Positions 1-64,000 of a stretch of 64,000 nucleotides of DNA are shown here, one piece after another; the stretch's first letter is position 1; every line of letters starts with the position of its first letter. Below the pieces are notes generated by a model. That model was not told where the DNA came from, searched no databases, and saw only the letters and a program-made list of their open reading frames with translations. The DNA is from Adhaeribacter aerolatus (GTDB taxonomy: Bacteria; Bacteroidota; Bacteroidia; Cytophagales; Hymenobacteraceae), in assembly GCF_007991635.1 (NCBI RefSeq), contig NZ_BJYS01000015.1:62001-126000 (forward strand). The letters are read 5' to 3'. Position numbers and translations under genes: made by a program.

Positions 1-278
1 AAGAGCTTACCCGCCTTATCTTCAATAATTTTACTTATCTGATTATTAATCAGCGAGGTTGTATTATTTATCTGGTTCCGGAATATTTTAAACTCATAGC
101 CATCATAGCGGTTTAGCCCATCATCGGTACCAAGCCACATAAACCCGTATTTATCTTTATAAATGGTATTTACGGTATTGTTAGATAAACCTTTTTCGAT
201 ACCCAGGTAAACAGCGGGTTGGGAGAAAGCCCTTAAAACCGGAAAGAGAAAAAATAGAAAAGAAAAATAAAACTTCAT
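1..278 (-). CDS. Two-component regulator propeller protein (likely hybrid sensor), N-terminal part only
   Basis: Partial gene running off the left edge; only the first ~92 residues are present, starting at the ATG whose complement is at 276-278. Residues 1-20 form a hydrophobic signal peptide ending in AFSQ. Next comes the N-terminal Reg_prop blade signature (GLSNNTVNTIY, then FMWLGTDDGLNRYDGY). In Bacteroidota this start typifies hybrid two-component systems: a periplasmic propeller with Y_Y_Y domain, then kinase, receiver and AraC domains. Those later domains lie outside the window, so a plain ligand-sensing histidine kinase or a GGDEF protein with the same sensor is also possible. A histidine kinase/regulator pair follows upstream on the same strand. 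Confidence 0.85.
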   Translation of the reverse strand, partial: MKFYFSFLFFLFPVLRAFSQPAVYLGIEKGLSNNTVNTIYKDKYGFMWLGTDDGLNRYDGYEFKIFRNQINNTTSLINNQISKIIEDKAGKL

Positions 279-961
279 ACAAAAAACTTCTCACCAAAGA
301 AGGCAGCTACCTTCTTCGACTACTAATTGGCCAGTTAGCAGTACCTACCCCAATAATTTCCTCCAGCACCCAAGCTATAAAAATGTAGACAGGCTTATAC
401 TTCTGAAAGTTCCGGGACTCTCTGGCGAACCGGAACTATCTTACGTTAGACCTAGGCATACCCTAAATAATGTTTCCCTGGCTATCACGGGGTTTTCTGC
501 CCAGCTAGTTGCAGGTGAAAACACATTGCAACGACAACCAGTGCGTAGGTAAATAAATTTTGCGCAATTTCTTACTAAATATCCAACATTTAATAAACTG
601 TTCTACAAAGCATTTAGTATTTAGGTAAAGTAAGAAGTAAGTAGTGTTTAATAAATCCTAATAGCTCGACAGATCTAGACCACTTGCTTAGCTGAAATGT
701 AATAGTTTAAGAGCGTGGAAAATATGGGAAACTAAGGCGAAGATTTACTGCTGCTGGCAAGGCTTAATTAGCCTTAAAAACTAAGCTATCGGGAAACCCC
801 GGAGGCTTTTTAACCCTAGTATGTGAGGATACCAGGGTTAAAAACCTACAATAATAGATTGGTATAAGCACCTGTGTTGGACAAGCCAAGACGGCGGTTC
901 TGCTGATAAGTAAATGTTTGCAAAAGCATTTAGTGGATATTTACAGAGGTACAAAGCATTT
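279..961. other. Gene-free stretch with one strong inverted repeat
   Basis: No convincing ORF on either strand. It separates the response regulator stop from the start of the propeller sensor, both on the minus strand, so it should contain the sensor promoter. The only strong structure is the hairpin at 807-844, listed separately. A 9-mer GCATTTAGT occurs twice, near 609 and near 925. Confidence 0.6.
807..844. repeat. Inverted repeat, 16-bp arms with 6-nt loop
   Basis: The arms 807-822 and 829-844 are complementary with one mismatch and enclose GTGAGG. The T-run is on the 5' side and the A-run on the 3' side, the reverse of an intrinsic terminator, so it lacks a proper U-tract in either direction. 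A protein-binding site or an RNA-end element is possible. Confidence 0.6.
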
Positions 962-1387
962 TCATACCTTGGTCGTGTCGCTATCCGCCGGATTAACATT
1001 TAGTTGCTGCATCATTAAATTAACCGATTCGGCAGAAAGGGGCTTTGGTATAAAACCGGAAACCAGGCTATAGGTCTGCGACTTTTTTTCATCTGCCGGA
1101 TCAACAGAAGAGGTAAGAATAAATATTTGTACTTTATCTTTTAACTTTTCTTCTAAAGGGGTTAAGGCTTCTAAAAACTCCCAGCCATCCATTAAGGGCA
1201 TATTCAGGTCCAGCAGTATCAGGCTGGGCAAATCATTTTGTTCTAACCCCGCTTGTATTGCTACCAAAGCTTCTTTGGCTTCATAAAAAGTTATCACTTC
1301 ATCTACAGCTTTTTGCATTTTCAGCATAAACCTTGACAAATAACAACTCATTTCATCATCGTCAATTAGATATGCTCTGGGAATCAT
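962..1387 (-). CDS. CheY-like single-domain response regulator
   Basis: A stand-alone receiver domain of ~141 residues with no output domain. Numbered from the longer possible start at 1423, it has acidic residues at 21-23 (LIDDDE), the phospho-acceptor Asp72 in LLDLNMPLMDG, the switch Thr104 in LTSSV, and the conserved Lys127 in IPKPL. I prefer the internal Met13 (complement at 1387) because receivers normally begin a few residues before the first strand, as MIPRAYLIDDD does here. Either start overlaps the 3' end of the upstream kinase, by 26 or 62 nt, so the two are probably translationally coupled and this is the kinase's likely partner. With no DNA-binding domain it should act by protein contact or as a phosphorelay intermediate. 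Confidence 0.9.
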   Translation of the reverse strand: MIPRAYLIDDDEMSCYLSRFMLKMQKAVDEVITFYEAKEALVAIQAGLEQNDLPSLILLDLNMPLMDGWEFLEALTPLEEKLKDKVQIFILTSSVDPADEKKSQTYSLVSGFIPKPLSAESVNLMMQQLNVNPADSDTTKV

Positions 1388-3569
1388 CTGCTCTAAAAGT
1401 AATGGTAAATATTGTTCCTTCATCCACCTGGCTTTCTACCACAATGGTACCGTTCAACGCTTCTACCTGGTATTTTACTAAAAATAACCCCATCCCTTTA
1501 CCTTCCACTTTGGTATTAAATCGTTTATATAATTTAAATAATTGTCCTTTTACCTTATCTAAATCCATACCAGAACCATTATCACTTATCCGGAGAACTA
1601 TCTCTCCGTTCCGGGTTTTAATAACCTTAATAAGCAGGTGCAACTGCCGACTTATAGCCCGGTAACTGATGGCATTACTAATTAAATTATAAATAATGCT
1701 GTATAGGTAACCTTTATTCGCATACAGCATACAATTCTCGTCCAGCTCTTCCACTACAAGAGCGCCACATTCGGTTAGTGCCTCCTGCAGGCTCTCGCGT
1801 GCCTGCAGGTATACTCCTGCCACCGAAACTAACTGCTTTTCCGCTGGTTTATCTCTGTCGCGGAAGGTTAAAATGGTATTAATGTCTTTAATTACCTCGT
1901 CCAGCCGCGTTACAGAAGTCCGGAGTTTATCCACTAGCTCATCGTAAACCGGCTCGTTTTTATCTACTTTGGTTAAAAGATCGGTGTAGCCCAGGGCATT
2001 GGCTACTGGTGCCCGCAAGTTATGCGAAATAATATAGGTAAACTGCTGAAAATCCTGGTTTTTAATAAATAAATCCCGGGCCTGGCGCTGCAAGGACAAT
2101 TCTGCTTCTTTTAATTCCGATACATCCGATAAGATTAAGAAATACCCTTTTATTTTTCCGGACTCATCTACTGCCGGCGTAATATCTACGTGCAGCCAGA
2201 TTTGCTGCTCATTCTTTTTCGTAAAAGAGATATCTTCCGAAAAGGCAATGCCACTTTGCATCTTCTGACCTATTTCAAAAATAGTAGCAAGATTTACATT
2301 ATTCTCCCCTAATATTTCGCTAACCCGTTTGCCTTTGACTTCCGGTAACGAAATATCCAGAACTTTTAAAAAGCTTTCATTCGCCCACTCAATAGCAAAA
2401 TCGGCCTGCAAGATCAGAACGCCATTAGATACCTTGCTGGCGACGAAAAACAATTTTTCAAAATTTTCCTGTTGGGCGATTTTTTCGGATACGTCTAAAA
2501 AATGAACAGCAAATCCTTTCTTGGTCGGGTAGATATCAAAATCGAGCGTAACTTTGGTTAACGGAAAATATTCCTGGAAATGAACAGGCTTACCGGTTTG
2601 TTCTACCTCCTTACATTTACGAAAGAATAAAGAAGAAACCAGATTGGGATAGATACGAAATAAAGGTTTATTTAAAACTGCTTCTTTGCGCTGCGTTAAA
2701 AATGCGGCGCAAACCTGGTTTATATAAGTAATGTAGTAGTTCTTATCAAGGGTAAGAAACCCTTCGTTTACACTTTCAAAGATGCTGCTTTGGGCTTCTG
2801 CCTGGTCTTTTATAAGTTTGTGTGCCCGAATTATCTGGGTAATATCCTGTGATATTTCCTGCACCTTAATAACCTTGCTCTGGTGGATAATCGGAATAAT
2901 GGTTAAGCTTAACTCAAGTTGGGTCCCGTTTTTGTGCTTAGCTTTTCCGCGTATCCAACTGGGTATACCGGCCCAGGCTTTTTCAAAGGCTTGGGTAGCT
3001 GCCACAACCGACTCCGGTAAAATAAAACTCGCAAAATGCCGGTTTATAATTTCTGCTTTGGTATAACCGAAAATCTGGCAGGTACTTTCGTTGGCATCTT
3101 CAATAATGCCTTCGCTATTTAGTAAGGAAACTGAGTCCGGGTTGTTGTGAAACAAAGATTCGTAATAAGCCTCTTTTTCTTTTATTTTGGCAGCGGCTTC
3201 TACATTTTCCGTAACATCCCTCGACCGGAGAATAAAGCCCTGCACCGCCTGAAGGGTTAGTAGATTTATTAGCTCGCTCGTAAGCCAACGCCATTGCCCG
3301 TTACAGGCTCTTACCCGGTAGGTAAAAGTTTCGGTAGTTCCCCGGGAATAAGCAGCAGCAAGCGCCATTTCAAAAAACGCAATATCTTCCTCGTGGATAT
3401 AAGACCGGATATCCTCCCCTATAACCTCGGCAGATTGCCAGCCCAAAGAAGGCTGCATCTTTTCAGATCGGTATTTGATAATCCCATTCCTATCTAACAC
3501 AACAATGGTATCGATGTTATATTGAGAAATAGTATCTAAAAAGGCTGGCTGGTTGATAATTGCTGGCAT
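1362..3569 (-). CDS. Cytosolic multi-PAS sensor histidine kinase
   Basis: 735 residues with no signal peptide or membrane segment, so the sensor is probably soluble. Four PAS-type modules lie at roughly 18-128, 138-250, 258-366 and 372-490. The first (LDRNGIIKY) and second (NSEGIIEDANES) are the clearest. A HisKA dimerisation domain follows, with phospho-acceptor His516 in ISHNLRAP. The HATPase domain has an N box (NLISNAISYR), G1 (ISDNGSGMD) and G2 (GKGMGLFLVKYQ). It autophosphorylates on His516 and should pass phosphate to the receiver protein encoded by the overlapping downstream gene. The signal is unknown; PAS modules can bind small ligands, heme or flavin, and no specific cofactor residue is evident. 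Confidence 0.95.
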   Translation of the reverse strand: MPAIINQPAFLDTISQYNIDTIVVLDRNGIIKYRSEKMQPSLGWQSAEVIGEDIRSYIHEEDIAFFEMALAAAYSRGTTETFTYRVRACNGQWRWLTSELINLLTLQAVQGFILRSRDVTENVEAAAKIKEKEAYYESLFHNNPDSVSLLNSEGIIEDANESTCQIFGYTKAEIINRHFASFILPESVVAATQAFEKAWAGIPSWIRGKAKHKNGTQLELSLTIIPIIHQSKVIKVQEISQDITQIIRAHKLIKDQAEAQSSIFESVNEGFLTLDKNYYITYINQVCAAFLTQRKEAVLNKPLFRIYPNLVSSLFFRKCKEVEQTGKPVHFQEYFPLTKVTLDFDIYPTKKGFAVHFLDVSEKIAQQENFEKLFFVASKVSNGVLILQADFAIEWANESFLKVLDISLPEVKGKRVSEILGENNVNLATIFEIGQKMQSGIAFSEDISFTKKNEQQIWLHVDITPAVDESGKIKGYFLILSDVSELKEAELSLQRQARDLFIKNQDFQQFTYIISHNLRAPVANALGYTDLLTKVDKNEPVYDELVDKLRTSVTRLDEVIKDINTILTFRDRDKPAEKQLVSVAGVYLQARESLQEALTECGALVVEELDENCMLYANKGYLYSIIYNLISNAISYRAISRQLHLLIKVIKTRNGEIVLRISDNGSGMDLDKVKGQLFKLYKRFNTKVEGKGMGLFLVKYQVEALNGTIVVESQVDEGTIFTITFRADDSQSISN

Positions 3570-3869
3570 TAAATCTCGGGGGAGATAACTTGTTTTAAAC
3601 TACAGAAAAGGTTTTTATAAAATTAGTCAGATAGGTGCTGGTTGCCATTGCGGTGTGTTTCCAGCCGCCACCGACTGGTCAGCAGAAGCCGCCCAGTCAG
3701 CAATCAGAGCATTCAGCGTATGGACTAATAGTATTTACCACGGAAATATAAATGGCAAGGAATATTTTTTTTATACGTATCTATATATATATTGTTATAG
3801 ATTAAACCTACTAAAAAGCCTGACTTCTTTGGTGTAGAAGCCAGGCTTAAACAGAGAGGTAAGGTTTTG
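3570..3869. other. Intergenic region between kinase and T9SS giant gene
   Basis: Contains the start region of the kinase and, at its right end, the terminator of the giant gene (3811-3848). A 60-codon plus-strand reading frame at 3655-3837 has a poor, AT-rich tail and no recognisable features. I see no gene here. Confidence 0.6.
3811..3848 (-). terminator. Rho-independent terminator of the T9SS giant gene
   Basis: The arms 3816-3828 and 3836-3848 pair over 13 bp with one mismatch around a 7-nt loop. Read on the minus strand, the hairpin ends in a run of five Ts (3817-3813). It sits 22 nt downstream of the giant gene's stop codon. Confidence 0.85.
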
Positions 3870-6800
3870 TTAATTTTTAATAATACGGGTTACAGCTATA
3901 CCAGATTCCGACCGGGCAGTAACCAGGTAAGTACCGGCCGGTAAAGTTTGCAGGTTTAAAATTAACTCCCCATCGTTGCCGTTCATAACTGCTTTTTCAG
4001 TTAATACCAGTTTTCCGGCCAAATCCCGCACTTCCAGGTTATAACTTTTCGCCGCCGCCGATTCGAGTAACAAGGTAATTTTGCCTTTGGTGGGGTTTGG
4101 ATAAGCCAGTAACTTCGGCTGATAAGTTGTAGCGGCGGTATTTATCCCTACCACTGGGCTGTAGGTAAAGCTACCGGCAAAATCAACTTGCTTCAGGCGG
4201 TAGTAAACAGTGCTGCGTGTAACTTCCCGGTCCCGGAAGGCATATTTTTGTTCCTGAATACTGTTACCGGCACCGGCAACCTGTCCTATCTTTTTAAATA
4301 TTCGGCCATCGGTGCTTTTTTCAATTTCAAAACCGCTGTTATCCTTTTCGGTGGCGGTAGCCCATAATAAACTTACCTGGCCATCTGCGCGCTTTGCGGT
4401 AAAATAAAGCAACTCTACCGGCAAAGCAGCATAAGGATTCTTCTCCATAGAAGATTGGGAAGCTGCCGGATAAAAAGACAGGGTTACGGGAATGTTGTTT
4501 GTACTGTTATCCAGAGCATCGGTAGCCGTAATGGTAAAGTTAAAATTGTAATCCGGGCCTTTGTAAATACCTAAGGTTCCGCTGTTCGAAACATATATCT
4601 CGCCGGTAGAGGTATTTAAACTAACACCGGGAGGCAGTGTACCCGAGGTCAGACTAAAGTTAGTTGTATTCGGTTTAAACCCTTCGGTATCGTATGCAAA
4701 GGCCAGTACATCCAGGTTGGCGTAACCATTTACAAAATAAGGAGAATTTACATTGTAAGCGGTTGGACAATTAGCATTAACGGTTAACAAAGCCGAACTG
4801 GAAGTGGTGGTACCATTTGCGCAGGTTTGCGTTATTGTCCAGCGGAAAGTGTAAGCGCCGGAAGTTAACCCTGCTACCAATGTATTGGGTTTATTTACAT
4901 CCAGGAAAACAGGATTAGGAGCATTGGTTGGTTTGCTTTCCAAAGTCCAGGTACCAATTCCGCCGGTGGGTTGGTTTCCGGTTAGGGTAGTTGCGTAACA
5001 GGCTGTCTGAGTCGCGCCTACACTGGCAACCGTTAAGGACTGACCAACTGTTACCGCTTGGGTTTGCACCAGGTTAAAAGAACAGGCACCACCCGTAACT
5101 CTAACGGTATAAGTATAAGTTCCTGCTGTATTCAGGGCCGGGGTGGTTACGCTCTGTACCAAGCCATTACCCGTCAGGGTGGCGCCTACCTGGGTGGCGG
5201 TTCCGCCGTTTAAAGACTGAAATACCTGGTAAGTAAACGTAGTGGCACCGCCATATTCGGTTTCTACACTTATTGTAACCGGATCGCTTAAGCAAACAGA
5301 GCTTTTGTTTACCGTTACCCGCTGCTCCGCCGAAGGGCTTTGCGGGCTTACCGTAATTGCATCGGAAGTGGCCGTACAGCCACCGGTATTTTTATGAACG
5401 ACCACAAAAGAAGCAGCGGCCGTGATGGCACCGGTGTTAAAGCTTAAAGTACCAGATGTATAAGGCTGTTCTGCTCCTACCAAAACACCATCTTTTTTTA
5501 ACTGGTATGTATCGCCACCAACCAGTCCTAAAGATACAGTAATAGTGGTGCTGGTACCATAACAAACCTGGCTCGCCGCGGCCGAGATTACTGGTTTGGC
5601 AGGTACCGGCGAAAAGATTGATACGGTTGCGCTGGCACTTAAAGTTGTTTGGCAAGAAGAAGCAAAATTTTTCCGGGCAATAATACGCAGGGTGCCGCCG
5701 GCCGTTAACGGTCCGGAAGAAACCGTAATGGTACTGCCGTTACCTATTGTTACATTTCCGATTGCTACACCGTTTAACGTCATCTGGTAAGCTACATTCG
5801 CTTCTGAGTTAGAGATAGTAGCGTTTACAATACCTTCGTTACATACTGATATGGTTGCACTACTAAAAGAGGCTGTAACTGCAACTGGCGGCGTGGCACA
5901 CTGCACCAACGTACCATTTACCTGGCTGCTTTCGCACAATCCACCACTCGTAACCGTAGCCGACACCAAGCCGCCCAGGTAAAGTTCCAGCGATGACAAA
6001 CCAGTTACAGACCAGGTACCATTTGCCAGGGCAGTAGTTGTACCCAGTAAAGTCCCATCTATGTAAGCCTTAACGGTAGCGCCGGCCGGCGCAGCGCCGG
6101 ATATAGTACCATTGGTACCTGCACTTTCGTTTATGGGAGCATTAATGGTTAACCCGGTAGTAGCCGTTTGGGAAGTTACTGTTATAATATTAGAATTTAC
6201 GCTACTGGCCGTTCCGTCAGCGGCCGTTGCGCGGGCATAATAAGTACCCGGGGTAATGCCATTTACCGTCAATACCCATACCCCGGTAGCACCTACCGTA
6301 GTAGTTGGGGTTAACTGGGCACCACCGGTATTATTGTATAATCGGATAGTAGAGCCCATTTCGGTACTGGTACCGGTAAAAGTTAGGGTTGAACCGCCCG
6401 TAATGGCACAATAGCTGCCTATAATAGTTGGGGCAACTCTAGCCACTGTAACGTTAACCGAATTAGTACCGCAACTACCTTCCAAACTAACCCTTACATA
6501 CAGCACCTGCCCAGCTTTAAGCTTAAGATTAGAAAAAGTTAATGAAGTGCCGGATGCAGATCCTTCCCCAATTTCAATACCATTAGCGAACAGCGTATTA
6601 TAAGTGCCGGCTGTAGTACCAATAGTAATGCTGGTGGTAGCGGAGTTGATAGTAGTGGTAGTAAAGGTAGGTGCAACTAATGTTCCGGTGTTATTGGCCG
6701 TACAAGCAGAAGCCGAACGACTGGATACACAAAGCGTATTATTCGCGTAAACGGCTTCTGCATAATATTCACCATCTGTAAAACTGCCATTGCCTAAGCC

Positions 6801-8135
6801 GGCCTCACTACTGGTAAAACTCCAACTCGTAACTGTGTTGGCATAGGTTACGGTTTTCCCAACCAGAACCGCACCAGCGGTGGTTAAACGGTAAATATTA
6901 ATAAAGTAGCTGGTGCTAAGGGTAGCGCCGTTAAAACCACCAGTTATACTTTTACTATTAGATGGAATAGAAGTAATAACCGGCATAGGAGGCGGAGCAG
7001 AACAAGTCCCTTGCGAAACAATTATTGTGTTCGAAACATTCGATAAACCTTCGGTACCGTTTTTAGCTTTGGCTGTAATATTGCCGTTCGTCGTAAAGGT
7101 ACCAGCAGCAACGGTAAATGACCAGGTTCCGGCTGCCGTTACGGTAGTGGTACCCAGCACAATATTGTTCTGATAAACCGAAATAATCGTACCGGCTGCT
7201 TCCGTGGAAGTACCATTAATGGCCCCGTCAGTTGCGGAGATTGGTCCGCTTACCACGGGCGGTTCAGATTGCGCCGGTTTAAAGCCTCCGGTAAGAATAT
7301 CGTTCATGCTGGTTGGCGTAAATGAATTAATCACCGCACTCCAAATCTGATTGCGATCCAGGTATGTTAAATCATCGGCCCCGCCAATATCGGCGGCAGT
7401 ACCGGTAATGCCGCTCTGAGCACTGGTTACCGAAATACCCGAAAGCCTTAAAGGAGTAGCCGCCGTTATAGCCCCTTTAAACCCGGATAAGGGCACAAAG
7501 AAATCAATAAAATAATCGGCATTACCATTGGTAACAGACAGCGCAACCGACCGTTGGGAGTTAGTTAAATGCGAAGCGGTGTAAATATTGGCATTACTCT
7601 TCAGGTCAATTATTCTAACATCAAAGTTTGTTGCTAATAATACCTCGTACTCAAAACCAGGATTGGTGCCGGTGCTGGCAAAAGTGTTATCCGAATCAAT
7701 CAACACACTAAAGCCTTTTGAAGCGGAAGAGTTATTACCTACCCGCACCCGAAACATAAAGTTGGTACCATCGAAATAAGCGTACCAGGGATCTTTCATT
7801 AAATCGGTAAAGTTGGTAGAACCGCCTGTTTTCAAGTCCGAATGGGGCTCTATTCCAACCTGCGGAAATAAACGATAAGGAATTTCACTATAGTTAATCC
7901 CTACATCATTTGTAATGAACCCGCCGGTTGTTTTAGAAACATAGCCATCTAAGTTCGGGTCCATAACTTTATCGCCCCCATTAGAAGCTTTCTGTATAAT
8001 GAAGCCAGGGATCTGAGCAGATACATTTGCCAGTGATATCAGGCTTAAAATTACGATTAATAAAATTGAAATAAATAGAGCTGGATTAATAACTCCTTTT
8101 TTCAAAAACCTCGGAATAGTAAAAATTATTTCCAT
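3870..8135 (-). CDS. Large secreted multi-domain surface protein with T9SS sorting domain
   Basis: 1421 residues. A long hydrophobic N-terminus ends at NVSAQ (cleavage near residue 41). Residues ~45-290 resemble the DOMON/CBM9-like all-beta modules seen at the start of such proteins. The middle is a chain of Ig-like beta-sandwich segments rich in Ser, Thr, Gly and Val, with phrases such as GTWSVTGL and GTYYARAT. The tail has a cadherin-like piece, then a PVELLYFTAK module, and last a type A T9SS sorting domain (LLAYPNPTKGK, residues ~1345-1421). The T9SS should carry it across the outer membrane and attach it to the surface. A role in adhesion or polymer binding is inferred; no catalytic motif was found. 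It is a single-gene unit with its own terminator. Confidence 0.88.
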   Translation of the reverse strand: MEIIFTIPRFLKKGVINPALFISILLIVILSLISLANVSAQIPGFIIQKASNGGDKVMDPNLDGYVSKTTGGFITNDVGINYSEIPYRLFPQVGIEPHSDLKTGGSTNFTDLMKDPWYAYFDGTNFMFRVRVGNNSSASKGFSVLIDSDNTFASTGTNPGFEYEVLLATNFDVRIIDLKSNANIYTASHLTNSQRSVALSVTNGNADYFIDFFVPLSGFKGAITAATPLRLSGISVTSAQSGITGTAADIGGADDLTYLDRNQIWSAVINSFTPTSMNDILTGGFKPAQSEPPVVSGPISATDGAINGTSTEAAGTIISVYQNNIVLGTTTVTAAGTWSFTVAAGTFTTNGNITAKAKNGTEGLSNVSNTIIVSQGTCSAPPPMPVITSIPSNSKSITGGFNGATLSTSYFINIYRLTTAGAVLVGKTVTYANTVTSWSFTSSEAGLGNGSFTDGEYYAEAVYANNTLCVSSRSASACTANNTGTLVAPTFTTTTINSATTSITIGTTAGTYNTLFANGIEIGEGSASGTSLTFSNLKLKAGQVLYVRVSLEGSCGTNSVNVTVARVAPTIIGSYCAITGGSTLTFTGTSTEMGSTIRLYNNTGGAQLTPTTTVGATGVWVLTVNGITPGTYYARATAADGTASSVNSNIITVTSQTATTGLTINAPINESAGTNGTISGAAPAGATVKAYIDGTLLGTTTALANGTWSVTGLSSLELYLGGLVSATVTSGGLCESSQVNGTLVQCATPPVAVTASFSSATISVCNEGIVNATISNSEANVAYQMTLNGVAIGNVTIGNGSTITVSSGPLTAGGTLRIIARKNFASSCQTTLSASATVSIFSPVPAKPVISAAASQVCYGTSTTITVSLGLVGGDTYQLKKDGVLVGAEQPYTSGTLSFNTGAITAAASFVVVHKNTGGCTATSDAITVSPQSPSAEQRVTVNKSSVCLSDPVTISVETEYGGATTFTYQVFQSLNGGTATQVGATLTGNGLVQSVTTPALNTAGTYTYTVRVTGGACSFNLVQTQAVTVGQSLTVASVGATQTACYATTLTGNQPTGGIGTWTLESKPTNAPNPVFLDVNKPNTLVAGLTSGAYTFRWTITQTCANGTTTSSSALLTVNANCPTAYNVNSPYFVNGYANLDVLAFAYDTEGFKPNTTNFSLTSGTLPPGVSLNTSTGEIYVSNSGTLGIYKGPDYNFNFTITATDALDNSTNNIPVTLSFYPAASQSSMEKNPYAALPVELLYFTAKRADGQVSLLWATATEKDNSGFEIEKSTDGRIFKKIGQVAGAGNSIQEQKYAFRDREVTRSTVYYRLKQVDFAGSFTYSPVVGINTAATTYQPKLLAYPNPTKGKITLLLESAAAKSYNLEVRDLAGKLVLTEKAVMNGNDGELILNLQTLPAGTYLVTARSESGIAVTRIIKN

Positions 8136-8843
8136 ATGACATCATTAAATCATTTCGAAATAATTCAAAAAATATGGAATCCAAAGCTAGTTTTCGATGA
8201 ACGTGTCTGTTTACCCGACGAACTTGTAAAACGGGCCATTATTCTTGAAGTATTGCTATATAAAACGGAATACTTCTATCAGAAGAGAACATTTAAAGCC
8301 AGAAGGAATACTTTATCATGTACTTAAACAGTTCCCGTAAACATCTTGGCTCTTTTAATTAGAGAAACCAGCTAAATATCAACTACAGATTCACACCTCA
8401 AGAGTCATAAATCAAATCCATTAAATTCTTTATTAAATAATTTATTAAATTATTTATAAATTACATAATAAAATAATTTCTTATAAATATAAATTAAGTA
8501 CTAATTTTTAATAACATTTTAAAATCACAAGTAATATAAAGTGTTAAACAACAATGTAACAATAACGAAAGGCTTCATTCCAGAAGAACTCAAACACAGT
8601 GCTTGAAAATAAACTTTGATGTAAAAATATTTTCAGGATATTTAATACTGGAAAAACCGTTGCACTTGGTGTGGAGGTGCCAGCAAGTAGTCCGGCAGAA
8701 GTTTTGAATAGGCGGTGATAACACCACCAATATTTTTAGATTCCTGCCGAAACGAAAGTAAGAAACAACTTCTAAGTTAAAAAAGAAAAGTCCGGGCAAA
8801 TGTCCGGACTTTTCTTTTTTAACTTAATTCTAGTAATAGCCTG
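8136..8843. other. AT-rich intergenic region with susD terminator
   Basis: Promoter region of the T9SS giant gene and 3' region of susD. 8400-8520 is almost pure A/T with runs such as TTTATTAAA. The reading frames at 8136-8327 (plus) and 8590-8799 (minus) have no family-like features; the second starts inside the terminator. I see no gene here. Confidence 0.65.
8773..8826 (-). terminator. Strong intrinsic terminator after susD
   Basis: A perfect 23-bp stem (8773-8795 with 8804-8826) around an 8-nt loop, with a GC-rich tip (TCCGG/CCGGA) and long A/T arms giving a U-tract in either direction. It lies 18 nt past the susD stop and ends the susCD transcript. Confidence 0.92.
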
Positions 8844-10361
8844 TTAATAACCCGGATTCTGCGGATTCAGGTTTGGATTTATTTGTAATTCGTTCCGCGG
8901 TATGGGCATCAGGTAATCGCGGTTCGGATCGAAGTTCGGATGCGGCTCCAGAGAATTAGGTCCTTTGAAAACTTGTTCGCCCAGTTTTCGCCGCTTAATA
9001 TCGTACCAGCGCTTGTATTCAAAGGCCAATTCCAGGCGTCTTTCTTCCAGCACCAGGTTAATAAAATCTGCTTTGCTCATACCGGGTGCCACATTGGCTG
9101 GAAAGTTGGTTTGCCGGCCGGCCCAGTTCCTGGCCCGCGCCCGCACCTCATTTACATACCCGATAGCTTCGGCAGTGGCGCCGTTCACCTCGCCGGCGGC
9201 CTCCGCCGCTATCAACAGTACCTCAGCGTATCGCATGGCGGCGTAGTTTTGGTCAGAGTAACGGCCTTCGGAGTTTGATCTTCCCGTAAACCTAGCATAT
9301 TTAGCAATATGCGGCCGTTTAGTATTCGCGAAGACTGTATATGGCTGTAAAACACCACCAATCCTAGCACTATCATCTATACTTACTTCTTTCCGGTAAT
9401 CCCGGGAATCCCAGGTATTGTAAACCGCCATCGAGGGCACGGCCACACTCCAACCGCTTTTAGGGGCATCTGCCCCCCGTATGCCGGTCATGGGCGGCAT
9501 AATATCATCATTGGCCCCGCCATCGCCACTTACTAACCCCAGAAAATCGATAGCAAAAATATGCTCCTGCAGATTTCCGGGTTGCGGCGCCCGGAACAAG
9601 TCCTGGAAATCAGGCACCAAGCCATAGCCGAACTTGGTTTTATTATCAATTACATACTTGGCTTCGGCATAAGCCTTCGGGTAATCTTGCAAAGTCAGGT
9701 GCACCGAGGCCAGGTAAGAGGCTGCTGTTCCTTTAGAAGGCCGGCTTCTCACGCCCTTGGGTTGCTGGTCGGGTAACCATTGTTTCGCAAATTCCAGGTC
9801 GGCAATTATCTTCTGGTATATTTCGGCCTGCGGGGTTTTGCTAATATCTTTTACGGTGCCGGGGTCGGTAATAAAATAATCGATGTAAGGAATATCGCCG
9901 AAAACCTGCACCAGGTGAAAATAGCTGAAAGCCCGCACAAACCGCGCCTCGGCGATTAAGGGATTTATTTCATTCTCTGTCAATTTTAAAGATTCGCCTC
10001 CCGCAATAGCAGCGTTGGAAGCACTGATAACCTGGTACCAAACCGGCCAGAACTGATTTACCATGTTGTTGTTATCATCCATGTTAAAATCGTTCACCTG
10101 CTGCCTTTCGGCCGGTGTACCGCGGTCGCCAATATCGGCCATGTCGCCGCGCAGTAACAAGGCCGATACAAACTGCCGGCCGTAAAGCCGTTCGGTAGCA
10201 ATCCAGCCATAAGCGCCAAAAATGGCGGTTTCTACATCTTTGGGAGACCTAAACATACTTTCGGGAGCCAGAATACCAACCGGCTTTTCTTCCAGATCCA
10301 CACAACTCAGGAGCAGGCCCGATAGGGTAAGAACCAGAATTTTATTTACTAAATGTTTCAT
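8844..10361 (-). CDS. susD: SusD/RagB-family outer-membrane glycan-binding lipoprotein
   Basis: 505 residues with a lipoprotein signal and lipobox LLLSC (Cys20), so it is lipid-anchored at the outer membrane. It has the SusD layout: an N-terminal TPR-type part (AEARFVRAFSYFHLVQVFGDIPY is the hallmark stretch) and a C-terminal SusD region ending in RRLELAFEYKRWYDIKR and the typical DYLMPIPRNELQINPNLNPQNPGY-like close. It captures a glycan or other nutrient and lids the SusC channel. It lies 26 nt downstream of the susC homologue and is surely co-transcribed with it. The substrate cannot be read from the sequence; nearby genes suggest a sugar or aminosugar glycan. Confidence 0.95.
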   Translation of the reverse strand: MKHLVNKILVLTLSGLLLSCVDLEEKPVGILAPESMFRSPKDVETAIFGAYGWIATERLYGRQFVSALLLRGDMADIGDRGTPAERQQVNDFNMDDNNNMVNQFWPVWYQVISASNAAIAGGESLKLTENEINPLIAEARFVRAFSYFHLVQVFGDIPYIDYFITDPGTVKDISKTPQAEIYQKIIADLEFAKQWLPDQQPKGVRSRPSKGTAASYLASVHLTLQDYPKAYAEAKYVIDNKTKFGYGLVPDFQDLFRAPQPGNLQEHIFAIDFLGLVSGDGGANDDIMPPMTGIRGADAPKSGWSVAVPSMAVYNTWDSRDYRKEVSIDDSARIGGVLQPYTVFANTKRPHIAKYARFTGRSNSEGRYSDQNYAAMRYAEVLLIAAEAAGEVNGATAEAIGYVNEVRARARNWAGRQTNFPANVAPGMSKADFINLVLEERRLELAFEYKRWYDIKRRKLGEQVFKGPNSLEPHPNFDPNRDYLMPIPRNELQINPNLNPQNPGY

Positions 10362-10387
10362 TTTAATTCTTTTTCGGTTAAAAACTT

Positions 10388-13300
10388 TTAAAAACCAATA
10401 TTGATACCTACCGTGTAAGATTTGGCATTGGGGTAGCTGCCATAATCCAGGCCCAGGTTCCGGTTACTGTTGGTAGCCCCTTCCGACATATAATTTACTT
10501 CCGGATCGTAGCCTTTGTATTTGGTTATGGTCCAGATGTTCTGAGCGCTTACGTACACCCGTAGCTTACTCATCTTTAACGAATTAACCACCGTTTCCGG
10601 CAGATTATAACCCAGGGCTACGTTTTTCAGGCGGGCATAACTGCCATCCATTACCCAACGGGTAGATACCCGGCGGGTACGGCCGGAAGCAGCTTTCGGA
10701 ATATCGGTATCTGTATTCGTGGGGGTCCAGCGTTTCAGGGCATCGGTGGTAGCGTTGTTAATACCCGATAACAGGTTAAGCTCCATCAGGGTATAACTTA
10801 AAATATCGTTGCCTTGCGAGCCCTGAAAGAAAATATTCAGGTCAAAACCTTTGTAGCGGAAATCGTTGTTGAAACCCCAGATAAATTTCGGGTGCGGGTT
10901 ACCAATAATGGTGCGGTCATCGCTGTTCAGCACGCCATCGGGTTCGCCGGTTAATTTACCCTGGGCATCTCTTTTGCCATTAATATCCCGGAATTTCTCG
11001 CCGCCGGCCATTCTTTCAAAACCGCCGCCCGGTAAAAATTCATCGCCTTCCTGATACACACCATCGTAAATCCAGCCAAAAATAGTACCTACCGGATAGC
11101 CTTCGCGCAATATGTGGGTGTTGCCTAATCCCACTAAGTGACCCGGTGCCGCAGAATATTGCAACTCATTACCGCCGGGTAATTTGAGTACTTTGTTGCG
11201 GTTCCGAGAAAAATTAATATCCGAACTCCACTGGAATTCGCCTACCAGGTTCCGGGAATTGAGGGTAAATTCAAAACCCTTGTTTTCTACGGAGCCTATA
11301 TTCTGTAACTGGTTAGGATAGCCGGAATATTGCGGCAATTGTACACTAAAGAGTAAATCGCGGGTTACACTCCGGTAATAATCCACAATAAAGTTCAGAC
11401 GATTATCCAGGAAACTAATATCAGTACCAATGTCCAGTTGGGCCGTTGTTTCCCAGGTTAAGTCATTATTGGCAACTACCGTGGGTCTTACCGCATTAAC
11501 TGCTAAACCATCAATAACCGAGTATACGTTCGAGAAACGGGCCAATGTCTGGTAAGGAGCAATGGCCTGATTGCCGGTTAAACCATAGCTAACCCGCCAT
11601 TTCCATTGACTAATAGCACTAATACCCTGCATAAAAGGTTCGCTCATCATTTTCCAGGCAAAAGCGCCGGAAGGGAATGTGGCCCACTTATGATTTTTAC
11701 TGAAATTAGAAGAACCATCGCGCCGGATAGTAGCGGTAAATAAATAACGGTCGAGCAAAGACAAATTAGCCCGGCCATAGTAAGAACCCAGTTGCCACTC
11801 AGTTAACCCAGAAGACGGGCTTTGCCAAACCGAAGATCCGCCCAAATTCCAGTAAGAGCCTGCGTTTGTAATAAAGGACTGACCCGTGCCTCCCCAGTTT
11901 TCGCTGGAAGATGTTTGGTAGGAATAGCCGCCCATCACCGAAAAATTACTTGACTGGCCAAAGTCTCTGGTATAGGTTAAATAGTTTTCGTTCAGGAGCA
12001 GGGTACTTTTAGAACCTGATACCGTGGCCTCACCGCCAACCGTCCGGCCGACATTAAGCGTAGTTGGCGCAAAATAGCCGGCACGGCCGCTGTTAGTGGT
12101 AGCACCAATGGTTGTCCGGAATTTAAGTCCTTTCAGAATATCATACTCGCCGAAAAAGTTACCCTGAATGCGGTCGTTCAGCGACTCGTTTTCTAATTGC
12201 GTGGCTACAGCATACGGGTTGTCCTGCGGGTCGTTTAACCGGGCAACGGTAAACCGGCCGGTTGTGGGGTCGATAATCGGTTGATCGGGCTCAAACTTAA
12301 AGGCCGCCGAAATTACTCCGGGCGTAAGGCCCCCGGAACCTTCCTGCGTATAGGCCTGCTGCTGCGAAGCCCGCTGGGCAAATAAATTCAAGCCTACTTT
12401 CAGCTTTTCTGAAGCCTTAATATCAATATTACTGGTAACCGAAAACCGCTTATATCCGGAGTTCAGAATCACCCCTTTCTGGTCGTAGTAATTACCGGAG
12501 ATGTAGTAATTTACGTTTTCACCGCCACCCGAGAAAGAAAGCTGGTGATTCTGGATACCGCCTTTTTGAAATATTAAATCCTGCCAGTCGGTATTGGCGT
12601 TGGCTGTTCCCAAATCAAAAGTAGGCCGGGCTTCTTTTATATAATCCCTAAACTGATCAGCATTTAATAAATCCAGCCGGTTAATCTCGTTCTGCGAAGA
12701 AACCGATGAATTGATATTAATGCGGGGTTTGCCGGTTTTCCCTCTTTTGGTGGTAATCATGATTACCCCGTTCGCGCCCCTTGAACCGTAAATAGCCGTA
12801 GCCGATGCATCTTTTAATACTTCCAGCGACTCAATATCTTCCGGGGGAGGCAATGCGCCGCCCACAAAACCATCTACTACGTAAATCGGGTCGCTGCTGG
12901 CGTTAATAGAGGTACCACCCCGGATACGCACTTTAAAAGATGCCCCGGGAGCGCCGTTATTGGCCTGGATTTGGACACCAGCCGCCCGGCCTTGCAGGGC
13001 CTGCACGGTACCCTGCGCCGGGTAAGCCGACAATTCTTCCGACGAGACAGATGCCACCGCCCCGGTTACATCGCTTTTCTTAACGGTTCCGTAACCTACC
13101 ACCACTACTTCTTCCATGGCTTTGGCATCCATAACCAGGGTTACGTTAATGGTGGTACGGTTATTAATTGCTACTTCCTGCGAAACATAACCGATATAGG
13201 AAAACACCAGGGTTCCGGTGGCACTGGGCAAGCTCAGGGAATAGTTTCCTTCTACATCAGAAGTAGTTCCTACGGTAGAGCCTTTTAACACAATGGTTAC

Positions 13301-13438
13301 GCCCGGCAGGGCTTCCCCGCCATTGCCGGTCACTTTTCCTCTGACCGCTATACCCTGGGCAAAAGCTCCGGCAACCAGTAACAGGCAGAACGGAAGCAGC
13401 ATCAGCAACTTTAATTTAAACGATAATTTTTTACTCAT
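10388..13438 (-). CDS. susC: SusC/RagA-family TonB-dependent outer-membrane transporter
   Basis: 1016 residues. A signal peptide (~1-27, ending GAFAQG) is followed by a CarboxypepD_reg-like domain (~30-115, with GTTSDVEGNYSL and FSYIGYVSQ). The SusC linker VVVGYGTVKKSDVTGAV leads to the plug domain (~125-235, with GVQIQ, DPIYVVDG and ATAIYGSRGANGVI). A ~770-residue 22-strand barrel ends in YTVGINIGF with the terminal aromatic residue. It imports a large substrate using TonB energy, in complex with the SusD lipoprotein downstream. It is the first gene of the susCD unit; the 114-nt gap in front of it holds a short palindrome at 13530-13548. No N-terminal sigma-interacting domain is present, so it is not an anti-sigma transducer. 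Confidence 0.96.
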   Translation of the reverse strand: MSKKLSFKLKLLMLLPFCLLLVAGAFAQGIAVRGKVTGNGGEALPGVTIVLKGSTVGTTSDVEGNYSLSLPSATGTLVFSYIGYVSQEVAINNRTTINVTLVMDAKAMEEVVVVGYGTVKKSDVTGAVASVSSEELSAYPAQGTVQALQGRAAGVQIQANNGAPGASFKVRIRGGTSINASSDPIYVVDGFVGGALPPPEDIESLEVLKDASATAIYGSRGANGVIMITTKRGKTGKPRININSSVSSQNEINRLDLLNADQFRDYIKEARPTFDLGTANANTDWQDLIFQKGGIQNHQLSFSGGGENVNYYISGNYYDQKGVILNSGYKRFSVTSNIDIKASEKLKVGLNLFAQRASQQQAYTQEGSGGLTPGVISAAFKFEPDQPIIDPTTGRFTVARLNDPQDNPYAVATQLENESLNDRIQGNFFGEYDILKGLKFRTTIGATTNSGRAGYFAPTTLNVGRTVGGEATVSGSKSTLLLNENYLTYTRDFGQSSNFSVMGGYSYQTSSSENWGGTGQSFITNAGSYWNLGGSSVWQSPSSGLTEWQLGSYYGRANLSLLDRYLFTATIRRDGSSNFSKNHKWATFPSGAFAWKMMSEPFMQGISAISQWKWRVSYGLTGNQAIAPYQTLARFSNVYSVIDGLAVNAVRPTVVANNDLTWETTAQLDIGTDISFLDNRLNFIVDYYRSVTRDLLFSVQLPQYSGYPNQLQNIGSVENKGFEFTLNSRNLVGEFQWSSDINFSRNRNKVLKLPGGNELQYSAAPGHLVGLGNTHILREGYPVGTIFGWIYDGVYQEGDEFLPGGGFERMAGGEKFRDINGKRDAQGKLTGEPDGVLNSDDRTIIGNPHPKFIWGFNNDFRYKGFDLNIFFQGSQGNDILSYTLMELNLLSGINNATTDALKRWTPTNTDTDIPKAASGRTRRVSTRWVMDGSYARLKNVALGYNLPETVVNSLKMSKLRVYVSAQNIWTITKYKGYDPEVNYMSEGATNSNRNLGLDYGSYPNAKSYTVGINIGF

Positions 13439-13529
13439 ACTTTAATTTTTAACTGGGTGGATAATAAAAGAAAAACAATGTAATTTATGATCTTTTTATA
13501 AAGAAAGCCACAATAATTTTTGTAAATAA

Positions 13530-13548
13530 TAGGATTTATCCAATCCTA
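13530..13548. promoter_or_regulatory. 7-bp perfect inverted repeat ahead of susC
   Basis: TAGGATT and AATCCTA flank the 5-nt centre TATCC. It lies between the stop of the propeller gene and susC, about 90 nt before the susC start. It could be an operator for susC or a weak terminator stem; no T-run follows it in the minus direction, which favours a binding site. Confidence 0.35.
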
Positions 13549-13552
13549 CACG

Positions 13553-15049
13553 TTAGTTCTTTAGTTGGTTAAGGGTGTAGCAAATAGTTTTATTTGTCAG
13601 GACTTGACCGGTGCTGGATGCTAAACTTCCTAAACGGAGCTCATAAATATACCCGGGCTTCAGGGTGCCCAAGGTTAACGATACCCGTTTGCGGTCGGCC
13701 GAGACCTTTACAGCGGTAACCGGAATATTTTGTACGTCGAACTGGTCGGAACCGTATTTTGCCTGATATTGGTAGAAATAATGCTTGAATTTATAGTTGT
13801 CCGGGTTACTGGCAGTAGCTGCTTCCAGCGGTTGGGTAAAGGTTAAATCAAAACCGGTGGAGGTCAGATTCATTTGGTAAATATCCAGGAGTGGCTGGCC
13901 GGTAAATACAATCCGCTGAATACCTTCGTCGCCGGCCCAGCCATGGTCGCTCTGACCCACCCACAAACTGCCATCAGGGGCAAACGCCAGCCGGTTATTA
14001 CCTTTACGTAGTCCCTGCCCATCCAGAAATGGCGTGCAGGCCCCTTGCAGCGTACCATTTACCCGCTCCAGCATTACCCGCACAATCCGTTCCTGGTTCA
14101 TTTCGCCCACCAGCAACTGGCCGCCAAACGGACCGAATTTGCCACCGGTATTATCAAAAACGGGTTGTGTAACCGAATTGGCCATAATATTATGCGGGAA
14201 TAAAACGGCTGCCCGAACGCGCGCTTTATCTAATTCCGCGATGGGTATTTCATAAGGGTTTTGGCCTGCCCGGCCTTGCTGCCATACCAAGCCAGCCGGG
14301 TGACCGTAGAATTTACCTTCCTGCACTTCGTATAAAGGGCTGGTACCTACCCAATCCCCCTGGTTATCGGTTACTAATAAATTTCCTTCACCATCCAGTA
14401 CCAGGCCGTTTGGCGAACGAAAGCCGCTGGCGTACGGCGATAATTTACCGGCCGGCGTTAACTTCATTATCCATCCCCGGTAAGGAACTAACGAAAACAT
14501 CTGGCGGCCGTACTTGCCCAGCATAGTAGAATCCAGTTTGCCCCGCACTTCGGGCCGGATGCCGCCGTTGGGCGAGGCGGTATTGAGTGCAATAAATAAA
14601 TTGCCTTGTTTGTCTTTCACCGGCCCATAATTAAACTCATGAAAATTACCCGAAATGCCAAAATCGTCGGTTACTGTTTCGTACAAATCGGCTTGCCCAT
14701 CGCCGTCGGTGTCTTTTACCCTGGTTAATTCCGGGCGCTGCATTACTAATATTTCCGAATTGCTAACTACTAATATTCCGAGCGGGTCGTGGAGGCCGTG
14801 GGCAAATACGCGCCATTGTTTGGTTTGCGGGTTATAAATCATTATTTCGCCCCGACTAAAGCCGGCTACCAGCTCGCCGTTAGGCAAAAATTCTAGGGCA
14901 CCGGTTTCACTTACCAGGTTATCCGGCATCGGGATAGATTCTACGCGGTAAGCCGGTATCGTATCGGGCTTAGGTTTGGGTTTAACCGGCACCGCGCCCG
15001 TCAGCCATCCCGCTAAAAAGAGCAACAAAAAGAACCAGCCTGATTTCAT
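13553..15049 (-). CDS. Secreted sorbosone-dehydrogenase-like beta-propeller protein (DUF7133 type)
   Basis: 498 residues with a signal peptide (~1-19, GWLTGAVP) and a Pro/Lys-rich linker. A six-bladed propeller runs to about residue 385, with NHL/SNDH-like blades: EFLPNGELVAGF, YASGFRSPNGLVLDG and a Ca-type DTDGDGQADLY loop. A small C-terminal beta domain (~400-498) follows. The family resembles glucose/sorbosone dehydrogenases and is common in Bacteroidota and Planctomycetota sugar regions; the true reaction is unproven. It starts inside the stop codon of the upstream cupredoxin gene (ATGA overlap at 15046-15049), so the two are coupled, and the cupredoxin is a plausible electron acceptor. 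Confidence 0.85.
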   Translation of the reverse strand: MKSGWFFLLLFLAGWLTGAVPVKPKPKPDTIPAYRVESIPMPDNLVSETGALEFLPNGELVAGFSRGEIMIYNPQTKQWRVFAHGLHDPLGILVVSNSEILVMQRPELTRVKDTDGDGQADLYETVTDDFGISGNFHEFNYGPVKDKQGNLFIALNTASPNGGIRPEVRGKLDSTMLGKYGRQMFSLVPYRGWIMKLTPAGKLSPYASGFRSPNGLVLDGEGNLLVTDNQGDWVGTSPLYEVQEGKFYGHPAGLVWQQGRAGQNPYEIPIAELDKARVRAAVLFPHNIMANSVTQPVFDNTGGKFGPFGGQLLVGEMNQERIVRVMLERVNGTLQGACTPFLDGQGLRKGNNRLAFAPDGSLWVGQSDHGWAGDEGIQRIVFTGQPLLDIYQMNLTSTGFDLTFTQPLEAATASNPDNYKFKHYFYQYQAKYGSDQFDVQNIPVTAVKVSADRKRVSLTLGTLKPGYIYELRLGSLASSTGQVLTNKTICYTLNQLKN

Positions 15050-16182
15050 AACTTCACTCCTTCCTTCGGGGTCATGGTAATACTAAAATGGCGGGCCTGC
15101 CGCGCCGAAAGCTTTAAGGTACCATTTATCCATTTACCGGCCGTAGATGCATACTGCACGCCATCTGCCGGATCTGTTACCAGCCATATTTTTTGGCGAT
15201 TACCGGGTATGCGGAAAGTCCGGATTAAACCGGTACCATCGGTTTTGGGCTTAATTAATTCGTAAACCATTGTCCCGTTCAGCGTGTACCGGAATTCCGG
15301 GTAACGGTCTTGCAACTGATAGCCTTTAAAGGCCACTACCGGAATATTCTCGGGATTATTTAGCCGCAACGGGTACTGGGTTTTGTCGCGATAAAATATT
15401 TGGCCCAGCACAATACCGTAAGAGTCGCCTTTGCCTTTCCAGGAATCCGAGTTATCCAGAAAGCCGCCCTGCCAGGCGTAGCGTAGCCGGCAGGTACCGG
15501 CATCCCAGCAGTAAGACAGCTTCTGGGGTAAACTAACCGCAATAGCCGCCGGACTGGCATCGGGCATAAACACCCGGTACAGGAAAGGCGCTTCCAATTC
15601 GTACGGGTGAGCAGGTTTGGCCGCGTGAGCCGCATGGACATTCTCCGGGGAGGTACCCGGTGTCGCCAAAATATTATCGGTGCGCCGGGTTGGTGGAATA
15701 TTTAAGTCATTCTGCAGCGGTGGCAAAGCGGCTTCGCTTACGTACATGGCGCCGTACATAATAAACCCGTGACCAGGATAAGTACAAACATAAGGATAAG
15801 CTCCCTGGACTTTGGGGGCGGTAAAAGTAATCGCTTTTGTTTCTTCCGGCGACAGTACCGGTATGCTCCACAATATTTGCGGTGAGGAAGGAATAAAATT
15901 TAGTTTAGCACCCTGCTCACCTAGTTTTAAAGCGGCATTAACCACGGCTTCGCGCGCACCGGGCCGGGTAATGAGCAGGTTATGGCTCATGTCGTCGGTG
16001 TTGGTTAAAATTAACTTTACCCGGGCGCCCGGCTTTACCTGGAACCGTACCATATTGTACTGCAAACCCGCTATGGCTTTAAGATGAATGGTCGTAACCG
16101 AATCTGCTACTGGTTGCGCGTACGCCTGCAAGACCACCAGGTAAACCAACAGCAAGAATAAAAACCGGTAATATTTAAACAC
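15046..16182 (-). CDS. Secreted azurin/plastocyanin-like cupredoxin with extra C-terminal domain
   Basis: 378 residues; signal peptide ~1-22 (QAYAQ). A cupredoxin fold spans ~30-150 with all four type-1 copper ligands visible: His67 (DMSHNLL), Cys133 and His138 (VCTYPGHG), and Met142. A ~200-residue domain follows (~185-378) with CWDAGTCRLRYAW and DPADGVQYASTAGKW. Related domains occur with cytochrome c and propeller dehydrogenases in Bacteroidota; its own function is unknown. The protein should be a periplasmic electron carrier. It is translationally coupled to the downstream propeller gene, suggesting the pair forms a copper-linked sugar oxidation unit (inference). The SGNH gene lies 39 nt upstream, so this is probably one operon. 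Confidence 0.85.
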   Translation of the reverse strand: MFKYYRFLFLLLVYLVVLQAYAQPVADSVTTIHLKAIAGLQYNMVRFQVKPGARVKLILTNTDDMSHNLLITRPGAREAVVNAALKLGEQGAKLNFIPSSPQILWSIPVLSPEETKAITFTAPKVQGAYPYVCTYPGHGFIMYGAMYVSEAALPPLQNDLNIPPTRRTDNILATPGTSPENVHAAHAAKPAHPYELEAPFLYRVFMPDASPAAIAVSLPQKLSYCWDAGTCRLRYAWQGGFLDNSDSWKGKGDSYGIVLGQIFYRDKTQYPLRLNNPENIPVVAFKGYQLQDRYPEFRYTLNGTMVYELIKPKTDGTGLIRTFRIPGNRQKIWLVTDPADGVQYASTAGKWINGTLKLSARQARHFSITMTPKEGVKL

Positions 16183-16221
16183 GAAGGATGATAGATTATA
16201 GGCTAACTCACTTTAATAAAA

Positions 16222-16989
16222 TCAGGCTTTAACTGTTTGGAGCCAGGCTTCAGCCATTAATTTAGCCCCGGCTATGGTGGTATGCACACCATCATAAGTC
16301 CAGTAAGTACTCGGGGCAACTTTTCGGGCCTGGTCGAAAACGCTTTGGTAAGGAATAAAAGCAGCGCTGAAATTTTCGGCTATTTTGCGGGCAGCTAACT
16401 GGTAATCTTTAAAAGCCGGATCCCAGTTTTCGTAATTTCCTTTAATACCGGTTACCCCAAATGGCTCGCCAATAATAAATTTCACATCGGGCAAATTTTG
16501 CTTCGTACGGTCGAGTAAAGCACGGTAATCGTCCTGGTATTTTTTAAGCGAGCCGGCATAACCTTTTTTAATAATATGCCAATGGTCGTTCACGCCTATT
16601 AATATGCTCAGCACATTAGGTTTCAGGTCGAGGGTATCGGTTTGCCAACGGTCGGCTAACTGGTAAACTTTATCGGCGCTGACACCCCGGTTATAGATCT
16701 GCAGCGTTTTGCCAGGGAATTTTTGCAACATTTCGGCCGCCGCCAGGTAAGCATAACCACTACCCAAAGCAGGCGCACTGTTCTGGTTTTTATTTTCCCG
16801 TTTCCGGCCGGCATCCGTAATCGAATCACCCTGAAACAACACAATGTCATTTTTAGCTAAGGTTATCTGGCGGCCTTTGCCGGCGGCCAACCCCGCCTCC
16901 ACTATTTCGGGGATAGCCCAAGTGGCTAATCCACCTATAGTTGCTTTCTTAAGAAAATCTCGACGGCCGGTATTATTTTCTGTTTTCAA
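16222..16989 (-). CDS. Tat-exported SGNH/GDSL-family esterase
   Basis: 255 residues. The N-terminus has a twin-arginine motif (GRRDFLKKA) with a moderately hydrophobic stretch, so it is probably exported folded. SGNH blocks are complete: block I GDSIT (Ser56), block II NRGVS (Gly102), block III GVND (Asn134) and block V DGVH (Asp233, His236). This family includes carbohydrate acetylesterases such as rhamnogalacturonan acetylesterases, and the sugar context makes a glycan deacetylase the best guess. Lysophospholipase-type activity cannot be excluded. It lies 73 nt downstream of the enolase-superfamily gene. Confidence 0.88.
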   Translation of the reverse strand: MKTENNTGRRDFLKKATIGGLATWAIPEIVEAGLAAGKGRQITLAKNDIVLFQGDSITDAGRKRENKNQNSAPALGSGYAYLAAAEMLQKFPGKTLQIYNRGVSADKVYQLADRWQTDTLDLKPNVLSILIGVNDHWHIIKKGYAGSLKKYQDDYRALLDRTKQNLPDVKFIIGEPFGVTGIKGNYENWDPAFKDYQLAARKIAENFSAAFIPYQSVFDQARKVAPSTYWTYDGVHTTIAGAKLMAEAWLQTVKA

Positions 16990-17062
16990 ATTTTAAAAAT
17001 GTACAATACGCAAGTGTAAAATAATATTTAAAACAGGGCTTCCCAGGCTGCAATAGCTTTAT

Positions 17063-18448
17063 TTAAACTGCCGGAAACATTTGCTGGTAATGGGCCGAAG
17101 GCTCCAGAATGCCGCCGCTGCGCTGGTAAAATTCTTTCGATAACTCGAAAACACCGTTACGGGCCTGCGACCAGGAAGCGCCTGCCGCCGGGTTATATTT
17201 AACCATATTGGCCCAGTTGCGGTAGTTCATGTCGCCGTTGGTTTCCATCAGGCCCATGCCTAAACCCGGAAAAGGCGCTATCCGGCCGGCCAGGTTCCGG
17301 TGCCAGTCAATCAGAATGGGGTTTACGGTTAAATCGGCGCACAAACAGGGCACGTTACGCTCTTGCGCCAGTTTGGCCAGTTTCATAGATAAGCTCAGCG
17401 TTTTGGCAATGCCCTTTAGCACAATGGCCCCGTAGCCTTGTTGTAAACGCCGCATGGCCCCAGCCTCGTCGTGCACACTTTCGTCGCCGGCTACCCGGAT
17501 GCCCACGTCGCCTACTTCTTCGTCGTTTTGCTCGTTTAGCGGTTCCTCTATCAATAATATCTGGTCGAAAGCGCCTATTTTTTTGGCATGGTCGAGGTAG
17601 CGTAAAAGTGTTTCCTTTTTCTCGTACCGGGCGTTCGGATCCAGGGTATAAATCAGCTTGCCGTTCTTTGTATGGTTGGTGCGGGCATTTTTTAAGGTAT
17701 TATGGATCTGGGTAAGCTTATCCATATCCTTCTGCAGCATTTCGGCTTGCGAGCCCGGCTGACCGGTTTTAATTTTAATTACAAAATAACCTTGCTCCGC
17801 CGCTTTCTTTAAATCCGTCATGGGCATACCGTAAGGTACCTGGTACATAATGGCTATTTTGTCGTTGTGGTACGACAGGGCTTTCCGGTAGGGTGCCGGA
17901 ATAAAGGCATCGAAAGATTTAAAGTTGTTTTCGGCGGCGTACAGCAACCAGGCGGCATTATCTACACTTACCAGCGCATTGTAAATAAAGTTTATATTCA
18001 GGTCCGGCTTACCCGTAAGGCGCTTGCCTTCGGAGATAACATCCGGCAATATTTTATCGAATAATTCTACGGGGGTGGTAAACGGCGTTTTCTTTACCAG
18101 GTGCAAAGTTTTCTCGGCGAGGGCATACATAATAGCATTTCCCCCCGTTTCGGAGTGAGCCGCAAAAAAATCGGCATCGCTGTACAAAACGCTTTGGGTA
18201 GCCAAGCCTATTTTACCTTGATGCTTTTCCGAATCCATCCGGGAAACGGCTTGCCATAATTCGGTAAGAAAGCCGCCTTTAAAGCCAAAGGGGCGGATTA
18301 GTTTTTCGCGTTCAAAATTAGAATCGGTACGGGTTACCCGAATGGTTTTTAGTTGTTCTGGCATGGATGGTTCAAATATTTGCGGGAGGCTTACATTACT
18401 CAGCGCCGCAAAAGCACCTGCATTTTTTATAAAATTTCTTCTATTCAT
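17063..18448 (-). CDS. Exported enolase-superfamily (mandelate racemase/muconate lactonizing) protein
   Basis: 461 residues; longer than typical family members because of a Tat-like N-terminus (NRRNFIKNAG). The barrel carries the superfamily residues: the KxK pair Lys225/Lys227 (VIKIKTG), metal ligands Asp270 (YTLDPNA), Glu301 or Glu302 (IEEPLNE) and Asp322/Glu323 (AGDES), and Lys345 on the last strands. It should abstract a proton alpha to a carboxylate, so sugar-acid dehydratase, epimerase (dipeptide epimerase-like) or cycloisomerase activities are candidates. Export of such an enzyme is unusual. It lies in a minus-strand series with the SGNH esterase and the DUF5009 membrane protein. Confidence 0.85.
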   Translation of the reverse strand: MNRRNFIKNAGAFAALSNVSLPQIFEPSMPEQLKTIRVTRTDSNFEREKLIRPFGFKGGFLTELWQAVSRMDSEKHQGKIGLATQSVLYSDADFFAAHSETGGNAIMYALAEKTLHLVKKTPFTTPVELFDKILPDVISEGKRLTGKPDLNINFIYNALVSVDNAAWLLYAAENNFKSFDAFIPAPYRKALSYHNDKIAIMYQVPYGMPMTDLKKAAEQGYFVIKIKTGQPGSQAEMLQKDMDKLTQIHNTLKNARTNHTKNGKLIYTLDPNARYEKKETLLRYLDHAKKIGAFDQILLIEEPLNEQNDEEVGDVGIRVAGDESVHDEAGAMRRLQQGYGAIVLKGIAKTLSLSMKLAKLAQERNVPCLCADLTVNPILIDWHRNLAGRIAPFPGLGMGLMETNGDMNYRNWANMVKYNPAAGASWSQARNGVFELSKEFYQRSGGILEPSAHYQQMFPAV

Positions 18449-18592
18449 TTTTACTAATTCGGATTAGGCAAAATCCAGATCGCCTTCTTCGAAGGCTAGG
18501 TTGTTTTTCTAAAATAATCGTTCAATGAGCGTATTCGTGGGCATATATTACTGCAGAGCTTTTAGCCTAAATAATTAATATAGGCGGGGCTG

Positions 18593-19816
18593 CTAAATCT
18601 TAATAAATATTTTCTTTTTGTACATCCAGTACAAAATATAAAACTCAATGAGTAATACCAGAGTGCCTTTTACCAGCGAGGCATAAGGCAAACCTAATAT
18701 TTTATCAAAATCCTGGCCCAGGTGAATATACAGTGAACCCGAGATGAAGGACCCCAGACCATCGGCAATTATATAAGCGGCAATGGAATTCATGCCGATA
18801 ACCATTAACGGGAATGCCCACCGCCGGTAATTAGCTACATCTATTACGCTGTAAAATAAGGCTAAAAGCAGAAAGCACCAGCCACCGCTAAAAATTGCCC
18901 AGGCGGGCGTCCAGATACGCTTTACAATGGGATTGATGCCGGTAAAGTGCAGCAGGACTCCCAACGCCAGTAAAACCAAACCGGTTATGATAAAAAAGCG
19001 GATTTTCGCGCGGTCAGTAGTGGCCGCTTTTAAGGCGTTACCAGCCAATAAGCCCAGAATCATGGTGCCCAGCGTGGTAATAAAACTGAGGGTCGAATAG
19101 CCGCCACCATTGTGCGTAAAGGTGCTTTCGCGCGGAAAAAGATTCAGGAACCAGCGGTCGAAGGCCCAGGCTAAATTGGTATTTTTATTCCAGTGCGCCG
19201 CAAAGCCTTGCAAATTATACTCCCACTCGGGGGTAACACCAGCTAGCGCGTAATTAAAATCCGGCCCAGGTAAGGGATACAGGGCAAAAGCCGCCCAGTA
19301 ACCCACCAGCAATAATACCAAGGCACCAATTTGTACCCGCTGCGAGTAAAATCCAAGAATAAACAGGAAAACGTAGCCTAAACCAATTTGCGTCAGCGTA
19401 TCTTCAAAAGTAAAATTAGTTTGGTCTGAGTGCATCGACCGCAGAAAAATACCCAGAAAAATTAATATTAGCGCCCGCACGACAGCGTGCCGCAACAAGG
19501 CACCAAAGGCAGCCCCCTTGGCCAGGCGGCTGCCAATAGAAAAAGGCAAAGCTACCCCTACCAAAAAAGAAAAAGATGGCTGAATTAAATCGTGTAATGA
19601 GCAGCCAACCCAGGGCACGTGGCTCTGGTGAAAGCTCAGAAACTGCCAGAAACTGCTTTCGGGTAAGGCCCGGGAAACCCGACTGAATGATAGCACCTCG
19701 GCCATCATCAGCAGCATCACAAACCCCCGATACGCATCAATAGAGGCAATCCGACGGGTAGCTAACGTTGGGTTTATAATAGGCGCAGAGTTAACTGGAG
19801 CGGTGGCAGTTTGCAT
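18593..19816 (-). CDS. DUF5009 / heparan-alpha-glucosaminide acetyltransferase-like membrane protein
   Basis: 407 residues with about 10-11 predicted transmembrane helices. The N-terminal signature [17 protein letters not shown] marks the YeiB/HGSNAT-like acyltransferase superfamily. Family members move acyl groups across the inner membrane onto sugars, for example acetylation of glucosamine residues. With a GH20 hexosaminidase and susCD nearby, acetylation of an imported or periplasmic aminosugar is a reasonable inference, but the substrate is unknown. The gene ends in IFIKI and has a 429-nt gap upstream, so it probably has its own promoter. Confidence 0.85.
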
Positions 19817-20245
19817 AAAGTTGTTATCTAGATATTTTAACCTGAGCCGGCACGAATAATTCCGGAACCTGCTAATGCCGAATAATTTAGTTAATCTGAA
19901 TTAACTTACCAACACCGGATAACCATTTCCCGACGGATTTAGGGTAAATTTTAGCTATCATTTAATACAGCAGCTTTAAACCTTCAGATTCACGGGAGAT
20001 TTGCCCACACCAAGCGCTTATCATATTGCCTTAAGCGTCCGGAAGTTTTTGCCGGCAGTAATATTTTTATTCCAACTATAACCCGAACGAATATTTATAT
20101 CGGCGTTTAATGATTTATGTGCTTAAAATATAGAAGGTATGCTAAACTTGCCGTAAAAGCTGAATTTCCTTTTACCTGATTGCAAAAAACCCTTCTACAA
20201 GCCCAGAATAACCCATGCACCCGCACCAGCGGGTCTGTTCTGGTA
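19817..20245. other. Intergenic region before DUF5009 gene
   Basis: No gene seen. The right part holds a possible terminator for the transporter/oxidoreductase operon (20183-20243); the left part should carry the DUF5009 promoter. Reading frames spanning 20107-20422 are shadows of the Gfo/Idh gene end. Confidence 0.6.
20183..20243 (-). terminator. Possible terminator after the four-gene operon
   Basis: Nested stems CCAGAA/TTCTGG (20203-20208 with 20238-20243) and ACCCGC/GCGGGT (20219-20224 with 20229-20234) lie just past the Gfo/Idh stop. A run of six Ts in the minus direction (A-run near 20184-20189) follows about 15 nt later. The distance from stem to T-run is longer than normal, so this is tentative. 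Confidence 0.4.
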
Positions 20246-21286
20246 TTATTTCCGGGCCGCCGCCTGCCGGGCTTTCTGGTACGCGCTTTCCAGGGTAACC
20301 GGTACCCCGCCGTGGCGCTTGCTTTCGTCGGCGGCCTCCATAAACGCAAACATCTCGGTGGTTTCTTCGGCACTAACGGGCGGTTGCCCGGTTTGGAAAA
20401 ACTTAATAATTTGTATCAGTAAAGGATTGTAGCCACCGTAGGGGCCCAAGGCCAAATTACCTTTCTCGCCGAAAGCCATTCCGCCGTAATCGGGTTTACC
20501 CTTACGCAAGCCCCGGAATGTACCAATCCGGCCATCGGCCCAGGTTCCTACTACCACATCGGTATCGGGGGTATGCACCCGCACCACACTTTTGCAACCG
20601 GTACCCATAACCGTATAAAGCGTTTCTACCCCGTGGATGCCGTACCAAACCAGATCCGGGTGGGTGCTTTCCAGATGCATCGGACTGAAAGCTTCGGCTC
20701 CCAGCACTTTGCCCACTTTACCCTGTACTACTTCCTGGGCGCTGGGCATGTACCGCAAAGACGAAGATGAGAAAACCGGCACTTTGTATCTTTTAGCGGC
20801 CTCAAATATGGCCATGGCATCGGCCAAAGAAGCCGCAATAGGTTTATCAATAAAAGTGGGCTTACCGGCTTTAAAAACCTGTAGGGCTTGCTCCAGGTGC
20901 AAACGGCCGTCGTTGGTTTCCAGCAGTACCACATCTACCTCGTTCAACAACTTTTTAATGGAATCCACAATTTTAACCCCATATTTCTGCACTTCCTCGA
21001 TATAGCCGGGTATGCGCTTCACACTCGATTCAATATCGTTGCTGCCTTTGGGATACGCCACCACCACTTTGTAGCCGCCGTATTCCGGAGCAGCCTGCGG
21101 ATCGTTGAGTACTTTGGTAAACGCCACACTATGTGAGGTATCCAGCCCAATAATACCTACCCGCTTTTTTTCACGGGAAACATTTTGCCCATACAAAGAA
21201 AAATTACCTCCGGCAAGCCCTAAAGCCACACCGGCTGTGGCAATATTTCTAATAAAATTTCTTCGGGAAGAATTAGATTCCTGCAT
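20246..21286 (-). CDS. Tat-exported Gfo/Idh/MocA-family oxidoreductase
   Basis: 346 residues. The N-terminus has SSRRNFIRNIATAG, a twin-arginine signal, so it is probably periplasmic with cofactor bound before export. The Rossmann part begins RVGIIGLDTSHS, which departs from the classical GxGxxG but matches a recognised subfamily. The catalytic EKP motif reads DKP (FIDKPIAAS). The C-terminal half has the family's open beta-sheet. It probably oxidises or isomerises a sugar or cyclitol using NAD(P). It is the last gene of a series: Nramp-like transporter, SDR, DHDPS-like enzyme, then this one. It lies 61 nt after the DHDPS-like gene. Confidence 0.88.
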   Translation of the reverse strand: MQESNSSRRNFIRNIATAGVALGLAGGNFSLYGQNVSREKKRVGIIGLDTSHSVAFTKVLNDPQAAPEYGGYKVVVAYPKGSNDIESSVKRIPGYIEEVQKYGVKIVDSIKKLLNEVDVVLLETNDGRLHLEQALQVFKAGKPTFIDKPIAASLADAMAIFEAAKRYKVPVFSSSSLRYMPSAQEVVQGKVGKVLGAEAFSPMHLESTHPDLVWYGIHGVETLYTVMGTGCKSVVRVHTPDTDVVVGTWADGRIGTFRGLRKGKPDYGGMAFGEKGNLALGPYGGYNPLLIQIIKFFQTGQPPVSAEETTEMFAFMEAADESKRHGGVPVTLESAYQKARQAAARK

Positions 21287-21347
21287 TATCGGTGGATTTT
21301 AAAAAATTTAGTTGATTTGAACTTACCAATTATTTCGTTTTAGTGGC

Positions 21348-22442
21348 TTAGGAAGGTACGGCGCCGGACAGTTGCGTTTTTTTGTCGTTGGCCAGGAAAG
21401 CTTTTACAAATTCATCGTCGTGGAGATGCGGATAAGCCGCGTATACCCGGTCTATTTCTTCCTTTTGTCCCGGCGAAAGCTCTTCGTTCGGGTTCAGACA
21501 CCAGCGGCCTTCCAACAGGCCCTGCCGCCGCAATACTTCGTGAATACCCGGAATGCAACCATGAAAATGATGACTCGGGTCGAAAAAGGCCGCATTACTA
21601 TCGGTTACTTCAATATTCAGACTCAGCAACCGGTCGAAGCAGCCATTACCGCTACTCTTACAAGCTTTCACTTCTTCCAGCAGGGCTACGGCTTTCCGGG
21701 TCCAAACGGCCCAATGCCCGAGTAAACCGCCCACAAATTCTTTTTCTACTGGTCTTCCGTCAACAGTAAACCGATAGGTGGTCAGCAAATCGGCCACAAT
21801 ATTATCATCGTTGCCGGTATACAACGCAATTTCGTCGCGCCGACTGGAGAAACAAACGGCCCGTACCACATCCAACGTCTGGTAGCGGTTAAAAGAGGCC
21901 ACTTTAATCGCCTGCACATTCTGGATTTCGGCAAATGCATGCCAGAAATCGTAACTAAATATCCGACCACCCACCGAAGGCTGCAGGTAAAAACCAAATA
22001 CCGGTATTACTTTGGCCACAGCCCGTACCCGGTCTAATATTTCTTTTTCGGTCCAGCCCTGCAAACCACCCATGCTCAACAAACCTAAGTGGTATCCGTG
22101 TTTCAGGGCTATCCGGGCTTCGTTAACAGCCTGTTCTGTTGGGCCCACCAGACCAGCTACTTTCAGAAAAGGGCGGTCTAAGTTAGCAGAGGCTATTTCT
22201 TCGGCGGCCAGTTGCAGCACGGTTTCGTAGAGGTTTACTGCCGGATCACGGATTTCGAACTGGGTGCTGTGTACACCCACGGCTACCCCGCCGGCACCGC
22301 TCGCCATATAATAACGGGTCAGGCCGCGTTGCCGGGCTTCATCGAGTTGCCGATCCTGGTTCAGAGCCAAAGGATGCGCCGGAATAACGGTACCCGCGTC
22401 TAAAAATGCTTTTAATTTGGGATCTAAGGTTGCTGTGCTCAT
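21348..22442 (-). CDS. Dihydrodipicolinate synthase-family aldolase/dehydratase
   Basis: 364 residues, longer than the ~300 of DapA. Barrel features fit the DHDPS family: the Schiff-base lysine is probably Lys180 (AIKVASF) and the active-site tyrosine Tyr152 (FGFYLQPSVGG). Non-DapA members cleave or dehydrate 2-keto-3-deoxy sugar acids or related keto acids. Here it sits between an SDR (3 nt upstream) and a Gfo/Idh oxidoreductase, so a sugar-acid role is more likely than lysine synthesis. No export signal is seen, so it should be cytosolic, unlike the Tat-exported Gfo/Idh protein encoded next to it. Confidence 0.85.
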   Translation of the reverse strand: MSTATLDPKLKAFLDAGTVIPAHPLALNQDRQLDEARQRGLTRYYMASGAGGVAVGVHSTQFEIRDPAVNLYETVLQLAAEEIASANLDRPFLKVAGLVGPTEQAVNEARIALKHGYHLGLLSMGGLQGWTEKEILDRVRAVAKVIPVFGFYLQPSVGGRIFSYDFWHAFAEIQNVQAIKVASFNRYQTLDVVRAVCFSSRRDEIALYTGNDDNIVADLLTTYRFTVDGRPVEKEFVGGLLGHWAVWTRKAVALLEEVKACKSSGNGCFDRLLSLNIEVTDSNAAFFDPSHHFHGCIPGIHEVLRRQGLLEGRWCLNPNEELSPGQKEEIDRVYAAYPHLHDDEFVKAFLANDKKTQLSGAVPS

Positions 22443-22445
22443 ATC

Positions 22446-23462
22446 TTAAAACTTGCCGTCTCTTTCCTGAAAGTGGGTAGGTTTATTATGGGTTTTACCG
22501 CCGCCTTGCAGCCACGTTACGGTTACATCTATCATTTGCCGCAGCGTTACGCGCGGGTAGCCAAACAAGCGGTGCGCTTCGGAGGCATTGCTCAACAGCG
22601 CAGTGGGCTGCACTTCGTTCACAAATATTGGTTCTTTATTCAGCAGCACGCCAAACTGTTCGGCCAGCCATTTAATCGATACGGTTTCGGGACCGGTTAC
22701 ATTTAATATTTTAGCCGGTGTGCTGGTGTGTTTCAGTGCCCGAATAGCTATTTCGTTCGCATCGCCCTGCCAGATAACATTTACGTTACCGGTAGTTAAA
22801 TCAATAGGCCTTTGTTCGTTTACGGCTTTCGCTACTTCTAATAATATGCCGTACTTAAAATCGATGGCGTAGTTCAGGCGGTACAGCAGGGTCGGAATCT
22901 GATATCTATCGGAGAAATATTGAAATACCCGCTCGCGGCCCAGACAGGATTGGCCGTATTCCCCTACCGGTCCGGTCGGATGGTCTTCGGTTAAGCCTCC
23001 GGAAGTAACCGGTGCAAAAGGATAAACATTACCGGTAGAAAAAGCCACAATGCGCGAATTTTTATAGCGCTCGGCCACCCGGCCCGGCAAATACGCATTC
23101 ATCGCCCAGGTAAAAGCCTCTTTGCCCGTGGTACCAAATTTATTGCCTGCCAGATAAACCACATTGGCAGCATCCGGCAAAGCAGCTAAATGATCTTCGT
23201 TTAATAAATCAGCCGCGTAAGTTTGGATACCATCGGCTTCCAGTTCGGCTTGCGTTTGAGGGTCCGAAAAACGGGAAACCCCAATAATGCGTTTTTTTAT
23301 ACCGGCCTGATCAACGGCTTGCTTGGCTAACCGGGCCATACTGGGGCCCATCTTACCACCTACTCCCAGCAAAATAATATCGCCTTCAATGTCGTACAGA
23401 TCAGTAATTAAGGCATCCGAAGGCCGTAATAGTTCTCTTTCTAAAGCTTCTAATTCGCTCAT
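22446..23462 (-). CDS. NAD-dependent epimerase/dehydratase-like SDR with altered YxxxK
   Basis: 338 residues. The nucleotide-binding loop is GVGGKMG (residues 33-39), and NVVYLAGNKFG and FSTGNVYPF follow the extended-SDR pattern. The catalytic YxxxK is replaced by YGQSC (Tyr169, Cys173), so the usual lysine is missing. Either a nearby basic residue (GRER) substitutes or the chemistry differs. It is coupled to the DHDPS-like gene 3 nt downstream and lies 26 nt after the Nramp-like gene. A sugar or sugar-acid dehydrogenase/epimerase role is inferred from context. Confidence 0.82.
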   Translation of the reverse strand: MSELEALERELLRPSDALITDLYDIEGDIILLGVGGKMGPSMARLAKQAVDQAGIKKRIIGVSRFSDPQTQAELEADGIQTYAADLLNEDHLAALPDAANVVYLAGNKFGTTGKEAFTWAMNAYLPGRVAERYKNSRIVAFSTGNVYPFAPVTSGGLTEDHPTGPVGEYGQSCLGRERVFQYFSDRYQIPTLLYRLNYAIDFKYGILLEVAKAVNEQRPIDLTTGNVNVIWQGDANEIAIRALKHTSTPAKILNVTGPETVSIKWLAEQFGVLLNKEPIFVNEVQPTALLSNASEAHRLFGYPRVTLRQMIDVTVTWLQGGGKTHNKPTHFQERDGKF

Positions 23463-23488
23463 TATATATTTCTATAACAGGATAATAT

Positions 23489-24766
23489 TTATTTCAGAAA
23501 CAATTCATTCACATTACTTAAAGCCAGACCTATTAATATTAATAAGCCTAAAGCTCCGAATATTTTAACTGCCAGGGAATTTTTCAGCGATCCCATAATT
23601 TTACCATCGTTGGCCACGGCAAACATGGCAATGCCAATAAACGGCACCAGGAAAATAGTAACGCTTTGGGCAAAGACAATTAGTTCGAGGGGCAGTTTAC
23701 CAAACTGAATAGCTATTGCAGCGCCCACCACCATTACCAGGGCAATGAGTAACCGAACCACTTTGGAATTTAAACTGCTGCCGTAACCCAAAGCATCGCC
23801 CAGCAACGTACCGCCTACGGAGGCATTACCCACCAATGAAGAGAAGGAAGCGCCGAACAAACCCGTTAAAAACAACGTGGAGGCATAATGGCCAAATAGC
23901 GGCTCCAGCGCCTTGGCCATTTCGGAAGCGCTACTCACTTTAATGCCCTGCGGATTTAAAACCGCCGCCGCACAGATTAATACAATCGCACTCATTACCC
24001 CCAGAATAATAATACCGGTAATGCTATCGCTACGGCTGCCGACGGCCTGCGGGTTATTCTTCTTTCTTTCCTGCACCAGATAAGATTGGTAAAAAGCACC
24101 CACAATAGAAAAACAGGAAGCCGTGAAAGCAATAACCAGCCCCAGTGAGCCAGTCGGAACGGAGGGAACAAATCCGGCGGCAATACCTGCTACATCGGGT
24201 TTAGCCAGAAACAGCGTGGTAACGAATGCAAACAGCATCAGCCCTACTAAAAATATCATAAGCTTTTCGAGCACTTTGTAAAAAGCCCGGAAGAAAAGCA
24301 GCGCGATGCCCACCACATTAAATACAATTACCCAAAGAACCGGTGAGGTACCATTGGCTTCGGCAATGGCAATGCCAACGCCGATAGAATTACCCGCCTG
24401 GAAAGAGGTTGTTACAAAAAATACCCCAAGCCCAATGGCTATAGCCGCCCCTTTACCCCATTTCTGCCGGATAGCACTCAGCAGCGACTGGTTGGTCGCC
24501 TCGCCGATGCGGGCACTCATTACAGTAAAAATGGTCATGAAGAATATGGCTACCGCCACAATCCACAACAAAGCATAGCCGTATTCAGCGCCCAGTTTAG
24601 AAGTAATGGTCATTTTGCTGGGGCCAAATACCAGCGCCGCTGTAATTATGCCCGGCCCTAAGGAGCGTAGCCATCGCATGACCGAAGGGAAAAATCCCCC
24701 GGCCTGGTAATCTACAGCGGCCGCCGGTTTAACACCTGTTTGTGCCTCTTGAGTTTTTGTGTTCAT
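23489..24766 (-). CDS. Nramp-superfamily transporter lacking the metal-binding motif
   Basis: 425 residues with about 11 transmembrane helices and clear Nramp similarity (LGPGIITAALVFGPSK, then EYGYALLW). The TM1 metal-binding motif DPGN is replaced by GPSK (residues 48-51). In TM6 the region matching the canonical A-T-V-M-P-H aligns by eye to S-C-F-S-I-V, so the methionine ligand is lost too. Mn/Fe transport is therefore unlikely. It is the first gene of an operon of sugar-acid-type enzymes, so an organic substrate is a fair inference. Automatic annotation would call it a divalent metal transporter. A palindromic operator candidate lies 266 nt upstream. Confidence 0.85.
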   Translation of the reverse strand: MNTKTQEAQTGVKPAAAVDYQAGGFFPSVMRWLRSLGPGIITAALVFGPSKMTITSKLGAEYGYALLWIVAVAIFFMTIFTVMSARIGEATNQSLLSAIRQKWGKGAAIAIGLGVFFVTTSFQAGNSIGVGIAIAEANGTSPVLWVIVFNVVGIALLFFRAFYKVLEKLMIFLVGLMLFAFVTTLFLAKPDVAGIAAGFVPSVPTGSLGLVIAFTASCFSIVGAFYQSYLVQERKKNNPQAVGSRSDSITGIIILGVMSAIVLICAAAVLNPQGIKVSSASEMAKALEPLFGHYASTLFLTGLFGASFSSLVGNASVGGTLLGDALGYGSSLNSKVVRLLIALVMVVGAAIAIQFGKLPLELIVFAQSVTIFLVPFIGIAMFAVANDGKIMGSLKNSLAVKIFGALGLLILIGLALSNVNELFLK

Positions 24767-25502
24767 GCTATATTACTAGTCTTTTTGTTTTGTACTTGCC
24801 CCAACTATTGCTTTTGCCCAAGTAAAGCATTCATTGACAGCCTAAATAACTATTATTTACCTTTTTAACGTATAGACCTATTCCCAAGCTATTAATATAT
24901 TTTTTTGTCAATACCATCATTTTGAGCCAATATCTCCGGTGCTGACTAATTAGTTTGCCGCTGCTGAATTGGGAAAGAGGCGTTCAATATCAGACTCTAT
25001 CTTCCTATATAAATAGAGTTTTATTTATGCGTACGGGTACGTACACGTATTTTGTCAACTTAATTGCTCATAAACCTAAACTTTAGAGAGATTCTGATTT
25101 TAAACCCTAAGTGACTCAGGAAGATAGATTCTAATTTTTAACTGCCTCTATTCCGGACGAAGAAGGCTACAAAATAGGCTGCTTTACTTTATCGAAACTC
25201 TAGTACCACATGCCATAAGCTTTTTCAACCTTCTTGCAGCCTTAAATTACAATTAAAAATTAAGGAAAAAAATATTCGTTTATTTTTTTCAGCGACCTAA
25301 AGTAAAAATAAGGTTCGTACACGCAGAACAGCGAAAAGTCGGATTACCAGAACTACCATAATCTTCCCGAGAGAAAACATCCGAATTAACACCATCATAA
25401 ATAATAAAAAGGTTACTTTTTTATTATATAAAAGCCGACCAATGCCTAGTTAATTATAGAAATGCTTTAATATTGCAAAATAAGCTCATTAACTAGCAGG
25501 CA
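24767..25502. other. Long regulatory gap upstream of the transporter operon
   Basis: No gene seen in 736 nt. It holds an 18-bp palindrome at 25032-25049 and a pair of 14-nt inverted arms (24993-25006 and 25118-25131, one mismatch) that bracket it. It also has a near-direct repeat, AGATTCTGATTTTAAAC near 25089 and AGATTCTAATTTTTAAC near 25125. The left end must contain the promoter of the transporter operon. The right end is the 3' side of the sugar dehydrogenase gene. Confidence 0.6.
25032..25049. promoter_or_regulatory. Candidate LacI-family operator, 18-bp near-palindrome centred on CG
   Basis: TACGGGTACGTACACGTA matches its own reverse complement at 16 of 18 positions, with CG at the centre, the usual shape of LacI-family operators. 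A related site (ATGTGCTCGTACACAT) lies beside the LacI-type regulator gene at 29433-29448; both share the half-site CGTACAC. A third, weaker CGTACAC half-site is at 25316-25322. The position upstream of the transporter operon fits control of that operon. Confidence 0.45.
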
Positions 25503-26942
25503 TTATTTTTTACTAGCCCCTCTGGCCTTCGTAACTTCTACAGTAGCAATACCACTGGCCTTATCTCCAAACTGGTACCGGACATACGTAAGTACATCGG
25601 CAATTTCTTTATCGCTCAGAAAAGCGAAGGCCGGCATTTGCTGGTTGTACTCCACGCCTTTTACTTTTACCGGACCGGAAAGCCCATTTAGCATAATCTT
25701 TATCAAGGCATTTTTATCGCCAACTTGCTCCGCGCCTTGCAAAGGCGGAAACGTTTCGGCTACCCCTAGGCCATCGCTTTTATGGCAGGAAACACAATAT
25801 TGGTCGTACACTATCTTACCGGGTATCACCAGGTCGGGCAAAGCCAACGGGGCTGCCGAAGCAGTGGCCTGCGTTGCCGGGGCGGTAATCTGGGTTGGCG
25901 CTTTGGTAATGGTTTCTCCTTTTTTTATCCGGTACAAGCGGATTATGCGGTCGTCGGTAGGCTTGGGAAAACCTTCGGCGGGGTTCCAGTCTTTGTTACT
26001 CGTAGACACGTAAATATCGCCGGCCGGCGACACCACTACATCGCGCAAGCGGCCATAAGCTTTATCTAAATATATTTCTTCTTTTACTACCGCCGTACCG
26101 CCGCTGTTTAATTTAAGTACCCGGAGCGTTTGGGTTTTGAGTGTAGTAAGCAGAATTGCATTCCGCCACTCGGGTATGGCAGCACCATTGTAAAATTCTA
26201 TGCCGGCGGGAGCAATTACCGGAGTCCAGGCAATTAAGGGTTCCGTTACCTGGGTAGTGGCGCAAAAGTTTTTTTCTTCCGGTCGATCGCAGTATCCCTC
26301 TACGGTAGGCCAACCGTAATTATTGCTTTTGCCAATCAGGTTAAGTTCATCGTTACTGGCATCACCGTGTTCGGAGCTGTACAGGTTACCGTTTGGTCCC
26401 CAAACCAGCCCCTGTGCATTCCGGTGTCCCCACGACCATACCCGGCTACCGGGGATTGGATTATCGGCGGGTACCGATCCATCCAGGTTCATTCTTAATA
26501 TTTTGCCGTTAATGGAGTTTTTATCCTGCGCATTTTTTCCAACGTTCAAATCACCGGTAGTCATCATGAGTTTGCCATCAGGCGAAATTACTACCCGCGA
26601 ACCATTATGGCCGTTTGCTCCCGGAATATCATCCAGCAATATAACCGGACTGGTTAAGGTATCGCGCTGGTACGTATACCGCACCACCCGCGACCGTACG
26701 GCCTCTCCCTGCAGGTAAGTATAATCCAGAAATACATAAGGTGATTTTTTAAAATCAGGATGCAGCGCCATGCCTAATAAGCCCATAGAGCGGCGGCGGT
26801 ATACATCCGGAATTTTAAGCAATATTTTCCGCTGGCCGGTGGCTGGGTTTAATTTACTCACGGTGCCGCCCTGTTCCGTAAACCATATATTGTTATCAGG
26901 CCCCCAAACCATTTCCCAGGGCACATCCAAGCCCGATGCCAC
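25503..26942 (-). CDS. PQQ-type sugar dehydrogenase fused to cytochrome c (5' end frameshifted)
   Basis: 479 residues from a GTG start. An N-terminal propeller (~1-345) follows the soluble glucose/aldose sugar dehydrogenase pattern: a His region NGHNGSRVV, then WGHRNAQGLVWGP and EHGDASNDELNLI. A cytochrome c domain (~370-460) carries the heme motif CVSCH and a Met ligand in NQQMPAF. It should oxidise a sugar in the periplasm and pass electrons to heme. The mature protein clearly begins further upstream: the same frame stays open through GCQNKFGAG, but the ATG and signal (27106) are one base out of frame. See the separate entry at 26943-27106. The GTG start used here is only the first usable in-frame codon. 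Confidence 0.85.
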   Translation of the reverse strand: MASGLDVPWEMVWGPDNNIWFTEQGGTVSKLNPATGQRKILLKIPDVYRRRSMGLLGMALHPDFKKSPYVFLDYTYLQGEAVRSRVVRYTYQRDTLTSPVILLDDIPGANGHNGSRVVISPDGKLMMTTGDLNVGKNAQDKNSINGKILRMNLDGSVPADNPIPGSRVWSWGHRNAQGLVWGPNGNLYSSEHGDASNDELNLIGKSNNYGWPTVEGYCDRPEEKNFCATTQVTEPLIAWTPVIAPAGIEFYNGAAIPEWRNAILLTTLKTQTLRVLKLNSGGTAVVKEEIYLDKAYGRLRDVVVSPAGDIYVSTSNKDWNPAEGFPKPTDDRIIRLYRIKKGETITKAPTQITAPATQATASAAPLALPDLVIPGKIVYDQYCVSCHKSDGLGVAETFPPLQGAEQVGDKNALIKIMLNGLSGPVKVKGVEYNQQMPAFAFLSDKEIADVLTYVRYQFGDKASGIATVEVTKARGASKK

Positions 26943-27106
26943 TGTTCCTACACCTATTTGGGTAGAATCCAGGGTAATTAAAGTTTCTACGGGGGTGGAA
27001 AACGCAACCTCTTGAGTATGGTTAATACTACCTGCACCAAACTTGTTCTGACAGCCCAGGAGTGGTAAAAACAGAGCAGCAACGTGCTAAAAGAAGAAAA
27101 TTTCAT
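26943..27106 (-). pseudogene. Frameshifted lipoprotein signal of the sugar dehydrogenase
   Basis: ATG at 27106 opens MKFSSFSTLLLCF, then runs out of frame into a stop. The dehydrogenase frame is open upstream to a TAG and encodes LPLLGCQNKFGAG, a lipobox with Cys. One extra T (minus strand) in the five-base run at 27067-27071 would join the two into a normal lipoprotein signal, MKFSSFSTLLLCFLPLLGC. Either an assembly/sequencing error, a real null mutation, or slippage-controlled expression. Confidence 0.8.
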
Positions 27107-27166
27107 GTAGTTTTAAATCAAAATACCGGCCTTAGAAGGGCAATAACAGGGACAAGGCGGCTACTT

Positions 27167-29260
27167 CTATAAACTTTCTTTTTGCGGGAACCAGTTATTT
27201 AGTTTTTTATTCATTTCTAACTCAAAAACGTACATCCAGTCGCTGTTATTGGTGCCGTTGGCTAAATGATGGTGTCCGTTCTGGTCGAGTTGGTAACCGG
27301 CCGGATTTTGCAGGAACCGGGTTTCCGAAAACACTTCTTCGTACTGCTTCCGGAGGTTCGGGAAATTATTGACGTATTGCTGGATTTGCTGCGCAGCCGC
27401 CTTCTTTGCACCAGCCGCTTTGGTTTTGTCGTACTCGTCCAGCAGCAATAATAATTTTGCGGGGTAAATCTGCAGTTCGTTCATCTGGTTAAACAGTTCC
27501 AGGTTATAATGGTTGCGTACGGCAGCCGTTTTGGCTCTGGCAATGGTTTCCTTAATCTGGTTATAACGCTGCACTTCGGTGTGTGCTTTTTTAATTTTAT
27601 CCTGGTACTGCTTTCGCCAGGCCCCGCTCTTTTTAGCCCCGGGTAACTCTATGAGGTCAATTTTTCCGGGATAATTATTCCGGTGACCTTTATCAATTAA
27701 ACCCTTTTCCCAGAATACCAGGGCTTGCTCCAGGTTGTTCTGAAACTCAAAGGAGGTCTCCGCTAAAGCCGGACCATAAAACCGGTGGCGGTACAGGGCA
27801 TTCACCGCGTCGGCAGCCAAGTCTTCGTGGTTCCAGCTAAACAGGGCAAAGTTGTAAAGCCCGCGCCAAACGGTTTCGTGGTGCGGCGAGCAATCGTCCC
27901 ACACGGTGCACAAAATACCATCCATTTTCTTTTCGGCGGCGATGCGGTTAAAATCTTTTATAGATTTAAAGTTAGAATTTTCACGGGGCATCAGGGGCCA
28001 CATGGTTTGGGCCGCAGTGGCCGCCATAACTTTTAAATTATTGGCCTTGTACCAATCAATGGCTTTTTTATTGCCGTAAATATCGGGTGTATCGTAGTTC
28101 CAGCGCATGTAAACGCAATCTTTCGGGAATAAAGGCAAATTCTGAACCAGTTGCGGCTCGTTAGCCTGCCAGATGCTATCTATCCGCTGTTTTGGCATCC
28201 GGTCATCATAAGTAGTTTCATAAACACCGGCTAATTTAAAAAGCATATCGTCCCAGAAGATGGGAATGCGGTTGTGCTGGCGGGCATACTCGCATACTTT
28301 ACTCAACCAGTACATTTGCAACTCCAGCGGCTTTTTACCGGATTTTTTAGCCAGTTCCGACATGCCCAGTTTTCCTACTTCGTCGCCGCCAATGTGCAAA
28401 TATTTACCGCTGGGGGTAGCCGCCAGGGCATCGTCGTAAAGCGAGAATTGTACCTCGTAAGTTTTGGGATGAAGCGGGTCGAAAGCCCAATCGGAAGCAG
28501 GATCGTCGCGTAAAGGCTTGTACTGCTCGTGCTTTAAAATAAAAGAAGCATGGCCCAAACCCTGTACCAGGGGGCTTATTTCAATATTCCGTTCCTGGGC
28601 GTAGCGGCTAATGGCGGCAAATTCATCTACCGAAATGGCGTGGCTGGCCCCCACTACCGGCGCTCCCCGATACCGCAGTTTGTCTTCAAACTCTACAATA
28701 ATGGCATTTACTTTTACCTGGGCCAATCGATCGATCATATCGTAGTAATAATGCCCGGTATCTAAATGGTGTTTTAAATCCAGGTGTACGGAGCGGTAAG
28801 CTACTTCGGGGAAATCGGTAATTTTAACAGCAGGCAGTTCTATGTTTTGGTCGCGGGCATCTTCCAGGAGCTGGTTCAGCGTCTGGCAACCGTAAAATAA
28901 GCCGGCCTGGTCGCGGGCCGAAATAGCTATTCCATTATTAGTTACCTGCAGCAAATACCCTTCGGGTGAGGTGGGTACCTGATTCTCCTGGGTAATGTTT
29001 AAGATTATTACGCCTTTTCCGGCGCTGGCTACCAGCGGCAAATTTTTAAGCAACCCGTATAAAACCGGTCTGGTCGCAGTTCCTTGCAGGTGAATAGCTT
29101 TCAGGTTGCTATAGGGCATTCCGCCACCCGAAAGCAATTCTACTTTTTGAGGTTGGGGCAATAATTTAAAATTGGCCGAAAAATCGGCCGGTAAGGGATC
29201 GGCCGCCAGGGCCTTTATCAGAATCAAACAAATTAAAACCTGGCAGTATATAAATTTCAT
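27167..29260 (-). CDS. GH20 family beta-N-acetylhexosaminidase, secreted
   Basis: 697 residues with a signal peptide (~1-20, LIKALAADP). An N-terminal GH20b-like domain (~30-150) precedes the GH20 barrel. The catalytic pair Asp293/Glu294 sits in the family motif HIGGDEVG. The enzyme removes terminal GlcNAc or GalNAc from glycans by substrate-assisted catalysis in the periplasm or outside the cell. The C-terminal ~230 residues are alpha-helical and unlike a known binding module. The gene is divergent from the LacI-type regulator at 29743, with a candidate operator between them. It fits the DUF5009 and susCD genes as parts of aminosugar glycan use. Confidence 0.9.
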   Translation of the reverse strand: MKFIYCQVLICLILIKALAADPLPADFSANFKLLPQPQKVELLSGGGMPYSNLKAIHLQGTATRPVLYGLLKNLPLVASAGKGVIILNITQENQVPTSPEGYLLQVTNNGIAISARDQAGLFYGCQTLNQLLEDARDQNIELPAVKITDFPEVAYRSVHLDLKHHLDTGHYYYDMIDRLAQVKVNAIIVEFEDKLRYRGAPVVGASHAISVDEFAAISRYAQERNIEISPLVQGLGHASFILKHEQYKPLRDDPASDWAFDPLHPKTYEVQFSLYDDALAATPSGKYLHIGGDEVGKLGMSELAKKSGKKPLELQMYWLSKVCEYARQHNRIPIFWDDMLFKLAGVYETTYDDRMPKQRIDSIWQANEPQLVQNLPLFPKDCVYMRWNYDTPDIYGNKKAIDWYKANNLKVMAATAAQTMWPLMPRENSNFKSIKDFNRIAAEKKMDGILCTVWDDCSPHHETVWRGLYNFALFSWNHEDLAADAVNALYRHRFYGPALAETSFEFQNNLEQALVFWEKGLIDKGHRNNYPGKIDLIELPGAKKSGAWRKQYQDKIKKAHTEVQRYNQIKETIARAKTAAVRNHYNLELFNQMNELQIYPAKLLLLLDEYDKTKAAGAKKAAAQQIQQYVNNFPNLRKQYEEVFSETRFLQNPAGYQLDQNGHHHLANGTNNSDWMYVFELEMNKKLNNWFPQKESL

Positions 29261-29742
29261 TGGTCTTGAATTAAGCTACTAAAATGGGTTAATGCGCAGG
29301 CTGAATAAATCCTTTTTTATGATTAATCCGGGAGATATTATAGGCAAACTTCACAGGATTTTTACAGGTTTTATTAGTGCATTACCAAACTTAATCATTT
29401 CTATTTATAACGCAAACAGATAATTTAAAAAAATGTGCTCGTACACATGAATAAATATTTAAATTGTTTTCGACCACATTCTGGCCTGCTTAAAATATTT
29501 ATTCTCGCTGCATTTCGGCCGTAAATGACTATTGCAGCGTTTGTTAGTCTTTCGGGAAAGATTAAGTTAAAACACCGGTACAAATTAATACCGGAAGAAC
29601 AGGTATTTAACCAGCAACTTATTTTGGAATAATCGCCTGCCGGTTAAAGCTGGTGAATAAAGGTAAATAAAAATTATATATTGCGATAATGGCGAACTTA
29701 CCGTAATAAAGTAGTTCTTAGAAGAAGTAAACAAAGTAAGTT
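29261..29742. other. Divergent promoter region of GH20 and LacI-type regulator
   Basis: 482 nt without a gene. It must contain both divergent promoters. The most notable element is the palindrome at 29433-29448. I could not place -33/-7 Bacteroidota boxes with confidence. Confidence 0.6.
29433..29448. promoter_or_regulatory. Candidate LacI-family operator between GH20 and regulator
   Basis: ATGTGCTCGTACACAT matches its reverse complement at 12 of 16 positions, with perfect ATGTG/CACAT ends and CG at the centre. It lies 173 nt before the GH20 start and 295 nt before the regulator start. It shares CGTACAC with the palindrome at 25032-25049. Confidence 0.4.
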
Positions 29743-30810
29743 GTGAAAAATAAGATAGTCAGGATAAAGGATATTGCCGAAAAAGCAGAAGTTTCGAAGG
29801 GAACCGTAGACCGCGTATTGCACAACCGCGGCCGGGTCTCGGAAGAAGCCCGCGAGAAAGTACTCCGGATTATTCAGGAAATGAATTACGAGCCCAACCT
29901 GATTGCCCGTACCCTGAAAAGCAACAAAGTGTACCATATGGCGGCTATAATTCCAGATCCGTTGATAGATCCTTATTGGGAAGCGCCTAAATCCGGGTTA
30001 GAGAAAGCAGAAAAGGAATTGCGCCACTACGGCATTTCGGTTACGTCGTTTATTTTTAACCCCTATAACGTAGATTCTTTTCTTAAAAAGGCCAAAGAAG
30101 CCACACAGTCGGAACCGGACGGTATTTTGCTGGCGCCGGTTTTTTACCGCGAGGTTTTATCGTTTTTTGCCCAGTGGGACCTTAGAAGAATTCCTTACGT
30201 ATTATTTAACACCCAAATTCCGGATGCTACGCCTTTGAGCTATATTGGCCAGGATTCGTACCAGAGTGGCTTTTTGGTGGCCAAGCTGCTTACTTTTGGC
30301 TTACCCGAACCCGGTACTTTTTTGGTGGCCCACGTCTACGAAGATATTCCCAACTCGGCCCACCTGATGAAGAAAGAAGAAGGCTTTCGCCATTATTTCG
30401 TGGAGAAAAAACTTACCGACAAGTACCAGGTGGTACGGCTGGAACTAGGCAACCCCGACAGCGGTCTGTTTACGGAGCAGCTAAACAAAGTCCGGCGGCA
30501 ATATCCCGACCTCAAAGGGATATTTGTAACCAACTCCAAAGCTTACGAGATTGCTTTTTACCTCGAAAAACACCGGACAACCGATATCAAATTGATTGGT
30601 TATGATTTATTGCCCAAGAACCTGTATTACCTCGAAACTGGTATTATTAACTTTTTGATAAACCAAAACCCCAAAGGTCAGGGGTACTGGGGTATTCAGC
30701 AACTAACTGATTTTTTAGTATTCAAAAAAGAAATACAGCCGATTAAATATTTACCCTTAGATATTATTACCCAGGAAAACCTGAGTTACTACATAGATAA
30801 TGAGGGGTAA
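29743..30810 (+). CDS. LacI-family transcriptional regulator with sugar-binding domain
   Basis: 355 residues from a GTG start; no nearby ATG fits the helix-turn-helix. Residues ~6-55 are a LacI HTH and hinge helix (IKDIAEKAEVSKGTVDRVL, then MNYEPNLIARTLKS). Residues ~62-355 form a periplasmic-binding-protein type 1 fold that senses a sugar or related ligand. It is divergent from GH20, so control of the neighbouring catabolic genes is likely. A nearby palindrome (29433-29448) and a related one before the transporter operon are its candidate sites. Whether it represses or activates cannot be told. Confidence 0.92.
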   Translation: MKNKIVRIKDIAEKAEVSKGTVDRVLHNRGRVSEEAREKVLRIIQEMNYEPNLIARTLKSNKVYHMAAIIPDPLIDPYWEAPKSGLEKAEKELRHYGISVTSFIFNPYNVDSFLKKAKEATQSEPDGILLAPVFYREVLSFFAQWDLRRIPYVLFNTQIPDATPLSYIGQDSYQSGFLVAKLLTFGLPEPGTFLVAHVYEDIPNSAHLMKKEEGFRHYFVEKKLTDKYQVVRLELGNPDSGLFTEQLNKVRRQYPDLKGIFVTNSKAYEIAFYLEKHRTTDIKLIGYDLLPKNLYYLETGIINFLINQNPKGQGYWGIQQLTDFLVFKKEIQPIKYLPLDIITQENLSYYIDNEG

Positions 30811-31868
30811 ACAAGTGATAGTATAGGTGGCTTTGATAAATCTACCGGCTTAAATTATGGTGACAGCAACAGAACTTTTGTTGTGTTTAAACCAGGAGCG
30901 CTCTTTTATTACGGCCGGGTTTGTAGCAGGTAACTCATCAGTTAGTACCAAATAAGAACGACAATACACACCTTTTGCAAGAACCCTCGCTCTTATACAG
31001 GCCTTAAGCATTTCTTAAGCCGATGTTTTTAATATTTAATGGTGCACTATTTTTAATCGTTCCTGCCAGCAATGTTGCCATAACCCTGTATTTTGTACCG
31101 GATTGCCGAAGCCCAATTTTCTATAATGGTTAAGTTCGCTTTCGGTCCTTTCTCAAGGCTGCCAAGAGTTCCATTTAGTCTTCTGTATTAATGGCTCCCG
31201 CGCCAACTAGCGCGTACCATTAATTCCGCTTCCGCAACACCCGAATATTTACCAGATCAGGCCTTTCCAACAATAAATTAAGACCCTAGTAAATTATCTG
31301 TACCTGGTTAAAAATTCAAGTATCGTTGGATTTGGATTAGTTGGTTAACTGTACAAAAATCAGTAATTACTCTGGCACGCGAGAAAATCGCCTTAGCACT
31401 AAAAGAGCCAGGATAATTAACCTTAAACAGTTGTACCTACAATTGTTTTAATATTTACATATATTAATATACTGCAAATAGCTTTATGGTTATTAAAATT
31501 TATTAGAAAAATATTTCTCGTCGAGGCTATTTTATATCGCTATTTTAATCTCTGCATTGTCCTAAAAATAACAATATCTTTTATTTGTTACCTTTAATCT
31601 CCTACGCTACTAATCATTTACTATTCTTATAGTTAGCCAGATAACAAGCTAAAGTCCTTACAAAGGAAAACTTAAAAATATCCATCACCTTCTTTTTAAA
31701 CCAGATTTTTCTTATAAAAAATAATGAAAATCATAGCTGATTCTTAACAACCTTCTTCTAAAAGGTGCGTTACCCGCTAAAACATCAACTACGTCCACTA
31801 TAGACCACTTTACCCCGAATATCAGCTAAACAAGAATCCTAATTTCAGTACGCTTAAACTCCCCTATT
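30811..31868. other. 1058-nt gap without an evident gene
   Basis: Stops are frequent in all frames. A 32-codon reading frame at 30858-30956 (MVTATELLLC...) has gene-like codon use and may be a remnant or a tiny gene, but nothing supports it further. A short IR around GCGCCAACTAGCGCG lies near 31200. The right half is AT-rich and should contain the promoter of the T9SS giant gene. Confidence 0.5.
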
Positions 31869-34800
31869 ATGAAAGAAAATTTTACCCATCTCATTCCCGA
31901 TCCTAGTAAGCTTCGATCGCAAACTCTTTTAAAAATAACCTTACTTTTTTTTCTGCTCTTCGTTTATAATGCTGTTTCGGCGCAAGCGCCAACTATTACT
32001 TCTATAAACCCTGGCTGTGTTGCAGTACAACAAGGTTTTGAACTAACTATAAACGGCTCTGGTTTTGATACCCGCACAGATCAAAATGGAGCTACGGTAG
32101 TAATTACCGGCAATGCCTTTGCAGGTGAGGTTGTATTTACGCCTAAATCAAGAAGCGCCAATCAGGTAAAAGTAGATATTGCGGGAACTAATACAGTTTT
32201 AGCGACTGCCGGTTCTTTAATAGTTGTTGTAAGGCAAAATGGTACCGATGTTTCCAACCCAATGCAAATGTCGGTTTATCCTACCAATACAACCATAACC
32301 GGTCCGGCCAGTGTTTGTGTTAGTGCCACGGCTAATACGGCTAATTACAGGGTTCCAGCCCTGGGTGGTTCAACTACCTACGCCTGGCGTATTTTATCTG
32401 GGTCTGCTACCATAACATCCGGTGGAACTACCCCCGAAGCGATAGTGAATTTTAGCAGTACTTCCGGTACCGTTAGAATTGAGGTTACCGTTAATCCTAA
32501 CTGTAACGGAGCACCTGTATTAACTACTACCCATAATGTAACCGTAAATGCTGCACCCACGGTTACCCTGGCTCCTTTCAATAATATTTGTACCAATGCA
32601 GGTGTTCTTACTCTAACTGGAGGTTCTCCGGCTGGCGGTATTTATACCGTTAATGGTATAATAGCCACCCGAACCGATAGTGAGGGGAATACAATTAGTT
32701 CCTTCGACCCGGCTGCCGCCGGCGTGGGTACCCATACCATTACTTACACTGTTACCCAGAATGGCTGTAGCAGTACGGCCAGACAAACCATAACCGTTTC
32801 TCAGGCACCTACTGTAAGCCTGGCCCCGTTCTCAGATGTATGCTCCAATGCCCCTGTTTTTACCCTTACCGGGGGCTCTCCGGCCAATGGGACTTATGCA
32901 ATTAATGGCATACCAGCCACCACCTTTGATCCTGCTGTGGTAGGTGCAGGCACACATACTATTACTTACACCTTTACGCAAAATGGCTGTAGCAGTACCG
33001 CTGCCCAAACTATTACCGTTTCTCAGGCACCTTCTGTAAGCCTGAATCCGTTCTTAGATGTATGTTCCAATGCCGGTGTTATTACCCTATCCGGCGGATT
33101 ACCCGCTGGCGGCACATTTACGGTAAATGGGGTGGCTGCCACCTCTTTCGACCCGGCTGCGGCCGGCGTGGGCACCCATACCATTACTTACACTGTCACC
33201 CAGAATGGCTGTAGCAGTACGGCCAGACAAACCATTACAGTTTTACAAACCCCTACTGTTAGTTTAGCTCCTTTTGCTAATGTTTGTTCCAGTGCCCCTG
33301 CTTTTGCTCTTACCGGCGGATTGCCCGCTGGCGGCACATTTACGGTAAATGGGGTGGCTGCCACCTCTTTCGACCCGGCTGCGGCCGGCGTGGGCACCCA
33401 TACCATTACCTATTCCGCTACCCAAAACGGCTGTACCAGCAGTATTACCCAAACTATTACGGTTTCACAAACGCCTACTGCCACTATTAACGTACCGACA
33501 ACCGGTACGCGGGCCTGCCCCGGCGGCACGGTTACTTTAAATGCATCACCTACTAGTGGTGCCAACTACCAATGGTTCCGAAACAATCAACTTATTGCAG
33601 GTGCTACCGGTGCTACTTTCGTTGCCGGACAGACTGGCAATTATACGGTACAAGTAACCAATGATGGTTGTGCTGTTACTTCAACTGCGGTGGCAGTAAC
33701 TATTTTAGATCGGGCTTCTATTATTGCGGAGGGGGCCAGAATTCAGCTTTGCAGTTCTCAAAGTACTATACTACATGCTATTTCTGGTTATTTTGGTTAC
33801 AGATGGTTTAAAGATGGCCAACCGCTTTCTAACACAACAAGCTCGCTGGTTGTAACCGAAACCGGTGCTTATACGGTGGAGGTCCAGACAACTTTGACGG
33901 ATTGCCCATTTGTGGTTTCTACTCCTACTCAGGTAGATGTGGCCGCTCCAATTTCTAACAATACCATCAGTACTCCCAGCCAGGCTATTTGCGCAGGAAG
34001 CACACTCACCATCGTGGCTCCTGAGGCAACCGGCGGCAACAATACGTTTACCTATCAGTGGCAAAGCAGCAACACCGGAGACCCAAATACTTTTTCAGAT
34101 ATAAAAACAAATGGTAACAACCCGGATTATAATTTTACATCCGGCACCTTTACCGGTACCCGGTATTTCCGCCGGGTAGTTATTTCCGGTGCTTGTTCAG
34201 ATATAAGTGGGGGAATAGCTATCACCGTGAATCCGGTAATTACGGGCAATACGCTTAAAAACACCAGCAACCAGAACGTATGCGCAGGTAGTTCGGTAAC
34301 CCTGGAAGGGCTTAGCCCAGAGGGCGGCGCTGGTCCGAACTCATATAAGTACCAATGGCAAAGCAGTAACGATAATGTAACTTTTGCCGATATTCAGAAT
34401 GCTACCACCCCGGACTATGTTTTTAATGCTGGCACCTCAACCGGCACTCAATACTTCCGTCGCGTAGTTACTTCTGGTGGGTGCACCAGTACCAGTGCTG
34501 TAGTAAGCGTAACTGTAAATCCGGCAATTACAGACAATACTATAACGGCAAATAATACTTCTACCTGTTCAGGTGGCGCCATTACCATCACAGGGTCAGT
34601 GCCAACTGGGGGTACCGGGAGCTTCACGTACCAATGGCAAGTGAGCACTGATAAAACAAACTTCACCAATATTCAGGGCGCCACTACGCAGGACTATACC
34701 TTCAATTTAAGCACCTCCGGCACCCAACATTTCCGGCGAATAGTTACTTCTGGCTCTATTAATACCGGCTGTTCCAGCCCGAGCAATGTAGTATCTTTAA

Positions 34801-36911
34801 CCGTAAACCCGGTAATTACTAATAATACAATTACTACGCCTGACCGCTCCCTGTGCACTGGTACCGCCCTTATTATTCGGGCATCTACACCAGGAGGAGG
34901 AGCCGGTAGTGGCACTTATTTGTATAAATGGCAAAGCAGCGACGACAATGTTAACTTTGTTGATGTTAATGCTACCTTCAGCGCAAGTAATAAGGATTAT
35001 CTTTATTTCGCAGGCGAAACACCGAATACAAAATACTTCCGGCGGATCGCAAGCTCGGGCAGCTGTACTAATACGAGTCCCTCCAGAAAAATAGATGTGG
35101 TGCAAACCACCACTTATACCATAATATTAACTGTAGCTCCGGAAGATTTCCCGGTATGTAACCTAGCCCGCTATACGGCCCGTGTAATTCAAGATATTGA
35201 GGAGGTAATCTACCCCGAAGAACCCCAATACGAGCAAGTTACTTGGACTGGCGGACAGGATGTAACCAGCCAATTTACCCTGGAGTGGTACAAGAACGAC
35301 ACCGAACGCTTAACCGTTACCGGAAACCAGGTTAGTTTGCCCGGACCACAATCGCGAGATTATTATACCGTACGGGCCAGACCTAATTTTAGTGGTTCCC
35401 AATGTGTTTTATACAACAATCTGCCCGATGTTATTCCTGATGACCGGGGAGATAATGAATTATTTTCTAACCGAATATACCGGGGGGCTCCGTTTGGCTA
35501 TGCGGTAAATATTGCGACTAACGCTCAGCCTTCTAATACGGTTTGCGCGGGTACAACTGTTACCTTCACGGCTACACCTAGCAGCGCCAACTTTGTTAAC
35601 CCAAAATATCAGTGGCAGGTAAACGGACAGAATATTCAAGGCCAAACGGCCAGCACCTTTACCAGTTCTACCCTTTCGAGCGGCGATATAGTAACTGTTA
35701 CGTTTACGTCGGATGAGAACCGGTGCGACCCTATTACTTCTAATCCAATTACCCTGCTGGTGGCATCGCCTCAGGTACTGGCCGGCGGCGGCAGTTATTG
35801 CGTTTCTGATCCGTTAGGGGGAGTAACCATACAGATGGCCGGTTCGCAAACAGGCATTCTTTACCAGTTAATGCTGGGCAGTACAACGGTATTTTTGCCA
35901 GTGCCTGGTAATGGCGGCCCTATTTCTTTCGGCTACCACAAATATGCACCGGGTACATACTCCGTTCAGGCCATCATTCCATCCGCTAATGGCAACGCCG
36001 CTGTAAACTGTAGCGCGTTCGGTTCAGTTGAGGTTACGCATACCCCTGCCTTAACACACACGGTAACCATTACACCGCCCACTGAATTAGTTGTTGGGCA
36101 GCCGGCTACTTTTATAGCAAATTCTTCTATCGCAAGCTATAATCCTACCTACAAGTGGTACGTCTTTGATTTTACGAACCCCAACGCGGGCTTTGTACTG
36201 CAACCAGGTGCCAACACTAACACCTTTGTACTACAATCTGTACCGGAAGGAGATATAGAAATACGGGTAGACGTACAAGCGCCAACTGGCATTTGCGTGG
36301 ATGATGCAGATGGCCTTGTGAGTGATGTAACCGGGCAAATCGGGCCACTGCCGGTAGAGTTGCTGTACCTGAAAGCGACGAAGCAAGATAACAACGTAGT
36401 AGAAGTGGAATGGGCAACGGCCATGGAGCAGAACAGCGAAGGCTTTGAAGTACAGGTATCGCAAGATGCGCAGAACTACCGCACCCTGGCTTTTGTAAAC
36501 TCTAAAGCGAGTGGCAATACCAACCAGAAACAGGTTTACACCTTCCACGACAAAGAGAATGGCAAGTACGGCACCCGCTACTACCGCTTAATGCAGCGCG
36601 ACATGAACGGTGACGCGGAATATTTTGGTCCGAAAGCGGTACAAATTGGCGAAGCTGCCGAAAACCTGAGCGTTTATCCCAACCCATTCGAGAATGAAAT
36701 AAACCTGGAACTGAATGCCGAAGAAGCTGGTACCATGCACGTAATTGTTACCAACGCCATTGGTGCCAAAGTACTGGAACGCACGTTTAACATTCAGAAG
36801 GGCAGCAACAAACAAAGCTTGCGGTTTAAGGATGGTTTACCGCTGGGCATGTACAATATTACTACCCGCCTGAACGGCAAAACCCGCCACCTTAAACTGA
36901 TGAAAAGGTAA
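31869..36911 (+). CDS. Giant T9SS-secreted repeat protein (Ig/PKD-like repeats)
   Basis: 1680 residues. Signal peptide ~1-38 (AVSAQA). An IPT/TIG-like domain (ITSINPGC, ~40-135) precedes a PKD/Ig segment. Four tandem ~74-84-residue repeats of one family lie at ~230-535, with GTHTITYTxTQNGC as core. An Ig-like segment follows (YQWFRNNQLIAG). Four ~85-95-residue repeats of a second family lie at ~695-1080, with YQWQSS and TxYFRRxV cores. More beta-sandwich domains, a PVELLYLKATK module and a C-terminal type A sorting domain (SVYPNPFENEINLELN, ~1605-1680) complete it. It should be carried out by the T9SS and displayed or released; adhesion or matrix function is inferred. An intrinsic terminator follows. 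Confidence 0.9.
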   Translation: MKENFTHLIPDPSKLRSQTLLKITLLFFLLFVYNAVSAQAPTITSINPGCVAVQQGFELTINGSGFDTRTDQNGATVVITGNAFAGEVVFTPKSRSANQVKVDIAGTNTVLATAGSLIVVVRQNGTDVSNPMQMSVYPTNTTITGPASVCVSATANTANYRVPALGGSTTYAWRILSGSATITSGGTTPEAIVNFSSTSGTVRIEVTVNPNCNGAPVLTTTHNVTVNAAPTVTLAPFNNICTNAGVLTLTGGSPAGGIYTVNGIIATRTDSEGNTISSFDPAAAGVGTHTITYTVTQNGCSSTARQTITVSQAPTVSLAPFSDVCSNAPVFTLTGGSPANGTYAINGIPATTFDPAVVGAGTHTITYTFTQNGCSSTAAQTITVSQAPSVSLNPFLDVCSNAGVITLSGGLPAGGTFTVNGVAATSFDPAAAGVGTHTITYTVTQNGCSSTARQTITVLQTPTVSLAPFANVCSSAPAFALTGGLPAGGTFTVNGVAATSFDPAAAGVGTHTITYSATQNGCTSSITQTITVSQTPTATINVPTTGTRACPGGTVTLNASPTSGANYQWFRNNQLIAGATGATFVAGQTGNYTVQVTNDGCAVTSTAVAVTILDRASIIAEGARIQLCSSQSTILHAISGYFGYRWFKDGQPLSNTTSSLVVTETGAYTVEVQTTLTDCPFVVSTPTQVDVAAPISNNTISTPSQAICAGSTLTIVAPEATGGNNTFTYQWQSSNTGDPNTFSDIKTNGNNPDYNFTSGTFTGTRYFRRVVISGACSDISGGIAITVNPVITGNTLKNTSNQNVCAGSSVTLEGLSPEGGAGPNSYKYQWQSSNDNVTFADIQNATTPDYVFNAGTSTGTQYFRRVVTSGGCTSTSAVVSVTVNPAITDNTITANNTSTCSGGAITITGSVPTGGTGSFTYQWQVSTDKTNFTNIQGATTQDYTFNLSTSGTQHFRRIVTSGSINTGCSSPSNVVSLTVNPVITNNTITTPDRSLCTGTALIIRASTPGGGAGSGTYLYKWQSSDDNVNFVDVNATFSASNKDYLYFAGETPNTKYFRRIASSGSCTNTSPSRKIDVVQTTTYTIILTVAPEDFPVCNLARYTARVIQDIEEVIYPEEPQYEQVTWTGGQDVTSQFTLEWYKNDTERLTVTGNQVSLPGPQSRDYYTVRARPNFSGSQCVLYNNLPDVIPDDRGDNELFSNRIYRGAPFGYAVNIATNAQPSNTVCAGTTVTFTATPSSANFVNPKYQWQVNGQNIQGQTASTFTSSTLSSGDIVTVTFTSDENRCDPITSNPITLLVASPQVLAGGGSYCVSDPLGGVTIQMAGSQTGILYQLMLGSTTVFLPVPGNGGPISFGYHKYAPGTYSVQAIIPSANGNAAVNCSAFGSVEVTHTPALTHTVTITPPTELVVGQPATFIANSSIASYNPTYKWYVFDFTNPNAGFVLQPGANTNTFVLQSVPEGDIEIRVDVQAPTGICVDDADGLVSDVTGQIGPLPVELLYLKATKQDNNVVEVEWATAMEQNSEGFEVQVSQDAQNYRTLAFVNSKASGNTNQKQVYTFHDKENGKYGTRYYRLMQRDMNGDAEYFGPKAVQIGEAAENLSVYPNPFENEINLELNAEEAGTMHVIVTNAIGAKVLERTFNIQKGSNKQSLRFKDGLPLGMYNITTRLNGKTRHLKLMKR
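32556..33473 (+). repeat. Four tandem coding repeats in the T9SS giant gene
   Basis: Units start at 32556, 32808, 33030 and 33252; three are 222 nt and the first is 252 nt, with a 30-nt insert. The third and fourth share a block (33091-33187 and 33313-33409) with only one difference in ~97 nt, pointing to recent duplication or gene conversion. The reading frame is kept. Confidence 0.85.
33957..35104 (+). repeat. Four diverged coding repeats, second family, same gene
   Basis: Four units of ~85-95 codons, each with a Cys early in the unit, a YQWQ or YKWQ strand and an HFRR or YFRR strand, joined by a VNPxI linker. They are more diverged at DNA level than the 32556-33473 set, so they are older. 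Confidence 0.75.
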
Positions 36912-36930
36912 GCCTTATCAGGCTTGAAAT

Positions 36931-36961
36931 AAAAAGGGCAGGTATCTTACCTGCCCTTTTT
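36931..36961 (+). terminator. Intrinsic terminator of the giant gene
   Basis: A perfect 14-bp stem (36931-36944 with 36948-36961) with a 3-nt loop and a T-run on the plus strand, 19 nt after the stop. Confidence 0.92.
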
Positions 36962-37141
36962 TATTTCCGGTTTATGCCCAGTACACTAACCTCCCAAATC
37001 CCAACAGGCTCAGCAAACCGGACTACACTCGACAAATATTCAAAATTTAAATATTCATTAATCTTAAACCAGAACTTTGGGAAATGTAAATATCCGGATT
37101 AAAATATTTGTTAAACTTACCGGAAAGTTTAATTTTACTAT

Positions 37142-37648
37142 ATGATAGAACAGGCCGCTCAAAGACCCGTGGATGCGTATTTTGAGAAGTACGCCGAAAG
37201 CCACCAGAACCCTAAGAATAAACTTATTCACTGGATTTGTGTGCCCCTGATTGTCTTTAGCCTACTGGGCTTGGTTTGGGCTATTCCGTTCCCGCATCTG
37301 TCTTTTCTGGGCGAATATACCCGCTACCTCAACTGGGCTACTTTTCTGATTCTGTTTTCAATCTTCTATTATTTCCGCCTTTCGCCGCCGTTGGCTATTG
37401 CCATGCTATTTATTATTTCGGTTTTTGGAGCGACCATTGTTACCCTCGAAATATTACATCGGAAGGAAGGCTGGCCCGACATGTGGCAGATATGCTTGTT
37501 TATATTCTTTATCTCCTGGGTCGGTCAGTTTATCGGGCACAAAATAGAAGGCAAAAAACCTTCTTTTCTCGATGATTTAAAGTTTCTCCTGATTGGCCCC
37601 ATCTGGTTGCTGCATTTCATCTTCAGAAAGCTAGGTATTCCTTACTAA
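37142..37648 (+). CDS. Mpo1-like (DUF962) membrane protein
   Basis: 168 residues with four predicted transmembrane helices. Family motifs are seen at the start (YFEKYAESHQNPKNKLIHWI) and near the end (VGQFIGHKIEGKKP). The yeast homologue Mpo1 is an Fe-dependent 2-hydroxy fatty acid dioxygenase; conserved His residues here (e.g. in SHQNP, HW and GHK) fit metal binding. The bacterial role is untested. It stands alone, between the giant gene terminator and a convergent OYE gene. Confidence 0.88.
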   Translation: MIEQAAQRPVDAYFEKYAESHQNPKNKLIHWICVPLIVFSLLGLVWAIPFPHLSFLGEYTRYLNWATFLILFSIFYYFRLSPPLAIAMLFIISVFGATIVTLEILHRKEGWPDMWQICLFIFFISWVGQFIGHKIEGKKPSFLDDLKFLLIGPIWLLHFIFRKLGIPY

Positions 37649-37756
37649 CCTGCTGTATCAGCCCGAAATCACCAAAAAGCCCGGTGAATTTTATAAATAT
37701 TGCCACTGGATTTGATTGAGAAATAAACTTCTTTTCACAGAACTTCCGGCCAAATA

Positions 37757-38839
37757 TTAAGTTCTGGGCTTGGCCCGTTCGTACTGCACCGGCCAGGTAA
37801 CCGGTTGCCTCAACTCGGTTGCGGCTGTTAAACCAAAATACGGGTCCCGTAAAAATTCACGGGCAATAAAAACCATATCGGCCTGCCCGGTCCGGATAAT
37901 GTGGTCGGCTTGGTGCGCCGAAGTAATAAGGCCAACGGCACCGGTTAAAATACGGGCGCCCTCGCGGATGGCCTGAGCAAAAGGCGTTTGGTAGCCGGGG
38001 CCGGGCGTAATTTGCTGCACGCTTACGTTGCCGCCCGAGGAACAATCAATTAAATCTACGGCCAATGCTTTTAAGTGACGGGCCAAATCCACGCTTTGGG
38101 GTACCGTCCAGGAATTTTCTACATCGGTTACCCAGTCGGTGGCAGAAACGCGTACGATTAACGGCAAATCGGCTGGCCAAACGGTTTTTACGGTTTGTAC
38201 AACTTCCAGCAAAAGCCGGATACGGTTCTCGAAAGAGCCGCCGTAATTATCGGTGCGGTGGTTGGTGAGCGGCGACAGAAATTCGTGCAATAAATATCCG
38301 TGGGCGGCGTGAATTTCAATTACTTTAAATCCGGCAGCTAAGGCCCGCTGAGCGGCATCCCGAAAATCCGAAATTACTTTTTCGATACCGGCAAGTGTTA
38401 AAGCTACCGGGGGCGGTATATCGGCAGCTAAAGGTACCGGGCTGGGCGCATAAACTTCCTCCCAGCCGCGCTCCTCCGGACTTAAATGCTTGTTACCCAA
38501 CCACGGCGCGCTTTTACTGGCTTTGCGGCCCGCATGTGCCAACTGAATACCGGCCACAGCCTGGTGCTGGTGAATAAAATCGACGATGCGTTTCAGAAAC
38601 GGAATGTGTTCGTCTTTCCAGATTCCCAAGTCATCGGGGGTAATGCGGCCTTCCGGCGAAACGGCCGTTGCTTCGGTAAAAACCAACCCGGCACCGCCTA
38701 CTGCCCGGCTACCCAAATGCACCAGGTGCCAATCGTTGGCAAAACCATCGGTGCTGGAGTACTGGCACATGGGCGAAACCGCTATCCGGTTTTTTAACGA
38801 AATAGATTTTATAGTTAGAGGAGAAAATAAACCGTCCAT
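37757..38839 (-). CDS. YqjM-type NADH:flavin oxidoreductase (old yellow enzyme)
   Basis: 360 residues from the internal Met at 38839, chosen because OYE proteins begin shortly before the first strand (MDGLFSPLTIKSISLKNR). A longer frame reaches 38890. FMN and substrate signatures are present: SPMCQYSS, the active-site pair in EIHAAHGYLLHEFLSP, and the phosphate-binding tail ending AREFLRDPYFGL. The enzyme reduces alpha,beta-unsaturated carbonyls with NAD(P)H, probably in detoxification. The gene is divergent from the VOC gene at 39243, with which it may share a control region. Confidence 0.92.
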   Translation of the reverse strand: MDGLFSPLTIKSISLKNRIAVSPMCQYSSTDGFANDWHLVHLGSRAVGGAGLVFTEATAVSPEGRITPDDLGIWKDEHIPFLKRIVDFIHQHQAVAGIQLAHAGRKASKSAPWLGNKHLSPEERGWEEVYAPSPVPLAADIPPPVALTLAGIEKVISDFRDAAQRALAAGFKVIEIHAAHGYLLHEFLSPLTNHRTDNYGGSFENRIRLLLEVVQTVKTVWPADLPLIVRVSATDWVTDVENSWTVPQSVDLARHLKALAVDLIDCSSGGNVSVQQITPGPGYQTPFAQAIREGARILTGAVGLITSAHQADHIIRTGQADMVFIAREFLRDPYFGLTAATELRQPVTWPVQYERAKPRT

Positions 38840-39242
38840 AAGCAAATTAACTTTATTCAAAATAATGTCCCTTTTAGCCGCTTTCGGCAATTAAGGTTAC
38901 AGCCAAGCAACAGAATTATATCAGTCCTGTAATTTTAACCGCAAAAAGCTTAAACCAGGAAGAGCAGGATCTGGATTTTTTATGATTGCAGCATCTATAA
39001 TGCCCACCGCCCGATCGGATACCTCCTGTAAAAGCATTAAACAAGACCTTTGCTTTAACTACATATAAGCTGTTTTTAATTTAATACCGTTTAATACTAA
39101 ACCTTAGACTTGTAAATATATCGTCTTTAGTTTAAGCAGCATTCTATTAAAGTAATTTACTTCCGGCACCGTACCACGCTTTATAATGCGTTTAGCTTAA
39201 TTATACTGCCGGTATTTGTTAAAAATTTAACCTATTTTCTGT
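38840..39242. other. Divergent promoter region between OYE and VOC genes
   Basis: About 400 nt without a gene. It should carry both promoters. No clear operator or hairpin was found. Confidence 0.55.
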
Positions 39243-40133
39243 ATGGCAAATTTTATTTTACCTTCTTCGCTATCTATCCGGCAGGTGACTTTACGAACCC
39301 GCCGCCTGACCGACCTGCATACTTTTTACACCACCATACTCGGCCTGCAGGAAATTAGTTATAATGGAGCGGAAGCCCGGCTATCGGCCAGCGGTCAGGA
39401 ACCAGCCCAACTTATTTTAAGCCAAAACGAAACAGCCCCTTTACACAACCGCCGGCAACCAGGCTTGTACCACGTGGCCTGGCTGGTACCCAACCGCCTG
39501 GAACTGGCCCGGGCTTTAAGGCATTTTATTCAAACCAAATGGCCGCTTTCGGGCTTCGGCGACCACTTGGTAAGCGAGGCCATCTATTTTTCCGACCCCG
39601 ACGGCAACGGCATTGAAGTATACGCGGACCGCCCCCGCGAAACCTGGCCCATTGTAAACGGGCAGGTACAAATGGATACTTCACCAGTAGACGTTCCCGA
39701 CTTGCTCGCCCAATTACCGGACAACTCGCCCGAATGGCAAGGATTACACCGTAATACCCTCATCGGCCATATTCATTTACAGGTATCGTCGCTGGCGCAG
39801 GCCCGCCGCTTTTATGCTGATACGCTTGGGTTTAACGTAATGCAGGAAAATTACCCGGGTGCGCTGTTTGTAGCCGCAGGCGGTTATCACCACCACATTG
39901 GCCTGAACACCTGGCACAGCCAAAACGCTGCTCCCGGCCCCGAAGAACAAACCGGCTTAGTAAGTTTCACGATAAACATACCGGATACCCAGATTTTTGC
40001 CGCCTTAAAAAACAGCTTAATTAATACACCCTACCCAATTACAGCCGAAAAACCGGGGAGCTTTATGCTTGAAAGCCCGGATAAGTTAGCTATCCGGATA
40101 GAAGGAGATGGCCAGGCACAGGAAAATATTTAA
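39243..40133 (+). CDS. VOC-family dioxygenase/glyoxalase-like protein (CatE type)
   Basis: 296 residues with two vicinal-oxygen-chelate modules (~10-140 and ~165-285). Metal-ligand positions are visible in the second: His in IGHIHLQV, His in YHHHIGLN, Glu in IRIEGDG. This resembles catechol-2,3-dioxygenase-like CatE proteins of Bacillus, which degrade catechol and quinone compounds. With an OYE divergent to it, quinone or electrophile detoxification is a fair inference. Confidence 0.88.
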   Translation: MANFILPSSLSIRQVTLRTRRLTDLHTFYTTILGLQEISYNGAEARLSASGQEPAQLILSQNETAPLHNRRQPGLYHVAWLVPNRLELARALRHFIQTKWPLSGFGDHLVSEAIYFSDPDGNGIEVYADRPRETWPIVNGQVQMDTSPVDVPDLLAQLPDNSPEWQGLHRNTLIGHIHLQVSSLAQARRFYADTLGFNVMQENYPGALFVAAGGYHHHIGLNTWHSQNAAPGPEEQTGLVSFTINIPDTQIFAALKNSLINTPYPITAEKPGSFMLESPDKLAIRIEGDGQAQENI

Positions 40134-40138
40134 ACAAA

Positions 40139-40166
40139 AAAACCCCGGCGTTAAAGCCAGGGTTTT
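40139..40166. terminator. Bidirectional intrinsic terminator
   Basis: The stem 40139-40149 with 40156-40166 (one mismatch) has a T-run on both sides. It lies between convergent genes: VOC (ends 40133) and the first subtilase (ends 40189). Confidence 0.8.
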
Positions 40167-40188
40167 AAATATATTTAAATTGATTATT

Positions 40189-41571
40189 TTATTTAGCTAA
40201 AGCAGCATTGGCATCTAAGCGGCCACCCGTAACCGTTTTACTACTTAAAGACGATGTAGGCACAGCAGTACTGAGGATGGCATTTCTGATTTGCGCTACA
40301 GAGGCGCCGGGTTTTAAGGAAGCATACAAAGCAACGGCGCCGGTAACGTGCGGGGTAGCCATAGAAGTACCATCATAAGCACTATAACTATTATAAGCGG
40401 TGGTAGACCATATGGCCACGCCTGGCGCACCCAAATCAACGGATTTGGTGCCGTATTGTGAGAAACTGGCTAACGAACCGTTTTTGTCAATTGCGGCCAC
40501 CGCAATTACATTTGGCAATTCGTAATTAGATGGATAACTGGCAGTAGCATCGTTATTGGTTCCGGCGTTGCCGGCAGCGGCAATAAACATGATACCGGCA
40601 TCATTAGCCCGTTTAATGGCATCGTAAAGCGCCTGCGAATAGCCCCCGCCACCCCAGGAGTTGTTCGTTGCCACAATGTTTAACCCGTGTTTTACCTTTA
40701 AGTTTGTAAAATAATCTACGGCTTTAACGGCATTTGCCGTATTACCGCCTCGCCGGCCTAAAAACTTACCCGAAATAAGAGTAACATTCCAGTTAACCCC
40801 AACTACGCCGGTACTATTATTAGCTTTGGCACCGATGGTTCCGGCTACGTGCGTACCGTGGTCGTCTAAAGAACCTTTGGTGCCACCATCATAAATAGAG
40901 TTATCATTACCATCAAAATCCCAGCCATTCACATCATCTACATAGCCGTTACCATCATTATCAATGCCATCGACTTTATCATAAGTGTTGGTCCACACCT
41001 GACCGGCCAAATCAGGATGGTTTAATTGAATACCTTCATCAATAATACCCACGTAAACAGAAGCAGCCCCGGTAGTTCCGGCAGCCCAGGCCGCCTCGGC
41101 ATTACTGCCATTGCCGCCTTTCATGCCCCAAAGCGAACCATTGGTAAGATAAGGGTCGGAAGCAGTTGCTGCGTGCTGGTAAATGTAGTTAGGCTCAGCG
41201 AATTCTATTTCCGTTCCCCCTTTTATTTTATTGATAGCTTCCAAAGCGGCCAGCGGCGTACGCACTACCAATATACCTTCGGTATCGCCCAGGCGCTCCA
41301 TGGTTTTGGTTAATATTTTTTCAGATACTTTGCCGCCAATTTTGGCCAGTACCCGGGCTTTAACTTCTTCCGACTGACCGGGCTTCAATTTTATTAATAG
41401 TTCATTTGGCACGTGTTCCAATGCCTGGGCTGCTGCATCTGCCGAAGAAGTTCCGCCGTTAATAGCCGTAGGTTCCTCCAGGCTTCTGTCGCAACCTGCA
41501 AATACCATCATCGAAAGGATACCAGCCGCCACTACCGATTTGCCGGGCATTAAGATAGATTTGATTTTCAT
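40189..41571 (-). CDS. Subtilisin-like (S8) serine protease lipoprotein, copy 1
   Basis: 460 residues. The lipoprotein signal has Cys27 (VFAGC). An I9-type inhibitory prodomain spans ~50-130 (PNELLIKLKPG, then EFAEPNYIYQ). The S8 domain has the full triad: Asp178 (GIIDEG), His238 (DHGTHVAG) and Ser403 (YDGTSMATPHVTG), with oxyanion Asn in AAAGN. A Ca-binding-like DGIDNDGNGYVDD loop follows the Asp. The mature protease should sit in the periplasm or on the surface. It is closely related along its whole length to the second copy at 42278, a tandem duplication. A 54-codon reading frame lies 68 nt upstream. Confidence 0.93.
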   Translation of the reverse strand: MKIKSILMPGKSVVAAGILSMMVFAGCDRSLEEPTAINGGTSSADAAAQALEHVPNELLIKLKPGQSEEVKARVLAKIGGKVSEKILTKTMERLGDTEGILVVRTPLAALEAINKIKGGTEIEFAEPNYIYQHAATASDPYLTNGSLWGMKGGNGSNAEAAWAAGTTGAASVYVGIIDEGIQLNHPDLAGQVWTNTYDKVDGIDNDGNGYVDDVNGWDFDGNDNSIYDGGTKGSLDDHGTHVAGTIGAKANNSTGVVGVNWNVTLISGKFLGRRGGNTANAVKAVDYFTNLKVKHGLNIVATNNSWGGGGYSQALYDAIKRANDAGIMFIAAAGNAGTNNDATASYPSNYELPNVIAVAAIDKNGSLASFSQYGTKSVDLGAPGVAIWSTTAYNSYSAYDGTSMATPHVTGAVALYASLKPGASVAQIRNAILSTAVPTSSLSSKTVTGGRLDANAALAK

Positions 41572-41639
41572 ACCAGTTTGTTTTTGGAATAAATAAGGGA
41601 AATAGATTTATGAATTAGGTTTATTTGATTATTTAAAGA

Positions 41640-41804
41640 TTATGGCAGCACAACATATTTACCAGAAAACATTGGGCTTAGCCTGGTACCTGTAGCGGAT
41701 TTACCGCAAAATGCAGCACCGACAAAACATTTACCTGCAGCAGACGCATTAGCCTGAACGGTTTTGTCTGCTTCGGTAATAGCCCAATGCAGGAGCTTTC
41801 CCAT
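41640..41804 (-). CDS. Candidate small protein (54 residues), function unknown
   Basis: Starts MGKLLHWAITEADKTV and ends SGKYVVLP before TAA. Codon choice resembles neighbouring genes and the frame holds no stop over a stretch surrounded by AT-rich non-coding DNA. It has two Cys seven residues apart (KCFVGAAFCGK), a hydrophilic middle and no signal peptide. It lies directly upstream of subtilase copy 1 and may share its transcript. A peptide next to proteases could be a substrate, inhibitor or ribosomal peptide precursor, but nothing shows this. No similar frame was found before copy 2. Could also be chance, as it is short. Confidence 0.4.
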   Translation of the reverse strand: MGKLLHWAITEADKTVQANASAAGKCFVGAAFCGKSATGTRLSPMFSGKYVVLP

Positions 41805-42222
41805 TGTTATAAGTGCTTATTTTTAAGGGTAAATAATTTCTATTCGAAATATATCTACATAATTTTGTTATAAAAAAAATTAAATAAATTTTTATAAAAT
41901 ATCTTTATTAATAAATGAATAATATTAATTAAGCACAATTTAAACCAACAACATTAATAAGAAACCACATTCTGAAAATACATTTAATATTAACTTTTAA
42001 CATCACAAAAGATAGTTCCAGGTATTTACAACAGCTATTAATCGCCAGAGGAAGGATAAGCAATATTTACAAACTATAATTACTCAAAATAACCAAACAG
42101 CACAAACGAACCGCCATAACTTTAGTTAATACAATTATACACAATTAGAAAAACCTGTAAAAAATCAATTTTCATTAGATAAATCATTTTTGTATTGAAG
42201 TTTATTTATCCCTAAAAAATAG

Positions 42223-42251
42223 AGGTCCGGCAGCCTATGACTGCCGGACCT
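42223..42251 (-). terminator. Intrinsic terminator of subtilase copy 2
   Basis: A perfect 11-bp GC-rich stem (42223-42233 with 42241-42251) with a 7-nt loop, followed on the minus strand by CTATTTTTTAG. It starts 27 nt after the copy-2 stop. Confidence 0.92.
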
Positions 42252-42277
42252 TTTAAGATTACTTATGAATTCCGGTT

Positions 42278-43678
42278 TTAAAAACCGCTTACATTAAGAC
42301 GCCCACCGCTAGTACATTTATCAGTTAAGGAAGGGGTAGGTACCGCACTACTTATAATAGCATTTTTAATGGCTGCTGCCGAAGCACTAGGATGAGAGGC
42401 AGCATACAAAGCAACGCCACCTGTAACGTGTGGGGTAGCCATAGAGGTACCACTGTACGATGAATAAGTATTAAAGGCAGTAGTAGAGTAAATACTGGAG
42501 CCCGGAGCGCCTATATCCACGGTGGTAGCTCCATAGTTAGAGAAGGATGACCTGCCACCGGTAGATGTAATAGCTGCTACGGCAATTACATTAGGCGAAG
42601 TATAATTTGACGGGTAACTCGCAGTAACATCATTGTTATCGCCTACGCCATCATTACCACCATTACCGGCCGCCGCTACAAATAATATATTGGCAGTGTT
42701 GGCCCGGTTAACAGCATCAAATAAGGCCTGCGAGAAGCCACCGCCCCCCCAGGAGTTATTGCTGGCTACAATATTCATACCGTGACGGCTTTTCAGATCG
42801 TTCAGGTAATCTACGGCCTTAACCGCATTTGCTGTTGTACCACCACGTCGGCCCAGGAATTTACAGGAGATCATGGTAACATTCCAGTTCACGCCTACTA
42901 CCCCGGTTCCATTGTTTACTCCACCTATGGTACCCGCCACGTGGGTACCATGGTCATCTAAACTACCCCGGCTGCCACCATCATAAATTGTATTATCATT
43001 ACCATCAAAATCCCAGCCATGCACATCATCTACGTACCCATTTTTGTCATTATCCACACCATCAACCGGGTCGTGCGGATTCGTCCAGACATTAGGCTTT
43101 AAATCCGGGTGTTCAAATTGAATTCCTTCATCAATAATACCCACCACAACCGAAGCCGAACCAGTATTTCCACGAGCCCAGGCTTCCGCCGCCTGGCTGC
43201 CGTACTGGTTAGCTGGCGAGGAACCATCGCCGTACATGCCCCACAAAGAACCATTGGTAAAATAAGTATCGGTTGATGCGGCACTGTGGGTATAAATATA
43301 ATTCGGCTCGGCATATTCTACCTCCAGGCCTTTAGCTTTGGCAACAGCCTCCAAGGCCGCCAGGGGTGTATGCACCAAGTAAACACCTTCATCCCCAAAG
43401 CGCTCCATGGCTTTAGTCAGGATGTGTTCTTTTACTTTACCGCTAATGCGGGCTAAAGCATTGGCGCGGGCCGCTTCGGAAGCTCCTTTTTTGAACTTCA
43501 CCAGCACTTCATTCGGTACATGATTCTGGGCCTGAGCTACGGCATCCGACGAAGCCGATTGGCTGGCTAAACCTGTTGGTTCATCCAGATTCTTTTCGCA
43601 ACCAGCCAATACCGCCATAGACAGAATCCCGGTCGCAATCACCGATTTGCCGGACATTAAAATAGACTTGATTTTCAT
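42278..43678 (-). CDS. Subtilisin-like (S8) serine protease lipoprotein, copy 2
   Basis: 466 residues. Lipobox LAGC (Cys27); I9-like prodomain ~50-130 (PNEVLVKFKKG, then EYAEPNYIYT). Triad: Asp183 (GIIDEG), His243 (DHGTHVAG), Ser412 (YSGTSMATPHVTG). Like copy 1 it shows a DGVDNDKNGYVDD loop. The two are paralogues with colinear architecture; copy 2 has small insertions (e.g. GDGSSPANQYG) and its C-terminus ends GRLNVSGF rather than LDANAALAK. It has its own terminator, so copies are transcribed separately. The substrate is unknown. Confidence 0.93.
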   Translation of the reverse strand: MKIKSILMSGKSVIATGILSMAVLAGCEKNLDEPTGLASQSASSDAVAQAQNHVPNEVLVKFKKGASEAARANALARISGKVKEHILTKAMERFGDEGVYLVHTPLAALEAVAKAKGLEVEYAEPNYIYTHSAASTDTYFTNGSLWGMYGDGSSPANQYGSQAAEAWARGNTGSASVVVGIIDEGIQFEHPDLKPNVWTNPHDPVDGVDNDKNGYVDDVHGWDFDGNDNTIYDGGSRGSLDDHGTHVAGTIGGVNNGTGVVGVNWNVTMISCKFLGRRGGTTANAVKAVDYLNDLKSRHGMNIVASNNSWGGGGFSQALFDAVNRANTANILFVAAAGNGGNDGVGDNNDVTASYPSNYTSPNVIAVAAITSTGGRSSFSNYGATTVDIGAPGSSIYSTTAFNTYSSYSGTSMATPHVTGGVALYAASHPSASAAAIKNAIISSAVPTPSLTDKCTSGGRLNVSGF

Positions 43679-44212
43679 ACTAACAATTTTGTAGAAGTTG
43701 ATAAATAGATTTATAAATATTAGTTAAAGGAATTCAAGCTATATATTTCGGCATAAAACACCACAGAACAGCTATGTTTAGCTGTAATAATTTTTACCGT
43801 TTTGTATTTGAAAAATATCTAACTATACCCGCAGTTTCCAACCCAGGAAAAAAGAAGTTCTGGCAGTAACCAGCAACGTCAAAACCTAATATACCTTAAT
43901 AATTAAATTGAGGGCACTTTATACCTCAGAATATTTAAACAAAAACCTTTAAGCACCCCGCATTCTTCTATTAAAGGAACGAGGGTTTTCCGCAGATGGC
44001 TTTTTATTTTATCTTAAGAAAGGTACTAAAGATTGATTTTTCTGGAGCATACGTAATAGCGGCAGAACCGTTTAGTATTTAGCTATTCTCCTGGAAAATA
44101 TTTTTCTGAGAAAAACTTTTGCAATGCCTATAACAATTGCTTAAAACATCATTAAAATAATATTGGCTATAAACCAAGCTCCCAAATAATTTACCGGCTG
44201 CTACTAGTGCTA
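43679..44212. other. Gap upstream of subtilase copy 2
   Basis: 534 nt, AT-rich, without a convincing gene or hairpin. It contains the copy-2 promoter and the 3' side of the inositol-monophosphatase-like gene. Confidence 0.55.
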
Positions 44213-45229
44213 TTATAATAAACCATATTTCGTTAAAACCCTGTGTAGAATAGGTTCAATTTGTGCTTTGAGTTGTCCGTTCGCATAGGCTACCCAATCT
44301 ACGGGACTAGTGGTATCGAGTGGCGCATTCAGGGGTTCGCCAGCAGGATTGGTAATGATAACCCCCGCTTCCTGGCCAATGAGCGTAGCGCAAACATCGT
44401 AGGGGTGGCAAACGTGGCCGGTTTTCTGACCGGCTTTTCGCATCTTCCGGAAAAGGCTTTCCCGGATATCGGCCACAAAACGGTCGTGCCCAACCAATAT
44501 TTCGTACAACTGCCCGCCGCTAGAAATATATTGATCTTCGAAAACAATGGCTTTGCCTTCAGGCGCATCCGGAAACAAAGTAGCCAGCATTTCGTCTTCA
44601 ATGGCCGCCAGCACATCACGACCCGGTGGAAAAAAGCGGGCTATCTGCCCAAAGCCACCGTACCAGGTCGGCGATTGCGAAGGCCGGATGGTTCGGGTTT
44701 CGCGGGTATTTTTTTCCAGGTGCCAGGTGTAGCGATGCGCGCCCTGCCCTTTTACTGCCCATAAAGTATCACTTAAAACGCTGCGGGAAGTGGGCAATTC
44801 GGTCATAACGGATACTTCAATATCCTGCAAGCAAGTTTTACTGCCTTTATTGGGGGCGGCTCCGGCCAGAAAAAAAGCCGAACGCTTGTCGTACATAATG
44901 CCCCGGGTGCCATCAATCGGGTCCATGATAATCCGGATAGCAGCTTGCCCGGCGGTGATATTTTCCGGCAGTACCAACCCACTTTCCGAATCCTCACCAA
45001 TTCCTTCGGCAATCAGCACCACGCCACCTAAAGCGGCGGCTTGTGCCCGCAGCAAAGGCAGGATAATATCTTCTACATCTTTATCAATCTGGTAAATGGT
45101 ATCGTCGGCACCTTCCTGGTGCACGGCCGCCCGTTCTTCTATTGATTGTTCCCTTAACGACTGGTGTACTTTCCGGCAAACGGCCTCGCCAATCTGGCAT
45201 AATACTTCCCGGATTAATTCGTGATTCAT
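44213..45229 (-). CDS. Inositol monophosphatase/fructose-bisphosphatase-family protein
   Basis: 338 residues from Met at 45229. A longer frame to 45298 adds 23 residues without family features and is less likely. The hallmark metal-binding motif is present: MDPIDGTRGIMYD; an upstream Glu (IAEGIGED) gives another ligand and the C-terminal part has HPYDVCATLIGQEAG in place of the usual WDxAAG. The fold hydrolyses a phosphate from inositol, sugar or nucleotide substrates, Mg-dependent. The protein is longer than classic SuhB (~270), with extra loops. Substrate not predictable. Confidence 0.85.
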   Translation of the reverse strand: MNHELIREVLCQIGEAVCRKVHQSLREQSIEERAAVHQEGADDTIYQIDKDVEDIILPLLRAQAAALGGVVLIAEGIGEDSESGLVLPENITAGQAAIRIIMDPIDGTRGIMYDKRSAFFLAGAAPNKGSKTCLQDIEVSVMTELPTSRSVLSDTLWAVKGQGAHRYTWHLEKNTRETRTIRPSQSPTWYGGFGQIARFFPPGRDVLAAIEDEMLATLFPDAPEGKAIVFEDQYISSGGQLYEILVGHDRFVADIRESLFRKMRKAGQKTGHVCHPYDVCATLIGQEAGVIITNPAGEPLNAPLDTTSPVDWVAYANGQLKAQIEPILHRVLTKYGLL

Positions 45230-45427
45230 GGCTTTAGCATTTAAATTTAACAAGCCTGCAATATTACCAATCCTAAACCACATAAATTTGGGCAGCACAA
45301 ATTTTTACCATCCTTTACCATCAGGTTGTAACAAGCAATATTTTAGCCTGATACAAGAAATATTACCAGTATAAACAAGTTGTTCTGTTAAAAGCATTAA
45401 TCCGATAATATTAGCTTACTGGTGCAT

Positions 45428-46237
45428 CTATTGCGGCTGGCAAACCGAGCAGAAGTAAGTAGTACGGCCACCCACCTTATTTATTTCTAACGGCGATTGG
45501 TGTACGGGGCATACTTGTCGGTCGAGGGGTTTTAAAGCGCTATCGTCCCAGCCGCGGGCGTGAATTAAAAAAGATTTTGGAAAATTGCCGTAGATAGCTT
45601 CCTGCTCAATGGCGGTGCGCAGCACGATTTGGATAGCGGTGTGCAAGCGTTGGAATTCGTCTGTCGAAAGCTGGTTAGCCAGTTTAGCCGGAAATATGCC
45701 GGCCTGAAATAAAACTTCGTCGGCAATCCAGTTACCAACACCCGCCAGAATTTTCTGATCCAGCAATAAAGATTTAATAGGTGCTTTGCGTTTCCCCAGA
45801 CTCGCCTGCAACTGCGGTAAGGTAATATCCAGCGCATCGGGGCCTAAACTTTTCTCCTGGCGGTACGCTTCTACGCTTTCGGCTAGCCCTACGCGACCAA
45901 ACTTACGCGAATCAATAAACGCCAGCCGGAAACCATTCTGGAAAATAAAAACAATGCGGGCAAAACGAGGTGTATCTTCCGCATCGCGGTAGTAAGCTAA
46001 ATCGCCGGTCATGCCAAAGTGCAGTACCAGGGTTTTGCCGGTGTTTAGGTTTATTAAAAAGTGTTTGCCTATGCGGTGTACGTTGGTAAACTGCGCACCT
46101 TTCAGCTCGCGCTGGAGCGTATCAAAATCGGTGGTAAGTTGCCGCTGGTCTTCTACTTCCAAACTGGCGACGGTCTGGCCCAGAGCGGTTTCTTCAAAAT
46201 AGCGGCGGTAGGTTTCTACTTCGGGTAATTCGGGCAT
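45428..46237 (-). CDS. mutM: Formamidopyrimidine-DNA glycosylase (Fpg/Nei family)
   Basis: 269 residues. The N-terminus MPELPEVE holds catalytic Pro2 and Glu3; the beta-elimination Lys is in RIGKHFL. Helix-two-turn-helix part: LLDQKILAGVGNWIADEVLF. The C-terminal zinc finger reads CPVH...CSVC, so one of the four cysteines is a His (C-x2-H, C-x2-C), a metal-compatible variant. It removes oxidised purines and nicks the abasic site. The gene lies 48 nt past the START gene, so it may be transcribed with the preceding lipid operon, though by function it is independent. Confidence 0.9.
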   Translation of the reverse strand: MPELPEVETYRRYFEETALGQTVASLEVEDQRQLTTDFDTLQRELKGAQFTNVHRIGKHFLINLNTGKTLVLHFGMTGDLAYYRDAEDTPRFARIVFIFQNGFRLAFIDSRKFGRVGLAESVEAYRQEKSLGPDALDITLPQLQASLGKRKAPIKSLLLDQKILAGVGNWIADEVLFQAGIFPAKLANQLSTDEFQRLHTAIQIVLRTAIEQEAIYGNFPKSFLIHARGWDDSALKPLDRQVCPVHQSPLEINKVGGRTTYFCSVCQPQ

Positions 46238-46285
46238 AAAACAAAACTTTGTGCTTCTTAAACTACCGAAGCTAAAATAAGTTTA

Positions 46286-46912
46286 CTATTTACCGGCGTG
46301 CTTTTCCGCCAGCATTTCTCTCAATTTTACGAAAGTATTGTACGGCCCCGTAGCAGCGGCTATGTTTACCAACCAGGACGGAATGGTGCCGCCCGGATTT
46401 ACCCGAAAAACGTAATCTATTTTAATTTTATCTTTTGTTACGGGCACTACCTCCCAGGTTGCCAACGAATAAGGCACCCGCACATACCCTTTTTTGGGCG
46501 GCACATAACCTTCTGCACTTTTGGCTTGGATTGCTAAATTTTTCGTGCCGGGAATTTCCTGATAAGAGAATTCTACTACCAGGTCGCGGTCGGTAACGGG
46601 CCAGGGCATATCGGTGGTGGTGTAATAAACAAATGCGTATTGGTTTATTTTTTTTACCAGGGTCGCTTTTTCGGTGAGGTAAACCCAATCCGCATGTCCG
46701 CTTACGTTTTGCAGCACGCTAATTAAGCCGGCAGTGGTTCCGGGTAACTCGCAAACTACTCTTATTTCTTTTAATTTTTCGTTGGCAATGCCGCGCGTGT
46801 AAACCGCAATGCCGTTCTCGTTCTTTTTCAATTCCCAATTATTCTGGGCAAAACCATTTAGAGCACCTAGCCAGATTATGGCTAATAAAATCAATAATCG
46901 AATGGTTATCAT
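46286..46912 (-). CDS. START-domain lipid-binding protein, secreted
   Basis: 208 residues from the Met at 46912, which overlaps the stop of the upstream gene as ATGA; the longer frame to 46948 has a poor start. A signal peptide (~1-22, GALNGFAQ) is followed by a START fold (~25-205): WELKKNENGIAVYTR, PWPVTDRDLVVEF and TWEVVPVTKDKI are typical. START domains bind lipids in a hydrophobic pocket. As the last gene of the Ole-like operon it may carry or sense the lipid product in the periplasm (inference). Confidence 0.85.
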   Translation of the reverse strand: MITIRLLILLAIIWLGALNGFAQNNWELKKNENGIAVYTRGIANEKLKEIRVVCELPGTTAGLISVLQNVSGHADWVYLTEKATLVKKINQYAFVYYTTTDMPWPVTDRDLVVEFSYQEIPGTKNLAIQAKSAEGYVPPKKGYVRVPYSLATWEVVPVTKDKIKIDYVFRVNPGGTIPSWLVNIAAATGPYNTFVKLREMLAEKHAGK

Positions 46913-47931
46913 GTAGTTCTTACTGCAAATTTTTCGTCTAATTCCCAAGGCATTTGGGCCAGGTTATTTAAATAATAATTAAGCCCACCTACCCCGTGCA
47001 ACCAAGCGGCTATTTGGGGATATCTATTTTCAAAATAATAGCGAGGCTGGTAGCCTAAATTTTCCCGGATGGCACTGATATCGAGCACGGCGCTTTGGGT
47101 AAGCGTATTTAAAACCAAAGGATTTAACTTAGCACTAAACGGCACTATTTTATTTAAATCGGTCAGTAATTTTAACAAAGAAACCGGAATTGAGCAAACC
47201 TTTAATTCCTGCTGATACACGGCCGAAAGCAGTTGTAAAACACATTGCCTTAAATTATAAACCGGCGCATCGGCTACATTATAGATTTGTAAAGCCGGTT
47301 GGCTGGCTTGCCGCAGAAATAAATTAATGGCGTAAGCAATATTGTCGACGTGGGTAAGTGAGGTGCTGATTTGAGCCGATACCGGACAAAAAACAATATT
47401 TCGCTTTATTAATTCTAATAAGCGCGGTAATAAAACCCGGTCGCCAATGCCGTAAATAGCCCGTGGCCGCAGAATGATTCTTTTCTGACCGGCCGGAATA
47501 TCTTCCCCCACCAAGTTATCGGCCAGCAATTTGGTTTTACCGTAAGGGCTCCGGTTGGCGGCCAAAGTAGCGCTGCTTTCTTTAGCCGGAATATTTTTAA
47601 ATTGGTAAACCGAAGACGACGAAATCTGCACGAAATATTCGCAGAACCGAGCGGCCGCCAGCACCTGCCGGGTACCGGTTACATTATTTTCGTGTAAATC
47701 CTGGTAAGTTGCCGTATCCGAGGCCAAAGCCGCCGCATGAATGCAAACATCAGCCCTGAATGGCGGCAACGACTGGGTAATATCAGCGGATAAATATTCG
47801 GCGATAGCGGCCAGGTTGGGGTGGGATTTGGCTTGGCGGCCAACGGCCAAAATGGAGTGCCCTTGCTGGTAAAAGTACCGGCACAAAGCAGCTCCCACGA
47901 ACCCGTTTGCTCCCGTTATCACAATTTTCAT
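46909..47931 (-). CDS. OleD-like NAD-dependent epimerase/dehydrogenase (extended SDR)
   Basis: 340 residues. Rossmann motif TGANGFVGA (residues 6-14), and catalytic SSSSVYQ then PYGKTK with an intact YxxxK. In the Ole pathway OleD reduces the beta-keto group of a condensed fatty acyl product to a beta-hydroxy acid. The gene's position after an OleC-like ligase and an OleA-like synthase fits this role. UDP-sugar epimerase is the alternative from sequence alone. Start and stop overlap both neighbours as ATGA (47928-47931 and 46909-46912). Confidence 0.8.
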   Translation of the reverse strand: MKIVITGANGFVGAALCRYFYQQGHSILAVGRQAKSHPNLAAIAEYLSADITQSLPPFRADVCIHAAALASDTATYQDLHENNVTGTRQVLAAARFCEYFVQISSSSVYQFKNIPAKESSATLAANRSPYGKTKLLADNLVGEDIPAGQKRIILRPRAIYGIGDRVLLPRLLELIKRNIVFCPVSAQISTSLTHVDNIAYAINLFLRQASQPALQIYNVADAPVYNLRQCVLQLLSAVYQQELKVCSIPVSLLKLLTDLNKIVPFSAKLNPLVLNTLTQSAVLDISAIRENLGYQPRYYFENRYPQIAAWLHGVGGLNYYLNNLAQMPWELDEKFAVRTT

Positions 47932-49466
47932 TTCAGCCGGGCTTTAATAGTGGCGGCAATTTGGGCGCGGTCTATTTTATGCTGCCGGCCTTTGCGGGGT
48001 ACCTGCATAAAAACTACTTCGTCGGGTAAGGCATTCTTTTCGATTTGCAGTTCGCCGTAGGATATTTTATCCAAAATATATTTAGCGGTCAGGTTTTGGC
48101 TGGTTTCCACGGCCAGATATACTTCTTCGTCTTCTTTTTCGGGCGAGTAAATCCCTACCATGGCGGCTTCTTCTACCCCCGGAATTTTCTTAATGGTATC
48201 TTCGTACAGGGCAGGGTAAATATTGGTGTTGCTCCGGATAATCATTTCTTTTTTCCGGCCCATGAGCAAAATATTGCCTTCCGCATCTAATCGGGCCAAA
48301 TCGCCAGTGGCATGAAATTCGGGCCGCTCGGGCAGGTGATAATACCGGGAAAACAGTTGCTCGGAGCGCACCAGCAGTTCGCCGTCTTCGGCTATTTTCA
48401 CCTCTACACCGGCTACCGGTTTGCCTACCAAGTCGCCGCTGCCAGCATAGTTTATTTTTTCGCGGCCATCTGCGGTGCTTACGAGTAAATGCTCGGTCAT
48501 GCCGTACGTAATGGTTAAGCGCACCTCTTCGGAACAAACCGCCGCTAACCTTTTCAGAAAGCTTTTATGCACCGGCGCGGAACCCAACATGATGTGGTTT
48601 AAAGAAGCCGGTAATTGACATTGGTGCTTCTCGCAATATTGTACCAGGGGCAAAAAATCGCTGGGCGGACCAAACAGAATACTGATTTTATTCTTTTCGA
48701 AAAAATCCAGCTTCTGCTGTACACTCAGCTTGGGATTATAAATAAATACCGGGATTTTGGCAGTAATGCCCAGCAATACAAAATGCGGCAAATAAGTAGC
48801 TAGCCGATCATCGGGGTTATCCTGCACCAATTCGCTTAGTAAGTTAATGCTCTGGCTTAAAGAAGTTAAAGAATGTAACACGCCTTTGGGCTCCTGCAAC
48901 GTGCCCGAAGTATAGGTAATCAGGTAATCGTGGTGGGTTTTATCTTCGAGCAGGTTAGCAGCCTGCTGAGGCGAGTTTAACAGTTTTTGCAGGGAGGTAA
49001 ACTTTTGCAGCAAAGGCAACCGGGGACCGGAACCAATAATTTTCAAGTTTTTTATGCGCGGAAAGTAAACCGGTTTATCGGCCAGTTTAAAATAAGCGTA
49101 CCGGAGCAGCGGATGTTCCTGCAAGAGCAGCAAACGCGTATCCACAAAAGCCCATTGGGGTTTAAGCTGGGCCAGTTTGGCTGCGTAAAGTTCTCGTCCC
49201 ATTTCGGGGTCGATGATAGCCGCCCGGCACCGAATCATCATGGTGGCGTACATTACCCTTAAAAAATCTGCGCCGGGTGCTACCGCAATAATCACGGTAT
49301 GGTCTTTTTGAAGACCCAGCTTAAGCAATTGCTGACCCAGGTGCATGCTTTCGGTTAATAACTGGCGTGGCGTAAGCGTTTCCTGGCCGTTACACAAAAT
49401 TGCCCGTTGCTCGTCCAGTTGAGCCAGCTTTATGAGTGGCTCCAGAATAGGTGAATGGTACAACAT
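47928..49466 (-). CDS. OleC-like AMP-dependent acyl ligase / beta-lactone synthetase candidate
   Basis: 512 residues. Adenylate-forming motifs are in order: YTSGTLQEPKG (residues 185-195), ITYGMTEHLL, ATGDLARLDAEGN and MGRKKEMI, with a C-terminal lysine region. In Ole clusters OleC adenylates a beta-hydroxy acid and closes a beta-lactone. Fatty-acyl-CoA or acyl-AMP ligase activity cannot be separated from sequence alone. The stop of the upstream synthase overlaps its ATG (TAATG at 49466), and its own stop overlaps the SDR start, so translation is tightly coupled. Confidence 0.8.
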   Translation of the reverse strand: MLYHSPILEPLIKLAQLDEQRAILCNGQETLTPRQLLTESMHLGQQLLKLGLQKDHTVIIAVAPGADFLRVMYATMMIRCRAAIIDPEMGRELYAAKLAQLKPQWAFVDTRLLLLQEHPLLRYAYFKLADKPVYFPRIKNLKIIGSGPRLPLLQKFTSLQKLLNSPQQAANLLEDKTHHDYLITYTSGTLQEPKGVLHSLTSLSQSINLLSELVQDNPDDRLATYLPHFVLLGITAKIPVFIYNPKLSVQQKLDFFEKNKISILFGPPSDFLPLVQYCEKHQCQLPASLNHIMLGSAPVHKSFLKRLAAVCSEEVRLTITYGMTEHLLVSTADGREKINYAGSGDLVGKPVAGVEVKIAEDGELLVRSEQLFSRYYHLPERPEFHATGDLARLDAEGNILLMGRKKEMIIRSNTNIYPALYEDTIKKIPGVEEAAMVGIYSPEKEDEEVYLAVETSQNLTAKYILDKISYGELQIEKNALPDEVVFMQVPRKGRQHKIDRAQIAATIKARLK

Positions 49467-50464
49467 TACCAGATGATTAAGCTAATCGACATACTGATTC
49501 CGGCAGCTAAACCAATAATCATTATTTTCTGACCTTTTTTTAGTTTACCCGCCTGCTCGGCCAGTGAAATACTCAAAGGAATAGAAGCTGCCGCGGTATT
49601 ACCGTATTCTTCCACAATGCAATGCACTTTCTCGATGGGAATATTCGCTTCGCGCGCCAGAGCATCGCAGGAGTTTTTAGATACCTGGTGAATAAAATAA
49701 TGGTCGATATCGTCGCGGGTAAGGCCGGTTTTCTCTAGGCATTTTTCTATCAGGTCGCCTCTTTCGCGGGCGAACACTTCGCGCAGTTCCGAGGTTTTAC
49801 CTTCAAAGTAATTTTTTCCGGGTTCCTGCGGATACATCGAACCGCCACCCGGAATCACGCACAACTCCCAGTATTTACCTATCGTTCGGTTTTCCTGGTA
49901 CAAAATACCGGACTCATCTTCGCTGGCTTCTAACAAAGCCGCCGTACCGGCATCGCCCAAAGTAAAACTGGCCAGCCGCTTCATTAAATCTATTTCGTCC
50001 TGAACCTTAAATTTAATAGCATGCTGCAATATTTCGCCGTTGGTAATCAGCACCCGCTTGTAGTCGCCGCTTTTTATTAAGCTAGCCCCTACTTGCAATG
50101 CGGTCATAAAACTGTTGCAGGCATTTTTTACATCAAACACCGGGCAGGTTAAGCCCAGTTTGGCCTGCACAATATTGGCGGTGGCCGGCTCAATCAGGTC
50201 GCTGCTGGCAGCCGCAAATATTAAACAATCGATAGAACTTGGATCTACCTGGGCCAGAATTTTGCGGGCCGCACCAGCCGCTAAATCGGAGCACTGAACT
50301 CCGGCATCGGCAAAGTAGCGGTTTTTTATGCCGAATAATCTTTCGAGTACGCCGGGCGCCAGCAACCTTTGGTCGTGGTTAACCTGGGCTTCAATTTCTT
50401 GGCTGCTTACCCGGCGGGAGTGTGCCAGGTAATGAGCGATATAACTTATTTTTACCCGGCTCAT
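49466..50464 (-). CDS. OleA/FabH-like ketoacyl synthase III
   Basis: 332 residues from the Met at 50464, which overlaps the upstream stop as ATGA; the longer frame (50491) adds nine residues. Thiolase-fold KAS III triad is complete: Cys116 (KNACNSF), His259 (FIHQVSK) and Asn289 (EEYGNTAAASIP). In context (AMP-ligase and SDR next to it) an OleA-type head-to-head condensation of two acyl groups is the best inference, but a FabH-type starter enzyme is possible. The OleA-specific Glu cannot be judged by eye. Confidence 0.82.
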   Translation of the reverse strand: MSRVKISYIAHYLAHSRRVSSQEIEAQVNHDQRLLAPGVLERLFGIKNRYFADAGVQCSDLAAGAARKILAQVDPSSIDCLIFAAASSDLIEPATANIVQAKLGLTCPVFDVKNACNSFMTALQVGASLIKSGDYKRVLITNGEILQHAIKFKVQDEIDLMKRLASFTLGDAGTAALLEASEDESGILYQENRTIGKYWELCVIPGGGSMYPQEPGKNYFEGKTSELREVFARERGDLIEKCLEKTGLTRDDIDHYFIHQVSKNSCDALAREANIPIEKVHCIVEEYGNTAAASIPLSISLAEQAGKLKKGQKIMIIGLAAGISMSISLIIW

Positions 50465-51339
50465 ACGTTTGCTTTTAAAAATAATCGCCAAGCCCAGCGG
50501 GTACTGCGGTTAAAACCGCCCCACTCGTCTACAAACTGCACAATGGTTTTCAGGCACTCCTGGCCAAACTTCTGCTTGTAATTCTGGTTAGCCATTTTAT
50601 AAACCTGGTCCGGGTTTTCCAGGCCCAACCGACCGAATATTTCTTTTTTCACGTACATGGTGCGCATAAACAGCACATTAAATAATACCAGGTAGCTGTA
50701 AAAGCTTCTTTTTACATAGCCGGCTTTATCGGTGTAGCGCCGCAAAAACGCTTTGGTGAAATGAATGTGCCGGCCTTCTTCTATGTTATGCAACTCGGCC
50801 ACCTTTTTCAGGACCGGGTAAACCCGGGGGCCTTTGCGCAGGTGGTTGCCGTATAAATCGGCCATCATTTCCACGGCCAGGCAGCTCATAAACACGGCAT
50901 CTACGGGCATAAACTTTACTGTAAACTGACCTAGAAAATTGTGCAGGCGCGTTGGTTTAATGGGCTTGCCGTTCAGGTGGGCAATGGCCTGGGCAAACAT
51001 TTCCTGGTGCCGGAATTCTTCAATTAGTTCGCGCAGCAAAAATTTATACTCCACATTATCGGGCTGCAAAGTCAGGATGTAGCGGTTCATAAACAAACAG
51101 AACAAGGCTTCGCTCCAACCATACGAGTACATAACCTGCACCACCTCGTGCCGGCCCAATTCCGTTTTTTGGGTTGGGGTAAGGCTATCGTAAAATGCTA
51201 AGCCCGATAAGGAATTTAATTTTTCGGGCAGAAACTCGTCTTCGGGCAAGGCCGGAATATTCCAGGGCACAAAGGTTTCGGGCAGTAAAGGCTTATCTTT
51301 ACTGATTTTAATGAGGCGTTCAACTTCCTGAACTTCCAT
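50461..51339 (-). CDS. AurF-like diiron oxygenase
   Basis: 292 residues, all helical. Two ExxH diiron motifs: Glu108-x-x-His111 (IEEFRHQEM) and Glu188-x-x-His191 (NIEEGRHIHF), plus Glu158 (LAVEMMADLYG). This matches the p-aminobenzoate N-oxygenase AurF family. It may hydroxylate, desaturate or N-oxygenate an acyl or amino substrate. It is the first gene of the operon, and the KAS III gene begins inside its stop codon (50461-50464), so it belongs to the same pathway. No leader or membrane segment; cytosolic. Confidence 0.85.
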   Translation of the reverse strand: MEVQEVERLIKISKDKPLLPETFVPWNIPALPEDEFLPEKLNSLSGLAFYDSLTPTQKTELGRHEVVQVMYSYGWSEALFCLFMNRYILTLQPDNVEYKFLLRELIEEFRHQEMFAQAIAHLNGKPIKPTRLHNFLGQFTVKFMPVDAVFMSCLAVEMMADLYGNHLRKGPRVYPVLKKVAELHNIEEGRHIHFTKAFLRRYTDKAGYVKRSFYSYLVLFNVLFMRTMYVKKEIFGRLGLENPDQVYKMANQNYKQKFGQECLKTIVQFVDEWGGFNRSTRWAWRLFLKANV

Positions 51340-51869
51340 AACTTTAACAAATAAACAGGATAGATTTTAAATAATATTTAGCATTTATGGCAGTAACAGC
51401 CCTTTTGTAAAATATCTGGTTTGTTAAGATAAAAAGGAAGTCGCTTAAACTGTATATCAGCTATTTAATATAGTAAAAATAGCTGAATTGACTGGTTAAA
51501 ATAAAGTACATTTAATTTAAATACTACTTTTACTTTCACCATATACCCCTTGCAAAATATTGAATTACAATAAATTATACAGCTATCACAGGACTTTTAA
51601 ACCTAAATTATATTTCTGAGTAACTTCCTTATAGTTAGCACGAATTGACGAAGGAATGTTTTGGCCTTTTGTACCGGTATTTCGGTTATCAGTATTTGCT
51701 CTCTCCAGCGTAAACTTTCTAAAATTGGACAATTAAAATTAAAAAGCTTTTCTAAAAAGCAGGTGACGGGTCACCAATTACTTTATAGAAAAGCTTTTTT
51801 AATTTTTAAGTCTGGTTAGGACTTGCCCGAAGTAAATTCAGCCAACGAAGTATTTTAAAATAAAGCGGG
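51340..51869. other. Promoter region of the Ole-like operon and terminator of the next gene
   Basis: 530 nt, very AT-rich. The left ~150 nt must carry the operon promoter; the right part holds the terminator at 51735-51806. No gene seen. Confidence 0.6.
51735..51806 (-). terminator. Intrinsic terminator with a nested second hairpin
   Basis: Long arms (51735-51754 with 51786-51806, one extra base) flank an inner stem GGTGA/TCACC (51762-51766 with 51770-51774). T-runs lie on both sides. It ends the lipoprotein gene at 51870. Confidence 0.8.
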
Positions 51870-52751
51870 TTAGCCTTTCTGGCCCATGTAATAAGGAAAA
51901 TCAGAGGGCGAAGAAATACCGTTTTCGTAAGAACCGGAAGAGCCAGAGGCCGGGGTAAAATCAAATTCCAGCCATTCGTACAGGTTATTATAATCATTTC
52001 CGCCAACATAAACCTGCTTTTTCACGCCATTCAGTTCACTCTCGATGCTCATGCGGTACTCGGTTACCGGAATATCGCCGATATAGTAGTTCTGGCCAGG
52101 ACCATTGTTGATAGTAAAAGTTTTTTTGATGGTGCCGGCAGCAGTGGCAGGCGTTCCGTCGAGGTATTTGGCGTTGCTAGTGGGCGTTAAAGTTACGGTA
52201 ACTTTTGTACCAACTGCCATAACCGGTACCTTGCTATTAACATTTACAAACCGGAGCGAACCGCCAAAATATCCCCAGCCATTCTCAAAGCTGGCACTTC
52301 TGTCCGGAATACGGCCGCTTATTTTCCAAACAAAGTCTTTCACTGCGCCATTATCACCAGTGGTAAAGAAATCATAATCGGTATCCTGTTTCATGCCTAA
52401 CCGTAAATGGTAAACCCTGTCTTTATAGGTTACTTCTTTCCAGGCGTAAATTTTCCAGCTACCAATGGCCGGTAAAGTAAATTTGTAGGTACCGTCGGCC
52501 TTGGTGGTTCCTTCTACAAATACATTATAGCCGGCTGGGTTTTCGGCTCTTACTTTTACGCCCGCCATTGGGTTACCCCGGCCATCCACGGCTTTCCCGC
52601 TAACGGTATTGGCTTCTTGGCTAGGCTGGTTCGGTTCTATAGTTTCAGGCTCATCGCAAGAGGTAAAAGTAAATAAAGCGGCCAGGTACAAAAGAATTAA
52701 TCTGGATAAGGCCCTTTTAGAGGTGGCGTAAAAATTAGATGCGTTTTTCAT
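51870..52751 (-). CDS. Lipoprotein with carboxypeptidase-regulatory-like domain
   Basis: 293 residues. A signal peptide with lipobox TFTSC (Cys33) is followed by a Pro/Gln-rich linker. Residues ~50-115 are a CarboxypepD_reg/CNA-B-like beta-sandwich (VSGKAVDGRGNPMAGVKVRA, then ADGTYKFTLPA). The rest (~120-293) is beta-rich with no recognised family. It should sit at the outer membrane or surface; function unknown. Transcribed alone, with a terminator downstream. Confidence 0.8.
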   Translation of the reverse strand: MKNASNFYATSKRALSRLILLYLAALFTFTSCDEPETIEPNQPSQEANTVSGKAVDGRGNPMAGVKVRAENPAGYNVFVEGTTKADGTYKFTLPAIGSWKIYAWKEVTYKDRVYHLRLGMKQDTDYDFFTTGDNGAVKDFVWKISGRIPDRSASFENGWGYFGGSLRFVNVNSKVPVMAVGTKVTVTLTPTSNAKYLDGTPATAAGTIKKTFTINNGPGQNYYIGDIPVTEYRMSIESELNGVKKQVYVGGNDYNNLYEWLEFDFTPASGSSGSYENGISSPSDFPYYMGQKG

Positions 52752-52914
52752 AGTTTGCAGATTGTCTGGTGTGTTTTTAGGTTGTAGTTTTTTTGATTTC
52801 TATACTGGTTTACATTAATTCAAGAAAGTAGTCAGGTGAAGCAACTGATATCACCCAGTTATTGGCGGCTTGCAAGCAATTAGTACCAGGTAGCCATTAA
52901 AAGATTTTGGCAAA

Positions 52915-53208
52915 TTATTTTCTGGCAAGTGTTTTAGCGGGCTGGGGTTTGGCCTGGGCTAATTCAGAAGTGAGCATATAACCTACCTGTCCGTTGATGG
53001 TAACAATAGACCAATTGCTGTTATACTTGCGGACTACCACGATTTCGTCGGTGCTATTTACAGCCCGTAAGACTTGGGTAGAGGTACCGGGCTGGCGGTA
53101 CATTTTGCTGTTTTCGTAGCGGGCAGAAGCCAACACTTCTGTTTTGTCGGCGGCAAATACAAATGCAGTTTGTAAGGAAAGCGCGAAAATAAAAAGTAAC
53201 TTTTTCAT
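52915..53208 (-). CDS. Small secreted SH3-like (SH3b) protein
   Basis: 97 residues with signal peptide ~1-19 (FVFAAD). The rest is a single bacterial SH3-like fold: ENSKMYRQPGTSTQVLRAV, NSNWSIVTINGQVGYM. Such domains bind cell-wall or protein partners. A basic tail ends KTLARK. Next gene is the lipoprotein (163 nt downstream); functional link unknown. Confidence 0.78.
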   Translation of the reverse strand: MKKLLFIFALSLQTAFVFAADKTEVLASARYENSKMYRQPGTSTQVLRAVNSTDEIVVVRKYNSNWSIVTINGQVGYMLTSELAQAKPQPAKTLARK

Positions 53209-53670
53209 AGTGTTTTTAGATTAGGGTCGGGGTTTATTATTGTTTTTGTTTTTCTATGTTGTTGCTCCGAAGCTTTTATTCTGCTTTAATATCGTGTTCC
53301 TGTGTTACTGATAACCAAGCTTTTTGCTTCCTGACAATACAAAGTTGCAACGCAACGGAGGCGTTTAAAAATAATACTAAGCGAAGGGCGAAAAGAGGGG
53401 GATGAATGACTTAAATAGCAGGTTAATTTAAGTTGATTTGTTAAATAGCTGCTTACCAGAAGAGAGGAACGAGTGCAAGAAAACTTACCAGGACTTTAAC
53501 TACTAGCCTGTGAAAACAAAATATTCTTCGCCCAGGCCAAGCCATTTTGCATTATCTGAATAACAAACAGAATTGTTAAAATGAAAGCAAAATAAAGCCT
53601 TTTGGCTTTAGCTCTGATTATTTAGTTCGGTAGTTTATCTTCAAAATTAAAAAGCCATTACTTTTAAATA
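53209..53670. other. Gap between GGT and SH3-like gene
   Basis: 462 nt without a gene. It holds the SH3-like gene's promoter and the 3' side of GGT. A short GTTGCAACGCAAC repeat near 53345 is the only feature noticed. Confidence 0.5.
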
Positions 53671-55395
53671 TTAATATCCCATCGCTGTATCATTACCGCG
53701 CGGATCGGCACCGCCTTCAAGTTTACCGTTGGGCAGCACCAGAATGGCATCTACCCGACCGATAGAATTGGTTTCGGTGGTTTTATGACCTAGCTGGTGG
53801 AGGCGCTTCAATACTTTTCCGGACAAAGCATCTTTTTCGTAGCGGATTTCGTCAGGGAGCCATTGGGAGTGTACGCGTTTGGCGCTGACGGCCTCCTGCA
53901 TACCCATGTTGTGTTCTAGTACGTTCAGAATAGTTTGGAAAACAGAAGTAATAATAGTGGAGCCACCGGGTGTACCCACTACCATAAACAGTTTGCCGTC
54001 CTTTTCCAGGATAGTAGGCGTCATGGAACTAAGCATACGTTTACCCGGGGCAATGGCATTGGCAGCCGAACCCACCAAACCGAACATATTGGGTACACCC
54101 GGCTTGGCACTGAAATCGTCCATTTCATTATTCAGCAGAAAACCCGCCCCATCTACTACCACAAAGTTACCGTAGCCGCCATTTAAGGTAGTGGTAACCG
54201 CAACGGCATTACCCGCTTTATCTACTACCGAAAAGTGCGTGGTTTCTTCGTGCTCGCGGGCCGTTAAGTTGCCATGTTTGATGCTGGCACTGGGCGTAGC
54301 CTTTTTAGGATTGAAATTCTGCATGCGCACAGCTAAATATTGCGGGTTCAATAACTTTGCCGCTGGTACTTTGTAAAAATCAGGATCACCTAAATATTCC
54401 GAGCGATCCGCGTAAACCCTGCGTTCGGCTTCGGTAAGTAGATGAACGGTTTTGGTTTTGTTCCAGCCGTATTTATGTAGTGGAAAAGGCTCAACCATGT
54501 GCAACAATTGTAACAAGGCAATACCGCCGCTGGACGGCGGGCCCATGGAGATAACGCGATAGCCTTTGTAGGAGCCCTTAACCGGTTCGCGCCATTTCGC
54601 CTCGTAACTGCGCAGGTCTTCGGCCGAAATAAAGCCTTTGCCTTCTGCCATTTCAGCTAAGATCAAGCGGGCAGTTTCACCTTCGTAAAAGCCAGCCCGG
54701 CCCTGGTCACGAATCCGCATCAGCGTTTGGCCTAAATCCGGCTGCACCCATAAATCACCTGCCTTCCAGGCAGTATGCCGGATAAAAGCACTGGTAGAGT
54801 CGTTAAACTGACGAAAAAGCGATTGACTGTAGTTTAAACCATTGGCTTCTTTCTCAGTAAGAACAACGCCTTTAATAGCTAAATCTACGGCCGGCTGCAC
54901 CAGCTTTTCCCATGGCAGTGAGCCGTATTTCTGATGCGCTTTCACCATCCCGTCTACCGTGCCGGGCACGCCGGCCGCTAAGTGACCTTGGATACTCAGA
55001 TTCGGAATTACGTTGCCTTGCGGGTCGAGGTACATATCGCGGGTGGCGCGGGCCGGCGCTGTTTCGCGGAAGTCGAGGGAAGCTACTGCGCCGTTACTTT
55101 GGCGCAGCACCAGAAAACCACCACCACCAATATTGCCAGCGGCCGGCAAAACTACGGCCAGGGCAAACTGCACCGCAATAGCCGCATCAATGGCGTTGCC
55201 GCCAGCTTTTAATATTTCTACCCCAACCCGCGAGGCTTCCGGGTGCGCACTTACTACCATGCCATTTTCGGCTATTGTGCCCCGACTGTTAACTTGTGGT
55301 CGGGCGCAAGCCTGCAGCAATAAAATTAGGGCACTAAAGTAAATCCCGGCGTTTTTTATCTTTCTGGAGTAGCCGCTTAAAATCATGGTAATCAT
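53671..55395 (-). CDS. ggt: Gamma-glutamyltransferase lipoprotein
   Basis: 574 residues. The N-terminus has a hydrophobic stretch and lipobox LLQAC; the first ATG or the one three codons later (ILSGYS) could be the start. GGT signatures are complete: [19 protein letters not shown], the autoprocessing site with nucleophile Thr385 ([11 protein letters not shown]), and [10 protein letters not shown]. The proenzyme cleaves itself before Thr385 into large and small subunits, then transfers or hydrolyses gamma-glutamyl groups of glutathione and peptides in the periplasm. It lies 59 nt downstream of pbpC, so co-transcription is possible. Confidence 0.94.
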
Positions 55396-55454
55396 TAATT
55401 ATCCGGTTAATATACTGAACAAGTCATTAACCTTTACGCTAAATATTCAAAGGC

Positions 55455-57848
55455 TTAATCTATAAACTTCACCCAAATAAAACTGTTGCTGTTGCGGCCC
55501 TGGTCGTCGGTGCAGGAGATTTTGTATTTGCCGGCTTGCGTGGGTTCGAAGAATATTTTTGCGTTTGCGTCAGTAGCTCGCAAAAATTTATCGTTGATGT
55601 ACCAGTAGACTTGCTTTACTTCGTTGTGGGCATTGCAGTGCAGCATTAGTTTCTGGTTTTCGGACCGTTCGAGTAAATATTCCATTTCGGCAGAAGGTGA
55701 GGTAATTATTGGCGCAAAGTCCTGAAATATGCGATTACAGGCCGGGTTATGCGCCGGTATTTTTTGGTAAGGAATATGCTCATTTTGATAAAAAGTGAGT
55801 AGTTCTGGCGCCAGATTCGGGTAATATTTTTGTTGATAATTTTGGTCGGGCAGGCAGGAAGTACAGTAGGCAAACTGCTCATCCAACGAAACCGGTATTA
55901 ATTTCAGGTGCTCACATTTTTTGGCAGAAGAAATTCCCGGGATAAACGCATCCGTTATACCATCCGGACAGAAGGTATTCCGGGGTAAACCGCTGGCGGC
56001 ACAAACCTGACGAAAACTTAAACCTGGAGGCTTCTGAAACCAACTTTCAGGACTGTTATAATCGATGGCGTTAAAAATTGAAAAGAGCAGCGGCGTGGCC
56101 GAATCGGTGCCGTTCAGTTCCGGCACGCCCTCACCGGAAAAATTACCGACCCAAACCCCAACCGTATATTTTTTATTATAACCAATACTCCAGGCATCCC
56201 GACGACCATAAGACGTACCGGTTTTCCAGGCAATTTTGGGCAGGTGCATGCTGTTCTGGGCATTGTGCGGCAAATCGGGGCGCTGCAACTGGGTTAAAAT
56301 TTGGTTTACCATGTAAGCCGCCGCCGGCGAAATCAATTGTTTCTGCACCGCTAGCGTATCCTCCTGCCGCCACCGCAATGAGGAATATTTACCGTTATTG
56401 GCAAAAACCGAAAACAAAGTTGTCAGTTCTTCCAGCGTAACATCGCAGCCGCCCAGAATCAAGGATAAACCTAATTGGTTGCCGGTTTTCTTTACCTGCG
56501 AAAATTCGGCTTGTTGCAATTTCTGCACAAACGTAGGTACGCCCAGTTGGTCTAATATTTTTACGGCCGGAATATTAAGCGAAGTAGCCAGCGCCTGCTC
56601 AATGGTAATATTGCCGCTGTAGTTGCCATAATAATTTTCCGGGCGATATCCGGCATAATCCACAGGCACATCGGTAATAATGGTTTTGGGTGTTAACAGA
56701 CCGCGGTCGAACGCGGTGGCGTACAAAAGTGGTTTTAACGTGCTGCCCGGCGAGCGAATGGCCCGTACGCCGTCTACCTGCCCGCTGTGTGCCACATCCG
56801 AAAAATCGGCAGAGCCCAAATACGCTTCTACGGCGTGCGTCTGGTTATTAATAATAATTACAGATGCGTTTTGAATATTTTTGTAGCGCAGTTGCTGCAT
56901 GTAATTATACGTGAGCTGCTCTACTTTTTCCTGAATGGGCCGGTTGAGGGTGGTTTTAATATTGGCCTGATTCCGGTTCTGCCGATACAGCCGATAAGCA
57001 AAATGCGGTGCCACTTGCGGGGCTTCAACCCGCTTCGCTTCCAGCGGTTCCGCTAGGGCATCGGCTATTTCTTTGGCCGGAAAAGCATTTTGCGGCTGAA
57101 AATATTGCAGCCACTTATTCCGGAAAGCTACAATTTGTTCATTCCGCAGCCCGATGCGCAACGACGAAGGTTTATTCGGAATAACCGACAAGGTTACGGC
57201 CTGGGCTAAACTCAGTTGCTTCGGAGATTGCTGAAAATACAAAACGGAGGCAGCCCTTACCCCTTCGATGTTGCCGCCAAAAGGTACCAGGTTCAGGTAT
57301 AGGTGCAGGATTTCGGCTTTGCTGTAATACCACTCCAGTTGCAGCGCCCGGAATATTTCCAGCAGTTTATGCCAATACGTTCTTTCTCTCGGATACAGAA
57401 GCCTCGCCACCTGCATGGTAATGGTAGAAGCGCCGGAAGTAGTTTTACGGGTAATGCTATTTCTATAGAAGGCCCGTACAAAAGCCACCGGGTTTACGCC
57501 GGGATGATAGTAAAAATATTTATCTTCTTTCAGCAGAATGGCCTTTTCCAGCACCGGGTTTATTTCGTCGGGTTCCAGTTTCATCCGCCATTTATCGTCG
57601 CGGCTCAGAAAAGCATTAATTACGCTGCCATCGGCCGCCGTAATTACCGGCGAGTAAGAAATAGTGAGCTGAAGGGGAAATAAATAATTCAGAATGGCTA
57701 AACTTAAGCAGCAGAACAGGAACAAACCCGACCCGTAACGCAATATTCGCAGGCCAGTATTTTTAGGCTTTCGAAAGCGGATAAAACCATTTTTCAGCGC
57801 AGCAATATTCAACCACTTCATACTCTTTATATAACGGCTGTACTGCAA
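55455..57848 (-). CDS. pbpC: Penicillin-binding protein 1C (bifunctional peptidoglycan synthase)
   Basis: 797 residues with an N-terminal membrane anchor (LRYGSGLFLFCCLSLAILNYL). The GT51 glycosyltransferase part (~75-260) has EDKYFYYHPGVNP and TITMQVARLL. The transpeptidase has Ser369 and Lys372 (SPGSTLKP) and the KTGT motif (WKTGTSYGRRDAW). A C-terminal BiPBP_C-like Ig domain (~710-797, SPSAEMEYLL) matches the E. coli PbpC layout. It polymerises and cross-links peptidoglycan; PBP1C is usually non-essential. A large cruciform repeat (57895-58010) separates it from the MEKHLA gene. Confidence 0.94.
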   Translation of the reverse strand: MQYSRYIKSMKWLNIAALKNGFIRFRKPKNTGLRILRYGSGLFLFCCLSLAILNYLFPLQLTISYSPVITAADGSVINAFLSRDDKWRMKLEPDEINPVLEKAILLKEDKYFYYHPGVNPVAFVRAFYRNSITRKTTSGASTITMQVARLLYPRERTYWHKLLEIFRALQLEWYYSKAEILHLYLNLVPFGGNIEGVRAASVLYFQQSPKQLSLAQAVTLSVIPNKPSSLRIGLRNEQIVAFRNKWLQYFQPQNAFPAKEIADALAEPLEAKRVEAPQVAPHFAYRLYRQNRNQANIKTTLNRPIQEKVEQLTYNYMQQLRYKNIQNASVIIINNQTHAVEAYLGSADFSDVAHSGQVDGVRAIRSPGSTLKPLLYATAFDRGLLTPKTIITDVPVDYAGYRPENYYGNYSGNITIEQALATSLNIPAVKILDQLGVPTFVQKLQQAEFSQVKKTGNQLGLSLILGGCDVTLEELTTLFSVFANNGKYSSLRWRQEDTLAVQKQLISPAAAYMVNQILTQLQRPDLPHNAQNSMHLPKIAWKTGTSYGRRDAWSIGYNKKYTVGVWVGNFSGEGVPELNGTDSATPLLFSIFNAIDYNSPESWFQKPPGLSFRQVCAASGLPRNTFCPDGITDAFIPGISSAKKCEHLKLIPVSLDEQFAYCTSCLPDQNYQQKYYPNLAPELLTFYQNEHIPYQKIPAHNPACNRIFQDFAPIITSPSAEMEYLLERSENQKLMLHCNAHNEVKQVYWYINDKFLRATDANAKIFFEPTQAGKYKISCTDDQGRNSNSFIWVKFID

Positions 57849-57894
57849 TTTAATATTTCCAGGCTTATTTAATTCTTATCAGTAATTGCAGATG

Positions 57895-58010
57895 GCGCCA
57901 GTTTAGCGAAGTGTAACTTGTGTCTATTGATCATAGGAAGTTTTCAACTTCCGGAAGTCGAAGACTTCCTTCTATTTTCACACACCAGTTACGCTTCGCT
58001 AAACTGGCGC
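57895..58010. repeat. Cruciform repeat: long inverted arms enclosing two small perfect hairpins
   Basis: Outer arms 57895-57923 and 57980-58010 pair over ~29 bp with one mismatch and a 2-nt bulge (GCGCCAGTTTAGCGAAG is shared). Inside, 57936-57942/57946-57952 and 57953-57959/57963-57969 form two adjacent perfect 7-bp hairpins with 3-nt loops. The clover-like design resembles REP/BIME or MITE elements. Confidence 0.85.
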
Positions 58011-58025
58011 GAGCGGATAAGAATG

Positions 58026-58478
58026 TTACAAAAACTCCCACGCTTTAAAAGTAGCCGCCTGCCCCTGGTAAGTACCGGTGTTATCGTAAATATTCCAGAG
58101 AATCGCGTCTTTAATAATAAACCGTTGGCCGGTACTGGATATTCTTACGCCATTGTAATCCGAGATATATCCTTTCTGTTTGGCTTTGGCCAGCATGGCT
58201 TCCCGCTCGGCCACTGCCACGGGTTCGGCCGAGAGGCGGGAAGGCAATTGGGTAAACTGCGGCCAATCCATTTCCCACAAGCGTTGGGCCGTTTGGTTCG
58301 CGTAATTAAATATTGGGTCGGGCTGGGTGCCGTGCGAGAGCAGCACAAACGGGGCGGCGTACAGTTGCCCGGCTAGTTCTTCCGGGTTAAAATTACCTTC
58401 GAGTAACGTTCCTCCTGTTACAGCTGCAAAAGAATCGTAGAGTAATTTACTGTGGCGGATTATTTCGGAAGAGAGCAT
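58026..58478 (-). CDS. MEKHLA-domain protein
   Basis: 150 residues, PAS-like MEKHLA fold (SHGTQPDPIFNYANQTAQRLWEMDW, then NGVRISSTGQRFIIKDAILWNIYD). The domain occurs alone in bacteria and joined to plant HD-Zip regulators; its bacterial role is not established. The gene is 177 nt before pbpC, across the cruciform, and is divergent from proB. Confidence 0.9.
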   Translation of the reverse strand: MLSSEIIRHSKLLYDSFAAVTGGTLLEGNFNPEELAGQLYAAPFVLLSHGTQPDPIFNYANQTAQRLWEMDWPQFTQLPSRLSAEPVAVAEREAMLAKAKQKGYISDYNGVRISSTGQRFIIKDAILWNIYDNTGTYQGQAATFKAWEFL

Positions 58479-58612
58479 TTTCTTTTTGCAAAAGCGCTGT
58501 TACAGGAGTTAAACGGTTAAAAGTAAGCACTTCGGTTGCAAATTGACAAACCACTGGTGAAATATTCCTAATAAAGCCTTAAAATTGCCTTTTCAAAACT
58601 AGTAACGGAGCA

Positions 58613-59701
58613 ATGGCGCTGGCCTACAAAAGAATAGTTGTTAAAATTGGCTCAAATGTGCTTACCCAGGACAATGGTATGCCCGATTTGGCGCGCATCC
58701 AGCACCTGGTAGCGCAAATTGCGGCTTTAAAAAAAGCGGGTAAAGAAGTAATTGTGGTATCGTCGGGAGCAGTGGCTTCGGGCCGCAGCCTGATCCGGGT
58801 TTCGGAAAAAGCCGATGCGGTTACCAGCCGCCAGTTACTGGCTTCGGTTGGCCAGGTAAAGCTCATTAATACTTACTCCGAACTGTTAAGCCAGCACGAT
58901 TTAATTTGCGCGCAGGTGCTCGTAACGAAAGAAGATTTCCGTGACCGGGTACATTACCTGAACATGAAAAACTGCTTTGGCGCCCTGCTGCAGAACAACA
59001 TTATTCCTATTGTAAACGAGAACGACGTTATTTCGGTAACCGAACTGATGTTTACGGATAACGACGAACTGGCCGGGCTGATCGCCTCGATGCTGGATGC
59101 CGATGCCCTGCTGATTTTAAGTAATGTAAACGGAATTTACAACGGCGACCCGAAAGACCCTACTTCCGAAGTTATCCGGGAAATTGGTCAGGATACCACT
59201 GGTTTTTCTTCTTTTGTAACCACCCAGCGGTCGCAGTTTGGCCGGGGCGGCATGATTACCAAATGCCACATGGCGCATAAAGTGGCCCAATTGGGTATAG
59301 CAGTGCACATTGCCAACGGCAAAACCGAAAATATTCTTGCTAAGGTTTTAAACGAAACTGAAATAAATACCCGCTTTGTACCGAACAAAACGGCCTCGGG
59401 TAAAAAGAAATGGATTGCCCATTCCGAGAGTGCCGCTAAAGGCGTGGTCCAGATAAACGAAGGCGCCAAAGCTGCCCTTACTGCCCCTAAAGCTACCAGT
59501 TTGTTACCGGTGGGGGTTATTACTATTAAAGGCGAATTTCAGAAAGGCGATATTATTAAATTAGTAGACGAACAGGATAAACTCGTAGGCCAGGGTATTG
59601 CCGAATACGGTTCCGATAAAGCCCGGGAGCGCATTGGCCAGAAAAACCAAAAGCCCTTGGTGCACTACGATTATTTATTCCTGAACGCCGAAATTAGTTA
59701 A
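58613..59701 (+). CDS. proB: Glutamate 5-kinase
   Basis: 362 residues. The kinase domain (~1-255) starts [13 protein letters not shown] and has [11 protein letters not shown], then NENDVIS and GIYNGDP. A C-terminal PUA domain (~275-360) matches the E. coli-type length. It phosphorylates glutamate, the first step of proline synthesis, and is usually feedback-inhibited by proline. A weak GGAG lies just before the ATG. proA follows 2 nt later. Confidence 0.96.
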
Positions 59702-59703
59702 AC

Positions 59704-60954
59704 ATGGATTTACAGCAAATATTTAAAAATACCCAAATAGCCAGCCGGGGACTTGGCCTGTTAGCACCCGAAAAGGTGAATGCGGTTTTGCAAGACTTAG
59801 CGGACGCAGCCGTGGCTCAAACCGCCTTTTTACTCGCCGAAAACGAAAAAGACCTGGCCCGCATGGACCCAGCCGACCCAAAATACGACCGCCTGAAATT
59901 AACGGCCGGCCGCCTCGCCGATATTGCGCAGGATATCCGGAATGTAGCGAACTTAACCTCGCCATTGGGTAAAATATTGCTGGAGAAAGAATTGCCCAAC
60001 GGCCTGCAGCTATCTAAAGTGAGCGTGCCGCTGGGCGTGGTGGGTATAATTTACGAGGCCCGGCCCAATGTTACGTTCGATGTTTTTGCGCTTTGCTTTA
60101 AAACCGGTAATGCCTGCATTTTAAAAGGTGGCAGCGACGCGGCTTCTTCTAATGCGGCCATTATTTCGGTTATTCACGGGGTACTGGCCCAACATAATTT
60201 AGACGCTAATATTGCAACCCTACTCCCACCCGACCGGCAAGCAACCGAAGCTTTGCTCCAGGCCATCGGGTACGTAGATGTGCTAATACCACGCGGCAGC
60301 CAGACTCTAATTGATTTCGTCCGGCAGAACGCTAAGATTCCCGTTATTGAAACCGGCGCCGGCATTGTGCATACTTATTTCGACGAAACCGCTGACTTAG
60401 CCAAAGGCCAGGCCATTGTGACCAATGCTAAAACCCGCCGCGTAAGCGTTTGCAATGCCCTCGATTGCCTCTTGGTGCATCAGAACCGCCTGGTTGATTT
60501 GCCGAAACTAGCCGCTCCGTTAGCCGAAAAAGAGGTAGAAATATTTGCTGATGCCGCGGCTTTTGCGGCCCTGCAAGGCACTTACCCGAAGGAATTATTA
60601 AAACCTGCCCAGGAAGAACATTTTGGCACCGAGTTTTTATCGATGAAAATGGCTATTAAGACGGTAGAAAGTTTGGCGGCGGCATTGGAACACATTGCCA
60701 ATTATAGTTCGAAACACAGCGAAGCCATTATTTCGGAAAATGCTGAAAACATTCAAAGGTTTCTGAACAGTGTGGATGCGGCCGCCGTTTACGCCAATGC
60801 TTCTACCGCTTTTACCGATGGCGCTCAGTTTGGTTTAGGCGCTGAAATTGGCATCAGTACGCAAAAACTGCATGCTCGAGGACCAATGGGATTGGAAGAG
60901 CTAACGAGTTATAAATGGGTAGTGCAGGGTAACGGCCAGGTAAGGCCCGCTTAG
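59704..60954 (+). CDS. proA: Glutamate-5-semialdehyde dehydrogenase (gamma-glutamyl phosphate reductase)
   Basis: 416 residues, aldehyde dehydrogenase superfamily. Catalytic Cys250 lies in [11 protein letters not shown]; the NADP region includes [15 protein letters not shown] and [12 protein letters not shown]. It reduces gamma-glutamyl phosphate to the semialdehyde that cyclises toward proline. Directly coupled to proB (2-nt gap). No proC in the window. Confidence 0.96.
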
Positions 60955-61042
60955 AAAATTTAATCAGTGAATAAAAAGTGGAGAACTGCTTTAGCGAAAC
61001 AGCAGTATAAAGTGGCTAATAAAATATTTATAGTTTTGCCGG

Positions 61043-61453
61043 ATGAAAAATACTTATTCCGCTTTGAGTAAGCAGAAAGAAGTTGTGCAGATTATTCGTT
61101 TTCTGATAGTAGGTGTGGTCAGCGCTATTTTTGATCTGCTCCTATTCGTTTTACTAAACGATTATTTTAAAGTTAATTATCTTATAGCAAGCTTTATATC
61201 TACGTTGTTTGCCATCTTATTAAATTATTATATTTCTAAAAGATGGGTTTTCAGTAGTGGAAAATATTCGTCGCGGATGGAGTTTATTGCTTTTATGATA
61301 TTCTCCGGCATCGGCGTAGTGCTTAACTCTATCCTGATTTGGTTGTTTGTAGAACACATGCTGCTCGAACCTACGCCCAGTAAGGTTTTGGCCATTGGTA
61401 TAGTAGCGGTGTTCAACTTTATTACCAAAAAGATGTTCGTGTTTAAAGGCTGA
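61043..61453 (+). CDS. GtrA-family membrane protein
   Basis: 136 residues with four transmembrane helices and GtrA features: QIIRFLIVGVVSAIFDLLLF, ISKRWVFSSG, ITKKMFVF. GtrA proteins are small flippase-like partners in cell-surface glycosylation. No glycosyltransferase is adjacent here. It lies 88 nt after proA and may be read through from it. Confidence 0.88.
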   Translation: MKNTYSALSKQKEVVQIIRFLIVGVVSAIFDLLLFVLLNDYFKVNYLIASFISTLFAILLNYYISKRWVFSSGKYSSRMEFIAFMIFSGIGVVLNSILIWLFVEHMLLEPTPSKVLAIGIVAVFNFITKKMFVFKG

Positions 61454-61493
61454 TTTAATCTATATTAGATTATAGCCATTGCAATCTATCCCC

Positions 61494-61548
61494 GTTGTTC
61501 AGGAGGAAACTTTATCACTACATGTTAAATAGTTTCCTCCCGAACAAC
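61494..61548. repeat. Inverted repeat, 18-bp arms with 19-nt loop
   Basis: Arms 61494-61511 and 61531-61548 are complementary with one mismatch (GTTGTTC and GGAGGAAACT parts). It lies between convergent genes and may end transcripts from both sides, but there is no T-run. Confidence 0.65.
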
Positions 61549-61593
61549 AAAGATGGATTACCTGAACGGAACCTTTCTTCCAGCCCGGAAAAA

Positions 61594-63015
61594 TTAAATT
61601 TTTACGTTAGTGGTGCCACCACCCCGGAAGGTAATATCTACCGGGGTATTTTTTTGCCAGGAACCGCCGGTAAAATCTGGCACATCAATGGAGTTAGAGC
61701 GGTTGGCCACCGACCACTCGCTTAAAGGTGCAATGGCGCTCCACAGAGCCGCATCGTACACATCCTGATCCAGAGGCAAGCCGTTGCGTAATAAATCTAT
61801 TAGCCGCCAATCCATTAAAAAGTCCATACCGCCGTGACCACCTACCTGCTTGGCCATTTCGCCTAAGCGCCGGATCAGTTCGGGCTGGTATTTTTCTTCA
61901 ATGGCTTTAAACTCAGTTTCTGATAGCCACTTCTCGTGCGAGGTAGCTATTTTGGCCGGCAGCGGCCATTTGCGGGCAGAACCGTTGGTACCGGTAATTA
62001 AATGAATGCGGGAGTACGGCGCGTTAGACGATACATCGTGCTGCACCATAATGGTCCGTCCTTTTTTGGTACGGATAGTGGTGGTATTCATATTGCCCCG
62101 GTACTTTTTATCGGCAAATTCTTTGTAGAAGCTATCCTGGGCCGCCAGCTTTTTCGCGGTTTCGCCCATGGTAAAATCGTTACTCGAAACCGATACCAAA
62201 TAATCCATCTGGTCGCCGCGGTTGATATTCATTACCTGGCAAATAGGCCCTAAGCCGTGCGTGGGGTACAAACTGCCATTCCGGTAATTTTCTTTTAGCC
62301 GCCACATATTCTGGTAGCCGGTTTTACTGAAGTTTAAATCTACCAGGTTGTGAATGTAAGCACCCTCGCCGTGGACAATCTCGCCGAAGAAGCCTTGCCG
62401 GGCCATGTTCAGGGTCAGCATTTCGAAAAAGTCGTAGCAGCAGTTTTCCAGCATCATGCAGTGTTTGCGCGTGCGCTCCGATGTTTCTACCAGTTGCCAG
62501 CATTCTTCTAAAGTGGTTGCAGCCGGTACCTCCACGGCCACATGCTTGCCGTGCTCCATGGCGTAAACGGCCATGGGCGTATGCAGATGCCAGGGCGTAG
62601 CAATGTATATTAAATCAATATCGTCCCGGTCTACCATCTCTTTCCAGGCGTCCTCTTTGCCGGAATAAGCGGTTGGTTTATGGCTGGAATCGGCCAGTTT
62701 TTTCTGGACGGCCGCTACTTTATCGGGTCGCAGGTCGCATAACCCTTTTATATCTACTCCGTCTATCCGGTTGATGCGGTTTACGGCGCCAGGCCCCCGC
62801 TGCCCTAACCCAATAAAACCAATGCGCACGGTTTCGATTTTAGGAGCGGCATAACCACTCATGTTAAATACCTGGCGGTGACTTTTACCGGCCTGTTTCT
62901 GCACATCGCCCGCACTGGCTCCGGTAGAAGCACAGGCGTTTAACAGGCCTGTTCCGGCCAGCCCCACCCCGGCCAGTCCGGCCAGCTTTAAGAATTCTCT
63001 GCGGTTATTAGTCAT
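61594..63015 (-). CDS. GH109-type Gfo/Idh protein (NAD-dependent alpha-N-acetylgalactosaminidase-like)
   Basis: 473 residues. A Tat signal with lipobox-like NACAS (RREFLKLAG, LLNAC) suggests a Tat-exported lipoprotein. The Rossmann motif is IGFIGLGQRGPGA. GH109 features are GKHVAVEVPAA in place of EKP, CMMLENCCYD and YPTHGLGP with the conserved His. GH109 enzymes cleave alpha-GalNAc and related sugars by NAD-dependent redox elimination. Substrate specificity here is inferred. It is upstream of no partner on this strand but downstream of the CBM9-like gene. Confidence 0.85.
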   Translation of the reverse strand: MTNNRREFLKLAGLAGVGLAGTGLLNACASTGASAGDVQKQAGKSHRQVFNMSGYAAPKIETVRIGFIGLGQRGPGAVNRINRIDGVDIKGLCDLRPDKVAAVQKKLADSSHKPTAYSGKEDAWKEMVDRDDIDLIYIATPWHLHTPMAVYAMEHGKHVAVEVPAATTLEECWQLVETSERTRKHCMMLENCCYDFFEMLTLNMARQGFFGEIVHGEGAYIHNLVDLNFSKTGYQNMWRLKENYRNGSLYPTHGLGPICQVMNINRGDQMDYLVSVSSNDFTMGETAKKLAAQDSFYKEFADKKYRGNMNTTTIRTKKGRTIMVQHDVSSNAPYSRIHLITGTNGSARKWPLPAKIATSHEKWLSETEFKAIEEKYQPELIRRLGEMAKQVGGHGGMDFLMDWRLIDLLRNGLPLDQDVYDAALWSAIAPLSEWSVANRSNSIDVPDFTGGSWQKNTPVDITFRGGGTTNVKI

Positions 63016-63187
63016 GGTTTTAAAAATCTGTGGTTATGATATTTAATTTGTTTTCAGATGCAATAATTTAACCGGCCTCTTCCTTTTAATCAGGACTTTC
63101 GCAAAACAGGTTGTAATATATTTATCCTCCCCGTCTCCCTCCAAAAACCCTGTTTAAGTTAGTCTCCGGCTGCGCTGTGTTATAAAT

Positions 63188-63850
63188 TTAAGCAAATTGT
63201 ACTTCCCCGAAGTATTCCGGCAAATGAAAATTTGGCTCTTCGGCTAAAATATTATTCCAGGCTAAAAAATGTGGTTGGGGCAGTTCATCGCCGCACTTAT
63301 AAAAGTTTACTTTGCCCCGCACCCCCTGGAAAGAAGTTAAGTGGTGCCGGCAGAATACTTCAACCGGCAATACCAGGGTCAGTTGCCAGTTGGTTAGTAA
63401 CTCGCCGTTAGGCGCCGTGGTTTTCTGCATCACTGCCCATCGGTTTATTTTCCCGATTACGTGCTCGGGCAACAGGGTACGGTTTTCTCTGCCCCCGCCA
63501 AACCCGCTCAGGCACGTACCCATGCAGTTAAATTCAAAGTTATAATATTCGTCGTCGTCGTTAAAGGCTATAAAAAACTCGACGCAGCTATCTTTAAAGA
63601 CCGGATCGTTGGTTTGGCGGTAACGGGCCCGGATGGCATTTTCGCTGACATAAAATTTTATAAACAGGCAGTTGAGGCTATGCGCCAGCGAGAATTTAAC
63701 CGCCGGCACGTAGCTATAAGCCGGCCAGGGCGCTTTATCGATGCTGAGTTTATCCTGCTGGTCCAGAGTGGCAGAAATATCCTCGATAGGCATTTCCCGG
63801 TCCAGGGTAGGCAGATACGGGACGTGCAGTTGCTTCAGGTTTGTCTGCAT
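63188..63850 (-). CDS. CBM9-like (DOMON-type) carbohydrate-binding protein
   Basis: 220 residues, no signal peptide seen. Features of the CBM9-like family: KAPWPAYSYVPAVKFSLAH, VFKDSCVEFFIAF, YYNFEFNCMGTCLSGFG and a C-terminal PNFHLPEYFGEVQF. Such proteins bind sugars, often with glycosidases. The gene lies 2 nt after the stop of the preceding gene and upstream of the GH109-type gene, so an operon is likely. Confidence 0.85.
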   Translation of the reverse strand: MQTNLKQLHVPYLPTLDREMPIEDISATLDQQDKLSIDKAPWPAYSYVPAVKFSLAHSLNCLFIKFYVSENAIRARYRQTNDPVFKDSCVEFFIAFNDDDEYYNFEFNCMGTCLSGFGGGRENRTLLPEHVIGKINRWAVMQKTTAPNGELLTNWQLTLVLPVEVFCRHHLTSFQGVRGKVNFYKCGDELPQPHFLAWNNILAEEPNFHLPEYFGEVQFA

Positions 63851-63852
63851 AG

Positions 63853-64000
63853 TTAGTTTCCCTCCACGGCCACCTGGTTTCGTGCTTGTGCGACCTCCAG
63901 AATAATAGCCATCATTTCTTTAAAGTTATCTTCGAGCACGCTAACCAGTTGCAACTGCGCGCGGGCCCGCTGCAGGTTATGTTCCGGAAAATGGATTTTA
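63853..64000 (-). CDS. C-terminal end of an unidentified protein (partial)
   Basis: Only the last ~48 residues are in the window (ends QARNQVAVEGN before TAA). They form an amphipathic helix-rich tail (LQRARAQLQLVSVLEDN). The stop is 2 nt before the CBM9-like start, so the genes are coupled. Family cannot be named. Confidence 0.6.
   Translation of the reverse strand, partial: KIHFPEHNLQRARAQLQLVSVLEDNFKEMMAIILEVAQARNQVAVEGN

Follow-up and report, generated by a model that had tools for sequence, protein, structure and literature searches.

The operon analysed here lies at positions 46286–51339 of the window, a 64,000-nucleotide stretch of the Adhaeribacter aerolatus genome, and consists of five intact open reading frames on the minus strand (Table 1). 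Neighbouring genes overlap by 1 nt at the KAS/ligase junction and by 4 nt at the other three (diiron/KAS, ligase/SDR, and SDR/START), and both frames and overlaps are as described in the initial annotation, which was made from the sequence alone. The identities proposed there are matched in Pfam for all five products: AurF (141 bits, cut-off 29.6), ACP_syn_III_C (88 bits), AMP-binding (122 bits), Epimerase (96 bits), and START (43.2 bits, cut-off 22). The motifs it listed are also present, namely Cys116, His259, and Asn289 of the KAS (numbered from the ATG at 50464), YTSGTLQEPKG in the ligase, and YGKTK in the SDR. We take the START frame to begin at the ATG at 46912; a TTG start upstream appears in the list of open reading frames.

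Table 1 Features of the operon, with positions in the window.
Feature	Position	Strand	Basis or remark
AurF-family diiron oxygenase, 292 aa	50461..51339	-	Operon gene 1; PF11583, 141 bits
OleA-type KAS III, 332 aa	49466..50464	-	Tree placement and Glu92-Pro93
Glu92 codon of KAS III	50189..50191	-	Aligns with catalytic Glu117 of Xanthomonas OleA
AMP-forming ligase, 512 aa, OleC/LstC sister	47928..49466	-	Trees; motifs in common with S. viridifaciens ligase
SDR, extended 3beta-HSD/epimerase type, OleD-like, 340 aa	46909..47931	-	Best NCBIfam models are OleD families
START-domain protein, 208 aa	46286..46912	-	PF01852; hydrophobic N-terminus, putative signal peptide (by eye)

Conservation of a four-gene core

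The five-gene operon was also found in two of seven congeners, giving three Adhaeribacter operons in all, and a core of diiron oxygenase, KAS, ligase, and SDR occurs in the same arrangement in three genomes of another family within the same taxonomic order (g221) at 33–54% identity. This recurrence takes the operon beyond chance, and the order noted in the initial annotation is thus kept in a second family. Gene order, strand, and overlaps of the core are maintained across these six Bacteroidota genomes; the diiron gene is first in every operon, and the diiron/KAS and ligase/SDR overlaps are 4 nt in all six. Between our genome and A. rhizoryzae, dN for the operon genes is 0.007–0.069 against dS of 0.33–0.51, which indicates purifying selection. 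The gene order was missing from nearly all other genomes sampled. Other phyla were sampled through plasmids only, apart from a contig scan with two short peptide patterns that returned two Adhaeribacter operons and otherwise distant KAS only, and carries little weight for those phyla. The pathway proposed below would have moved between genomes or been repeatedly lost.

The START gene is present in all three Adhaeribacter operons, and in the MAG operon it starts at an ATG at 7558, with a 4-nt overlap onto the stop of the SDR gene. No START match was detected in the three g221 operon stretches. Because START lies in the operon only in these three Adhaeribacter, while homologues are found in all eight genomes of the genus, the real unit is the first four genes and START is an Adhaeribacter add-on. 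The suggestion that the START protein stands in for OleB does not survive this comparison: the lack of a START match in the g221 operon stretches and the homologues in five congeners that lack the operon rule it out as a dedicated OleB substitute.

Placement of the condensing enzyme and ligase

Trees place the operon KAS on the OleA/LstA side, apart from FabH, with branch support of 100/97 in a 38-row tree and 100/100 in a 29-row tree from which nine rows were omitted. Within the local set, its match to a KAS from an oleABCD-like locus of Streptomyces (191 bits) is nearly twice that to the best FabH-side KAS (101 bits). The hallmark of OleA is a Glu-Pro at the place of Glu117 in the X. campestris enzyme (PMC7064751). 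Presence of the OleA-specific glutamate had been left as a check by the initial annotation, and it is indeed there: in alignment with 3row, 3s21, and 3fk5, Glu92-Pro93 sits where the OleA glutamate does, and is invariant in the aligned KAS sequences, whereas the aligned FabHs have Phe in place of the glutamate. The OleA search pattern EPxx[AS]x(14,18)DxxNACL, as given in a published survey (PMC7158056), is matched in full by the X. campestris row alone among the 38 rows. The operon KAS fails it at a single letter, the final L, which is N here; with that last letter removed the pattern is found in all six operon KAS, in 9 of 10 other OleA-side rows, and in none of 22 FabH-side rows.

Search scores give a more equivocal picture. 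FabH comes slightly ahead of OleA whether the search is by single sequence, HMM, or fold, with FabH structures as the best single-sequence and fold matches, and the FabH model scored 185 bits against 175 for PRK09258. The latter value (174.8 bits) is below the NCBIfam cut-off of 285 for a model whose name makes no mention of OleA, a cut-off also failed by the oleABCD-like reference KAS (L114, 142 bits; L115, 135 bits). A 189-residue portion of X. campestris OleA scored 265.7 bits on PRK09258 and 80.7 on the FabH model, and one reference OleA likewise matched FabH slightly ahead of OleA in sequence search. Fold comparison did not tell OleA and FabH apart, and the model (mean pLDDT 71.5) is supportive only.

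The operon ligases, the Streptomyces viridifaciens ligase, and five OleC/LstC rows (six, one, and five sequences) form a branch supported at 100/99 against 16 other AMP-binding ligases. Within it the operon ligases are sister to the S. viridifaciens enzyme (96/93), with which they have motifs in common by alignment, as a branch beside, not within, OleC/LstC. Neither the KAS nor the ligase thus grouped with FabH or ordinary acyl-CoA ligases, in agreement with the initial annotation. Taken at face value, the FabH matches would fit an ordinary FabH-type starter synthase and an acyl-CoA ligase for general fatty acid synthesis, brought together by an accident of packing. However, both trees contradict this reading, as does the presence in the same genome of two KAS III to which the FabH model PRK09352 gives 402 bits; with the glutamate in place of Phe and an order kept in two families yet missing from nearly all other genomes sampled, we regard it as very improbable.

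On the OleC models the ligase scored 79.7 and 68 bits, compared with 498 and 350 for a reference OleC, which itself stays under the curated thresholds (900 and 850); on PRK09274 the values were 156 and 493 bits. Its A8 region, RSNTNIYP, is nearer to the aligned CoA ligases than to two OleC, and the NIYP segment it retains has a similar form in those CoA ligases. Given these low scores and this segment, beta-lactone closure is not assured. The proposed OleC-type beta-lactone ligase therefore stands as to shared ancestry with OleC/LstC and not as to membership by HMM score, and lactone closure would be a predicted activity. The same features, together with a position outside the OleC/LstC clade proper, suit a mycolate-like pathway in which KAS and SDR would yield a 2-alkyl-3-hydroxy fatty acid, the ligase, as an acyl-CoA or acyl-AMP ligase, would activate this acid so that it could be attached to an acceptor such as a membrane lipid, and the diiron enzyme would hydroxylate or desaturate the chain, with no lactone formed. 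We consider this rather unlikely, since the ligase joins OleC/LstC at 100/99 against the 16 others and no acyltransferase or carrier protein is present in the operon or was recognised among the flanking genes listed for the window and for the three g221 stretches (open reading frames of at least 80 aa in the window and at least 120–150 aa in g221).

Reductase, OleB, and the diiron oxygenase

The top two NCBIfam models for the SDR are OleD families (97.5 and 61 bits), weakly suggesting OleD as its best family; on the OleD model, reference OleD scores 321 and LstD 213 bits versus 97.5 here. The SDR is 30.6% identical to that of S. viridifaciens. No OleB was found in the operon in any of the six genomes. 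The initial annotation had also raised the possibility of an oleB elsewhere, and our genome contains no convincing candidate, its best matches being 30.6 and 44.7 bits when two reference OleBs match each other at 222 bits. Unlinked hydrolases with 90–94 bits to reference OleB occur in two of the three g221 genomes.

In the diiron protein, E77, E108, H111, E157, H184, E188, and H191 are invariant in eight aligned sequences. They make up the pattern E..ExxH..E..HxxxExxH, whose residues we take to be the AurF metal ligands. The closest folds are CmlI and AurF (model mean pLDDT 68.8, supportive only), both of which are N-oxygenases, and the protein is 23–24% identical to the two AurF-family members from Actinobacteria that were compared. 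Close relatives of the protein are solitary in two genomes, with no adjoining Ole genes. Because the solved relatives are N-oxygenases and close relatives are solitary, the substrate need not be the operon product. Because one of these solitary relatives is located close to bioB (L036), a BioE-like biotin enzyme was considered; we set this reading aside as unlikely, as BioE is described as ferritin-like with six metal-binding residues (PMC12915131), a different ligand set, and no biotin link was seen at the operon.

Two other roles for the oxygenase were weighed. It could act as a chemical stand-in for OleB, oxidatively decarboxylating or cleaving an intermediate so that a ketone or an olefin-type hydrocarbon results; the cluster has no OleB, every other enzyme of its conserved core is Ole-like, and BioE from Elizabethkingia and Chlamydia, another diiron enzyme, cleaves long acyl-ACP according to the same report (PMC12915131). 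The metal site of BioE nevertheless differs from the AurF type, the oxygenase of a related actinobacterial layout is read as a chain hydroxylase (PMC7064751), and the solitary homologues lie without adjoining Ole genes, leaving this role improbable. Alternatively, N-oxygenation as in AurF and CmlI would give a nitrogen-containing lipid, for example N-hydroxylated or nitro. The solved folds favour this, and an AurF-like protein, LitN, has been linked to lipo-amino acid N-hydroxylation in one study (PMC10616846). Yet the operon has no amine- or amide-forming or NRPS gene, none was recognised among the same listed flanking genes, and identity to the two actinobacterial family members is 23–24%, so that we judge it quite unlikely as well.

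Proposed pathway and relation to known clusters

From gene content, conserved order, family placements, residues, and the lack of a convincing OleB in the same genome, we infer the chemistry and product. We hypothesize, with an even chance of being right, a compact OleB-less pathway of Ole type in which a beta-lactone is kept and the diiron enzyme oxygenates the acyl chain. The OleA-type KAS would join two acyl-CoAs in a non-decarboxylating head-to-head condensation, through Cys116 and a Glu92 base contributed by the partner subunit, to a 2-alkyl-3-keto acid. The OleD-like SDR would reduce the 3-keto group, and the OleC-sister ligase would adenylate the carboxylate and then close the beta-lactone, which would be retained because there is no OleB. 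The AurF-family enzyme may oxygenate the acyl chain, as a counterpart of the putative P450 role in actinobacterial clusters, and in Adhaeribacter only, the secreted START protein would bind or move lipid outside the cytoplasm. The most likely product would be an oxygenated beta-lactone or 2-alkyl-3-hydroxy lipid. The Ole-type placement of KAS and ligase partly supports the initial suggestion of a beta-lactone or oxygenated long-chain product, with lactone closure as its predicted step.

Outside Bacteroidota, the best reference for KAS, ligase, and SDR among those compared is a single cluster on the S. viridifaciens plasmid pKVP2 (CP090842, L112), arranged KAS-GT2-ligase-P450-SDR, with identities of 36, 28, and 31%, respectively. 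Plasmid searches with its ligase and SDR matched that record alone. Actinoplanes atraurantiacus has an oleA-GT-oleC-P450-oleD layout without oleB that is predicted to make a beta-lactone, its P450 being read as a chain hydroxylase (PMC7064751, mBio 2020); from their layout we infer that the two clusters are of one kind. The operon resembles this layout in its OleA-type KAS, ligase, SDR, single oxygenase, and lack of OleB, and differs in phylum, in having an AurF-family diiron enzyme instead of a P450, in lacking a glycosyltransferase, and in carrying START in Adhaeribacter. The earlier description of a possibly undescribed pathway is accordingly narrowed: an oleB-less ole cluster with an oxygenase was already known in Actinobacteria (PMC7064751), and what is new is the use of a diiron enzyme and the occurrence in this phylum.

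With the oleABCD olefin pathway of Xanthomonas and Micrococcus, and with the oleABCD-like reference loci L114 and L115, the operon has in common the OleA Glu-Pro of the KAS, an OleD-like SDR, and an OleC-sister ligase, but it has an oxygenase and no OleB, and reference OleC and OleD far outscore its ligase and SDR on the family models. Lipstatin-type lst clusters (L148–L150, assigned by gene order) likewise combine an OleA-side KAS, a ligase of OleC type that falls within the same broad clade, and an SDR without OleB, whereas the operon has a single KAS gene and no LstB partner, NRPS, or formyltransferase; lipstatin is a beta-lactone (PMC12141560). The AurF/CmlI N-oxygenases have the Pfam AurF domain, the seven E/H positions, and the predicted fold in common with the diiron enzyme, which differs in its lipid-condensation setting. 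A published survey of ole clusters reported none from Bacteroidetes (PMC7158056). That survey required a strict motif and oleBCD homologues nearby, so it may have missed clusters of this sort, in which the KAS is one letter off. Neither a pairing of AurF with OleA nor ole genes in these genera turned up in searches of the literature outside subscription journals.

These results place an Ole-type core in six genomes of a phylum for which that survey reported no ole clusters (PMC7158056). They also offer a second OleC-like ligase branch in which to look for beta-lactone formation, and a diiron enzyme where the actinobacterial clusters have a P450. Beta-lactones inhibit enzymes and are of medical interest. 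CmlI and AurF, the solved members of the diiron family, act on nitrogen and not carbon. It is possible, if somewhat doubtful, that Cytophagales-type bacteria make undescribed oxygenated long-chain beta-lactone (or 2-alkyl-3-hydroxy) lipids, built by an Ole-type assembly line in which an AurF-family diiron enzyme would act on an aliphatic chain instead of an amine. Lactone closure would then fall to a second beta-lactone synthetase branch, independent of the first and common to this operon and the actinobacterial P450 cluster.

Layout and distribution of the operon

The window comes from a congener of Adhaeribacter rhizoryzae DK36 and of an Adhaeribacter MAG. Consecutive genes of its five-gene operon, followed from the diiron gene to the START gene, overlap by 4, 1, 4, and 4 nt.

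Positions of the operon genes and of related genes at fetched loci
Feature	Stretch	Position	Strand	Remarks
Diiron protein	window	50461-51339	minus	Pfam AurF
KAS III	window	49466-50464	minus	Pfam ACP_syn_III
AMP ligase	window	47928-49466	minus	Pfam AMP-binding
SDR	window	46909-47931	minus	Pfam Epimerase/3Beta_HSD
START protein	window	46286-46912	minus	Pfam START
Solitary diiron genes	L035; L036	8553-9431; 8557-9441		AurF family; one of the two near bioB
OleA-like KAS III	L073; L041	9483-10577; 1354-2445		LEPATAN...NACNS
S8-peptidase genes	window	40189-43678		two in tandem
pbpC of congener G006	L107	1229-3591		split into two overlapping ORFs

The operon KAS was found in two of seven congeners, A. 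rhizoryzae and the MAG, both of which keep the complete five-gene set in order; five are without it, and no KAS closer than 33% was found in 29 genomes of the same family or 22 from the order's other families. The operon is absent between GGT and mutM in G006 and G003, where these genes lie 198 bp and about 400 bp apart, compared with 7,433 bp in the window. In G005 pbpC lies close to mutM, and in the stretches fetched from G002 and G004 mutM is the sole neighbour in common. Both S8-peptidase genes of the window match one single place in the corresponding A. rhizoryzae stretch.

When 341 genomes of the order were searched with a KAS profile, 23 gave a match, with an OleA-type sequence only in the source genome and G647 (352 bits); the remaining 21 scored 173–180 bits, about the level of the source genome's own FabH copy (180). 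Among 200 genomes of G647's family three matched (G647, G847, and G856), all from one genus, g221. All three share the operon's order and strand for diiron protein (51–54% identity), KAS (44%), ligase (44–46%), and SDR (33–35%). No START match was found in these three stretches, and a reading of the neighbours indicates different flanking ORFs in each. Searches with the ligase (E <= 1e-60) returned one of 395 phylum genomes and one of 178 class genomes, the source genome both times. Substitution rates were dN 0.007–0.069 and dS 0.33–0.51 against A. rhizoryzae, dN 0.07–0.24 and dS 0.9–1.2 against the MAG, and dN 0.09–0.16 and dS 0.85–1.15 between g221a and g221b; a fourth pair was saturated.

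Affinities of the KAS III and the ligase

A search of PDB sequences with the operon KAS ranks FabH at the top (134.7 bits) and OleA in third place (114.7 bits). Of the HMMs, the FabH model PRK09352 gives it 185 and PRK09258 gives it 175, neither score reaching the cut-off. PRK09258 is the model that Xanthomonas campestris OleA fits, since 189 residues of that protein score 265.7 bits on it versus 80.7 on PRK09352. Similar PRK09352/PRK09258 scores characterize the KAS of Streptomyces sp. BHT-5-2 (133/142) and Nonomuraea (136/135), whose genes lie near OleB-, OleC-, and OleD-like genes, and that of the Streptomyces viridifaciens plasmid cluster (170/170), unlike the source genome's two FabH copies (402/126 and 402/88); we therefore read such parity as a mark of a divergent OleA group. 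With the BHT-5-2 KAS as query, the operon KAS scored 191 bits and further OleA references 221–158, followed by two solitary OleA-like KAS (131 and 110) and then FabH-type sequences at 101 or less.

In an alignment with 3row, Glu92-Pro93 falls on the OleA Glu, where both aligned FabHs have Phe. A 38-row tree sets 16 rows apart from 22 other KAS (100/97), the OleA side comprising six operon KAS, five OleA-type references (the Embleya one picked by sequence, its ORF list lacking an evident ole cluster), three LstA, and two solitary KAS. Removal of nine long or doubtful rows gave 100/100 (10 versus 19). The published OleA pattern, its final letter omitted, occurs in 6/6 operon KAS and 0/22 on the other side. 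The tabulated OleA-like KAS belong to two genomes from another family of the phylum; around the one at L073 none of the neighbours matched the ligase, SDR, or diiron protein, and in the short stretch L041 the KAS is the only match.

The operon ligase scores best on PRK09274 among NCBIfam models (156 bits, cut-off 478) and 80 bits on the OleC model. It has three features in common with the S. viridifaciens ligase: an A8 segment that contains Arg and ends in NIYPxLYE, the motif GDLVGxPxxGV, and a GRxxKxDRA motif close to the C-terminus. A 28-row tree, from which one long acetyl-CoA synthetase-like row was omitted, joins operon, S. viridifaciens, and OleC/LstC ligases (100/99) versus 16 others, six of them added plasmid matches to the operon ligase. 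OleC/LstC make up a separate clade (100/99), and the operon ligases have the S. viridifaciens ligase as their sister (96/93; 89/85 in a first, 23-row version). Several loci of Lutibacter and other Bacteroidota (L053, L056-L061) also have an AMP ligase after a KAS III; in the trees the KAS of L053 and L058 joined the FabH side, and another branch took in the ligases of L056, L058, L060, and L061.

OleB and the remaining proteins

Of two reference OleBs, which score 222 bits against each other, the first was identified by position and likeness to haloalkane dehalogenases. In the source genome the best match to the first reached only 30.6 bits (23% identity) and to the second 44.7 bits over 122 residues. 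In g221, matches of 90–94 bits to a reference OleB lie in G647 and G847, on contigs other than the operon's, with none in G856; operon-less G006 has one of 113.6 bits.

OleD models are the SDR's top two families, with weak scores. The diiron protein's E77, E108, H111, E157, H184, E188, and H191 are kept in 8/8 aligned sequences, and its predicted model (pLDDT 68.8) is nearest to CmlI and AurF (TM 0.56–0.70). Four of 395 phylum genomes matched it: the source genome, two with full-length solitary genes (60% identity), and one with a 45-residue match. Neither KAS nor ligase was found in either solitary-diiron genome by the 395-genome searches, taken to cover the same draw of genomes. The solitary position of close relatives in two genomes points to a common acyl compound, rather than the lactone itself, as a possible substrate of the diiron enzyme. 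START homologues occur in 8/8 genus genomes, and in five of these the fetched 12-kb stretch contained no further operon gene; the Adhaeribacter operon therefore probably acquired START by capture.

Relation to known clusters

The S. viridifaciens plasmid carries consecutive KAS, GT2, ligase, P450, and SDR genes. According to PMC7064751, a cluster of Actinoplanes atraurantiacus has the same KAS-GT-ligase-P450-SDR layout, its OleA is active on p-nitrophenyl hexanoate, and its predicted product is a hydroxylated and glycosylated beta-lactone; on layout alone we infer that the two clusters are of one kind. Lipstatin-type clusters on Rhodococcus and Streptomyces plasmids (L148, L149, and L150) contain KAS, a hypothetical protein, OleC-type ligase, SDR, NRPS, and formyltransferase.

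PMC7158056 reports no ole clusters in Bacteroidetes. The actinobacterial clusters have a P450 in the oxygenase place, whereas the operon core, its first four genes, has a diiron oxygenase there. We read this core as a putative Ole pathway without OleB, with a diiron oxygenase in the P450's place. Among its predicted chemical steps condensation is the best supported and quite likely, reduction follows, and for lactone closure the chances are near even.
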